The notes under the pieces are model-generated. The model saw only the letters and a list, made by a program, of their open reading frames with translations. It was not told the DNA's origin and made no database searches. Positions 1-64,000 of a DNA stretch of 64,000 nt are shown in pieces; the first letter of the stretch is position 1, and each line of letters begins with the position of its first letter. Origin of the DNA: Owenia fusiformis. Taxonomy: Eukaryota; Annelida; Polychaeta; Sabellida; Oweniidae. The stretch covers positions 14,368,714-14,432,713 of the forward strand of contig CAIIXF020000007.1 in the NCBI GenBank assembly GCA_903813345.2. The letters are read 5' to 3'. The position numbers and the translations under genes are program-made.

Positions 1-334
1 CGTTATGACCATGTTCACGTAGTGTATTGAATTGTGTAAGCTCGTTGTAAGCCCGTTAGACAAAATATGATTTGCAAAAAAAACTAAAAATGAAATATTT
101 CCATGATTGATGAATTACTTCATCACTAATGATCATCGGTAATAATCTAGTTAGTAGTAGTAGTATCGTCGTAACAAGATGGAAGAACTTCCGGGCTTCG
201 TTTTCGGTAAGATATTTTTATTTCTCGATTCTACACTAATTATAAGTCAAGTTGTGGACAATAATTTGGCTCAAAGAAAAGGAAGATAGTCCAGTTTGAC
301 AATATGCAGGCGGTTTCTATGTTTGGTATATTAA

Positions 335-644
335 AGGTAGAATCAGATCTATGGGGGTGACAAAATTACAAGCAAAATGTACAATTGACCTACCAATCCA
401 TTCCTCACAATCTAAAGTACAATATCTCCAAGAAGATTCATGATATGTTATAAATTGGTGAAATTATGGTAACCATTCTTATAAAAAATAAAACATCATT
501 GTAAAAATCTTTAGTTTCCCTGAAATAAAGTGTGCACTTTCGGGATTTTTAGAAAATAGACATGAAAAGGAATGACATGAGCCCGAAATATTCTAAAATT
601 GTAACAATTTTTTGTAAGGCTGCTCGCTAGATCTGATTCTCTCT
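335..644. mobile_element. TTAA-flanked MITE, family A copy 1
   Basis: The ends are imperfect inverted repeats (AGGTAGAATCAGATCT on the left, AGATCTGATTCTCTCT on the right). They are flanked by TTAA at 331-334 and 645-648, the target duplication typical of piggyBac-type elements. A second copy with the same interior lies at about 33203-33589. There is no coding capacity. It is nested in the loop of a larger foldback element. Confidence 0.75.
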
Positions 645-689
645 TTAACGAAGACACAGTTAACATATTTAGTCCCTCGATCTGGTTAC

Positions 690-744
690 GTTGACGATCT
701 TTATGAATATTGCCAATGTGACAATATTCATGAAGATCGTCAAC
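690..744. repeat. Near-perfect 23-bp-stem hairpin
   Basis: Positions 690-712 pair with 722-744 (GTTGACGATCTT...CAATATTC...GTCAAC) with one T/C mismatch and a 9-base loop. It is the tightest short palindrome in the left 1 kb and lies inside the foldback element. It could be a nested element remnant or a small-RNA-producing hairpin. Only the structure is supported. Confidence 0.7.
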
Positions 745-1313
745 ATAACAAAAGCGTAACAAAATATGTGAATTGCGTCTTTGTTAATATACCAAACATA
801 GAACCGCCTGCACATTCTCAAACTAGACTATCCTCCTTAACTTTGAGCCAAATTATTGTCCACAACTTGACTTATAATTAGCGTAGAATCGAGAAATAAT
901 AATATCTTACCGAAAACGAAGCCCGGAATTAAGTTCTTCCATCTTGTTACGCTGACGTAGAAACTTCTTGAATAGTGTTGGGTAGATGGTGTATTCGATA
1001 GATCAAACAGTGATATACACGCAAATTGCATCAAACGCTTTTGGTTCTAAAGATTTTTTGGACCAGTTATGACATATCAAGTTTCTAAAAATCTAGCTCT
1101 CAAGCACCTTTCTTTATATTTATATTCCGAATATGCGGTCATTTTTTAATTGCTTTCATTAACATTATTCTTGAAGTGTTTTTAAGAAAGCAATGCAGAT
1201 TCAAGACTATAATATCAATTCAATCAACTCCTAATAGCTTAATATTACACAAGAAAATGTTTTTTTTTATTTCCCGTAATTAAACAAAGTATCATTTTAT
1301 ATTTTAACCCTAC

Positions 1314-2105
1314 CATTATCCATTGACCTGTCGTCTGGCCTTGACCAGCAACCCATGCGCCTCTCAGATCGCCATCGGGAGTGGAGGTACGCTCTGTATC
1401 AAGCCTGGCACGATGTGGTCCGTGTAACAGTTCAGGATTCCACGAGGATGAAGCCGAAAGCTGATCGTCATTAGCAAATTTCACCAACTTTTCATTGCAG
1501 TTAGATATTGCTGTAAAATAAGTAAATCCAACACTGATTTCTGTGTGCATTTCATAAAATCAACCAACTTTAATGTGAACAGCAGTACTAATGTTGTTCT
1601 CAATGGGAAAGAAATCAGAGGACGAAGTAATGAATTACAATATGATTAGTACTATCATCAATTACACAGTTTTCTTTGGAGTCTAGTTACAATAAGTTTA
1701 ACATAAAAGCTAGAGAAATAAGACTAGTACTTTTTCGTTTCATCTGTTTTCATGTATGTATTTTATGTAGTTAGTTTGTAATTAGGAAAATAAACACTGT
1801 ACTGTTGTGAAACAGATATGATAGCTGACGGTTGGTGTTTGTGGTGGCACTTATCCTTCCATTTACCAACAGTTACCCGACCCATAGATAGGCGATGGAT
1901 GTTTGCTGATAGAATGTCCAAATTAAAAAAAAATGATTATGCTAAAAACCATAATGACTAAATTGTGTACTGCATCAATTTTTCATTGACTCACAGTTTC
2001 ATCATCTTAAACTAATACAAGTCCGATAACATTGAGATACTTACACGAATATTGAGCATATGATATTGCGAAGCATCCCACAAAGGTGTACAGAACTAGA
2101 TACAT
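1314..2105 (-). CDS. Secreted F5/8 type C (discoidin) domain protein, 5' part
   Basis: Two coding exons on the minus strand, 2105-2045 and 1510-1314, joined in phase 1. Exon 1 starts at an ATG and encodes a clear signal peptide (MYLVLYTFVGCFAISYAQ). It ends at a strong donor, CGT|GTAAGT. Exon 2 begins after TTTTACAG and encodes the first half of a discoidin domain: an early Cys (SNCNEK), then QLSASSSW, HGPHRARLDT, GAWVAG and TGQWIM. It ends at ATG|GTAGGG, just where the family's usual VDLG motif would follow. The family binds glycans, phospholipids or collagen outside the cell. I found no convincing next exon in 1-1313, which holds intron and a foldback element, so the rest probably lies beyond the left edge. 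Total visible is 86 codons. Confidence 0.75.
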
Positions 2106-2634
2106 TGTAGAACTTTCTCTAAAATATTAAAGTGGTAAAAATCAAAATAATCAATATGAAATGTGAGGGAAATATACAAAATACATAGAAAATGCATAAC
2201 AGATATGTAAATCAGAGTAATCCGATATTTCATATAATTCACAATTTTTTATAGCACGATGTAACTAGGACTAATAAAAATACTTGTACGTACCTCTGTT
2301 CCATTATCCAATCTCAAAATAAATTGACATAATTAGTTTGATGGTATAAATAACGAGTCATTAGTCATAAAGGTGGGTTAAATGGCTTTATTTTTCACCC
2401 CTTAATCCTAAAGTAATCAATATCAAGTTTATCGAATGTGGTGGACCCAGTTTATTCACGCAAAATACACATGTTCCCAATCCTCTAGGCTGAACCTACA
2501 TATCTCTTCAATAATGTCATCTAAAGGGGGCATCTCCTAGCTTCAACTATATAGAAAGGCTAGATTCATTTTAAAATAGATGTTGTTTTTCAACAAATAA
2601 ATAAAGGTTCAAGGAAATGCTGCACACACAAATA

Positions 2635-3476
2635 CAGGGTGGGCCAAAAACAATATCCAAGTTTAAAGATAAATATCATATGATATATGTATTATGCCAT
2701 GTATCATATATCATTTTAAAGATACATAATTTTCTAACAATATGAGATCATCTGATTGAAAAACTGTTGCTTTATTGAAGAGGGAGAGGCTAAAAATGAC
2801 ACCAGGGGTGTCAAAAAAGTATTCACTGCAGATTTTCAAAATTTTGGAAAATGGAGGGAAATTTGAACTTTGGCACCTTCAAAAGAAATACACTTATAGA
2901 AGTTTAATCCAAAATTTGACAATAATACTTTTTTAATAAATATTGATTGTGTATTACTTTTAAATACATTTATAAAAATTTGGGCAATCATATTGAGTTC
3001 ATCCTCTGATCACAGGGCTTCAAGATCCAGAATATATTCTTTCTTTTTCACCCTCTGCGATAAGCAGTTAGCCTTTCCCCGATTAAGAACTCGCAATCTG
3101 ATTGGCTGTCGCAACACTGCGACAGAAATCATATATAAGTCATTGCGCATAATAAGATCACGTGATTCAGTTTAATCTGGCGCTTCCAAATTGGTTATAG
3201 CAGGGGGAAGAAGGAGGTACGGATTCTGGATACCTGCTTAGGAGGATGTATTGAGTTCAGCTGTGACTGCAATACGGGTGTCCATTTTTGAATTTTCATT
3301 TTCTGATTTTCGGTCACTCATTTTAGCCTCTAATTTAACAAGAAAACAAAAGTTTTTCAATCAGATGGTGTCATATTGTAGGTAATGATTAATCTTTAAA
3401 TTGATATATAATACATGGCATGGTTTAAGATATATCATATGAATCATTCATCTTTAAATCTTTTTGGCCCAGCCTG
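2635..3476. mobile_element. Tc1/mariner-like non-autonomous element (CAGGGTGGGCC ends)
   Basis: The left end CAGGGTGGGCCAAAAA and the right end TTTTTGGCCCAGCCTG are inverted and flanked by TA on both sides (2633-2634 and 3477-3478). The inverted similarity extends inward through a run with ATATCATATGAT, GATATATGTATTATGCCATG and its mirror. There is no transposase frame; the 60-codon frame inside has no recognisable motif. The same terminal motif recurs at 25151, 27497 and 43519. The flanks 2106-2634 and 3477-3868 show nothing else I can support. Confidence 0.75.
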
Positions 3477-3868
3477 TATATATGGACTGGTGAGGTCCTG
3501 AGATGAAGATGTCAGCATTGTAGAAATATTTGATTGACAGAATGTAGTTTCATTTTATCTGTTATATTTTAATATGCAATTAATATGAATTATAAAATAG
3601 GTTAATACAACAATACAATATAAACATGGCATACTAACGATGTTGTAAAAACAGTGTAGAGATATAAATAATTATTTGACTTTTTTCATCTAAGTTCATC
3701 TACATTTTTCAAAGAATTGACAACTTTTTGTTCAGATGTCAAGTCTGTATTTTAGTTACAATTAGGTATTGATAGTTTTAGTTCACCTGGGTATTTCATC
3801 AATTCCCCAAACCACTCTTCAATTCATACTTTAAATATGGTTATTACTTCATAGCGCTGGTTTTCTGA

Positions 3869-3874
3869 TTTATT
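3869..3874 (-). terminator. Poly(A) signal of the ankyrin membrane gene
   Basis: TTTATT on the plus strand reads AATAAA on the minus strand, about 42 nt beyond the TAG stop (3918-3916) of the ankyrin gene. Position and orientation fit a 3' end-processing signal. Confidence 0.55.
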
Positions 3875-3915
3875 CACATCCTTCATGTTCTTTGCTTCTA
3901 CACGGTATCTTACGT

Positions 3916-6900
3916 CTATGTTTCACATGAAAAGACATCATGCCTTGTGCGCATCCTGGAACCCTGGAATGTAGATTCAACAAGGTGCTTGCGTTTGGGA
4001 CTCATGAGCCCAAGAGAAGCTTTAACTGGCGTATGTGGATCAACATCATCCCAAACATTACTGTCCTTCACGCTGATCTCCAACAGCTCTGCAGCTTCAA
4101 GGTGACCTGAATTAGAAAGTACAAATTATTGACAAGACCAAGTGTCTTGTCAAGGATGAAGTTTTACCATCCTAAACAAGACACCAGGTGAACAATACCC
4201 ACCCATAGGTTGTATACATAGAGGTATCACAACTGATTACTTTCATACTATAGTACAAGACTTCGCAGACTTGGTGCTTTCAGACAAGTTTGTTTGTGCG
4301 TTATGTAATTCTGGGTGTTTGACTGAGTGGTTCACGACTCGTATAAAAGGCTGTGGTGTGTACCTGTATGTCTGTGTACCCGTACACACAAAAGAACACA
4401 GGGCTCCTCCAAGGAGGGGTTTCTCGCTCTTTCTTCGAGTGTAAAATACGTAAAATACGGAATATACCAATGAGGTATTGCTCGCCAAATATGGCGGTAA
4501 CCAAGATATAACAATAAAAAACAGTCTTCATTCTATATACAGTATATCTCGAGAACATTGGTCATTTAAAATATTTTACTAGAAACAGTATACTGCAACT
4601 TACAAGAGCATGTGTCTGTTATATTTAATGTATAAATGATGCTACAAGGGTAATATTTGACAACATGAAACCCATGTTCGAATGTTTAGTACTAAATATT
4701 ATGCTTTCTCAAAAATCAGTTCATGAAGTTCACCTGCGTTGGTTGCACTATCAATAGGATATACACCAGATCTGCTCTTTATGTAAGGATCAGCCCCTGA
4801 AAATAAGGATGTCATTTGTATCGTTGCCTCAAGAAAGTCAGTCATGAACAAAGGGAGATTGCAAAGAAACGGCAACGCGAACATTACGTCAATGGGGAAG
4901 ATTGGACGTTAACATGCTCCTTTCTCTATTTTTCTTATTGCTCCAGGTCCATGTTTGAAAAAGTTTTACTTTGCGTTAGGAAAGTCAAGTTATCATTCCA
5001 TTCAAAATTGGACTGATATTTTGCTAAATAAATCATACTAATGCTTTTACATTTTTACAATTGACTTAGATTTTTGTTTTTATTTTTTTAGTTATTTAAC
5101 TTATTTTAGTCTAGTCTTAGATAAGTTTTACTAGGTAATACATTTATAGAATTCATACCATTTTCAAGTAGGAATTTCACTACATCTTTGTTACCCTTGC
5201 TAGCAGCTCTGTGTAAAGCTGTATATCCTCTGTTATTTCTCTGGTTCACATTACATCCTGAAAGTAAACTTAACCATACAATGGATTATGTTATCTGACA
5301 TGTAGGATGAGCCCACAAAATTAACCTAGTGTTTATAGTAACTTCCAATGGCCACAATTTCGTAGGCATTTTACAAAACACGCTCACATGAGTCGAGTGC
5401 TGACCATAAACATTTTGATACCTCTTATTCTTATGGCTCGTTTTGTTGACTTTTAAATGAGATTAAACATACTTTATTTTTTAATCATATTCAAAATTGA
5501 TTTTTCTTCAAAATAATACTAAAATCATAAACATTTATCTAAAACTTTTGAAATATTATCAAAAAGGGAAGCATGACACTGCTCATTTTGAAGTTCACAT
5601 GTTTATAACACAGAGTTACATACCCTACTCTCAGACTCTTGAAAGCCCATGATAGTATTATAGTATATTAAAATAAAAGAACATCGAACAAGGTCGTGCA
5701 AAATATGACTTGAAACCCATTCTAAATGACTGTATTAACATCCCCTTAGGTAACATTTTTTGGCTCACCCTGTAGTTAAAGTAAAATTGTATAATTGATA
5801 GAATATTAATAAACTAAATGTAAGTCTTTTATCGTGAGAGATAAAGACGTGCCAATTTATACATCTGTCAAAAATATAAGCATTATCCCCGTTTTAAAGA
5901 GATCGATCCAGTCGTCCAGATTTATATTCTGGACAATCAGTAATGTCCCAATATAAATGCTCATAAAACATCATATATACCTTAGATATATCTTGAGACC
6001 AAATCATAAGCACAATATTACCAATATATTGGGAAAATCAACAGGACAACCAACAGAACAACCAGCTGTCAGAATTGAACACAATAAGTCGAAAACAATA
6101 TACAATTTAATGTTTTTTTGGGGATTTATCTATATTTTAACCCCCTAGAAGTAATAAATATGGCTTCTCTGAGACAAAACAATCTGTTGAAACTGAAGGA
6201 AAAAGCCAATCAGACTGGAACAAATTTGAGCGGGCTTTTTAAATTTTAATTTGAATTTCTATTCATGAAAGTGGAAATTCATTGCGAGGAACAATCATCG
6301 AATTGATACTGTTATTAACAAATTAATTCAAGCTTCAGAATTGGTAAGTCGATAAACAAACTTGTTTTACATCAAATAACACGAAAAAATCAGGGGGTTA
6401 CTCTAATTGTTTTTTTAGGAGACCAGATCTCTTTAATAGTAAGCTGTATATAAACGGACTAAATTGCATAAGTAAATTAGGATATATAAGTACCCAAGAG
6501 GATATAATATTGCTAACGGTAACCGGACAACTCATCCCCTAGACGACTCATCCCTGGACAACTCATCCCCTGGACAACTCATCCCCTAGACAAGTCATCC
6601 CCTAGACAACTCATCCCCTGGACACTCATCCCCTAGACAACTCATCCCCTGGACAACTCATTCCCTTGATGACTAATCCTTTGGCATGTTTGAGTATAGT
6701 AATTTAATATTATATTATTCATATTTGATATTCAAATGATCAAATGATCTTTTTTTCTTATTTCAAGAGTTGTAGGCAGAATTCCCATGACATTCTATAC
6801 CTCGCTTTTCTTTTGTTACTTGACGTAAACAGAACTTCTAAAACCGACAAACATTTGTGATAACTGCCTGCAACACCGGAATTAGGTAAAAATCAAAATC

Positions 6901-9900
6901 GATCGTATCTTTGAGGTTCCGACATTTTGCTACGATCCGTTTCGGTAACCAGCATAATCTAGTGGTGTACCAGTTATAAACAAACTTTCTGGAGGGGAAT
7001 ATTGTTAAAAAACTATGATATTGTCAAAGAGATAATCAACCAATTAATTAGTCTTGCTCAAAGACTGTATCCACCCCCCCCCCCGTCACCTTCACTCTCT
7101 TTACCTAGCAATATACAGAGAGAAGGATAAAGGGGAGGGGGGAGTACAGGATCTTTTAAGCAAGACTACCAATTAATCTGTGATTTGTTTTGTAAATATT
7201 TACTTTTTATTTCGAAATGATTGATTGGTAACATTGATTGAAAAGTTCCTTTGATGTTATAATATGTTTGTTGTTCATATAGCTCAAATATTCTTTAATC
7301 CAAAGATTACTGAAGTTCATGTTTCAGTTATGCAAAAGAGAACTTGGTTGGTCATGGAAATATTGAGTCATGTAATTCAAGAATAAGAGATGAGAGTTTT
7401 AATGGCATTGCTTGACTGTTTATTTGTGTCAATAAAATGAATTATAATATTTTGAATGGTCCAAGATGTATTTTACTAAAGTATTTTTTTTCAAGAAACA
7501 CTTTACAAATTAGCTTCATGTGATGAAGGATGAGTTGTCCAGGGGATGAGTTGAATTGTCTAGGACATGAGTTGTCCAGGGGATGAGTTGTCTAGGGGAT
7601 GACTTGTCCAGGGGATGAGATGTCCAGGGGATGAGTTGTCTAGGGGATGAGATGTCCAGGGATGAGTTGTCTAGGGGATGAGTTGTCCGTAAGCCTTGCT
7701 AACCACATTGTGACGATAATTTGAAAATGTAAAACATGAATACCTGCCGCCAGCAGATCTTTGAGGACAGCTATGTCATTGTCTGTTGAGTTTAACACGC
7801 CATATGTACCAAGGTAGAACGCAGAGTCTCCATCCTTAGTACACACCTTCAAGTCAGCTCCGTACTTTAAAAGGTAGCGTATCAGGCGTCTTTGACCACT
7901 AAGGCATGAACACTAAACATATAATACATTAAACAGAGATGAATAAAACACTTTTGTAATAACATTACATCAGTGCAACTGGTCATAAACAAATTGACGG
8001 TGGTTATATACACTGTCAAATATATTGTGGCTAGGTTGTTGCTTTGAATAGCATCTTGAAATCTTTAGATTTTAAAACAGACGTTCCCCTCATGTATGTT
8101 TACCTTTATTACGCATCTTATTCTTCTGTTGACTGTTACTAATATATATACCTAGTAATTAACTCCAATCAGTGTGATTTACCTCTGGAAATGAGTTTTG
8201 CCAATCATGCCTTCAATGAAAGAACTTCTATGAATGGAACACCTTTCCATTTTGAGGTGAATTATTGAGCCACAAGTGTCGGGCTTTACTCACAATGTTA
8301 AAAGGAAGATCGTTGGTCTAATATTAAAACAATGGGCTTTATTTCAGGTCTTTTCTCAAGCTTGAAAAGTATTATTTCGCTAAACATTATCAATATTCCG
8401 TTCATAAAGTCAGAATATTATCAATACACATGTGGTAAGTTTCTCATCTTACATTCTTATAGCTTATTGAAAATGAATTTCCTTTATTTTACTTTTTTAT
8501 TTGATATTATTGCAATATAATGTGTAACTAAATTGTGTGTACAGGCATACTTACGTGCGGTAGAAGCTACTTACAAGAAATAACGACAAGCCATTTGATG
8601 GAAGTGCAAAGTTGATGTCATAACTGGAAAGTTCAAGCTTTTTTATCAGTGCCTCCGTATGACCGGGTTCGTAGGCTGTCTGCAATGATAAAAAATAGTA
8701 CCGTGGGCACTACTTTTACTAGTTTTGTGGATAAAATCGCCAACTTAAGATTTAGAATGTCCAAAGACTAAGCATTTGTAGAGTTTGTTACCTTTGCGAG
8801 ATCGAACAAACTCAACGTGGAGTGCTCAGCTGGTGTATGATCACATGAATTCGGATTGTCTGTCTCCTCCTTCTTTGAATCAGCACCCAACAAAATAAGC
8901 ATCACTAGAAAAATTATAATAAAGTTTTTTCATTCAAAATACAATTATTTGCACAATTTGCATCATATCAAAGTGCCTTTCGATTGAATTGTATTTTAAT
9001 TGTTTGGCATCTCTATGGTGTTTTTATATAAAAAAATAATGGAGTAATAATTTAAAGGCCATATCTTAAGTTTGAAAATATGTTTTTATCATTCATTTAC
9101 TATTTATTGACTTAAAAATTATAAAAAAAAGTTGAAAGATTTTTATTTTTCTAATTTACCGCCATTTTTCAAATAAAAGTTAAAAGTTTTTAATCATCAA
9201 ATATGATCATCATACAAGCAAAACAAATTTTGACAGCACTGCAAAGACTAAATTAATTACGATTTAGGCCTAAAACAATATCAATTAATGTTGATTGTCT
9301 AACTCATGTATGTTTAAAAGAAGTATATATTGTGTTTTAGATTTTACTGCACCATTATTATTGATTATTAAAGATATGTAGGAGCTCTATATTTTAGTTT
9401 TAAATAAATTCGAACAGAAAGTGCTTCAAAATCCAAAATTTCACATATAACATTTTGATTATATTTTGGCTGCGTTTTTGAACTGCCCGCGGAGAAAGTC
9501 AGTTGCATAATATTTAGGCCTAATAAGTTTTCCCTCGGGTACCACGAAAAAGAACAATAAGCTCAGCAGTGCAAATTACACGTTCTCAACAAAAAAAAAC
9601 TCATCCAGGCACACCTACACTCACATAGTTCTTTTGAAAGATCTCATGGTTTAATGCAGTGGAACTCCTGTGAAGCACTAGCAACGAGACGACGTGGTTG
9701 ACGACACAAGCAGTTACCCCGACAGGGTTGCCACAGCGTAATTAATTAGCGGTTTAAGTGCGCTTGGGTGAGCCGTTTTTTGAAAACGTGTAAGCATGTA
9801 ATTTGCAACGCGCGCAGGGGCTCATTGTTCTCGATACCTAGGAGGAAAACTAATTTAATACTATGCAATATACTTGCGCCGCAGGCAGCTCAAAAACGCA

Positions 9901-10749
9901 CCCCAACTAAGACTACAATACAAATATAAGCCAAAATGAAACCTTTAACAAACATTAGTCTGGATTTACAGTTACATCTTAGAATTTTTTAAGTATATGT
10001 GCGAAGTGATGACATTATCCATGTTATCATGTGAACAGTTAGATATTATTCATATCGTGGTTGATACCTGTCGCAATTGAAGTTATGAGAATGTATCCAC
10101 CCATCAATATTGCCAGAATCATGCCGATGAAGGAACCAATACTAGCACTGTTATCGAATAGCCAATGGAAAGCCATTACAATTGGCTGAAAATGAGTTTG
10201 CCAATCATACGATTGAGCATGCACCCATATCTTAGTAAAAGCTGATTTGCTAAGATTACTTGTCATATTAAGACCTGCAAAAGAGCGGTAAATCATATTA
10301 TTCTGTGAGACAACATTCAAATATACTGCAATTTACAAGGAACCCAGTGATTTGTCAATTCGTTATAATTAATATAGTTACTGTGTATAACAGCTATCCG
10401 AGATGATATGGGGGAATATCACTCGGATTATTCATACCACCCTTGTGACCATATCAAATCACCCTTATCAAATCCCTCCAGGTGAACAACTACGTACGTT
10501 TTATCAACTAAACCATGAAAAGTTTAAGTATTCGATGTTTGGAATGACGATGTAGGCCCTCGATTTTGATTGCTCTGTAAGGCAGGAGTAATTACTTGAA
10601 ACAAACTGTGTTTGAAGTAGTCCAATCCAGGTTGCAGCTCTGTCGTGTATCGAGTCACAGCTTGGTACACTTGATTCTAGCCATTCATAATTTGTTTGGA
10701 AATCACCGAGAAGAAGGGAAATGATCTCCAGAATATACTCCAATGCCAT
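3916..10749 (-). CDS. Single-pass membrane protein with ankyrin-like repeats, eight exons
   Basis: Exons (minus): 10749-10596, 10274-10068, 8904-8792, 8679-8575, 7912-7744, 5257-5159, 4796-4734, 4106-3916. Phases agree at every joint and give 1101 nt, 366 residues. The ATG has a good context (AACATGG). Residues 1-95 match no family I know. Residues 96-119 (SIGSFIGMILAILMGGYILI) are hydrophobic enough to cross a membrane. From about residue 121 there are degenerate ankyrin repeats: VMLILLGADSKK, AYEPGHTEALIKKL, GQRRLIRYLLKYGADLKV, the best one (NRGYTALHRAASKGNKDV, VKFLLENGADP), then YPIDSATNAGHLEAAELL. The last 30 residues are basic (SPKRKH, RMRTRHD). The donor at 4734 (GCAG|GTGAAC) restores the ankyrin pattern; reading through instead stops at 4699. 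Exons 3-8 are solid. Exons 1 and 2 rest on phase and splice sites. Function is unknown; ankyrins suggest protein binding on the cytoplasmic side. Confidence 0.75.
5302..5774. mobile_element. Degenerate inverted-repeat element in ankyrin-gene intron
   Basis: The left end TGTAGGATGAGCCCACAAAA and the right end TTTTTTGGCTCACCCTGTAG are imperfect inverted copies, related to the CAGGGTGGGCC ends found elsewhere in this window. The interior is AT-rich and non-coding. It lies in the intron between exons 5 and 6 of the ankyrin gene. The rest of that intron up to 6524 shows nothing further. Confidence 0.5.
6525..7688. mobile_element. Foldback element with arrayed 17-18-bp ends (GGACAACTCATCCCCTA)
   Basis: The left end is a tandem array (about 6525-6680) of GACAACTCATCCCCTA/TG units, about nine copies. 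The right end (about 7529-7688) is the same array inverted, GGGGATGAGTTGTCTA/CA, again about nine copies. Outermost bases are GGACAACTC and GAGTTGTCC. Repetitive inverted termini around a unique middle are the design of foldback-type transposons. The middle holds no long frame but carries a complete MITE (7049-7168) and a fragment like the element at 40112. TTGCTAAC occurs just outside both ends, possibly a diverged target duplication. It lies in the intron between exons 5 and 6 of the ankyrin gene. Confidence 0.8.
7049..7168. mobile_element. 120-bp hairpin MITE with 9-bp target duplication, copy 1
   Basis: Ends TAGTCTTGCT and AGCAAGACTA are perfect 10-bp inverted repeats. CCAATTAAT is present at 7040-7048 and again at 7169-7177, a perfect 9-bp target duplication. 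The interior is itself an imperfect palindrome (C-rich run, then CTCTTTACC...GGATAAAG, then G-rich run). It is nested inside the foldback element 6525-7688. A second copy with a different 9-bp duplication is at 50074. Confidence 0.9.
9466..9906. mobile_element. Inverted-repeat element in ankyrin-gene intron
   Basis: The left arm begins TTGGCTGCGTTTTTGAACTG and the right arm ends CAGCTCAAAAACGCACCCCAA, inverted with a few mismatches. The match continues inward (TTTTCCCTCGGGTACC versus its mirror GATACCTAGGAGGAAAA, and GCAAATTACA versus TGTAATTTGC). No coding capacity. It sits in the intron between exons 2 and 3 of the ankyrin gene. The neighbouring AT-rich stretch 9050-9465 holds no gene. Confidence 0.7.
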
Positions 10750-10852
10750 GTTTCACTCACTTTTGCAACCAAATCTGCAATTAAAGTTGTACGCGGCTGT
10801 TTACTAAAACACCATTGAGTACTAGTATTCGCAGCTACATTAGAGAGGTTAA

Positions 10853-11324
10853 AGCCCGGTATCCACCAATGGGGCAAAATCCCACTTGCCCCATCGAATC
10901 CCAATTTGCCCCATCGAATCCCACGAAGTCCCATGGGACCTTGATGACTTTGCCCCATCTTGCCCAATGGAGTCCCATCAAGCCCCATGGAGTCCCATCA
11001 AATGCCACAGTGCCCCATCGGTGTATGTCGGGCTTCACACAACACGTCATATGATCGAAATTCCCACGATGCCACATGGAAAGAATGAACATGTTCATTC
11101 TCGATGGGACTCCATGGGACTCCGTGGGATTTTGCCCCATCTTGCCACATCGAGTCCCACGTGGGACTTCATGGGACCTCGTGGGACTCGATGGGGCAAA
11201 ATCCCACGAAGTCCCATGGAGTCCCACGGACTTCATGGGGCAAAATCCCAAAAGGTCCCACGAGGTCCCACGCAATATTAAGTCTATGGAGGTCCCAACT
11301 TGCCCCATTGGTGTATACCGGGCT
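10853..11324. mobile_element. GC-rich CCCATGGGAC/GGGGCAAAATCCCA element with terminal inverted repeats
   Basis: Left end AGCCCGGTATCCACCAATGG and the right end's reverse complement AGCCCGGTATACACCAATGG match at 19 of 20 bases. TAA lies at 10850-10852 and 11325-11327 as a possible 3-bp target duplication. Almost the whole interior is built from short self-complementary words (GTCCCATGGGAC, CCCCATCGA, GGGGCAAAATCCCA, TGGGACTTCATGGGAC) on both strands. It therefore stays open in several frames, but the frames encode only reiterated GTSWD/SPTR-type words and are not genes. It lies about 100 bp upstream of the ankyrin gene's start codon. Confidence 0.75.
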
Positions 11325-12475
11325 TAAGCAAAACGATTTTTATGACGTGAACCGTAAACGTCAACCTTCACGTTCCCTCAAAATGATTTTTTTCTTTTTC
11401 TTTGCGGTCTTCCGTTTTATTTTCTACTTTAAAAATATAAAAAATATTACTTAACTGACAAATTGATGAAAGTGTTTAACAAAGGAGGTGTTTCACAGCC
11501 TCGCGTTATTCCATGAGATCTTGAATCTTACAAAATACAACAGGACGCAAAGATATCTTTAATCTTTTTAAATTAGATTTTTAACTTAATCCATAACATT
11601 TATACTTTTCTGCATTTAAAACATTACAGTTTTATATGTGCCTGAAATACGTAAAATTGACACAAAAAGGCCGCAATTTTGAAACGTCTAGCGGCAATTT
11701 TTAAAATGGCTTTTGAGATAACTTGTAGGCATATAAATCTGCAAGAATTTGACTCAAAATAGTGTCCTAGAGCATATGGCACAAGGGGTGCACATATGGT
11801 GACAGAAAAAAAACTTTCCTAAAACGAAAAGTGGTCCCAAATTTTGAGGCCCATTTTCTTCTTTTGGCCTGAAATTAAAAATAAGGCCTTACAAGGCCCA
11901 GTAATGACCCAAAAGGTCCACTTTTTGGGCTTTAAAGCCTTTTTTGCCCAATTTTTTTAGGCCCAATTTTTTTTCTCTTGGCCCACCTAAGGGGGGGGGG
12001 GCGGGACCCACCCCCCCAGATCCGCCAGTGATCTTAGCCTATGCATAGAGGCCTACATGGTCCTGCGACGGATCAATACGTACTACTACATGTACTAGAT
12101 CTTGATCCTTTGTTTTGTTTTGTGTGTTCTCACCTGTTTCAGGGCTTGGAGTAGAAATCTAGTAGAACCTGTGTGTCTCAAATCGTCTGCTTAATCTGTG
12201 ATCGCGCAAATGAAAGCACGCACTTTGCGCATAATTACGTCATACCTGTACTTCCTGTTCCGGTCTCACAAAAAGTTTGACAAATTCTCATGATCTTGTG
12301 TTTCAAGAAGAATTTCACGATTTGCCTAAACACTATGTTTTTACATATAGCCTGTATTTTCAAGCTGTGGAATCTGAACATTTACAGGTACTTTTAATCT
12401 AAAAAAATAAGCAATCAATCAGATTCAAAGGACCATATCTGAAAGATAGAGCCCATGAATAAACATAGATCTAAG
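11325..12475. other. Gene-free stretch with a GGCCCA-rich element remnant
   Basis: About 11840-12030 is rich in GGCCC/GGGCC words and ends in a G/C run then AGATCCGCCAGTG, resembling the right end of CACTGGCGGATC-type elements; a related copy with both ends is at 22098-22314. The left end is not recognisable. The rest of the stretch holds no supported gene. Confidence 0.5.
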
Positions 12476-13028
12476 CTAGTGGGAAAAAAAAAATAAACCT
12501 CAACCATTAAAAAAGTTGTCACTCACAATGAGCTAAATTTTAAGTTTCGTGTCTCAAACTCTTCCAAGCGGTAGAAAAATAATTCCTGTTCACTTAAAGT
12601 AGCACAGTGAATGAATCCAAACTGCAAAGCTTCATACCAAATGATGGATAAATCCCTACCAAATCGAACGAATGTTTTCATGAATCGCCATGTTTGTGGT
12701 CCAAGGAGGATTCACTCCCAGAATGCAACATCGGTTAACCTTATTTACTCATAGGTTTCAAAATGGCGTAACGTCATGTTGCATTCTGGGAGCCAATCAA
12801 ATCGGGCTCCAAAATCACCTCAACATTTGAAGAGTCGGCATTAACATGTGAATATCCACTTCAAATTCTTAAGTTCCTATTTGTCATTATGGACACAAAT
12901 TCCACTATATCTGGACTTTCTAGGACGGAGAAAATAGAGCACTGAATACACTGAGGTGAGAATTTATTACATGTGCGACAGCATGTCATTTTCATAGCTA
13001 TAGTAATTTTTTATGTTCCCCACTGTAG
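12476..13028. mobile_element. CTACAGTGGGG-ended element, copy 1
   Basis: The right end CCCCACTGTAG is intact; the left end is a decayed CTAGTGGG. The interior carries an internal palindrome around TCCCAGAATGCAACAT...ATGTTGCATTCTGGGAG (12717-12792). A reverse-oriented copy of nearly the whole element lies at about 47600-48155, nested in another transposon; its outer end there reads CCCCCACTGTAG. Non-coding. Confidence 0.65.
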
Positions 13029-13039
13029 AAACCATTTCT

Positions 13040-13260
13040 TTCAAAACCAACATCTACAAATTCTCAAAGTTCAAATCTCACTATATTTTTGAATTTGACC
13101 TCCAATGACCTTCTCAAGGTCAAAAATGATTTGACCTTCAATGACCTTCTCAAGGTCAAAAGGTATTTTTTCAACTTGCTAATTGACCAATTTTTTTCAC
13201 AATCATCTACAAGTTCTCAGAAATTCAAATCTGACTTAGATTGAACTCATAATATTGTGA
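13040..13260 (-). repeat. Minisatellite block, inverted relative to the 15.2-16.1 kb array
   Basis: It contains the words TTGACCTTCAATGACCTTCTCAAGGTCAAA, AATTGACCAATTTTTTTCA and ACAAGTTCTCAGAAATTCAAATCTGACTT (quoted in parts; read on the minus strand these are the units of the array at 15240-16075). About one and a half to two units are present. Together the two blocks bracket the proline iminopeptidase fragment. Confidence 0.65.
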
Positions 13261-13766
13261 GCAACTAGTTGGCGACATTTTTTCATGTTAATGCCTTGTT
13301 TTATAAACTGTTACAATATGGTCATGGTTATTTTTTAAATTAAAAGTACACAATAGAATTTTGAATCAGACTATACATGTAGAGCTAGCCTACTGTAATA
13401 GTCAGTCAAGAAACAAAAATGGCAACAGTTATTGTAAGTATTTATGATTAGACTGTAGTCCTAATACTTTTTCATCAATTCTTGGGGTAGACAGTCACTA
13501 TAGTCTGTTGCTACTCTTAAATGCTAATGGGTAGTCCACCTTCACTCCTAACTTCTAAATTGTGAAAATTGCATGTACATTACTTAATTACAGAAGAATG
13601 GCACTTAGGAATCTGTACCACTAGAAGATAATGAGTAACAGGACATTATCATTGGCAAGGGTAAAAGTAATAAATTTGACTGTGCCCATGAACTATTATA
13701 TTATTATTGTGTTCACACTTCACCCTACCACACTTATATAGTTGTATGTACTGTTTCTTATTTCAG

Positions 13767-14484
13767 GATAACACTACATTGCATTTAGTTGAAGATATTG
13801 AAACTTGAAGGAAGTATTGGAATATTGAAAAATGGGTTGTTTTTGGAGGGAGCTTGGGCTCAACTCTGTCATTAGCTTATGCTGAGACCCATCCTGACAG
13901 GGTGAGATCATTGATCCTGGGAAGAATATTTACATAAAAAGGTAAGTATATCCACACATAGCTACATGTTGGCAAGGTGTGTCCAATTCCAACCAATCCG
14001 AACACAGTATTTCATATGATTGCATGGCATAATAGAACCAATGACCACACCCAAGGTCATTCGTCAGGTGGTTGTCATTAAAATGTATTTGTATGTTTTC
14101 TACTTGCCCTCTAATGTCTTCAAAGAATAATGGCTTACATCTAGTATAGTTTCTAATATTACTACACTATTTCAAAAAGAGGAATACCCAAACGCTGTCA
14201 CCTCACTCTCTTTATTTTCAATGAATAACATGATCTAGGATGTTCTAAGATTTGCTCCAGCACTTAATTCATTACTGATCTGTGATCCAGCTTGTACTTT
14301 TATTTACAAGTTTTTATTTAACATTATTAATGCATTTTTATGGATATTGGAAATCCTCATCTTGGGCATTAGATTAATATGTCTTCATTTGCCTTTCAGG
14401 AGTGAGCTGATTTGGTTCTACCAAGAAGGTACAAGTCATCTTTTCCCTGATGTTTGGGAGAAATATCTAACTCAAATCCCAAAG
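13767..14484 (+). pseudogene. Decayed proline iminopeptidase (alpha/beta hydrolase, S33) fragment, two exons
   Basis: Exon-like segments 13767-13941 and 14400-14484 keep AG and GT splice borders. The first reads NTTLHLVEDIE, then EKWVVFGGSLGSTLSLAYAE and THPDRVRSLIL, the region around the catalytic serine (GGSxGS). The second reads ELIWFYQEGTSHLFPDVWEK, YLTQIPK, the family's cap-domain start. It is broken: a one-base loss after VEDIE puts TGA in frame, and a one-base loss near ATATTTACATAAAAAG gives TAA and spoils the splice phase. The Trp of the usual GGSWGS is Leu. No upstream or downstream exons were found. Functional family members remove N-terminal proline from peptides; this copy cannot. 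It lies between inverted minisatellite blocks. Confidence 0.8.
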
Positions 14485-15239
14485 GTATTAATATTTGCAC
14501 ATATCATGATTTGAACTGATGCTACATTTGTTTACTGCAAAACTTGTGCATTGTCAAACTAATCACTTGTGGGTTTTCAACTTTTCATGTTTAAACTCTT
14601 TTACACAGAGATAGAACTATTTTACAAGCATCAATAGCTTTAATTTTATTTTTTGGACCCACAATAATCTTTATCTTCTAATAATCTAAAGATATTTACT
14701 TTTATCAAATTTTATTTTGTAAGGTTATGATTAAACGAATTTTGTTAAAATCAGTGTAAACTGCCTTTGGAAAATTGGTAAGTCCACCGATCATCTATGA
14801 TTATATTCTATGACACAGTATCTCTATTGTATGAAAGTGAAATATTCAACCTTCTTTTCAGCCATTATTTTGTTCATGGCAGATAGTGTATGATATGGTT
14901 TGTCCTGCAAGAACTTCATAGGAGCTTCACAAGGTATGCAGTAAACACTCATTTTGTTTGTAAAATATGATCTCTTTGTATACTTCTGCTGGTCAAAAAC
15001 ACTTAAGCTTGCTCTAACACTTGACTACCTATATTCCAAGTTCCCCTTGTTTCTAGCAAAATAACTCTGAAGGAATATTGGAGGACTGTGAAAATAGATC
15101 CCAATTGTAAAATTGTGTATTTAAAAGAATCATTATTGTATCATTCTCATATATGAAATAAGTCTTCAAGTTCAATAATTTGTTTTTCTCTTGCCTCAAC
15201 AAGATAGGCTAAGATATGACAAAATGTCACCACCTTGTT

Positions 15240-16075
15240 GTTCACAATCTTAGTCAGATTTTAATTTCTCAGATCTTGTAGATGATTTTGAAAAATAAAT
15301 TGGGCAATTTGAAGCAAGGTGTAAAAAGACTTTTTTTTGACCTGAGAAGGTCATTTAAGGTGGAATCTCAAATCTAAAGTCAGATTTGAACTTCTAAGAA
15401 CTTGTAGATGATAGTGAAAAAAATTGGTCAATTTGAAGCAAGATGAAAAAATACCTTTTTGACCCTGAGAATGTCATTGAAGGTCAAATCTCTTTTGACC
15501 TTGAGAATGTCATTGAAGGTCAAAACTATAGTCAGATTTGAACTGTTGAGAACTTGAAGATGATTTTGAAAAAAAGATTGGTCAATTTGAAGCAAGTTGA
15601 AAAAGACCTTTCCTACCTTTTTTGACCTTGAGAAGGTCATTGAAGGTCAAATCTCAAACCTAAAGTCAGATTTGAACTTCTGATAACTTGTAGAATTTTG
15701 AAAAAAATTGGTCAATTTGAAGCAAGTTGAAAAAATACCTTTTTGACCTTTTGTGACCTTGACAAGGTCATTGAAAGTCAAATCTCAAATCTAAAGACAG
15801 ATTTGAACTTCTGATAATTTGTAAAAAATGGGTCTATTTGAAGCAAGTTGAAAAAATACCTTTTTGACCTTGAGAAGGTCATTGAAGGTCAAATCTCAAA
15901 TCTTAAGTCAGATTTAAACTTCTGATAGATGATTTGAAAAACGAATTGGTCAATTTGAAGCAAGTTGTAAAAAGACCTTTTTCGACCTTGAAAAGGTCAT
16001 TAAAGGTCAAATATTAAATATAAAGTCAGATTTGAACTTCTGGAAACAGGTAGATGATTTTGAAAAAAATTGAAG
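15240..16075 (+). repeat. Degenerate tandem minisatellite, about 110-135 bp units
   Basis: Roughly six to seven diverged units, each made of GACCTTGAGAAGGTCATTGA, AGGTCAAATCTCAAATCTAA, AGTCAGATTTGAACTTCTGA, then TTGTAGATGATTTTGAAAAA, ATTGGTCAATTTGAAGCAAG and TTGAAAAAATACC. Unit length varies by small deletions. Weak open frames on the minus strand simply follow the repeat. The same unit occurs in opposite orientation at 13040-13260. Confidence 0.85.
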
Positions 16076-16564
16076 TCAGTCTAAACAGTATTTGTTAAGT
16101 TATTGGAAGTTGTAAGAATTTGTTACAGACACCGATCGCCAACCGCCATCCGGAAATGGAAACCATAACAATATGTCACCACTTTTTGGTGGTCACATAA
16201 AAATCACAACTAGGACTCTCAAGTGCCCCCTTTCTGGGAATATGTATAATCTTTTAAATGTGTTATTTCAGAGATTCAGAAGCCACTTGTCTCATTTTTG
16301 GTTTGTGCATAATGCTGGACACTCTACAGTGGAACACTCTACAGTGGAATCAGGACAATCTCTTTACAAGTGGAGGCAGAAGATAAATACAAGAAGGACT
16401 TTTGAAATCAGTTATTGCAAATTCTTGTGTACTTCTAGTACAATTGTATGATTCAATGAAGAGTCTATATCACATGCAGATACTGACAATGGCGAATACT
16501 TCTTTATCTATTATCCTAGACAATAATACATGATTTACATGTATCAGTAGATAACTCAAGTCCA

Positions 16565-17767
16565 TTTACTTTAGAGAATAATCATGTATTTTCGACGTTT
16601 CGCGCGCCGGTGTGAAAGAAATTATGGTTCCCTGGGGATTATGGTCCCCTTTCTAAACAGCCCTTACTGGCCCTGATTGTGTATAAGATAATAAGGGAAA
16701 GGGTTGTATTTAGGTCACCATATAAATCAATGGAGAGTAGGACCATAATTTGAGAGGACCTCCTACCCTTTTACACCTGTTATCCTACCAGCTTTTTAAA
16801 GGATGAGTCTGGGAATGAGTCTGGGTATCGACTTAGAAAATATTGAAAATTGTAATGTCTGATAAACCAACTCAATCACACATATTATTAAACTTCAATA
16901 TCTTATCCTTCTTCTGAGAGTACAAAAATGTCAATTTGTATCACAATTAATGAAGAATATTGGCATCAAAGATAGAGCATATCACTTTGTCAGAATTGAA
17001 AAAAAATCAATGGCAAATATTAAATGAATTATTTACACAAAAGGTTTGAAAAATATCCTCAAAAACATTGCATACTTTCTTTGTATAGACATTGAATGGT
17101 ATTTCTGGATAAGTGAATTGGTGTTTATCTGGGTAATCAAGGGATTATAGTCACTCAAAGTTACTGAACATCCAGTTTTGAGACTTCAATTGTGTTGGTG
17201 AAGTTACACATATTTCAGTCAAATTCATGCTGAGCACAACATTTTGGTTTCAATTTTATAATCTCTATACATGACCCTGGTGATGAAGAGTCAGAATCAG
17301 TCAAAAAACCTAAACCGGAAAACTGTGCTCATTGTGAAAACTAAAAGTGAAGCAACTTTTTTTCTGATATTTCTTACATCAAATGGCGGCCATCTTGTTT
17401 TTTCCCCTTCAAATTAAACTGGCGGGAAATTCAAAATTTTGAAAAAAAATTTAATACTTAAATATATTTCAAAAATATGATTTTCTTTTAAATCCTTCAT
17501 GGGTCTTAAAAGTCATGCATGTTGCCATTGGTGTTTTTTTCTATGATAATGACTTTTTTTTGTTAAGATACTTATTCTGACTCTCACCAGGGGGTTAATT
17601 ATGCATCAAAAATTGTGAAAAAGTAAATATTCTTATCAAATATAACTAGGACAGTAATAAAAAACATATTTCACATACATTTGACTGAGGGACCAAAAGG
17701 GCATATACCCGGACACATCCTTTAAAATTTGAAACGTCGAAAATAAATCATCATTTTCTGAAGTAAA
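16565..17767. repeat. Foldback element, about 1.2 kb, TTTACTT...CGACGTTTC ends
   Basis: The left end TTTACTTTAGAGAATAATCA...TTTTCGACGTTTC is mirrored at the right end by GAAACGTCGAAAATAAATCA...TTCTGAAGTAAA. The interior has no supported coding region; a few AT-rich frames show no motif. GGCCATCTTG and GGCGGGAAATT words resemble interspersed repeats at 57 kb. Confidence 0.6.
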
Positions 17768-19066
17768 TGATCTTGAGTCGTATAATATATTACCTGGGAG
17801 ATAAATCTACACAGAACTGTATCAGTATAATTATTGAAAATGAAATACAATGGATTCAAGGCACATGCTTGTTTTATTTTGTCTTCAAATCGATGGACGT
17901 ATCTGGATTAAATGTATTGCACACATTTTACGTTACCCGAGAAATGGTGACATATTGTTAAACTCTCCAACTTTTTCAAGGACGGTGTTTGGTGGGCGTC
18001 GGCGTTTGATATCTGTAACAAACGGCAGGAAGTGACATTTTGCATGTTAATAACTTGTTTTCTAAACAGCAATCAGTTGATTAATTATTTTCAAAAATAG
18101 CTGGATTTTTTTAATTAGATGCACAATGCCATTTGTTCTTTCAAAATTGCTCAGTGGGATATTATTAAGTGCTTGAAGTCATGTAGTTCCTGGATCCATA
18201 GCAAACAGCAAAGTACCTTTGTTATATTTGTCAATGCGCCTCATTGGAATTTCTTAGCAATCTCATTGCACGTGCATATTACATGGTATTTGCGAATGGG
18301 AAATAGTTTCGAATTTTCTGTCAAGAGAACTTCTTAGAGAAACCATGGGCTATGGAGAAACTGAGTCATCATTTCTTGACTTTTATATTTTTAATCGTTT
18401 TCATTTAGGTAATACATTTCGAACAACATTACAGAATATCATAATAATTGAACAAATTAATTGTCAACATTAAAATGAAAACACCAGTTCAATCAAAAAA
18501 TCAATATCCCTTTGAAAAATATAGTACAGAGTTGTGACTTTTTATCAAATACTTTTTATGAAAACTATGTTCTCTAGGTGATTCCACATACGTCCATGTA
18601 AATTCAACCAACATAACCGGTCAATTATGTGGGTGTTATTACCTAGAAAAGGTTCGAATATTGCTTGAGAATCTGTTCACGAATTAGGAAGTCAAAAGCC
18701 TTGCCAAGAGCATGCACATGAAACAAAACATGAAATACTTCATCATATTCCTTAGATAAATCTTTCTAAACCTACATCACAATATTTGCTTCAAACATGA
18801 CAACACCCGTGTATTATGCCACTGTACGTTGTCGAGGCGTGATATAGTAGATCACGGAGACCTAGCTGGAAGTTGGAGAAAAAATGCTAAAAAGAAGAAT
18901 GATAATATTTGTCCCCGGAAGGGGCCTCTTAATAATAAGATATCGTAACGTATTTTTGCTTGTTCTACATAACAGGATTATCTTTCATCACGATAGGTTT
19001 TCACTATTTTAGGTATTAGAAAAAAACGTTCATTTGATCATCCCGCTGATCAGCCTGTTTAACATA
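17768..19066. other. Gene-free AT-rich stretch
   Basis: I see no domain, splice-consistent exon set or clear repeat here. Short open frames (60-72 codons) lack recognisable motifs. Confidence 0.5.
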
Positions 19067-19946
19067 CACTCCCCTCCATAAGTTTGGCAACCTTTTTTCT
19101 TCATTGAACTACGTGTTAAAATCTCTTTACGTTTGAATTTTTATTTACTTAACCGGCGATGAAATAACTTATACTATTGATGGAAACGTAACTTGACTTT
19201 ATTTCCAATACCTCAAAATTTTCTCAATCTTTTTCCTCAATTACAATAGGTCGAAAATTGATGATAAATTTGATGAATTTTTGAAAATCGTCATTCCCAT
19301 GTAATCTAATGGGAAATGGAGGGTTCGGGGCAAATCAGAAATCAGGATATCTTTTCATTAAACGATTCAGCAAAAAATATTTTTATTTAGAAAATTGAAT
19401 TGTCTAACTTTTTTGAACACTAAGTGTTTAGTTTATTTGATGAATATTAAAGTTACAGCGCTTCAAAGTCATTTTTGAAAATAATTTTTCGCCTCCTGTG
19501 TTATTTCAATGGGAGAGGTTTTTTGAAAAACAATTTTGACTTTAAAGCCCTATAACTTTGTTGAACCTGAAGAAACATATCAATTTTTTGTTAAATAAAG
19601 TTAGCAAATTCAATTGCCTGCCTAACTCGTATTTTTTGCAAGGACTCGGATGGATGGATATTCAGTCATATGACTTGCGGCAAACCTACCATTTCCCATT
19701 GGTTAACATGGGAATGTCGATTTTCACAAATTCATCAAATTTATCATAAATTTTCGACCTATTGTAATTGAGGAAAAAAATTGAGAAAATTTGGAGGTAT
19801 CGGAATTAAAGTCAAATTACGTTTCCATCAATAGTATAAGTATTTTTATCGCAGGTTAAGTAAATAAAAATTCCAAGGTAAAGAGGCTTTAACACGTAGT
19901 TCAATGGGGGAAAAAGGTTGCCAAACTTATGGAGGGGAGGGGAGTG
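19067..19946. mobile_element. 880-bp element with about 290-bp inverted arms and TA flanks
   Basis: It starts CACTCCCCTCCATAAGTTTG and ends with the mirror CAAACTTATGGAGGGGAGGGGAGTG. TA lies at 19065-19066 and 19947-19948. The arms stay similar for almost 300 bp (for example CATTGAACTACGTGTTAAA, TTATACTATTGATGGAAACG, CCTATTGTAATTGAGGAAAA and CATTTCCCATT in inverted pairs), leaving only a short central loop. Length and TA duplication suggest a Tc1/mariner-type non-autonomous element. No transposase. Confidence 0.8.
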
Positions 19947-19948
19947 TA

Positions 19949-22097
19949 GATCATTATAACCTCTGCAATATGTCTTCACCGTTGACATAATCTCCAAATA
20001 TAGCACCAGGAAGTAAAAATAAAGTTACACTAACCAATTGCATTTCTAAACGGAAAATTACACGAATGAAACGAAAACCTTTGTAGTGCTAATTTAAAGT
20101 GACAGCAAAGAAGAGACAACGAGTTGAAAAACGTTGATTGTTTCAAGGCTTGTGCTGATGTTATGTTGGCTCAAAGTAGTTTGATTCAATTATCTGAAGA
20201 AAAAATGAGATAACTGATCAAACATGAAAGATTAATGATGCAGAAATGTCTAAATTCACTTTATTTGATATATTATGAATGATAAATTAAAATCCAGACA
20301 GATATAAGACATGGGGTTTCATTATTTTGCAATTGTGTGCATATAAAATTACATTTTCACTGAATCATCGAATACAGTTTTCAACCATGAGAATGAGATA
20401 CGGCGTCGTATCCCGTGGTTAACGTTTTTTCTTCTGGACTCGGAGGATTATAGTCAGAAACGTTTGACAAGCGCTCTTTTCCCTTAATCTATGGAATGGA
20501 TAGGACATCCTAAATTCTACTAAGTAGCCCGGACAGAATTGTTCAATGGTCACCTTTCCTTCAATAACTTTTTTATTTTCAATATTATCGAAAACGATTG
20601 CATATTTGAAAACTAGAGTAAAATTCTGACATACAAAAATGTTATTTAAGGAACACCTCTTAATTTATTGATAATAAAGGCATCCAAAGTATGAGTGACG
20701 CAAATACATAATTCATCATTTAGTCTCATATTTGTTCATAAAATGGCAGCATGTTTCGTAAATATGAATGCACAGTTGAAAGTAAATATAAGAAAATGTC
20801 ATAGGCCTATGGGGTCATACAATCCTAAAGTAATACAGCAACTGACCAATCTTCAAATACAGGAAATCGATCATACTCCTTTCAAATTGAAATGGTCGGG
20901 GGTTGTGTTCAAGAGAATGTGAAAAGATGGTGCCCAAATGTGTGGGGTGTGATGAGAGTACAATGTAGGTCCCAAGGCGCTGCATGGGCTTAACGAACTA
21001 GGGTTACTAATCCATTACAAGTAATACCTACCATTATACCGAGACTAACATACTCTACTCTTTCCGGGCTGCTGTGATATGATTTTATGAATATCGTATT
21101 CATTCGGGGATAAGAAAATCACATACTCATGAATCTTTGGATATCCGCTAGTGTATTTATCATACATGTATCATACTATACCATAATGTACTTTATCTCG
21201 CCGAATGAAGTTCGTGTAGGGAAACAGACGAGCAGACTTGACAGACGGACGGAGCGTATTTATACCTCAGATATTAACTATAATTATCTGAACACGTGAT
21301 TTCTCTAAATATATTTTTATTTTGATGCTACATTTTGTCTGTTGCGCCACATATTGAAAAAAAGAAGTATCCTCTGGACACAATAGCCTAGTTTAATCCA
21401 GTATTTTTCTCAATTTCAAGTTCTATCAAGATATTTCAGCCTGTAAAAAGCCAAATCTGACAACCAGTCTGAGGCTCTATTTCCATAAAAGTAATCAGCC
21501 TATACTTGAACCAGCTTTGATAATCGAACGGATGAAGGACGGACTGGTGGACGGAAGGAGGGCCTTGCTACATCCATACCGAACTTCGTCCATAAGGATA
21601 ACTAATTAGGCCTTGTGACTAACGTTATTAGTTCATATTTTGTGTGATGTTTAAACCTCATTTACATTAACGGTTTCAGAAATGATACGGCGACATTTTT
21701 GGCGACATGGTTAGTAATAATAACATTGTCGGAACGTTCAATTTCTCATGGTACTTCCCCGAAATGGAAAACTACTAGACTGTTACAATTCGACGAAAAC
21801 TAAAAATTACCAAATAAACAAGGTCCTTATTGTATAAAATAAATATGAGTGTCAAAATAAAATTAGTCAACCAGGGTTAACTTGTAAACAACATTTCGAG
21901 AATTGTCTAGCACTTTCTCGCATAGGTTAAAGCTCAACAGGTAAAAATCGAAACATAGCGCATATATGTCCATTTCAGCAGAAACATGAGTTTGTCATCA
22001 TTCTTGCGAGTAGCAGCAATTGTAAGTAGGCTTACTTGTTAGCTCTTTATAAATTTCTGAAAATCGCTCACACAATGCAACACATGATCTGACGAAG
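19949..22097. other. Gene-free stretch with a GACGGACGG inverted-repeat remnant
   Basis: About 21200-21595 has inverted ends (CGAATGAAGTTCGTGTAGG with ACAGACGGACGGAG on the left; GAAGGACGGACTGG with CCGAACTTCGTCC on the right). This is a dispersed repeat style seen again near 58190. The 75-codon frame at 20695 has no motif I recognise. No gene is supported. Confidence 0.45.
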
Positions 22098-22314
22098 CAC
22101 TGGCGAATCCAAGGGGAGGCATACGCGCGCCCCTTGGGCGGGCCAAGAAAACAATCGAGTGCCCCAAAAAATTTGTATGGCCTCAAAAATGGACCTTTTT
22201 GGTCATAATCTTTTTTATTCATTATCAAAAATTTGGCCTTAAATTTTCAAAATGTGGACCCAATTTTTTGTATTAGGGGCCCGAAATATTTGTTAGCTTC
22301 TGGATCCACCAGTG
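22098..22314. mobile_element. CACTGG...CCAGTG short element
   Basis: Left end CACTGGCGAATCCAAGGGG and right end CTGGATCCACCAGTG form inverted termini of the CACTGGCGGATCCAGGG type known from hAT-like elements of marine animals. CGAAG flanks both sides (22093-22097 and 22315-22319). The interior is rich in GGCCC/GGACC words, like 11840-12030. Five bases is shorter than the 8-bp duplication usual for hAT, so the family assignment is tentative. Confidence 0.6.
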
Positions 22315-22319
22315 CGAAG

Positions 22320-24003
22320 TCGGCCTCCTGTCGTCCATTGCATTGAGGAGAATTAGAATTAAGTTAATAACCATTTCACTGTGGAGGAACTCGTAAAGCA
22401 AGTTTCGTAACAAAATGGTAATGCGGTAAACTATTGTTTTTATTGGCCCTGTCCTAAATTCTTATTTCCTCCGTGTTGGGGAGAGCATAAAAATGTACAT
22501 CAAATTAAAGTACATAATTTACAAAGGCTTAAAGTATAAAAAAGAGATTCAACATATTTACAAAAGCAATGGGATGTTCTACATTTTATTATCTAACTGA
22601 CCTACCTTCCCTAAATACAGGTAACAATGGCAACCTTATCTCAAAATTAATCGAATTTATTGAACTAAGTAAAGGACAAGATGGTGTCAATTAAAGATGG
22701 TCATTGTAATTTTAATCTAATCATGTTTTTAAATTGATGGGGATGAGAATAAGATTAAGTTTGGACTTAGCAGATAGAGGCAATAATAATCAACCGGACT
22801 ATCTCCAAAGTAACCAATGCTAGACACATATCCCGTCCTACAAATACAAAGGTTTTTAAGTATTATAATTAGTCACACCTGTTTCAATAGAAGAGGAGAT
22901 CAACATCTCAATTTGACCTTTGAATTATTTTTTGGCAGGTACTATGAACAAAACCTGCGTGACTCTGATAAGGCAGTTGCAGAAAATCCGCGAGTTAAAT
23001 GCAAATATTATTTATATATATTTTATACAACTGTTTTTGTTAACATTTTTTTAGTGCAATTGTTTTTTGTTTCTTTATACCAATTCTTGAGAATGAAATA
23101 AAATGTCTTTCCGAACCTTGTTGGAACAAAATTGCATATACAACATTTTCTTAGACCTCTCAATATGGTTATACAATAAGGAAATTTTGGTTGATTTAAC
23201 AAATAGTATGCAAAAATATATAAAAGTTAAGATAAACAGTTTATTTCATTAACAAGATACTTTTTGAAGATCAACCAAACTTTCCTTTGTACAATTACAA
23301 TATTGAGAGACTTGAACACGTTGTGTTTATGTCGTTTTGTTCCAATCAGGTTCTAGGGATAGATGTTTCATTTCATTCCGAACATATGGTACCAAGAACA
23401 AAAGAAGTGTATGGTGTTTTTTCTAAAACAATTTAGAGAAAAGTATATATATATTTCAAATTATAATGTTACCATATACAAAAGATAACCATTGAATTGA
23501 CGATGTGTAAAATTTTCAGAATGTTTTGAAAACTGGTTTAAGAAAAACGCGTATTCAAAAAGTTCACCATATCGATACCACTCCTTTCATGATAAAAGGA
23601 TGAGCCATTCAGATGACAGTCAGTCGAAAATAAGTCACTTTAAATAACACCACAACAAAACAAAAACTTATCACTAAGAGTGTCATGGGTAGAAAATACA
23701 AATTAAATTGATTATTCCCTCCCCTCTTTTAGCTTTGTTTAATAACTGGCCTCTTTATATAAAACGAATAAAACACGAAATGAAATCCTTGGTGTAGTGA
23801 ACACAATGAACAACAGTGAACTTTTTTTCTCGACAAAAAAATGCATGTTCACCACACATGGCAGTATTAAGTATTGTAATTAATGTTATATGTTATCCCC
23901 GATCTCTGGTTTATTTCGATGTAGATTTTATGCTTATAGCTGTAAAATATTTCAAGGTCAACGTGTGAATATTGTGTAAAATCTGTCACATTTGCCTTTT
24001 CAG
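22320..24003. other. Stretch upstream of the first propeller gene
   Basis: This must contain the unseen start exon(s) and promoter of the gene whose first recognised exon is 24004. I could not find an ATG exon ending in phase 0 with a good donor. AT-rich frames (for example 22817-23101) have hydrophobic runs but no exon structure I trust. Confidence 0.35.
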
Positions 24004-27000
24004 GCTGTCTTTGCCACATTAATGCATGGTGAGTAGTGATTTATGTTTTTGGCAATCTTTGTTGAATTTTAGATAAATCACGAGGACCGTTTCGTTTATT
24101 CAGATTTGACTTTAAACGATTTGTATTAGTTTTTTATGTGAGGTCTCAATGCTTCTTTATTTCTTACAACAGAGTAAAAGGGTTGCTTCGACTTGAAATA
24201 TATCATGTGGTCTCAATTACATATTTGAACAATTAAATCATCCTTTAGAAAATAGAATGAGGGTAATGTGACGTATCTATATCTTCAAATTACGAGGATT
24301 CAGACGTATATTAGTTTTTTGCAAGAGGGCCTGTGAAAGTTGAAAACGGGACCGGAAAAGTATTCACACCATATGTTTGGAAGAGAGGGGTGTTCCGCAA
24401 TACATATCGATGTAAAAAATGCACTGAATATAAATTTGAGAAGAGCTTGCAAATCATTAAATTGCAAGTGCGTGTGTTTGCCCCAAAACAACAACCATGT
24501 TTCTTTTGTATATAAAAGCGTGCCCTTAGTACCCTACGTTTTTTCAGTTTTTGAATTATCAAGCTTATAACTGCTTTCCTCAGCAGCCTGTCATTTACTG
24601 ATTCTTAAAAACATAACATCTCAATATTCTTTATCTGCCACTTGTGCCTCTTTGACCCGTCCGCGTCTTCTACACTTATTCCCCTCGGCTATATAACCTT
24701 GGAATGATTCAATAAACTTATCCTATTTATTACAGTTGAATATGTCCATGGCCAGGCAACAGGTGAAAAGACCCATCCAAAGCTCGCCGAATTGGCCCAG
24801 AATGCAGGCAGTCTTAAAGTTGATTTAAAGAGAGTTTCGGAAAAAATTGAAAATAAGGCACTTACAAGTGCAAAGGAAGTAAAAGAATGGATTGATTTAG
24901 CCAAAAATATGCTTGGTTATATGATGGTGAGAACTTTACTCTAGTTTCTTTAAAATTCCTATCCATTTTTCATTATGACCTCAAGAGTTACAACGGAATA
25001 TGTTAATATAAACGTCTTCCCGTCTTAACAGGCATACGAAAGTGTACATGCACTACACATTCCTATATTGATACGTGTAAATACTGTAATAATTATTTCC
25101 GTTTACGTTTACATTGTGAAAAACAGTGCAAGCTTTATCTCTCTAATATACAGGGTGGGCCAAAAAAAATTGCAACCTTTTTAGAAGGCAAAAAAAGTAT
25201 CATAACATTATGGTATTGACATGAAATTTTTAAGAAACTTAAGGATAGGCATATTTTACCATTTAAATACTTAAGCTAATACTGACTTCAATTTTTTTGT
25301 CAGATGTTTGAATATTAATGGTAAATTGTTCATTTGTCCGAGATTTACCATTTTTCCTAGAAAATCTGACTTTCTATGATTTTATGTGATCAACAATAAC
25401 ACATTCATTATGTTTACTAAATCTGCTACAATCTTTGATAACTGTTTAACCAATGTCTAGTACAGGTTTATATCAGTATCTAGTCACTATGGTAATATTG
25501 TTACACTGTATACAATTATTGACCTCTCCAGATGTTTACTGTCAAAATTATATCCCGAGACTGTAAACTGAGACCGTAGGTCGAGGTTTACAGTCGAGGG
25601 ATATAATTTTGACAGTAAACCGAATGGAGAGGTCTATAATTGTTTTGTTAGTCCGAAGAATATCTTAGATTTTTCTGACTGATTTTTCAAATACCAACGT
25701 AAAACTTTTTCAAAAAATTATCTACATCTGCCACGGCAGTAAGTTCACTCAATGGAGTCAAATTACTCTCCTGGGCGAAGTCCACTAAAAGCTTTGTACA
25801 AAGTTTTATATTTTTCTTCGTATTTTGACTGTCTTTACTCTCTAAGAGACTAATAATATCCTCATCTTCAACATTTTTGAAACGGCTAGTGCAAGCGGCG
25901 GCCATTTTATCGTCTGATAATGGCGACATTTTAGTGGAATGCTGGGAATATTATTCACCGGCAATGCATTGCGCGGTGTACAGTTAAAATTATTCACCGC
26001 TCGTTGACCAATCAAAATCGAGTATTTCAACTGAGGTACTAACAATATTAATTATTTATTCAACAAATGTTCTATGCATCCGCCATTCACCTTCACAATC
26101 ACATTGAGACGAGAACTGAACTGGTCAATGGCGAGATCCAGCAGTTCTTGTGGTAGTCGTCTCCACTTATCCTGCAGAACTTCTTATAGTTGATCAATAA
26201 TTTGTGGGGTATAACCATTAACTACAATACATTGCTCCAGGTGCCCCCATGTGTGATAGTCCCAGGGGTTGGCATCTGGTGTATTAGGTGGCCATTCGAC
26301 TCAGGACTAATCTTCTTCAAAAGGGACATCTTTCAAGAATGGGGGCTCTTTCAGCCCCAAGTGATTACATATTCCAGCAGGATAGCGCTCCTGACCCTAG
26401 GCCAAAAGTCACTATGGAATATCTGGAGCAAAATACCCCTTGATTCATTAGTCCTGATGAATAGCCGCCCAATACACCACTTAACAAAGATTGCAGCGAA
26501 GTCCACTAAAAGCTTTGTACAAAGTTTTATATTTTTCTTCATATTTTGACTGTCTTTACTCTCTAAGAGACTAATAATATCCTCATCTTCAACATTTTTG
26601 AAACGGCTAGTGCAAGCGGCGGCCATTTTATCGTCTGATAATGACGTCATTTTAGTGGAATGCTGGGAATATTATTCACCGGCAATGCATTGCGCGGTGT
26701 ACAGTTAAAATTATTCACCGCTCGTTGACCAATCAAAATCGAGTATTTCAACTGAGGTACTAACAATATTAATTATTTATTCAACAAATGTTCTATGCAT
26801 CCGCCATTCACCTTCACAATCACATGGAGACGAGAACTGAACTGGTCAATGGCGAGATCCAGCAGTTCTTGTGGTAGTCGTCTCCACTTATCCTGCAGAA
26901 CTTCTTATAGTTGATCAATAATTTGTGGGGTATAACCATTAACTACAATACATTGCTCCAGGTGCCCCCATGTGTGATAGTCCCAGGGGTTGGCATCTGG

Positions 27001-30000
27001 TGTATTAGGTGGCCATTCGACTCAGGACTAATCTTCTTCAAAAGGGACATCTTTCAAGAATGGGGGCTCTTTCAGCCCCAAGTGATTACATATTCCAGCA
27101 GGATAGCGCTCCTGACCCTAGGCCAAAAGTCACTATGGAATATCTGGAGCAAAATACCCCTTGATTCATTAGTCCTGATGAATAGCCGCCCAATACACCA
27201 CTTAACAAAGATTGCAGCAGATTTAGTGAACATAATAAATGTTTTATCGATGATCACATAAAATTATAGAAAATCACATTTTCTAGGAAAATCAGTAAAT
27301 CTCGGACACATGAGCAATTTACCATTAATATTCAAACATCTGACAAAAAAAATTGAAGTCAGTATTAGCTTAAGTATTTGAATGGTAAAATATGCCTATC
27401 CTTAAGTTTCTGTAAAAAAAATTTCATGTCAATACCATAATGTTATGATACTTTTTTTGCCTTCTAAAAAGCTTGCAAATTTTTTTGGCCCACCCTGTAT
27501 GGTTTGTCCGGTTGGATTTGCTTCTCCAGAGAGTTGTTTACTATAGATATGCGCTTTTAATTAATACATGCTCTCATTCACATTAGCGAGTATTTCACTT
27601 CCAGACAAGATACAGCCGATTATTAAGTATTCTATTTTAGACAAGATACAGTCAAGTATTTGCCCTGTGCGATGTTGGTATTACATAATACACAGTCCAA
27701 GAAATGGTCTGTCAATCAAAATGAATCGATTCATATCCACATGTTTAAAGGAATATTCCTTGCCAAACCATCTCTCTCCTCATATGGTAGCTATAACCAT
27801 ATATATGCCTGCCATGTTTAGCAAAACACGCAAAAATGTTTTGATATGATTAAATTTGATCACTTAGAAATGTGCTGCTCAATTCCAGTAAGCTGCCATC
27901 TTTTAAAATTTCACACAGGAAGTGATGTCATCGACTCTCAACTTTGCATATAGCATTAGGTGAGGAGCTATTAAGAATTACAAAACCAGCTAAATATTAT
28001 TTTTCAACTTTGTATCTTATTTAATCCTTCTGAAAATCTCTTTGCACAGAAAGTAATGATCACTTGTCTAGAAGTGATTTTGTGCTACTTTCCTATACTG
28101 TTATGGGTAATTAAGGTTATAGAAGTTGAGAGTTGATGACATCACTTCTTGCAAGAAATCTTAAAAGATGGCAGCTCACTGGAAATAAGCACTAGATTTT
28201 TAAATGATCAATATTGACCATATTAAAACATTTTCCCATGTTTTGTTAAATATAGAAACTATATATATATGATTATAGCTACCATATCAAGAGAGAAAGG
28301 GTCTGGCAAGGAATATTCCTTTAAGGCCAGGGTGCATGTTCGGAATTTTACTACATTCCTCAGTTGAGTCACATGTTATTTTTCAAACAGGAATCACTCC
28401 TTCACCACATTGTCCGCACCTTTCAGTTTTGCACAAAGAATGTACTTACATGTATGTGCCTAGAAAAGACTGGTGAGAAGATTTGTTTTGTAAAATGCAT
28501 AAAAACGAGAAACTTCAGCGAAAATGTTTTCTGAAAATTTTACTGAATTTTCTAGTTTTTTATACAATCATTTTATCAAAACATTCTTCTCTACATTCTT
28601 TTCTAGGTACATTATTGCACTTGTTGTGCAAAAGTGAGAGATTTAGACATTGTGGGGACGGAGTGATTCAAATTTGAAAAATAACGTGACCCTATTGACG
28701 GTTGCAGCAAAATTTCGAACATGCACAATGACCCGACCTGACCTCGTTGTTTCAGGCAAAATCGTTAAGATTAGCATTTACCTTTCCAAAAAGCTCGAAA
28801 TTTGCAAATAATATCTGGGAATTTCGAAGGGAGATTTTGAAAGAACTTTCAACAGTTCTGGCAAATATGAAGAGACAGAAGTCAAGAGCAAACATGAGGA
28901 AGTTCCTGAAAAAGTATAAAAAATTATGCCAAGATCTCGAAGTGTGGATAAATACAAGAACAACACAAAAGCCTTGCCCGACACAAGTTCCATGTCCAAC
29001 CCAAGAGTCATGTCCCACACAGGAACCATGCCCGACAGTCACATCATGTCCCACATACAAACCATGCCCAACTACGCCACGTAAAGGTATAGCATATTGC
29101 TCACTTAATTGTCAAACGACAGTCGAACCCAGTACGCGTTCTTTCCAATCTGTAATAATTTATATGTATTCTATCCAATGGGCTATATTTTATCATATGT
29201 TTTCGATTTTCTCATGCACATTTTAGTATTCTAACTTGATCGGTGAATAAGTCATAACTTTAACAATGTTTTGGCATTTTCTATAGATGCAGAGATGGAT
29301 GACAACTTTATCATACTTGTGGATACATTTCAAGACTCGGTCTTCCAGATTGACGCCAACGACCCAAATAATTATCGCTTGGTCACTAAAACTGGCTCAA
29401 ATCCCGTAGCCATAGCGTATGATCCGGTTGACAAACGGATATACTTTACAGATGTCGATGAGAAGACCATCAGAAGCGTCGGTTTAGATGGATCTGGTTC
29501 AGAGATCATCAAGAAACTCGGAGCTGGTACATTTTCTATTACCTCGATATCATTTTGCCAACTAAACGGGTTGTAGGAACATTGTGTTCTTTTTTTATCT
29601 ACTATACAGGACTACATCCTTTCCCGATTTACTAGGTATGAACGGCTGTATGGTAATTGTTTTGTGTGTTTTGTGTTCTTTTAGATTCGGTACCAGATGG
29701 TCTTGCCATTGAGCCAAATTCGAGACTTTTGTACTACGCTGACGCAGGGCGAAATAGTATTTCCGTGATGGCTTTAAATGGGTCTTGCGAGAGAACATTA
29801 GTGCATGACAATATTACCCATCCAAGAGCAATTCAGCTAGACATTATCAACAAGTAAAGAGATGACATTATCCCTAGATGATTTGCCCAGTTACATTTTA
29901 ATCATTCATTTCCAATTCATGTAAATCTGTAATGACAGATATTGATCATTTTGTAATTTTGTAATTTTATATGTTAAATATAATTCACATTGGATATATA

Positions 30001-31751
30001 TTGCCACTAACAAAAACTGATTGAACACTTAAACACCCTCTACTTTAGAATGTTAAATGAAATAAACTTTCTCAACTAAACTAAAGTAAGCTTTTCAGTC
30101 CAGCATATTTGTCGATTGTCAATATTACTAACATACTTACTTACTTATTATTGTTATATAATAATATTATATTACATTATATTATATCATATCATATCAT
30201 ATAATGTAATATTATATTATTAATGAAATACTTTTAGAAATATCCAATTAAGATAAATCGTGTTTTACAGGAAAATGTATTGGTCTGACTGGGGTCTGGG
30301 GCAGATAGATGTCGCTAATCTGGATGGCTCAGGCCGCCAGCGGATATCCATTAACAAGGACGAATGGCCAAATGGCTTAGCTTTAGATGTGAGAAGTACG
30401 TCAACTCAATTCATAAACATAAACTGTAAATCCGACGCCAAAATGCAATGGTTGCTGTAAATACATACATCTAAGATAATATAAAAAACAGTCATATGAT
30501 TATAAAATCAACTCCTTTTTTCAGGACAACTATTGTACTTCTGCGATGCAAAGACGAACAACATCGAAGTTATTGACCTTAAAAACAACAATGCCCGGAG
30601 CGTAGTACTAAAGGTGCCAGAGAGTTTATCAGCACGTACGCATTTCTTCGGCATCACTCTTGACGAGACGTATCTTTATCTGAGCGATTGGGAGAAAAGG
30701 TAAGCGAATAGATTTAATTTCGTAATGTCATTTTGCCCATTTTGCGGCTAAATGTACATTTGTGGGATAAATTATCTTATAACATATTGACAAATAATGA
30801 TCCCAAATGGTATTTGTCATTGAATGTTTTCGTTGTTATCAGATTTAAATATGCGAAATAAAAGCTTTTGGTATGATTTTAGTTATACTACAGTACAGGT
30901 CATACATAATGCAGGATCAAGGAAGTAAAGACCACTGTTATAAATAGTGTAGATTCTGAATAAGTAAATTAATAAGAAAATATGCTATCGTAAATTTGTA
31001 CCAATTGCGATGGTTCAAAAAGTCAGTAGCCCAAAGTCAGGATGAAACTTCAATTCAGTAGAGATGCAGGTGATATGCAAATCTAATAATTATAATGTAA
31101 TAATCATATTATTTTCACAGACAGCTTCATAGGATCACCAGAGTGGGTGCATCTAGCTACCACGACAATAGTTTTGGTCCACAACACTTCATCCGTATCA
31201 ATGGCCTTCAGATTTATAAGTCTTCTCTTCGTATTATTGGTAAGACATGGCACCTGAGCTGACTTTTAAAAGCGTTTTTACTTTTATCGATCATTATCAC
31301 TATAAGTTTTGCAATTTATGTATTTGTCATTCTACGATTGGTTGAGCACACTTCGCATGACATAATATCCATGCGATATATTTCCCTGTTATGCTTGCAG
31401 TTCTTTGGTACAAGTTGTTTTTGAAATGCAAATATATCCTGCACTCCTTTTCTGAAGAACGAATATTTTCTACACTTCATTTGTTTTTGAATTCCTTCTT
31501 CCTTGTTTCTGAATGGTAAACATAACATAATATAATTAAATAAAACATTTCTTAAGGCTGTGACCCTTTCAAAAGTCTAGGTAATCTACTTGTAAAAATG
31601 CGCAGGAATTCCCACATCAGATAAATAGAACGAAATATTTGTATTATTTCAATGTTCTGTTGCAGATGCTTCAGTGTGCCAGACAAATAATGGAGGTTGC
31701 CCATGCCTGTGCATCCCTTCGAATTCATCTGCTGGTAGAACCTGTATGTGA
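24004..31751 (+). CDS. YWTD beta-propeller protein A with CPT-repeat stalk and truncated EGF module
   Basis: Exons: 24004-24028, 24736-24926, 28756-29086, 29287-29526, 29685-29853, 30271-30395, 30525-30699, 31121-31239, 31666-31751. All phases agree, giving 486 visible residues; the start exon is missing. AVFATLMHVEYVHGQ looks like the end of a signal peptide. Residues about 15-150 are charged and probably helical (VKEWIDLAKNML, MRKFLKKYKKLCQDLE). Six hexads CPTQVP, CPTQES, CPTQEP, CPTVTS, CPTYKP, CPTTPR form a stalk (about 147-182). From 183 there is an LDL-receptor-class propeller: [62 protein letters not shown]. The end is an EGF-like start (SVCQTNNGGCPCLCIP) cut by TGA at 31749, losing the fifth and sixth cysteines. 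Introns hold transposons. It is the upstream tandem paralogue of 39611-48912. The ligand is unknown. Confidence 0.8.
25511..25643. repeat. Palindrome with 45-bp arms
   Basis: TACAATTATTGACCTCTCCA and TTTACTGTCAAAATTATATCCC are mirrored by GGGATATAATTTTGACAGTAAA and GGAGAGGTCTATAATTGT, around a short loop holding GTAAACTGAGACCGTAGG. It lies just downstream of the Crypton-like frame (minus strand) and may mark an end of that insertion. Confidence 0.7.
25687..25929 (-). pseudogene. N-terminal fragment of a Crypton-type (KIAA1958/ZMYM/QRICH1-like) protein
   Basis: An 80-codon frame beginning MSPLSDDKMAAACTSRFKN and continuing DEDIISLLESKDSQNTKKNI, then DVDNFLKKFYVGI, then stop. The SRF-DE-LLE-K-S-NT-K pattern followed by a (F/L)KKFY(V/A) motif matches, from memory of the family, the start of Crypton-derived tyrosine-recombinase-like proteins common in aquatic invertebrates. 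The catalytic recombinase part is absent, so it is a fragment. A second copy of its first two thirds is at 26650-26498, truncated at the duplication joint after LLVDFA. Confidence 0.6.
25776..27216. repeat. Tandem duplication, two 720-bp units
   Basis: Unit 1 (about 25776-26495) and unit 2 (about 26496-27216) are almost identical; both start GCGAAGTCCACTAAAAGC and end near AACAAAGATTGCAG. Differences are few (for example ACATTGAGACG versus ACATGGAGACG, TGGCGACATT versus TGACGTCATT). The near identity indicates a recent duplication or a collapsed assembly artefact. Confidence 0.9.
26046..26485. pseudogene. Rearranged Tc1/mariner transposase fragments
   Basis: On the minus strand, about 26305 down to 26055 reads WPPNTPDANPWDYHTWG, LEQCIVVNGYTPQIIDQL, stop, then LQDKWRRLPQELLDLAIDQF and GGCIEHLLNK: the C-terminal third of a Tc1/mariner transposase. 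On the plus strand, about 26379-26470 reads FQQDSAPDPRPKVTMEYLEQ, NTP, stop, FISPDE, stop, PPNTP: the piece with the second catalytic Asp. The two pieces run in opposite directions and both reach the WPPNTP motif, so the gene was inverted there. A second copy is in unit 2 (about 26770-27210). Non-functional. Confidence 0.75.
27749..28320. mobile_element. TTAA-flanked palindromic MITE, family B copy 1
   Basis: Termini AGGAATATTCCTTGCCA and TGGCAAGGAATATTCCT are inverted. TTAA occurs at 27745-27748 and 28321-28324. The inverted similarity continues for over 200 bp (for example ATGGTAGCTATAACCATATA, AAGCTGCCATCTTTTAAAATTT and GATGTCATCGACTCTCAACTT with their mirrors). This is a piggyBac-style footprint without coding capacity, in the same intron of gene A as the composite element. 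A relative is at 59259-59799. Confidence 0.8.
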
Positions 31752-31754
31752 TAT

Positions 31755-31760
31755 AATAAA
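31755..31760 (+). terminator. Possible poly(A) signal 4 nt after the gene A stop
   Basis: AATAAA follows the TGA at 31749-31751 almost at once. If used, it would fix the shortened EGF module as the true C-terminus. It may instead be chance in AT-rich DNA. Confidence 0.3.
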
Positions 31761-33202
31761 CGACTGCACTGTGCTGAAAGACAGTACCTTATCACCCTTG
31801 CGATGCTTGTAGCACTTTACTAGTTCATTTACTATTAGAAATTCAAAGATATACACGAGAAGAAGTCACATGCAGAAGTCACATGCAGAAAAATTAAAAT
31901 ACCAATCACAAAGGCCAGACCGCAATATGAGCTGCACAATAATACATAACTTGTTACCAGCTGAAAGAACAATTTCATTCAGATTCCAGGGGAGGGATTG
32001 TATTTGGTTTATCAAGAGGGATGATATGATATCTTCCCAGAAATATACAATTAATCCCAACCGGGGATGATATTTTTATACCATGATAATTCATAAAATT
32101 GCAAAATTACTAGTGACAAGACACAAAAAAAGTTCATACGATCCCGGGAGGCAAGTGTACGCGTCAGGATGTATACGTGGATGTATTTGGGATCTGTATA
32201 CGGGGAATATAACAAAAACCTCAATATCATTTCTATCAACATGCTATATACACCTTATATCACAGTGATCATGGTATGAAGTATAGTATTGCTCCGTTGA
32301 AAGTCCACCACCATACTCCCGTATGAAAACGTAAACCTATATTATTCTAGAAGTACATGTACTATTCAGGAAATCGCTTTTGCAATGCCAATTGGCCCAT
32401 TCTGCCATACATTGCTATTGTGAGCTGTTGAGATATTAAAGTGTGCACACATAAGCATTTGTTTATAGCAACAAACAACGAACAACAATTCCAAACCTTT
32501 TTTAAAGAAATGTATGATTTTCCTATGATTAAAAATAATCAAAATGACAAACTATTAATGATATTTTATAGGTTATAATAATTGAACTGCCTACCCTTAA
32601 TACAGGTTACCATGTCAACCTTATCTCTGAATTAATTTAAGATATAGCTATATTATTTTGGAATTGTAAGAGTAGTTACATAATCTATATATTCTAAAAA
32701 AATTAGAGGGATAGACGAAAAAATCACAAAATGAGAGCATTTTTATCAGAATATATGGATCGCCCCTTGTATGACTTGTGAAAAAAAGTTGTTCACCTAG
32801 AAACAAAAATATTTTTTAAACAAAAGTTTTGAGTTTTAGATCATCAAATACACACTATATTGAGAAAAGATCGGACAAAAGTAATATTGTTTTATAAATA
32901 GGTTAGAATATATCAGGTGTCACAAAAAATTAATCGCTTTTGACAAGTTTTTTCTAGGCAACTGATTAATCAAATTCACTGAGAAAGTAACCTAGGAGTG
33001 TCAATAACAATATAAAAGATAAAATAAATGTAATGTGAGAACTAAGGAATTCTAAATAGCATGTCAAAAAATGGTGGCCATTTTGAATTTAAAAGCGGCC
33101 CAATTGGAAAGTTATTCCTTATTGAGCAGAAAGGTCCTTTACCCGTATAACATTAGCCTATAGAATTAAGACCAAATTCTATAAATGGTGTTTAAGTTTT
33201 AA
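31761..33202. other. Gene-free stretch with a GGTGTCACAAAAAA element end
   Basis: From 32916 (GGTGTCACAAAAAATTAATC) to about 33060 the sequence parallels the left end of the element at 41931 (CTAGGCAA, GTAGCCTA/GTAACCTAGGAG, CTAAGAAATTC and GCGTGTC words in the same order). The matching right end is not seen. No gene is supported in the rest. Confidence 0.5.
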
Positions 33203-33589
33203 AGGCAGAATCAGATCTATTGGGGGTGACAAAATTACAAGTTTAATTACAAGCAACTTGTATAATTGACCAACCAATCTATTCCTTACAATATCAAATA
33301 CAATATCTCCCAAAAGATTCACAATATGTTATAAATTGGTGAAGTAATTAATGATACAAAGTGAAAAAAATGGGTGAAAAATGTTTAAATTCTAGTAAAT
33401 AATAAGAATGGTTAACCATTTTTATAGAAAAATAATACATTATTGTAAAAATCTTTAGTTTTCCTTGAATAAAGTATGCACTTTTGTGATTTTTAGAAAA
33501 TAGACATGACAAGGAATGACATGAGCAAAAAATATTCTAAAGTTGAAACAATTTTTTGTTAAGCCTGCTCGCTATATCTGATTCTCTCT
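33203..33589. mobile_element. TTAA-type MITE, family A copy 2
   Basis: It begins AGGCAGAATCAGATCTATTG after TTAA (33199-33202) and ends CTGATTCTCTCT followed by TTAC. The interior matches 335-644 almost throughout (GGGGGTGACAAAATTACAAG, TTGTAAAAATCTTTAGTTTT, GACATGAGC, CTGCTCGCT) with an extra segment of about 80 bp. One flank has probably mutated from TTAA. Non-coding. Confidence 0.75.
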
Positions 33590-33639
33590 TTACTCCTTGA
33601 TAAAAATTCAACAATCACCATGCCTACTATTAAAGCGTC

Positions 33640-34160
33640 TATCAAAGGACAATGCAAGGGGAACGTGGAGATCAAGACATCCAAATTTGACCCGTTATAC
33701 ATATGGTAGACACAAGTCGTTCGTAAGCCCGACACACGGCCACTGTGGAACCTCTCTGCGGTTTGACGTCGGCTTGTTAATTTCTACGATGACCGCAGAA
33801 ATGAGATGATCTATAATTTCGACGGCCAATCTACGGCAAGTAAAGAAACTGGAGGGAACTTTGGTCGAAGTGCGGTCGCCGTAGAGAAAATGTGACCAGG
33901 GCTCCCGTGGAAATTCTACGGTCAGCTACTTTAGTAGTCACATTTGTTACGGTAGACTTATGGTGTATTTTGATTTTGTTGAGACAAATACCAAGGCAGA
34001 CGCAAAGCGACGGTAGTCCGAAAAGGTCAATTGTAGCCAATAAAATCTCAAGGCAGCCGACGTACAGTCACGGATGAAACTTTCTACGCTTTGACTATGG
34101 CTTTGTAACCTCTACAGTGACCGTATAGAAATGCTATAATTTCTACTGGTCGCATGTGCA
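33640..34160. repeat. Diverged direct repeat rich in CTACGG/GACCG words
   Basis: About 33735-33830 (CTCTGCGGTTTGACGTCGGC, TTCTACGATGACCGCAGAAA, CTATAATTTCGAC) recurs in order about 340 bp downstream (TTCTACGCTTTGACTATGGC, CTCTACAGTGACCGTATAGA, CTATAATTTCTAC, 34075-34150). GC content is higher than the flanks. Open frames through it are short and lack motifs. Confidence 0.45.
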
Positions 34161-34591
34161 CTGGTCATATCCAATGTTTTCCTTCACAAACAAAATCGCA
34201 CCCTTTCCTGGGCTCCAGGTACATTAAGGTTCATTGCCCTTTCATGTCAAACGAATCACTGCATTCCATTCGAACTTATGATTATGATTATGTAATTCAT
34301 GGTTATAAAGTAACATCATACTGATGCCAGATCATTACTTCGAATAATAGTAATGTTATGTTTCAAATTATGACTTATACGAGACAATTAATGTTAATTT
34401 GACCAGGGGCAAAAAAATCCCAAGATAAATTTTATTTAAAGTGTCTCACATATTCGATCAAAATTTGCCATGCAAACATGTTAGTCTACTTTACTGGCCC
34501 CCCTTGCTGTAACAAAGAACCCAAAACACATTAAAACGTAAACATAAACCAAATAGTCACTTTACTATGAAAGTGGGGGTGTTAGCAAATG

Positions 34592-35837
34592 CACGGTGTA
34601 TAACCCAAACGCTCCTACATGCACGATGGAGCGTTTCATTTACGCGGAAACGCTCCGGAGCGAAATAAAATGGCGGCTAATGAAGATTCCACTATGACCG
34701 TAGGTATTGTTCCTCTCGTTAATATTATGTACCATTCGATGAACAATACCGTGAGCAAATATCTGATTTATTCAACTTCTGGTGGTAAACTGTTATTTGC
34801 TTGATCAAAGCTCCGTAGTGTAGATCGAACGAATCTGAAGATGACGATTCGACCACAAATTACGAATTAAACTAGTATTTCTATGAAAACGTTAATCTTT
34901 CTGTTAAAGTAGTAGATCACAAACTCGTATATTCTCATTTCCTAAAATCCCAGTCCATATCCATTACTTGTTCTCGAGAAATCGCTTGTTTTCCACGCTC
35001 CGTCGATTTAGAAAAGAATTTTAGAAACGCTCTTACCATTTTGTTTTGATATAATTTTCAGATTATTAGAGAAGAGTTTCGAATCGAATCTATCTCTCAA
35101 AAACGTGTTGTACTTGTTAGGCAAATTGAAACATCTGAACCTGGTGGTGCTAAACGTGCAACTAGCTGATTTAAGCCTACATTAGATGATGTCATGCCTA
35201 CATATGTGCTAAATGATAAAACTATAGAAAAATGTGAATTAATCTTTCTTCTATTGATGCCAAGGGGTATAATAGATCTTTTCTTTCTCTTCCTGAAAAG
35301 AAAAGGCAATCTATATATTTCCTAAACTGATCTAGACTACCGGAGCGTTTCCAGTTCACTGTGTTAACCAGATCGGAGCGTTTCTTGAATATGAGAATGT
35401 CATCATTTTTAAGACTGGATTTTCGGTCATCAAATCACTATTACGATAATGTATGGTGCGTTGAAGCATTGGAATTTGACTAAAATATACGTTGGTGCTC
35501 TAATCTTAGCTCAACTAATCACATGTATCGACAAAAGGGGTTTTGACCGGTAGAATGACAAATACGTTTTTGAATTTTGATAACTATACTGCTACGTACA
35601 GCTCTTCCTAATTGCTTCAAACGTCAACAGCCAGGCAAGTACAACATGAATATCACACCCATCGAATGGTATACTCGAAATATGTAACTCATACCTCTTG
35701 TTCCCATTATTGGGGAAATCGTCAGACGGCTCATCATTCCCGCCAGTCAGTTTTCCTACTCCGGAGCGTTTCTTTGTTTAATTTCAGTAATGAAACGCTC
35801 CGTCGTGCATGTAGGAGCGTTTGGGTTATACACCGTG
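34592..35837. mobile_element. 1.25-kb element with CACGGTGTATAACC ends
   Basis: The left terminus CACGGTGTATAACCCAAACG is matched by the inverted right terminus CGTTTGGGTTATACACCGTG. Similarity continues through CTCCTACATGCACGA and the GGAGCGTTTCATT region on both sides. GGAGCGTTTC words recur inside (34630-34670, 35340-35385, 35762). Terminal sequence and length suggest a hAT-like non-autonomous element, but I find no convincing target duplication. No transposase motif is present. Confidence 0.75.
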
Positions 35838-38800
35838 AACTGTATATTAGCAGAATACGCTGTGTGCATGGACTAACACAATATCAGTGGTCATTCACTG
35901 TGTCAACTTAGTAACCCTTGCATATCGTGCTCACTCAAGTATTGAATAATATTTTTATGATCTAAATGTTTGTGGTTTATAACAAAATGTGATATATTTT
36001 AGTTAGAAATACATTAATTAATATATTCATTCAAACAGCACTAGAATGCGGGAAGAAAGAGCAATGGTGACAAAATGCAGACAGAATTTTCTGTAAGGGT
36101 TTCAAACATTTCTGGACACAATCATACATGTACATGTGTACTGTTATTTTAGTGCTGTATTTATAGATATAATTTCACGTTTTAAAATCATATTTTCCAG
36201 CAATGACTTCAAATCCGGAACCACACCCATATCACATTTTCTTCAATAACTCCAAACATGTGTAAACATTGACCATGTGCATATAAATTCAGATTTCACG
36301 AGCTCTTTCCTATTCGAGTACCTCATACACCCCTGCATGGATTTGAGTTGGATTCGCCTTTTATACGTGAGCCGATACACATCGCAATCGCTGATTGGAT
36401 AAAGATTGCGAGAATCTTTAAAACATTCAAAACCTTTTGATTTTGAATCTTAAAACGTGTTTGTAAATAATAATAGACGAAAATAAGATATCTACTATTT
36501 GATATGGGTAGTGAATTTGAAGTTTTAAAACAGCAATGTTTACACACAAACCAATTGGCCAGATTTGAAGATCAACCTGGTATTTAACTGCCATCTATAA
36601 GAGTCTTGGCTTCCATTGGACCTGCAGGCCTCACTATTTTTACATCTTTTTTTATGTTTTGAAAAATTCGATATTAGATATGAGTTTTTCAAAGAAATCT
36701 ACAAAATAATATTTCGCTGCGGTTTTATCTTTACATCGTAATTTCAATCACCGCCATTGTTTTTCAAACGAGTTGTGGTTACCTTGAAATATGAGGACAT
36801 CATGCTATTAGATCATACTTGTAAAACTTAATGTGACTGTCATTCACAATTCATTAAGCAGTAAAAAAAACTGCTACATTGGTGACAAAATGTTTCTAGT
36901 TTCATGTTGAATGTCGAGTCTTTCATCATACGAATGTAATATTAGGCAATCTGTCTGCATTGGATGTATTATTGTCTCATTAATTAGCCTACTAAATATA
37001 TTATCATCATTTCACAGAAGACAATAACTGTTGTATGTTATTAACTTCCTGGTTCTCTTGTGATATTTATAGATTGAAACTGAAACTGAAATCTGGTCTG
37101 GCATAATATGCTGTAAGCGTGTTCTTGCACTTATATATAGTAACTCGGACAGCCAAGATCGCGAATAACATTAGATTTGGCTATGCTTTCTCAGCATGTC
37201 TCATTTTAAGCCTTGCAATTTTTACCGGAAAATTTCCTTAATATTTCCGAATATAAATGTACAAAAAATGGGGCACTCACATATATTCTATTCAAAAAGG
37301 GTGTATGTGAAACAAACCAGCAGCATTAATGACGAAGAAGAAAAAATGGATAAAATGAAAATATTTTTTCTTGGATGTTTCTTTTTCTTGGTGCTTTTTG
37401 CATTTCACATTTAGTATGAGGCAGTTATACGCAATTTGCATTGTAATTGTGTTGTCGCAGGCATATCTTTTGATGCAATGATATATGCAAGGCGCTCGAT
37501 CGCATCTACCTATTATTGAGTATTAGACATGCCCATAAAAATTATTTGAGAACGTATTCATGCAACAAAACAGCAGAATAAAATTAAATAAAGATTATAA
37601 AGAAGGAAATGTGTCGTTAGTTATTCTAAGCTCCAAAATAAAGCATAGGTTGTTACATTTCAGAAAAGATGGCCAGAAATATAACATAATTCTCAAGTGG
37701 CTGTTAGGGGTACTACATACTTTGATGGGAAGACTTTCAGAAACCACTGTTCGTTATTTTTTCACAATTAGAATAGAGCTTATATTTTTGTAAGCATATG
37801 TTCTTGTTAATAGACGAACTACATTCATTGTTTCAACCATGTGTGTGAGAGTCTGATAGTGGAGGAAAAAGTCAGACACCTGTATTGAACTGATGTAATA
37901 CGTAAGTATGTCTATTGTGTTAATGTAATTTATAAATTATATTTTTGTTGAATTGGATCAAGGAATGGCATAAACCGAATACATCTATTATCCCTACTCG
38001 TGTAGCGTAAATATAAAGAAAACTTTATGCATATGTAGGTATATCCAAGGGCGTTACAATACCCGGGAATTTATCGGTTCGTGCAGTACTTGTTTGTGAT
38101 AGCGCCCTCTGTAGGTCACTGTGCTTATAGCCTACAGTAATACGGGGTAGGATATCGGGAATTCGGTCAGTTTCTATCCGTCGATTTCGCTATGAATTGA
38201 AGCAAGTGTGACCACTTTATCCACTTAAACAATTTGATAATTGATTAAATCTTTAAACAAAATCGATAAACACGTTATACACTTCCTATCTCCTTAGAAA
38301 TTAGCATGTATTTATGGATTGTGTTTTCGAACAAGGCACGACCCAGACCAATAGGGAAATCCTTATGCTAATTAGTATGACGTCATATTTTCCTGGGGAA
38401 TCCTAGATTTCAAAGCCTCAGTCTGTTATTGTGTCAAATGTAAACGCTCTTTTGCAGACAGAAAATTGACAGATTAGCTTTTAACTTCCAGCTTTGATGT
38501 TTAAATATTCTGTATTTCTACCGGACTTCTTGCTGAATATCATATAATGTTATAACTTGATTTGGACCATTGCCTGATTGATCATTCTGAAATTTTGATT
38601 GTGACTCATTATTGATTGGCGAGAAAAATAATTTATATTGTTTTCCAGCGAAGTCAAAATGTTACAGCATGAGTTATAATGTCGAGTTTGCATCATGTTA
38701 ATTCTGCTAGTGATTAGATGTCCATGCACAAGCATACACATAAGAGACAAACACACCCAGGCTCCAGGCCGTGGATGGAAATATAAAACTATTTAAGGCA

Positions 38801-39610
38801 CAAACTGGTATCTAATAGACCGATATGTAGTGTCTGCCATGTATTGAAGGTAAACAATCTGCATTATTAATGTTACTTCTATCAATGCATGGATTGTGCA
38901 ATGGAAAAGCAATGGCACAATCAAAAATGTGCATATCAATCGTGAATATATCTCGGTTTAAAGCTTATTTCCAACAGAATCGTGTCAAAATATGTGTCTG
39001 AGTATCGCAAACTCTTACCAATTATCAGCCGAATGGCTCATTTTCAACGAAATGTCCTTAAGACAACAGCCCTGGGTCGCGCCGAGACCAAAAACTATTT
39101 CAAATAGCCCTCCCCTAATTATATTGGATAATCACATTTATGCCTGCGCGCGCAGCTCATCCACTGAACGAAACGCCACTTCCCGCTGAAATCACCGGGT
39201 ATTGATCTTTCCCTTGGTATATCTTTATAGGTTTGGCAAAACAGAAGTTTTCATTGGATGACATGATACAAGCCTGTCAATGTTTCAATCTTAATGCTTT
39301 AATTAATAACAAAAGTTCAGGACGATAAAATCGCCAAACATAAACAGGCTATCAAGTTATCAAAGAAGTGACTCCTGGTTGACAAACTTATGAATGGGGT
39401 GTATATTTGTAACATCGACCATTTTTGAGGACTACTAAGTTAAATATTGAGATGAGGTTTCAATTTACTTCCCTTTGTCTAATTGGTCAGGATGAAAAAT
39501 AAAGGTGTAATGAGAGCACCACTGTTTTGAGTTTAAACTATTGTTTACATTGCGTAAACTTTATTTACTTTTATGCTTTAATGCAAAATTTATTAATTTT
39601 AGTTCACAGA
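35838..39610. other. Gene-free stretch between the two propeller genes
   Basis: AT-rich DNA. Frames of 60-77 codons (for example 37196, 37560 and 38992) have no domain, signal peptide plus exon structure, or splice support. The segment should include the promoter and any 5' untranslated exon of gene B, which I could not delimit. Confidence 0.45.
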
Positions 39611-42600
39611 ATGACCTATCAAAACCCTGTGTTCGGAACTTCATTCCTTCCTGAGACAGAGGAAGGGCGCAATCGTGGTATTAAAGTAGGTATCTACGAA
39701 GACATACCAGATGATGATGAGCATCAACATTACCAGGCACTGAAACCTCCCGGGGATGAACACGAGTATGCAACATCGTTTGGAAACACAGCAGAAGCAA
39801 CATACCCGATTTACCAAACCCTCAGAGGACAAGGCAATGTGGATCAAACATACACATCTCCGTCGTATAATACTAGGAGACTAAACAAATCTTCATGTTT
39901 GAAATCAAAGTCGTGCAAAGTGATCATCGCCGTTTTATCAGGCATTGCAATTCTAATCGGCGGGGTTCTCATTGGGCTGTTTATATTTGGAAAACACAAT
40001 GGTAAGCCAGGGTTAAGTCTCGATCATGATCCAGGACTAGAACCAGGAAGTTCTCTGGTTTGGTTCGACATTCTGTTAGATATTTAGAAATTCATTTCGA
40101 TATCACTGGTGATCCACTCGATTACGCTGGACAAAATGTCGGAACATCGAAGGTACGATTTTTCTTTTTTCCTTATTTCACACGTTGTACGCAGAATTAA
40201 ATCGACGATTCTGTTGTCTTCTGAGCTATTTTTTCGCAAACATGTACATTTTCTAAAACATATGATACTGATATACGTTTGTGAGAAAAAAACGTCGTGG
40301 GGATTATGCCTACAACTCTTGAAATAAGGAAAAAAGAAAAATCGTACCTTCGACGTTCTGACATTTTGTTACCGAAACCAGCGTAATCGAGTGGATATGA
40401 ACTGAAAGAAGACAAATTCGTTGTGTTCAGTTTTAGTTATAGTTCCGAATAACTGAACCTTACAAGTTCAGTAAAAATGACACAATCTTTTAATTAGCAA
40501 TATAAGCTGTCCCCGGGATCGTCCAATATTTGTTGAAATCAGGAGAGTGCATCCTTAGGGAATGCTCATCAAAACTCAAATGTTGAATTACCATATTATT
40601 CCAACATCTTGTTTAGAAATGTTATTTTTTCTCAACATTTAGATTACACAAGCTCTCCCATGGAATCGCGTGACACAACACTGATAACAACTGGTTCGAC
40701 ACAAAGGCAACAAGTTACAAGAACATCAACGATATCAGGACAAGTCAGAACCACACAAACAAATGGAACGACGACATCATTCACCACAATAAAAACAACA
40801 ACCTCCACTCCATTAATAGGTATGGTCATCGTTCGTTTGGACATTTCCATTTATTATTCGAATCTCGTTTTTGTCGGTACCTTTTTTGTCGCCTCTGTCG
40901 TTTTATCTTTAACCTATGTATTCTTGGTCTTTAATGAAGATGAAGTGATGGAGGACAACTTTATCGTATTTGTGGATACATTACTTGAATCGCTCTATCA
41001 GATGGACACACATGACCCTCTTAGATATCGCAAGGTCGCTAAGACTGGCCCAAACCCCGTGGCTGTTGCGTATGATCCCGTTGGAAAACGAATATACTTT
41101 ACAGATGTCAACGAGGAGACCATAAACAGCGTCGCCCTAGACGGAACTGATCTAAAGATTGTCAAGAAGCTTTCTGCAGGTATTTTTGATAATTGAAAAA
41201 GCTTCCGTCTTTTCACCAAGTCAACGTGTAGAATTTCTTGACTATGTTTATTAAAGATATCTTTATGTTCATTCAGTTTCTATACCAGACGGTCTTGCAA
41301 TAGAGCCCAATTCAAGACTTTTATATTACACTGACGCCGGACGCAATACCATATCCGTGATGACATTAGATGGATCTCTTGAGAAAACCCTGGTGTATGT
41401 TAACAATAGTAAACCACGGGCAATTCAGTTGGATCCTGTTAACAAGTAAACATATATTATATCCCCCCTCGTACATATAGCATAATTCGATCAACTGTTT
41501 ATAGATCAATAATCTTTATACCTAAGTTGCATCAAAGAGTCGATATAGAACAGCTGGCTTGCTGATTCTCCAAACATTTTATAATTACATCCAACTTGTA
41601 TATTTGTGTATAAATCTTACAAATCCTACAGTTCTAGATCTCTGGTTCAGCAATGAGGGTCGGGGTTTTATGGAAAGACGGTCTATTCTGTTTCATTCTC
41701 TTTGTAGGAAAATGTACTGGTCTGATTGGGGTCTTGGGCAGATAGAGGTCGCTAACATGGATGGTTCAGGCAGGCAATTAGTCACAAACAATACATTGTG
41801 GCCAAATGGGTTGGCCTTAGATGTGAGAAGTAAGTCTAATATCTTAGATTTGATTGAGTGATACACCATCCAATTATCTATCCTCTCTTATGATATGTAA
41901 GCAATTAATGATAAAATACATAGGAATATAGGTATCACAAAAAACGAGACACCTTTTAACAAGTATTTCCTAGGCAATTGATGAACCAAATTCAATGAAA
42001 ATTTGTACAAAGTAGCCTAAGAGCATCATTAACAAGTTGTGAAAATATAAAAACAGATAAAGTAAATATTCTGTAATTAAGTACTAAGAAATTCAAAGTA
42101 GCGTGTCATAAATCCCCATACCTGAGCATTGCGATGAGACCGTGTTTGTACCACCTATTAGGTGATAGCATCTGTTAAACAGTCAAAATAGCTTGGCTAT
42201 ATTGTCTATGGCATTATTTTTGCTTCTTTATTCATTAAATTCAAATATATTCTGTATAGGAAATATTAATATTCGCTAAATCATTTTTCCATTCGGTATA
42301 AACGTTTATATGTTTGTTACAGCAAATTAAGTTTTCAAAATAGCCAATCACTTACTACCATGTGCATTAAATTACATATTTCATTCGCTAAATGATATGT
42401 TTTTGCGTAAATTGTTATGGTATTCCTTAAGAGTAACACATTATAGGCACAATATTGAATTTCTATTTGAACCCTACCGAAATAAGTTTGCCTATATTTA
42501 CCAAATGGTTTATTTTTCTATGACATAGTTGATGCATTTTACCGAAAGCTAATTTGCTATTTACCGAATGCAATAAAGTAATATTCGATAACTTTCGTTG

Positions 42601-45600
42601 TTGTTCGATATTTTGTCACGTGACCTCGAGATTTCCAAGCCGCACAGCTATTCTACATCGTTCAAATATATCACATGACTGAAAGTCTCGAAAAGTATCG
42701 AATAATAACGAAATTTTTCGAATGTGGCATTCGGTATTTACCGAGTATAAATAATGTAAATACCGAATGTACAAATAATTAATTAAATCATACGTGCGTT
42801 GAGGAAACAAATAGATTCGCTGCATCACACAAATACATGTACACTGTGTATAAATATCAAATGTAAATGCTAACACAAAGAACAAGTGAAACGATTTAGC
42901 GAACATAAATTGTATAGATAATTACATTCGATAAGATAAAAAACATTCGATAGATTGGGTAAAGGTTTGGTAAATTGTTTGTTTTATTTGGTATTTATGG
43001 AATATTTAATGTACCGAATAAAGAAGCAGTTTAAACACCATATGTGTCAAGTCTACTTAATTTGTTTCATTGTTCCCAAATATCCAAAACCCATTCATTT
43101 TCAAAATTAATTGGAGATGAAATTGTTAGAATAAAAAACGGAAAAGTATTTTTGCTTGGAAATGGATTAATAAGTGACTTTTACATGGATATTGGTTATT
43201 TAGCAGATGATACCCAAAAGTGCCTCGAGTAAAGTTAAAATTGGCCCATCAATAGCTGAGAAATTACTCAAATTGCTTCCCATTTTTTGGTACAAACGCT
43301 ATGAAATTCTCATCGCGTTGCTCACATAATATTAACCCAATCTTAATTATATTTTTACAACTTACTAACAATAGTCCTGGGCTACTTTGTACGAATTTTA
43401 AGTAAAAGTTCATCATTTGCTGAAAAAATACTTGTCAAAAAGTGTCTCACTTTTTTGGGACACCCGATCGCGATATATTGAATATATAAGTTGTGTATGA
43501 AAATGTATAGTCGATATACAGGGTGGGCCAAATATGTACATTATTATTATTTTGCAAGATATTGAGTGCAGTAGACTTATTTACCATGCAGTATTTATGG
43601 GTAGTGAAAGGCTGTAAGACAATTGAAAGTGAAATGAAATTCCAATTAACTATGTCGCCCCCTCCCCCATTTGGAACATGAGGTGAACATCTTGTCTACT
43701 AACTTGGGGGACCCTTTTGGTTGGTTAAATTTTTGTTAATCGTGATATATAGGGGTTATGCACTGGGTGGTTTGGATACAGGGAATATCCCGAGGGATAT
43801 ACAATACATCTTCCCGAGGGAAATTTCAAATTTGTTCACTAAGTCCGTCTATCACCTTTGTCTTTTGTTTAGTTCAGTGCTGTAATAGTTGTGACGAGAA
43901 TTCCCTGGGCGGGACGTATAGCCATCGTACGTCCCGGATAACGACATATGCGGGACATACGAAATATTTTTCGCCCGGATATCGAATGTATTCCCGTCTA
44001 ATATGTCCCTGAGACCTCATCAGGTATGGAATACATTGGACTATACAGTGTATAGAGACGAAAAATATCAACATCAAGCAAAATCCAACTGGTTTGCAGA
44101 ATTCGTGGGCGAAAATGAATGTCAAGGATAAGTCAGGAAAAGGGTTGGGGTATTGACTTAGAAAATATCGAAAGGTGTATGGTCTTTTCTATTTATGATG
44201 AGGAGTGGTCAGAAATATTTTTCTGTGGTATCGTTATTTTAGACCATGGTATGACTTCCGAATATGAAGGATCCGTAGCACACTATAGCGCAGCAACATT
44301 TGAAGCAATATTTATGAAGGTGTACATGTCTTGATTCTTTTAAAATACCATTTGCTGAAAAAACTTCCGGCTTTCGGGTCGAAAAATGTCTTTCATCACA
44401 GGGGGTCAAAAAACGTAAATATTTTGATTCGAACTTTTATACATTTTATAAGACACAGACCGTTATTCTAAGCATACGAACAAAAATAGATTATCATAAT
44501 TAAAAAATATACTATTTTAATTTTACTGTAAATGTCGGTGTTTAATTAGTGTAATTGTGCAAGTGTGTTTTTCAGATTTTGTTTGATTTTTCAAATATGA
44601 GCCAAGCCGATTCAACAAAATTATGTGGAATATTTAGGTAATTTATGATTGGAAACATATTAGTTTTCTTGCTATTTAGAACATTTTATTACCAGAATTT
44701 TTCCATATAATCGCAAGGGGTCTAACAACAAATTACTGTTCATGTTTTATAAAACATAATACAATAACAAATAGGTAAGATTTATATCTAATTAAATGTG
44801 ACAGAGGTGTTGGAATGTTCATATATTCCAAGGGCATGTCTAATAATCAATTAGAGTCATATGCAATCGAACGCCGTACTATTCTTCCTCGACGTTACTT
44901 GTGGCTACCATCAAGTTTTCTGATGGCTGTTTCTTCTTTGACCTTACCGCTGGATATAATCAAATTTTAGGAAGATAATGATAACGATTTTTCTCAATTA
45001 TTCATGAATTTGATCAAATCTTGATGGTAGTTTTATAAGCAACTGAGCTATATCTAACCACGGGAAATAGAATTTTAGCCGTTGTCCCAAGGAAGTAGTC
45101 AAGGAAGAGCAATAGGCCTATCTTTATTGACAATTTTTACCGCTGAATAAAAGAGCATATCTCAAAACGTATTGAGACCCATTTTGTGAAAAACTAGCAT
45201 AATATAAGCATTTGTCATTCCAATATAAAAGTGATTCATTTGTAGCATTTATCTTATTAATACCTGAGAAACAATACAAAATGTCGATACACTGATTACA
45301 TATTTTTGGTATTGATAAGAAAATTAACCTCAAACTTATAGCTTAGAAACCTAAATCATATATTTAAAATCATTTTGTATTATTTTCTGTTGCATTGTCT
45401 ACTCCAAATTGTGAAAAATTGGGATTTTATTTTTTGGTGATTTTTTGACCTCTGTTAATTGCAGGCATAATTCAGCCTAAAAGCCGGAAGTATATTAAAC
45501 GGTTATAATAAAAATCATTAGGGAACATATATAGGTATGTTAATGTAAGCTCAAATATCGCTGCGCTATAGTGTGCTACCAGCTCCTTTATTAGACGTCC

Positions 45601-48600
45601 TAGAGATTTCATACCATGGACTATTTAGTAGAAATATAATTTCAGAATTTCCAAACACTCATCTTTTGCATCTCTCTTATAAACTGTATGGCTATTCGTC
45701 TTCGGGCATTCGTCCTGGAACTTCAATTTCAGACATGACTAATTAATATCACTGAAAAATTGTTTTACCAAAATCAATCATGCACTGCTGTTATGTGAAA
45801 TACTGTATTCGGATTGGCTGGATTCCGACACACTTTGCCTTTGCTATATGTGAAAGTTACATAACTTACTCATATTTGCAGAGCAGCTGTTGTACTTCTG
45901 TGATTGGATGTGGAACAACATCGAGGTGATTGACCTTAATGACAACAATGCCCTTACCGTAATACTAAGTTTGCCATTGACTTTCGCAGAGCTGTTCGGT
46001 TCCTCATCAAAGACGCATTTCTTCGGCATTACTCTAGACGAGACGTATCTTTATATCAGCGATTGGAAGAAAAGGTGAGCAAATAAAAGTGAAATAGAGT
46101 ATTCAGCCGATCACAAGCTTGTGCATATATTCTTACTTAGTGTAATAGTAATTATGCACATTTCTAGGCAATTGCAAAGAGTTACAAGAGTGGGGACATC
46201 AAGTTACGATGGATATGGTGCACGAGACTTCTTTCGGATCAATGGCCTACAGATCTATAATTCTTCCGTTCGTACAATTGGTAAGTCATATTAACGCTGA
46301 TATTTTACTTAAAGGGAGACGCATATCGTTTAGCAAATCAAACGCTCGCTTCTGGTGTTCCTCACAGTTTAGTATAAAAGGCCTGGTCCCGGAATAATAC
46401 TTAAGGGTTCACAGGCTCAAGATCGTTGTGTCAACATCTCTAAATACATTCTACATTTCCCCAAAACGTAATACTTCATAGCTTGCCATATGAAATGTCC
46501 CCTAAATGAAACAAAGCAGTTCTAATATAAGGATTTATATTGGCTGTTGAACATTCTTTGAACAATCACACTCTAAATAATGTTTTCAGAATCATTATAA
46601 ACGGATTACTTTATCTCCAAGACGATTTCAATAAACTGGATTTTACAAAACTCCCCTTATTTCTTAAAAATGGACTGATCCAGTTGACTCGCATGGAGTC
46701 GCCATCTTGTTTTTATACGGGAAGCTTATCGGAACCCTTTAAACGTTATTTGGGTAAAATTCATTTTGAAGCTCTGTTATCTTGCGAATAGATACAAAAC
46801 AGCTATTTAATATTCAAATATGTATTTAATATAATTATCTTATGTTGATTGTTATCCACATATACGAGGCCGGATTGTCCAAAAAGTCTTGAAATATTTG
46901 CTCTCCCATTATCAATTTTTATTCTTTTTGGCATCATATTTTACATGGATGATCTTTGAACATTTGTTGTTCATTTTAAAAGATTTTAAAAGAATTACAC
47001 TGCATGATTTAATTTTTCTGAACATTGCAAGAGTATTTTTGCCATGCAGGTTTTTGTGCGTTGAATTTAATGAAATCAATGTTTTACTTGTTTTTAAGGA
47101 GCCATGTTTGCAAAGATGATACAGGGTGCTAAAAAAGCGCAACCCCAAAAAAGATATATCTTGAAAAATACTTGTTCAATAATGTTCATTTTCAGGAAAG
47201 AAAGGAGAGACTATGTATGTATAGCTCCTGTAGATGGTGAGTTGTAAAACATGATGCCTTGGACACCTGCTCAAAAGACGCAGTCATGGGTGACAGTAAC
47301 CGCAACAAAAACTAAATATCTTCATAACCATAGTGTTTTTGCTATTCAAATTGAAAAATCATCTTCATTCAATGTATGGGAAATGTGTAAGAGTGAAATA
47401 AAAATCACTCCAGGATCTTTACAGTCATGGTCGAAATGCTTTCAAATCGCAGTCGTGAAATGCCCTGCCTCAGGCAGACTTAAGAAGGCACTTTGACCAT
47501 GACTGTGAAGTTCCTGGGGTGATTTTGATGAAACTCCACAACTTCACCGGCACCACACATTGAATGAGAATAATTTGTGCCAGCAGAATTGCAAAAGCTA
47601 CGAAAATTACATGCTGTCGCACATGTAATAAATTCTTACCTCAGTGTATTCAGTGCTCTATTTTCTCCGTCTTAGTAAGTCCAAATATAGTATAGTGGAA
47701 TTTGTGTCCCTAATGACAAATAAGAACTCCAAAAGTTGAATTGGATATTCACATGTTATGCCGACTCTTCAAATGTTGAGGTGATTTTGTCGCCCGATTG
47801 CGCCGGAACGGAGGATTGGCTCCCAGAATGCAACATGACACGTGCCAGCTTTCAAAATGCTGTTCCGCCATTTTGAAACCTGTCATGAGTAAATACGGTT
47901 AACTGATGTTGCATTCTGGGAGTCAACCGTCCTTGCATAACAAACATGGCGATTCATGAAAACATTCATTCGATTTGGTAGGGCATGTATCCATTATTTG
48001 CAGGTATGAAGCTTTGGATTCATTTATTGTGCTACTTTAGTGAACGGGAATTATTTTTCTACCGCTTAGGAGAGTTTGAGACACGAAACTTGGAAATTAG
48101 CTCATTGTGACAACTTGTGAACGTTGAGTTTTATTTTTGTCCCCCACTGTAGATAGTTATTTGGTTTTATTGCTGTGGCAGTTACCTCTGACTGTGTTGT
48201 GTGTAGGTGTCCAAGGCATCATGTTTTACAACTAACTAACAACAGGAGCTATACAAACACCATCCCTTCTTTCTTTTCCTGAAAAAATGAACATAATTGA
48301 ATTCGAGTTTTTCAAGACATGGCGATTTTCCATTCGCGTTTTTCGTATTTTTCTAATACTAATGTCTTAAATTTGACATCATGTTTTACAAATAATCAAC
48401 AAAGGAAGCTATACGTACACAATCTCCTCTTTCTTTCCTGAAAAATGAACAAAATTGGATCAATATTTTCCAAGATAAAGCGATTTCTTTGGGTTGCGTT
48501 TTTTGACACCCTGTACCATGGATTAGATCTGCCCTACCCCGCTTATCCCTTGGTTGCTATAGCAACCATATCACAGAAGATATGTTACGCATTATCATGA

Positions 48601-48912
48601 TGTTTTTGCACATGAAGGTTAAGTGCATGCCCGACAGTTTTAGAAAGAATAGATGAAATTTGATGAAATGAGAACAAATATAAAAATACTTTTCCGACAA
48701 CCCTAGTATATATTTAGTACGTATATAAATCTCTCTTTGGCAATTGTTTTTTAGTTTTTTATGTTTTCTGTTTTACTGATAACGTTGCAGAGGAATCGGT
48801 GTGTCAAACAAGAAATGGTGGTTGCTCACACTTGTGTATCCCATCATCTGCTGGCAGGACATGTATGTGTCCCAATGGACAGTCGCTGTTGGATGAAACC
48901 ACTTGTTCATAA
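39611..48912 (+). CDS. YWTD beta-propeller protein B, type II membrane protein with EGF module
   Basis: Exons: 39611-40001, 40643-40819, 40940-41179, 41277-41445, 41708-41829, 45882-46074, 46168-46280, 48791-48912. Phases agree throughout; 508 residues. No signal peptide. A cytoplasmic tail (1-103) carries NPVF, YEDI, YQAL, YATS and YQTL, which look like endocytic or docking tyrosine motifs. A membrane segment lies at about 104-126 ([20 protein letters not shown]), then a Thr/Ser-rich stalk to about 189. From 190 comes the propeller: [62 protein letters not shown]. It ends in a complete six-cysteine EGF module ([32 protein letters not shown]) and TAA. The acceptor at 40939 (AATGAAG) is weak; reading through the 120-bp intron also stays open and adds a hydrophobic stretch. 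Introns 5 and 7 hold transposons. Paralogue of gene A; binds an unknown extracellular ligand. Confidence 0.85.
40112..40396. mobile_element. 285-bp MITE in intron 1 of gene B
   Basis: Inverted ends ATCCACTCGATTACGCTGG and CCAGCGTAATCGAGTGGAT, with arms of about 60 bp (AAATGTCGGAAC, GAAGGTACGATTTTTCTTTT mirrored). One arm carries a few extra bases (TACCGAAA). A diverged relative occurs at about 6895-6970 in the foldback element. Non-coding. Confidence 0.8.
41931..43464. mobile_element. 1.5-kb element with GGTATCACAAAAAACGAGACACC-like ends, intron 5 of gene B
   Basis: Left end GGTATCACAAAAAACGAGAC; right end GTGTCTCACTTTTTTGGGACACC is its mirror with changes. Arms extend inward (AACAAGTATTTCCTAGGC, GTACAAAGTAGCC, AACAAGTTGTGAAAATATAA and their inverted forms). 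The middle (about 42250-43040) repeatedly uses ACCGAAT/ATTCGGT and TTCGAT words without a fixed period. A related left end is at 32916. No transposase frame. Confidence 0.7.
43519..45645. repeat. CAGGGTGGGCC solo end and a large inverted repeat, intron 5 of gene B
   Basis: CAGGGTGGGCCAAATATG starts at 43519 after TA, but no partner end was found. Further right, about 44235-44410 (GACCATGGTATGA, GCACACTATAGCGCAGC, ACTTCCGGCTTT) is mirrored at about 45475-45630 (AAAGCCGGAAGT, GCTGCGCTATAGTGTGC, TCATACCATGG). These are arms of an element of about 1.4 kb. 43770-44020 is rich in CCCGAGGG/CGGGACGTA words. No gene is supported. Confidence 0.55.
47122..48513. mobile_element. 1.4-kb TA-flanked element with a nested element, intron 7 of gene B
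   Basis: Ends CAGGGTGCTAAAAAAGCGCAACCC and GGGTTGCGTTTTTTGACACCCTG (shown here only as landmarks CAGGGTG...CGCAACCC and GGGTTGCG...CACCCTG) are inverted and flanked by TA (47120-47121 and 48514-48515). Arms of about 200 bp include TTGGACACCTGC, AAAACATGATGCC and mirrors. Nested inside (about 47600-48155) is a reverse copy of the element at 12476-13028, dating that insertion after the outer one. Confidence 0.75.
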
Positions 48913-50073
48913 ATTGATGAAGTGATGGTGCTATAGGTACAATTGAATAGATTGGTGTCTAAGGAACTAAGAAAATGATTCACATGCTTTGGATAACAAT
49001 TAATTATTATTCATTTTTATACTGTTAATGGGAAATAAGCGATCAAGGATCCAAGGCAAATGATTGATGTCGGAAGATTAACTTTATTCTGATAGTTAGG
49101 AGGTGGGGGTCGTATTGTCCCGAATGGTTAAGTTCTGCCGACATCGATAATTTATTCCCCGGTAATTCCTGGTACATTTTTGTGGAGATTTCTCCAGTGC
49201 TTCAGTGCTTTCTAAGATTAAAATTTATGAAAATACATCTAATATAGAGGCAAGAAAGATTGCCTCCCAGAATGCCATCACGATATAATTTTGTTTCGTT
49301 CGGTACACGTACTAAGCCCCGGTTATTAGAAACGAACCCTCGGAGGATGTCGTGAATACGAAATTCAAAATTAACAGTCGCCATTGTTTCACTTCAGATT
49401 TGGAATCGCAAAAAAACTTTAGAAGTGAACAAGATATAAGCTCAAATCGTCTGGACTGTTAATTACGACTTTATAACCAGTTTAATGTCAGAAAAAACGA
49501 CATTTTAATTGTTGGAAAATATCGACATTGCATTCTGGGAGACAATCCACATCGATATAGAAGAATATGAAGCCGAATTACAGCAAACTGGCAATGAGAT
49601 ATTAGAAGGTCGTTCAGCTCACCGTTGAGGTAGTCAAACAGCTGAGATTTACAAACCCTGGATAATTTGTTTATTCTGGAAGTTCTATAATAAATATTAT
49701 ATATTCGATATAAGAAAAACGATTTTACATGTTTTTGCCGCCAATCTGTGATTTGACCTTTGACAAAGGGGACCCTAAAGCATGTAAAAATTTATTGGTG
49801 GAATTTTGTGTCTCAGGAGTGCATATTCTGCACATTTTATCATGTTCAGGTCTGAGTTTGACGGTGTGTTAGAATTGTTGAAAAATGCACTTATAATAGA
49901 TAGTCGAGCAATAGTTCTAATATAATGCTAGAAGAATGATGTTGGGACTTCATTCATTTTTTAAAACTACTTTTTTCGCTCTAATTTAGAGATATCCGGT
50001 ACCTAAAGAAAGATCCGTTTAGAAATGAAAAAGTTATATACATTTTTCGTTTAAGATTAAAATCACTTTTCTT
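48913..50073. other. Stretch downstream of gene B with a CCTCCCAGAATGC MITE
   Basis: 49258-49547 has inverted ends GATTGCCTCCCAGAATGC and GCATTCTGGGAGACAATC, a short non-coding element. The same TCCCAGAATGC word is used in the palindrome at 12717. No poly(A) signal for gene B was clear. No other gene. Confidence 0.6.
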
Positions 50074-50180
50074 TAGTCTTGCTCAAAGACTGTATCCCCC
50101 CGTCACCTTCACTATCTTTACCTGGCAATATACAGAGAAGGATAAAGCGGGGGGAGTACAGGGTATTTTAAGCAAGACTA
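50074..50180. mobile_element. 107-bp hairpin MITE with 9-bp target duplication, copy 2
   Basis: TAGTCTTGCT and AGCAAGACTA ends, interior nearly the same as 7049-7168 but with a shorter C run. ACTTTTCTT lies at 50065-50073 and 50181-50189, a perfect 9-bp target duplication that differs from that of copy 1. Two independent 9-bp duplications define the ends and insertion mode firmly. Confidence 0.92.
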
Positions 50181-50454
50181 ACTTTTCTTCAAAATGTTAC
50201 AGTCCACATCCGTTTTAGGTAGAAAGTCACATAATACGGCTTGCGTGATTCTCATTTCAAAAGTTCCAATTTAATTATACTATAAATCCCGATAGGCAAA
50301 ATACTTCATGGACATATATGTTCAACTAATGACAAAATATTGTAGAAAAATATGATTTTGCTGTCGAGATATTGCGGTTTTCAAAGAAAGTAGACGTGTA
50401 AAATGCAGTAAAATGCCATGATGTTCAGTATCTGACGTCGTATCGTACATAGTG

Positions 50455-51166
50455 GAGAGTGTGATATGATATATACAGAATATCACATCATTTTGAGTGA
50501 TATCATTTTTATCGCCGAGTTGATACCAAATATCAACACGAGTGAGCGAAGCGAATGAGTGTTGATATTTGATATCTACGAGGCGATAAAATGATATCAC
50601 GAGAAATTATGTGATATTGGGTTTATCCCATGATCACAATCACCTTGTGATGTTCTGATCCAATTTCCAGGACATTGGCAGACAATATAAACTAGAAATT
50701 AGAATATCAATTGAATATTTGAAACGCTTTATTTTAACAATTAAAAGTAAATAAAATGAACATGTAAACATTGTTTTTTGTCAGTTTTATGTCAGCTTTA
50801 TAACAGTTCATATTATTGTGACTATTGTGACTAAATTAATAAATTATTAATAAAAAATTAAATTAATATTAATGAATTATCTGACCAAATTTCCAACAAT
50901 ATTGTGGCGCGAAATGCAAATGTGATATCACACGGATATGCGTGAGATAAACGATATCACACGCATATGAGTTTGATAAACGATTTTCTGGAAAATATCA
51001 CACGGATTTCAATAATATCAGAAATATCAATAGCTGTTATTGTACAGATAACACATTAATCGTGGGATAAATCGAAATATCACCTCAAGGGATAAAATAT
51101 CACACTTGGCAGAGCCGAGTGTGGTATTTTTTCCGAGTGGTGATATTTGATATATCACACTTTCCT
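50455..51166. repeat. GATATC/TGATAT palindromic element
   Basis: Outer ends AGTGTGATATGATATAT and GATATATCACACTTTCC are inverted. The inside is a series of short palindromes (GATATCATTTTTATCGCC, TATCAACACGAGTG...CACTCG-like, GCGATAAAATGATATC, GTGATATCACACGG) with the word GAGTGAGCGAAGCGAATGAG. There is no coding region. It resembles a complex MITE cluster. Confidence 0.55.
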
Positions 51167-51182
51167 TCATGTCATAATGCGT

Positions 51183-53599
51183 TTATGACACGAAAACATC
51201 TAATTTTTTTTTATTCTGAACAGCATGGGACTTTTTCTATTGTTTCAACAAAACAATACAGCAACTGAAGCCTATGATACACAGTAATTATTAGTACCTC
51301 GACGTCAGGAGCAAACGTCACTGTTTGCATAAAAAGTAGATCACAATTCAATTTGTCATTATTTTTAGGCATTTCATGCGATGTGAATTGAATTAAATTA
51401 GTAAATAATCTTCCTTCTTTGCCAATTTGAAAGACGTGACTGGGAGCGTGATGCTGTTCAATCAGAAACAGATCCACCGTGTAATTAAACAAAGGCAAAG
51501 ACTCTCTTGAGCTCCTCGCAATGTTAGGATAACCCCGGGTGTTTAAACCCAATATGGATTTATAACGTGCATAGAATGCCTCCGAATCGTCACGATAATC
51601 TTGGATATACGACTCACTGGAATTGACTTGCAGTAGAAATCTAATATTCTTGCTTGGTTGGCATTATAATGCAATTTTCGAATTTGCGACGTTCAATTAA
51701 GTCATATGTGTTAACCAATATCTAGGGTATGGCGAATAACGAGTCGGAAAGACAGTTCCAATAAATAAGGAAGTTAATACCCCGGAGACACAGAAGCTAC
51801 CACGCAATTCATTCCAATTAAAATGAGTGACGTTTAAAATATATTAATACATTAATTCGCTTTTTCTACAGCCCTCTTTCTCAATTCTAAAGCATTGGTG
51901 AAATGTAGACCAAACTGTCGGTTTCACGAATAAATTCCAACTCTAACTTCAATTACAATTAATCGCATACAACAATGAACTCCCACATCAATCCTTCTCT
52001 CGGTATGTATGCCTCAACACACGTGCAAAAAGAAGAAGGACCAAAAAGTATAAATATTTTCAAAAAAACATTCAAGTGTTACAGGCCATACATTGAGGAC
52101 GAAACTCCCAAAATATCAACCAATGATCTACCATCTCCCCCTCTATGGTTTGGGTACCAAAGGACTTATTATAGCCATATTATTTTCCAGCTCACAATAT
52201 CTCGATATTTCATATTGATGCCTACGATGGTACGATCGTTCAACTATGTTTATTAACTTTTCATATAAGGTATAGGCTGGTCGTTAACTTGGGGGCTGGT
52301 CCGATTTAGGAATTCGTTGCCATGTGATATTCTTCAAATGAGTGTTATATTATCAGAAAGCTGTATTTGATATTTCAAAACGTTTTGTCGATAATTGTTC
52401 AGATTGTACAATTTGCAAAATTGGAATTTGTTTGTGTAAACATTGTCTCAATCATCGCCCTTTTGATTTGACACGAGATTGACTCAAAAATATTACAGAA
52501 ACAGTGTCTTTCAGATTGCACCAAATAGGCCCAGGGGTATACGAGCAAAGTGTTTTTTGTGCTTAGTCTTTTTCATTTAATAGAGAGCTTTATCCTAAAC
52601 ATCCGTGTGCATTTTCTGAATACTCTATCTTTTATGAGTACTAGTATCTACAACTATTTTTGATGTTATGAGTATTGGCTATCAATTTTTTCAATTTTTC
52701 TTCAACATGTATTGTAATGACTTCAGTATGAATGAAATGTCCCTTTGTGTTCTGGTCCTGGATTGTGATATTGGTTTTCGATTGGAGGGGGGAGGGGGAT
52801 GTTAGACATTGTTTCTTTTCACGTTAGATTATGGTTTTGGGATATATAGGGTCTACTTTTCTTATGACAGATTTACACTTACAGTTTGCTTTTCTTGTTG
52901 GGTTTCTTTAAAGTTTTTAGTCACCCTTCCCTTTGGCATTTGTGCTTATATATTCTAAACGTTGTTAAACCCAAACAAAGTCTATTGGAATTCGAGCCAG
53001 GTCTCCTCACAGAGATGATAATGAAAGGTATTTATTAATGTCAAATACACTGGTGCGAAATCGAGAAATTAATTTAGCAGTGACTCAAATAAGGTTCACT
53101 GTCATCAAATTGCATGTACGAAAAAAATACACAAACCCCTTTAAGGTTTTTACCGAAACTAGAAAATCAAATCAAAATAAACGTTTTCGCATGATAGAAC
53201 ATTAATGGGCTTAAGTCTGAACAGGCTGACTCTTAACTCATGCGGTAGTAACGTCAATTGGAATTGGGTTCATGATCCGGAGCCGTGATTAACTTATTCA
53301 GTCAGATTACGGGCACGAAAACCTTTTTGTATATTAGTCCAACAGAAATCTATAGAGAAATGCGATCCCTTGTATCCAGTCTCGGAAATATCGCAGACTT
53401 GGGGGTATTTTTAGGGAGAGATAATCATTTGCGTTTTTATATTTCGTCCATTTAGCCTTTTTAGCGAAGATTGTATTTCATCCAATTCCCAAACGAATGA
53501 TATCGAATTTTATTCCGCTTTTTATATTGTCAGGCAATTAAGATTAATTGTCTCAGATGAGTTATATTATCTGATATTTTCACTTTGTTTGATTAAAAA
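51183..53599. other. Gene-free stretch
   Basis: The 93-codon frame at 51975-52256 (MNSHINPSLGMYASTHVQKE start) and the 113-codon minus frame at 51552-51211 are the longest. Neither has a motif, signal peptide or splice partner I can support. They remain possible orphan exons at low probability. Confidence 0.35.
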
Positions 53600-54775
53600 G
53601 ACAACTGAATGTGGCGGATTTAAGATGCGAACAGCTACGTTCATTCCGTTCGCACACAGTTTAAAACCAGTTTTGAAGAACGCAATGGCAACTTGTTTGG
53701 TGTGATAGCTATATTTTTGCTACTCCAAGCAGTCTTAAATATGTTCTTAATCAGTTTAAACCCGTTTGCAATTAGTTCTACCTCGTTCTCAATACGTCCT
53801 CAGACAGTTGTTAAAACGTCCCTAGTAGCATTGAAGTACGACGGTTCCGTTCGTAGTACGCCCAGCTCGTCGTTAGTACGTTGTCACTCGTTCTAATTGT
53901 AGAACGTATCGACCACGAGAACATTTTGAGCATGTTCTAAGTTCTAGGGGACCTACCCGTTCGAGTACGTTCGATGAAGTTTGTAAATAGACCCCAAACG
54001 GTTCTAGGTACGTCCAGTCCGTTCGTACACAGTTGAAGCCCGTTTTCGAGAACGTAGTGAAAACTAGTTTGGTGTGATAGTAGGGTAACCAACGTATACT
54101 ATCACACCAAACTAGTTCTCAAGTACGTTCTCGAAAACGAGCTTCAACTGTGTACGAACGGACTGGGCGTACTTAGAACCGTTTTGGGTCTATTTACAAA
54201 CTTCATCGAACGTACTCGTATGGGTAGTAGGCCCTCTAGAACTTAGAACATGCTCAAAATATTCTCGTGGTCATCACGTTCTACAATTAGAACGAGTGAC
54301 AACGTACTAACGACGAGCTGGACGTATTACGAACGGAATATAGCTATCATATATATATATCAGAATATAGCTGCCACTGCGTTCTTCAAAACTGGTTTTA
54401 AACTGTGTGCGAACGGAATGAACGTAGCTGCAACTTTCTAAGGTCTATTTACGAACTTCATGAACGTTTTCAGACGGGAAGGTGATTTTAGAATTTTGAA
54501 ATGATTCAAAATTCGATGGCGACCATACCGTTCTGTAATAAGGTCATGATGACCTTCTAGACTAGGGGACGCGTTATACGACGTTGCACACCGACCTGGT
54601 GCGACCTGAACGAATTGCGAATGAGATGGACGTATTGAACACTGTTTATGAACGAAGTAGCTAATTATTTTAGACATATTTCCCGACCACAGCCAGATTG
54701 AGCCCGTTTTACGACTTTTTCGTAGGACTGGCAAGAACGGGTAAGAACTAGTTTGGTGTGATAGGGGGGTTATCT
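53600..54775. mobile_element. Complex palindromic element built on CTATCACACCAAACTAGTT
   Basis: The left arm (GCTACGTTCATTCCGTTCGC, ACACAGTTTAAAACCAGTTT) is mirrored near 54375-54435 (AAACTGGTTTTAAACTGTGT, GCGAACGGAATGAACGTAGC). A second palindrome is centred at about 54090, where AACTAGTTTGGTGTGATAG meets CTATCACACCAAACTAGTT around TAGGGTAACCAACGTATA. A third TAGTTTGGTGTGATAG end is near 54750. The whole is CG-dense for this genome (GTACG, GAACG). Non-coding; nested insertions of one MITE family are the simplest reading. Confidence 0.65.
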
Positions 54776-56484
54776 CCAAAGACTTTGTTAAAGTATATGA
54801 TTCTCGAGCTTGTATTGGACACAGGTATGTCTGATGTGTACTGTTAGTTTTCTTGTGTTGAGGTATATTTTTCCAGATTATATTCTGGTTTTGTAGCTTT
54901 TCTTCCCACTTTCTCCTGTGTCTTTGTTGCTTGGCTCAGTATATTGTTTTTTTAGTAGGTATTTGTATGTCATCTTGTTTGGTGACGTTGTGAACCATTC
55001 TTTGGCTCCGAGTCTTGTGTACTTTTGTTCTTTATTCGATCTTTCTATTCTTTTGGTGTACACTAAAACGTTGTCAATCTGATACTATGATCGGAGGCAT
55101 GGCTAATATCGATTTAAAATTGTTGCTTCGGGGATAATCCAGAAATCAGCATATCTTCAAATAGACCATTACTGTTTGTTCACCTTTATTATTCATTCAG
55201 AAATCCTTCAATATTCATTTGTTTATTCCATTTCAATAACAACTGCAAAAGCGATTCTTGCATTCCCTGGACGTGTTTGCCCACTCTGTAGTTCCACCAA
55301 AGGGAAAAGTTTAATTCACGAAATTCATTCATTCCATCTTACGTTCTTAAAAAGTATCATAACCTTTACAGAATAGATCATTTTATAGATCATTAATATA
55401 ATTATTAGTTTTCACCCACATGAAATACGATACTCTGGTGTGTTGTTTGAAGCAAAGGTTAATACAGTCTTTTGCTGACATTTTTAGCCTAATCGTCCTG
55501 TTCTTCCCCTTACACCTGAGCTTAAACACGTATATTTATCGGAACAAGACATTTGGGGACATGTGGCAAATATAAATATAAAATATGTTACCTTGCTAAT
55601 ATTCGTGAAAGATGGGTCTGTTCGTCTGTACGATATACCAAGTGTAATAGAAAGGGGGTACCGTCATGACGACATTGACCTTTTTGTTCCAAGTGCTCCC
55701 ATCCCCATATTGCCCTACATTTAGGATGCTACCATGTTTACAGATCATTATAAAACATTGTTCACTTTGTATTCACAATTCATAATTTTGTTCAGAGTTC
55801 TATTCCCGACGGGTAAATAATAAGTAAATTGCTCAATAGGATTGTAGTTACAGAAGCACAAACCTCGATGATTGGAATCTTGTAATCAAAATCCTCGAAA
55901 TTCTGAGGCCGCGTGGTTCATATCAAATTCAATATTTATCAACATCCAGTGACGGATGTACGTTTTTGATCAAATTGGGTATGATCTGGATGTTTCTCTC
56001 AATAAAAATTATCAGGCAAAAAGATCTTATATTGTATTTTACCTCCCAAATCTGCGATCTGTGAACTGGACACGATAGAACATGGCTTATATGACTGTGT
56101 AGTTTTAAAATAATTCCAAAAACAATGCCAGGATATATTGTCAGAAGATACGCAAAACCGAGATAGTTTTCTTCTTGGAACAAACAGCCAACCTGAAGAC
56201 ATCTTACTGCACCTGAAACAAAAAACATATATATACAAGTATAAAATGAAAAAGATCCGCCCCAACATAACAGAATGGCGAAGCTATACTGTCACAAATG
56301 ATGAACTTATAGAAAGTACATGCTCAAAAAATAAAATACATGACATACTATGGACAAAACTCAGGATGTTTACAAAAAGCTGAAGAAAACTGAAGACCAC
56401 TCACATTTGTAGGCTATTTTTATTTTTCATATCACATCGTTGCCCCCTGTACCATTTCTTTTCTTTAAGTCTTATATATTTATT
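54776..56484. other. Gene-free stretch
   Basis: No domain or exon chain was recognised. The 81-codon frame at 56138-56383 and the opposing 89-99-codon frames share the same AT-rich DNA and have no motif I can name. Confidence 0.4.
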
Positions 56485-57312
56485 TAAAGGCCCCGTGTAA
56501 AGTTTTAACCACTTTGGCTTATATTGTAGTCTTACCCAATGTCATCAAAGTGAAACTTTTTTTTTTTATTTCAAAAAGTGGTTTTTGATAGACTTTTTGT
56601 TCCAAAATTTGTGAATTTATTTAAAACCAACTTTTAGAGGTCACTCATATCTTCTAATTAGCCACAATTCATACCAATGCATAGCATACATCCTCCCATG
56701 TTTTTTTGCCCAAAAAATTAAGGAAATCGGTTGATAAACAAGCGAGAAATGAACTTATCAGTGCATGAAAATGGTTCTGAGAAAAATGCATTTCAAAATT
56801 TTAGTTCTCATAGAAACCGATGGTACAATGATATCTAAAACATAATTTATTCTTCCTTTTTACCTGGTTAGACAATCAACATTGGTTTTTTATGAAAGTC
56901 TAGCATATTTAGAAAAGATTGACATCGAAAAAAAAATTCAATTTTTTCAAAAAGTTTTTGTTACCTTAGTGACATCACTAATGTTTCAAAATATTTTTGA
57001 TAAGCTAAAACATTGAAGTGGCCCATTAAATATGACATTTTATTATTGAAATAGTATGTCTTTTGTTCAATCTTTGCATTGGTGTTAAAAATATAATCTT
57101 TTTTGAAATGCATTAAGAAATATTTGATGATTAAGAAATTTCAACTTTTTTTGAAAAATGGCGGGAAATTTGAATATTTGAGATATGAAATGCTCACAAC
57201 TTTTTTTTCAAAAAAAAATTTTTGTTCAAAAATCTCTAAAATCACTTTTTAAGTCCTGACAAATAGTAAATGAATGATAAAAAAATATTTTCAAACTTTA
57301 GACGGGGACTTA
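56485..57312. mobile_element. 0.8-kb element with GGCCCCGTGTAAAG / CTTTAGACGGGGAC ends
   Basis: Left end TTTAAAGGCCCCGTGTAAAG and right end CTTTAGACGGGGACTTAAA are inverted with changes, next to TTTAA on both sides. The interior contains CAAAATTTTAG, AAAAATGGCGGGAAATTTGA and long A/T runs shared in style with 9050-9400 and 17380-17460. Non-coding. Confidence 0.55.
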
Positions 57313-58960
57313 AATAGACTAAGAAATCAATGTAAACAAAATTTTAACTGTGAATAAAGATATATAAAAAAAATGTTGTAGTGTGCTCTGCTAGGAAAGC
57401 AATGGTACATGGTATTCAGTATATTCTGAATATTTTCAGAGAAAAATAAAAATATTATGATACAAATAAGTAAGCTGAACTGAATTACTGAATGAACTGA
57501 ATTACTGTAGCATCGAGAAAAAAGATGATCTATATACAGGGAAACCTATTCCGATATCTTACTTGTGGTAAAGAAGATCAGAAAGGTGATTGCTTGGTCC
57601 CACATTAGAGAAGTTATATTTTCAAAATCCCTTAATACTCAAGATCAAAACTTTGGTTTTCATGTTATCTTCCTTGCCAAAAAACATTTACAGACAATGT
57701 GCCATGCTTATGAGTATCTACATATCAAATATGAAAAAAATAGCTCTTTTACTTTTTGAGTTATAGTAGAAAACTTAAAAAGCAATACGTTAAAATGACG
57801 GCCATAGTCGAAGTGTCATATAACAGTGTGTCATGCTTATATGAGTACTCACAAATCAAATATGAATAAAATCGCTCCAAAACTTTTCAAGCTATAGCAA
57901 AAGTCGTAAAATGGCGTGTAGAGGCCGCCATTTTTCAAGATGCTGCCATGTGTTTCTTAAATATCTACATTTCTAGCTCTATTAATATATTTACATTTAA
58001 AACACATTGCTATAATTACAGTTTTACATATTTTTCCTAAATCAATGTACAATCGGCACGAAAATGGCCGCCATTTTTAAAGGAGTGGCCATTTTGAAAA
58101 TCGGCTTTCGAGCATACTGACCCTCATAGGGCACATGTGTACAAAATATGAACGGAATCGGCCCAACGTTACTTAAGATATTCCCCGGACAGACGGACGG
58201 ACAATACAGACGGAGGCCTTCACTCCGAACTTTGTTCGATGGGATAATAACAATATTGTAGACAGCATACATAAAAAAATTCCTTGTACATGTACTTTTA
58301 TATTTTGAGGCATGACTAACATCAGTATAAAAGTATTGCTTTGGAAATTATCCTGGAACTGTATATTTTCATTTAGAGCCCTAGTGTCTAGCTGTTACCA
58401 TAGCTTATAAAGGTACACCAGGAGATTAATCTAATCCATTTTTAGGAACTATTTTAAAAGTGATTTTTCTTTCATTTCCATCGAAAATATTTTTAAAAAA
58501 TTAAGCATTATTAAAAAGTTAAAATCACAAAATTAAAAATATGAATGTTTTTTGGCCCAACCTGAAAGTGGACGATGTTTGCCCTTCAGCTTTAACACTG
58601 TGGAGGAACTCGTACAGCGAGTTACGTAAACGGATCAGTTTTCGTAACAAAATGGGGCAAACGATTTCGATACGTTTTTGTTTTTGCATGATTTCACGAG
58701 ATATAAGCAGAATCATTATGTTATGTTAACGGAATAATTCTCAAGTAAACTTATGTTTACACGCTCAGCTGATAAAGTTGGCAAAACAAATGTTAATTGA
58801 TAATTGATATGGTATAGAATTTGTTACAACGTTCACTCCAAAGAGCCACTATAATTTGTTTCGATTAGTGCGAACAGTGCAATATTCAACTTTGACCTAC
58901 CTGGTCCTCCTATAATATAAAACTAGAAAAATAGCAAATGCACGGAGTAACCAATCCAAC
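57313..58960. other. Gene-free stretch with a GACGGACGG dispersed repeat
   Basis: About 57580-58240 holds repeated words (TATGAGTATCTACATATCAAA / TATGAGTACTCACAAATCAAA, given here as landmarks; GGCCGCCATTTTTAAAGG). It ends in CAGACGGACGGACAATACAG followed by CCGAACTTTGTTCGATGGG, a dispersed-repeat tail common in marine invertebrate genomes. CACTGTGGAGGAACTCGTA at 58598 recurs at 22379. No gene. Confidence 0.45.
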
Positions 58961-58974
58961 TGCAGCGGAGTAGC

Positions 58975-59890
58975 AAATCCCACCGAACAAAACATAAAGT
59001 TCTTTGTCTGCTGCAACGAATATTTAGAGGGGGCTCATATCTGATGATCATTTCTTATTTTTTATAAAATCACGCAGAAACAGCTGTCTAGCTTCGAAGA
59101 TGCAAAAATAATTTGTATGGATACACTTTAAATCGCGCCATCCATCATCTATAAATGGTGTCACTTTTATGTTAGTCCAGGTTCTGTTATTACACCCTAT
59201 GCAGACGGAGCTTGTAGGAAATATTTGGTGCGGCAGAAATGAGCGTTTTTTCATTTAAAGGAATATTTCTGGAACTAAGCCGTTTTGAGACACCTAATAT
59301 CAATAAAATTGTGAAAATAGAAGTTTAATTCATCATATAGCGACGCAGTTTACATTAAACATCAGTTAACGGGCTTCTTGGCAAAAACATGGAAATGTAT
59401 TTCCTAGTATGTTTAGAGGTTCTGGAAACATTTGGCGTGGTCCAAGTAACAATACATAATATCATCAAGCAATAATCTTTGTTTATTAAGCGTCTGCCGC
59501 ACCAAATATTTAGAGTGGATTCATAGTGACGATCATTTCCTATTTTTTATAAAATCAAACAGACACTGTGTCTAGCTTCCAAGATGCAAAAATAATTTGT
59601 ATGGGCAGTGTTTCTTGAATACCATTTTTATGAATGTTGGGGACGCTGTATACATACGAAAATTAAAAAAAATATAGGTCGGGATCGGTTTAATGCATAC
59701 TGCGTCGCAATAGAATAAATTACACGTCTATCATTTTTACAATTTTATTGATACTCGGTGCCAACTACACATATTTGGCTTAGTATCAGAAATATCCCTT
59801 TAAATTAAAAAATGACCGATGCATCCGCATCAAAAGCTCATTTCTCCCACACCAAATATTTCCCACATGCTACGTCTGCATAGAGTGGTT
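58975..59890. repeat. Duplicated block around a TTAA-flanked MITE (family B copy 2)
   Basis: About 59010-59135 recurs directly at about 59490-59615 (AATATTTAGAG, CATTTC.TATTTTTTATAAAATCA, TGTCTAGCTTC, AAGATGCAAAAATAATTTGTATGG as landmarks). 59259-59799 starts AGGAATATTTCTGG and ends CAGAAATATCCCT with TTAA at 59255-59258 and 59800-59803, matching the end style of 27749-28320. Sequences beside it (ATATTTGGTG.GGCAGAAATGAGC) reappear inverted at about 59840. Non-coding. Confidence 0.6.
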
Positions 59891-60866
59891 ATTAAAAATT
59901 CAACACTTAGCACGAACATTTTGCGCGATCAAGTCTACATTAAACAGAATTCATTAGAGAATTTCGAGTTCATTATCTAAATTGGAGATATTTGGTATTC
60001 CCGGGAGGGCATGTGCAGTTGTGTTCTTTTTGTTGATTTAATCGAATGAGATTACATAGCAGACGACTGGGAATATTAACCCATCTCTATCTTTACTCCT
60101 GGGAAGTTTTTTGTTACTACAAATCTATCGGATATGGACCTTAGATCTAACCCAATTTTGATCTTTCCTATTTTGTATTCCTGTTGCCGTCAAATTTCAT
60201 TTTGGATGTTTGGGTTATATTTCATGATTGAAAATTTTGAAAAGGTGATACATATTCTCTTATCTTGTTCGTCTTGTTCTAAAATTGTTCATCAGGTTGG
60301 ATATTATTTATTAAAGTTAATAAAGCCATATTAATTGGCTTTAACATAAGCTATTAAGACGTTTTTCCTGGCTACAAGAACAGCCCAGTGCCATTAGAAA
60401 CCGAGTATTGGCTTTTTAATTTAATTGACATGTTCCACAGATATATTTAAGATATTTAAAAATAAATATTCCAAAAACTTTGCCATATTTTCGGATCAGT
60501 AGCAGTTTATGATAAAGGAAATGAGAGAACTTGGATCAAAAGGGTTAACAGGGCCTTTGACGTAGCTGATATCTTGTTATTGATAAATTTCTCAATAACC
60601 AATAACAAGTTTCATCGATCGAAAACTTGTTTGGGAATTCGAATCATCTCTTGCCGTGACGTCTACCGATACACAACGTTAATAGATACAATTATATCAC
60701 CAAGAAAGCAATTCAAACAGATGTAAAGTTGCACATCAGGCATATAGCACTAGAGAGTGGGAAGTGTGAAACAGCTGGTGGGCGGAACGGATATTTGCTA
60801 TTACAGGACATTCTATCATATTGGATCATTCTCGAATCCTATTTACCGTACAATAGACTCCAGGCC
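59891..60866. other. Upstream region of the WYGARFR precursor gene
   Basis: This should contain its promoter and any non-coding exon. The coding frame stays open upstream to about 60729, but the first ATG in it is 60867. I see no certain TATA box or acceptor. No other gene. Confidence 0.4.
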
Positions 60867-62114
60867 ATGTCCGGGATGGATAGTGTTCATCTGACGTTGT
60901 CAATCATTTTGGCATGTCTTCTAATTCTTGTCAAAGCGGGTGATACACACATAGTAGAGGATGCGGAAAAAGCAGAGGCGGAAAATGTAAAGCGTAAACT
61001 TGCAGATGGAGCAGATCTTGGAAAAGATGGTGATAGTTTGCAGGACTGGACCGAAATTATCAAAAAATGGTACGGCATAAGGAATAGACAAAACCAAAAT
61101 GTATTCCCACAAGACTCGCCAATTGATAAAAAATGGTATGGCGCAAGATTCCGACAAGACGTGCCAACGGATAAAAAATGGTATGGCGCTAGATTCCGAC
61201 AAGACTCGCCAATTGATAAAAAATGGTATGGCGCAAGATTTCGACAAGACTCGCCGATTGATAAAAAGTGGTATGGTGCAAGATTCCGACAAGACTCGCC
61301 AATTGATAAAAAGTGGTATGGCGCTAGATTCCGACAAGACTCGCCCATGGATAAAAAATGGTATGGCGCAAGATTCCGACAAGACTCGCCAATTGATAAA
61401 AAGTGGTATGGAGCAAGATTCCGACAAGACTCGCCAATTGATAAAAAATGGTATGGCGCAAGATTCCGACAAGACTCGCCCATTGACAAAAAATGGTATG
61501 GCGCAAGATTCCGACAAGACTCGCCAATTGATAAAAAGTGGTATGGAGCAAGATTCAGACAAGACTCGCCAATTGATAAAAAGTGGTATGGAGCAAGATT
61601 CCGACAAGACTCGCCCATGGATAAAAAATGGTATGGTGCAAGATTCAGACAAGACTCGCCAATGGATAAAAAGTGGTATGGAGCAAGATTCCGACAAGAC
61701 TCGCCCATGGATAAAAAGTGGTATGGAGCAAGATTCCGACAAGACTCGCCCATGGATAAAAAATGGTACGGTGCAAGACTACAGGCTCGTCTAAATTCAC
61801 CAAGTTATATGAGTGCGGTTAAGAAATGGTATGGGGCGCGACTACAGAAGCAACAAAGGTATCGACCTTCAGGATATAGGTATCGTTATGGAAGTACAAA
61901 CAAAAGAACAATGGATGAAGAATTCGATGAACACAATAGCGATCTCGGAGACCTGAGCAAAGAATCGGATGACAACGAATCTCACAACCAAGTACTTGAT
62001 GAGAACAATCTAAGCGAAGGGCTACTCCAAGCTTGGAAAAGAAGTCGATTTGATAGCAGTGACGATGATTTAGAACAGTTCGATTTGAATGATCTACAGT
62101 CGTGGAATGAATGA
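60867..62114 (+). CDS. Secreted peptide precursor with 17 KKWYG units
   Basis: A 415-residue frame in one exon. The first ATG is 60867, with a second at 60876. A signal peptide follows (MDSVHLTLSIILACLLILVK, AG). After an acidic spacer come KKWYGIRNRQ, 14 units of KKWYGARFRQDSPID (Ile or Met at position 14; the first has VPTD), then two diverged units, KKWYGARLQARLNSPSYM and KKWYGARLQKQQRYRP. An acidic tail (DEEFDEHNSDLGDLSKES) with KR and KRSR sites ends QSWNE. KK before each Trp is a standard prohormone-convertase site, predicting about 14 copies of WYGARFRQDSP(I/M)D. Trimming at the internal Arg is possible, which would give pyroglutamyl QDSPID fragments. No Gly precedes the basic sites, so C-terminal amidation is not predicted. 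The layout is that of a neuropeptide or peptide-hormone precursor. I do not recognise the family. A secreted cationic structural or adhesive protein is the alternative. Confidence 0.85.
   Translation: MSGMDSVHLTLSIILACLLILVKAGDTHIVEDAEKAEAENVKRKLADGADLGKDGDSLQDWTEIIKKWYGIRNRQNQNVFPQDSPIDKKWYGARFRQDVPTDKKWYGARFRQDSPIDKKWYGARFRQDSPIDKKWYGARFRQDSPIDKKWYGARFRQDSPMDKKWYGARFRQDSPIDKKWYGARFRQDSPIDKKWYGARFRQDSPIDKKWYGARFRQDSPIDKKWYGARFRQDSPIDKKWYGARFRQDSPMDKKWYGARFRQDSPMDKKWYGARFRQDSPMDKKWYGARFRQDSPMDKKWYGARLQARLNSPSYMSAVKKWYGARLQKQQRYRPSGYRYRYGSTNKRTMDEEFDEHNSDLGDLSKESDDNESHNQVLDENNLSEGLLQAWKRSRFDSSDDDLEQFDLNDLQSWNE
61128..61757 (+). repeat. 45-bp coding tandem array, 14 units
   Basis: Fourteen exact 45-bp units (630 bp) encode KKWYGARFRQD plus SPID, SPMD or VPTD. 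Variation is confined to a few synonymous sites (AAA/AAG at the second Lys, GGC/GGT/GGA at Gly, GCA/GCT at Ala, CGA/AGA) and the Ile/Met codon (ATT/ATG), a sign of recent unit homogenisation. Because 45 is a multiple of three, the other frames stay open too and create long false frames on both strands. Confidence 0.97.
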
Positions 62115-62222
62115 AGGAAGAGACAATGAGATGATCTTTACATGGTATTGCTTCATTTTTAATCCCTTGAATTCCAAGCACAACAAAAATGAAGTCAAGT
62201 GATGTTTTACTTTTTTACATTT

Positions 62223-62228
62223 ATTAAA
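62223..62228 (+). terminator. Possible poly(A) signal (ATTAAA) of the peptide precursor
   Basis: ATTAAA lies about 109 nt after the TGA stop at 62112-62114, the first common signal variant downstream. Confidence 0.4.
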
Positions 62229-63825
62229 TTGAACATAAATGTTATTTTAAGTTAAAATGGCGAAGTCACAATTGGCAAAAGATATAAAAAGAAAATGCTA
62301 CTTGGTATTCAAGAGGTTGAATATTTACCATATGTATGGATATGGTTATGTATGGTCGCAGAGTTGTTCTCAACTACGTATAGTACTCGTTCTAAGTCTC
62401 AAAAGCTTATAATCTCAAAACTATTCTGGATCTTAAGTTCATGTTTATTTGTTTTTATCTCAACCAATAGACACTGAAGAACTTTAGCTGCATGATTTTT
62501 CATAACATTTTACGTGCCTCTGCTGGCGTTACTCAAATATTTTACAATTATTTTGAAAAATAATTTCCTGAACAAGTCATACAATTTCAACATTTTAGAC
62601 AAGAGGGTAAATAACCTTTGGTTGCCACTACACTTTCTTCAAACCAATGAACTTCTTTTATTGGTTTGTGTCTCTTTGTTTTGTTTTCTTATGAATTTTT
62701 TTATTGGTCTATGACTAACGTCAACCACGTCTTATCGCCATCGCTGATTGGTCGAAAAACGTTTCATTGATCACGTCGATGAAACAAAATGAACAATTCA
62801 AACTTTGGTAGAGACGCTTCGTTTCAATACAAAATAGTATCTGGTGTAATTAAGGAATGCTGTAATATACTTTTGTATATCAAAATAAAGAAAGCTGTAA
62901 GAAATGCGTTTATGTCAATTACTTAAAAAAACTTCACATCGATGTATAGTATTCTGATGATAGGTGTTGAAAAAGTGCACGAAACGAGACCAAGAAAAAA
63001 CATAGGGCCAACCATTAACTAAGATTTGTATCCTCTTATTTAAGGAAAAGTAAGTTTTAAGATTGAGAATAGGAGTTTATAAAGACTTGTAATGCAATTC
63101 AAAATTTCTCCCATTTTGAAATTCTCCTATTTGAAATGTCGTTGCTATAACGGGTAGCCAGGGTAACCAAGGTATGCACCCCTAGACCTCTAGTTCGCGA
63201 AATGCTCAATCTTAAAGTTTACATTCAATATAAACGATAAGATTATATTCAAGACTAATTATTCAAATTAAACTATTTTGGTAGTTCGAATTTTCATGTA
63301 CTGAAAAATTTGTTCTCTGTTTCCTGCCGTGTGGTTACATGGCTCGGATATTCATATCATTTCTATTTTGATGTGTTGACAGAGGATCGAATATAATCAT
63401 TCCGACCCCCATTGTAACGTTTATGCACATGCGTGCCGTCTATCTTATATTGGTCTCATCCTGATCTATGCGAACCTTCAGTTGTGGGTACGCAGTTTAG
63501 TCGCAATAATTTTGGACTACAGGCTAATATGTGTCATTAATTTAAATGTAATTTTGTGTTCGTATATTGTAATACACACGAGTTAAAAAAACTATTGTAT
63601 TGTTTGATGTATATTGATATTCTGTACAAGGCTCTAATAAAGGGCTGTCTTTATCTTGGCCTTTGCTTAATCCGATCAGAAACCATGAATTTTTAGAAGT
63701 GGTCATATCTAGCCCTTTGTTTGATTTCTCAATGAGAAATTGGACGGGTACTTTACTCTTGGTATTTCACAATTAGTGGCATTTATTGTGATATTTGAAT
63801 CATCTGTTATACAGGCCTCCTAGAC
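62229..63825. other. Gene-free stretch right of the precursor gene
   Basis: AT-rich. Frames of 60-66 codons show hydrophobic runs without start context or exon support. I see no element ends here. Confidence 0.45.
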
Positions 63826-63831
63826 TTCCAA

Positions 63832-64000
63832 CAACGCGAACATCAGTTCTGATCTCGCGAACTACGTTCCTTGAGCTCGAACCACGACTCTCACGTCGCG
63901 AACGTGAAATCTTATGTCGCGCACCACCATTTCCTTTTCCCGAACATATTTCTCCACTCGCGAACAGAGATCCATGCGAGCACGGATTTCTGTTCGTGAG
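63832..64000. repeat. Edge-truncated array of about 20-23-bp CGCGAAC units
   Basis: CGCGAAC or a one-base variant (CTCGAAC, CGCGCAC, CCCGAAC) recurs about every 19-25 bases seven to eight times up to the window end, each followed by A and a pyrimidine-rich stretch. It is GC-richer than its surroundings and is cut by the window edge. The style resembles the arrayed ends of foldback elements such as 6525-6680. Confidence 0.6.

Follow-up and report, generated by a model that had tools for sequence, protein, structure and literature searches.

The window, by which we mean the whole 64-kb stretch of Owenia fusiformis DNA that was analysed, carries at 60867–62114 (+) an unbroken genomic reading frame of 415 aa plus stop. 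The frame starts at the first ATG past an in-frame stop. The encoded protein is composed of four parts: a signal-peptide-like start, an acidic leader, a tandem array of 17 units that each open with KKWYG, and an acidic tail. The start (MSGMDSVHLTLSIILACLLILVKA, or a shorter form beginning at Met4; 60867–60938, +) was assigned by eye and from hydropathy. It contains a hydrophobic run spanning approximately residues 9–22, with limits set by eye, followed by V-K-A at the proposed cut, and by eye there is no Lys or Arg in the first part of the proposed signal peptide. The only Cys of the whole precursor, residue 17, lies inside this stretch. The leader (residues 25–65; 60939–61061, +) has a computed net charge of −7 and includes one KR, at residues 42–43. 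The tail (residues 348–415; 61908–62111, +) has a computed net charge of −18 and also includes one KR, at residues 391–392.

A possible polyadenylation signal, AATAAA, is located approximately 770 bases past the stop codon (62884–62889, +), and an ATTAAA at 62223 lies closer to the stop; both are motif matches only. Just upstream of the gene, positions 59193–59887 form an inverted repeat with 56-base arms that are 88% complementary and separated by 583 bases. A second pair of 28-base arms is nested within this element, which resembles those of the small transposon type. A bacterial promoter scan of 60400–60900 gave results at chance level and is uninformative for an animal gene.

Several other features of the window can be described. 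Two groups of open frames, at 28732–29573 and 39503–41858, have a stretch of 46 protein letters in common. Three of these frames match the LDL-receptor class B repeat of Pfam, one above cut-off (E 1.3e-12) and two just below it, and by eye the two groups look like adjacent copies of a receptor-like gene. An open frame at 10838–11320 (−) with recurrent GTSWD, GFCPM and VPRGT motifs appears by eye to be a degenerate DNA repeat and has no Pfam match. Close to the window end, CGCGAAC occurs four times (63835, 63856, 63897 and 63959). No Rfam family is matched at gathering score in the 64-kb window, nor at loci L004 and L005 (C12:26985100-26988400).

Organization and conservation of the repeat array

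KK opens all 17 units, WYG directly follows each of the 17 KK of the protein, and a KR closes the last unit, so that every repeat is bounded by dibasic sites at which cutting is predicted. Unit 1 (KKWYGIRNRQNQNVFPQDSPID; 61062–61127, +) is divergent and longer than the units of the regular pattern. Units 2–15 (61128–61757, +) are fourteen 45-base units of the form KKWYGARFRQDSP(I/M)D, except that unit 2 ends in QDVPTD. They are followed by unit 16 (KKWYGARLQARLNSPSYMSAV; 61758–61820, +) and unit 17 (KKWYGARLQKQQRYRPSGYRYRYGSTN; 61821–61907, +), which reads WYGARLQKQQRYRPSGYRYRYGSTN and is terminated by the KR at residues 346–347. Expressed as fractions of the array, WYGARFRQDSPID accounts for 8/17 units and WYGARFRQDSPMD for 5/17, together giving 13 exact copies of WYGARFRQDSP(I/M)D; WYGARFRQDVPTD is the fourteenth regular unit, the one with the QDVPTD ending. 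The three divergent units are WYGIRNRQNQNVFPQDSPID (unit 1), WYGARLQARLNSPSYMSAV (unit 16) and WYGARLQKQQRYRPSG... (unit 17). An earlier note on this DNA had placed the gene at the same coordinates and described 17 KKWYG units with 14 near-identical copies, and these figures were reproduced when the reading frame and its units were recounted. The acidic spacer and tail that it described are borne out in part, in that acidic stretches precede and follow the array, and none is found between the units, which abut.

Conservation is greatest at the start of the unit. The counts per position among the 17 units are K17 K17 W17 Y17 G17 A16 R17 F14 R15 Q15, continuing D14 S13 P14 I8 D14. WYGAR is present in 16/17 units and WYGIR in the remaining one, which is the first, as the earlier note had stated, and WYGxR is therefore common to 17/17. 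The divergent units vary in length and each retains KKWYGxR. QDSPID is retained in divergent unit 1 and is missing from units 16 and 17. The 13-residue peptide contained in a regular unit has one Trp and a net charge of 0. Tandem Repeats Finder describes the array as 15 copies of period 45 with 92% matches. In 5000 shuffles of residues 25–415, KKWYG occurs at most once and KK at most 12 times, compared with 17 observed for each.

Because a repeat of this kind could arise by copying alone, the 14 regular units were compared codon by codon, which yields a pS of 0.302 and a pN of 0.025 (pN/pS 0.083). The units differ by 13 distinct single-base variants, nine of which are silent. If the variants are placed at random, 3.3 are silent on average, and 0.0005 of 20,000 draws reach 9. 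Since the units derive from one another by copying, this value serves as a guide and not as an exact probability. Read in the precursor frame, the mostly silent differences between units point to selection on the peptide letters. Three other frames are also open across the array, two on the − strand (305 and 285 aa) and one further + frame (237 aa); we take these to be a by-product of the repetition.

The residues preceding the 20 dibasic sites counted are Asp (15), Val (2), Ile (1), Asn (1) and Trp (1). Gly precedes 0/20, and a scan of the sequence found G[KR][KR] absent throughout the precursor, so amidation is not predicted. The translated sequence therefore lacks a feature shared by many active peptides, which counts against a messenger reading of the gene, as does the lack of Lys and Arg in the first part of the proposed signal peptide.

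Known families and the search for relatives

Only one Pfam family, GXWXG (PF14231), matches the whole protein above cut-off (31.3 bits, cut-off 25). The best stretch comprises 26 residues that bridge neighbouring units and cover positions 17–47 of the 59-position domain. When the precursor is searched as three pieces, no Pfam match rises above cut-off: a 44-residue piece of approximately three units scores 20.7 bits with GXWXG, below the 25 required, and neither the 102 residues at the start nor the 132 at the end match it. Membership in GXWXG was rejected because the domain is incomplete and the piece falls below cut-off; the whole-protein score is read as a probable repeat artefact, a sum over units. 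The FecR_C near-match of the whole protein (22.6 bits, cut-off 24.4) is read in the same way. No neuropeptide family of Pfam is matched by the precursor, whole or in pieces, and FARP (PF01581) is not among its matches. A search of the PDB returned one match, with E 0.6. In NCBIfam, a prokaryote library, an alpha-glucosidase model reaches 20.2 bits against a cut-off of 650 bits and was dismissed. In the prokaryote genome collection five stretches fit a search pattern, none of which was confirmed.

An FMRFamide gene in the same genome served as a control for these comparisons. An FMRFamide-repeat query identified an array on contig C6 (C6:23755400-23758400) whose open frame, 489 aa long, consists mainly of RFMRFGKKDGEDEK-like units and contains 23 FMRFGK. 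Pfam FARP matches it with E 7.5e-45 over 21 stretches, and the profile library thus does recognise a known neuropeptide family. The control resembles the WYG gene in having a long array of near-identical tandem units in one open frame with both KK and KR. It has 50 dibasic sites (19 KK, 30 KR and 1 RR), showing that KK sites do occur in a multi-copy precursor of the same animal; KR is the commoner pair there, whereas all 17 unit openings of the WYG gene are KK, a difference that tells against the messenger reading. The two genes also differ in that the control has Gly before its KK and KR (22/50 dibasic sites) and acidic spacers, whereas the WYG gene has no such Gly and its units abut. The signal-like start of the WYG gene lies within its frame. 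In the control frame the first Met is residue 33 and a signal peptide is absent; if the gene is complete, another exon must supply one.

Amidated families (FMRFamide, MIP, RGWamide, tachykinin and others) were rejected for the WYG gene on the absence of Gly before its basic sites. Tachykinin-related peptides have the form FxGxR-amide, and WYGAR is similar with Trp in place of Phe. The tachykinin motif forms the end of its peptide, however, whereas WYGAR opens the presumed peptide and has no Gly after the Arg, hence no amide. Precursors of the pedal peptide/orcokinin class are multi-copy and give long unamidated peptides; by eye, the sequence core of that family is not evident in WYGARFRQDSPID. 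Opioid (proenkephalin-type) precursors contain unamidated peptides between dibasic sites, with a kept N-terminal end, a YGGF core and a Cys-rich leader. The WYG gene is without YGGF and has one Cys only, hence no Cys-rich leader. Opioid precursors are reported in the main texts of surveys of Platynereis (PMC3890597) and of nemerteans and brachiopods (PMC8557429). The former text also describes annelid WI peptides, which are unamidated, divergent relatives of MIP with a shared W-x6-7-W motif (PMC3890597). These resemble the WYG peptide in being unamidated, Trp-bearing and annelid, but they contain two Trp in the W-x6-7-W spacing, whereas the 13-mer contains one. A holothurian NGIWYamide precursor is named in the abstract of PMC3432112. 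This peptide is amidated and ends in IWY, whereas WYG in the present gene opens the unit and has no amidation site. The amidation of NGIWYamide needs a Gly after the Tyr, so its coding text can show WYG, and this probably explains the occurrence of WYG in echinoderm neuropeptide-precursor papers.

Searches of the animal's own genome (498,259,871 bases in 525 contigs) by six-frame, motif-pattern and divergent-unit queries did not find a second gene of the WYG kind; a six-frame search of this type can miss weak matches. The paralog query consisted of 280 residues with most of the middle units omitted. It gives three matches at the gene and weak ones on contigs C9 (E 2.7e-5) and C12 (E 4.6e-4). 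The C9 match was discarded because no array is present in any open stretch of at least 50 aa, and the C12 match because it is a DNA repeat with NNELIRKTYGGECKFR-like units and no related frame. At the latter location (C12:26985100-26988400) the long NNELIRKTYGGECKFR tandem repeat adjoins opposite-strand stretches that appear immunoglobulin-like by eye. A query made of the three divergent units gives 16 matches up to E 10, with 14 at the gene and one each on C7 (E 0.142) and C1 (E 5.89). On C1, the largest contig, Hox-like homeodomain matches form a run at approximately 18.0–18.5 Mb.

The motif-pattern search of the same genome returned 27 matches, 17 at the gene and 10 elsewhere, compared with 18 for a reversed control pattern. 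Because the pattern needs Lys first, it does not detect units that open with RR or RK. Eight of the 10 off-gene matches were inspected (all except C3:6329177 and C4:30240344), and these are single motifs in open stretches of 13–56 aa with no array.

In the literature, WYG is absent from the main texts of five papers (PMC3890597, PMC8557429, PMC6425005, PMC10880339 and PMC9977687). Text searches for KKWYG/KRWYG, for WYGAR-type strings and for the 13-mer also returned nothing relevant. The literature search covered main texts, whereas precursor lists are kept in supplements, so the peptide may nevertheless have been published. The WYGxR peptide family is unnamed in the sources searched and known so far from one genome, the sole animal genome searched.

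Interpretation of the putative precursor

We consider that the gene is probably the precursor of secreted messenger peptides, that is, neuropeptides or peptide hormones, with or without an inner cut. As a multi-copy peptide precursor it is most likely a kind of gene already known. The earlier note had recognized the layout of a neuropeptide or peptide-hormone precursor, and the KK-opened units, hydrophobic start and acidic flanks in the translated sequence lend support to that proposal. Its prediction of an unamidated product is in keeping with the lack of Gly ahead of all 20 dibasic sites, the conserved WYG end that it pointed out is borne out by the 17 units, and the failure to match a named family that it reported was repeated here in Pfam and in the main-text literature searches.

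In the proposed pathway, the chain would enter the secretory pathway, a prohormone convertase would cut at KK, and a carboxypeptidase would trim both Lys. This would free 14 unamidated 13-residue peptides, eight ending in PID, five in PMD and one in VPTD, the I and M forms having calculated masses of 1609.76 and 1627.72 Da, respectively, and the QDVPTD form matching the I form in mass. Units 1, 16 and 17 would yield longer WYGxR peptides. A receptor would be expected to read the N-terminal end of the peptide, because WYGxR alone is common to all 17 units. The conservation of KK together with the five residues after it is what would be expected if KK is cut and the receptor reads the new N-terminus.

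Cleavage may also take place behind the Arg that ends WYGAR or WYGARFR, which leaves the 13-mer as one among several possible products. The sub-case of the messenger-precursor reading in which this inner cut frees WYGAR(F/FR), with calculated product masses of 651.31, 798.38 and 954.48 Da, and leaves QDSPID as a spacer seems doubtful to us. It is favoured by the Lys at P6 of R7 and at P8 of R9, positions at which Lys can favour single-Arg cutting, and by the distribution of the two segments, with QDSPID missing from units 16 and 17 and WYGAR present in every unit but unit 1. However, divergent unit 1 retains QDSPID, and double-basic sites are a stronger cutting signal than a single Arg.

Other explanations depart from the messenger reading altogether. 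The array could instead be part of a repeat protein secreted for structure or adhesion, for example in the tube or a glue, with mineral binding or cross-linking by Trp, Tyr, Arg and Lys and with KK pairs that supply charge and are not cut. Owenia is a tube dweller, and the repeat adhesive proteins of the sandcastle worm contain Tyr, Gly and Lys-Lys within the unit; the 15-residue units here contain Tyr, Trp, Lys and Arg and abut without spacers. A single-sequence fold model also places 11 strands within residues 91–300, one per unit, but with low confidence (mean pLDDT 49.2, pTM 0.29; 48–56 in ten-residue blocks over these residues), at which the strands are no evidence. The model is too weak to use and if anything leaves room for a structural role. 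We nevertheless regard such a role as unlikely, since KK and the next five residues are the part retained even where the length of the unit shifts, long and strongly acidic stretches flank the array, and the precursor contains 6.3% Gly and 9.2% Ser plus Thr, less than is usual in proteins resembling silk or glue. Antimicrobial, skin-secretion and gamete peptides are also made from precursors laid out in this way, and cutting at KK could release non-neural secreted peptides of this sort, a free 13-mer with aromatic and basic residues being compatible with that role. Typical antimicrobial peptides are cationic, whereas the 13-mer is neutral overall, and its invariant part is short and N-terminal, as in a receptor ligand; we therefore think this outcome quite improbable.

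That the frame is functionless, and merely a product of the expansion of a 45-base tandem repeat, we hold to be extremely unlikely. Tandem arrays can keep frames open, as the three additional frames across this one illustrate. Against this, most differences between units are synonymous when read in the precursor frame, and the signal-like start, the flanks and the boundary sites would be unexpected for a random array.

For a secreted messenger precursor, a narrow distribution would have precedent in Platynereis. The main text of PMC3890597 reports 98 Platynereis precursors, some annelid-specific and some species-specific, for several of which no relative was found outside Platynereis, and that of PMC8557429 describes 72 precursor groups in a survey of nemerteans, brachiopods and phoronids. 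The precursor described here may be one more lineage-restricted case. It is very improbable that the WYGxR peptides are the first member of an unamidated annelid family with an N-terminal ligand end and also the missing ligand of an orphan spiralian receptor, perhaps of the proctolin type. With its many copies, lack of amidation and invariant N-terminus, the peptide would be a convenient ligand to try on receptors that have none assigned.
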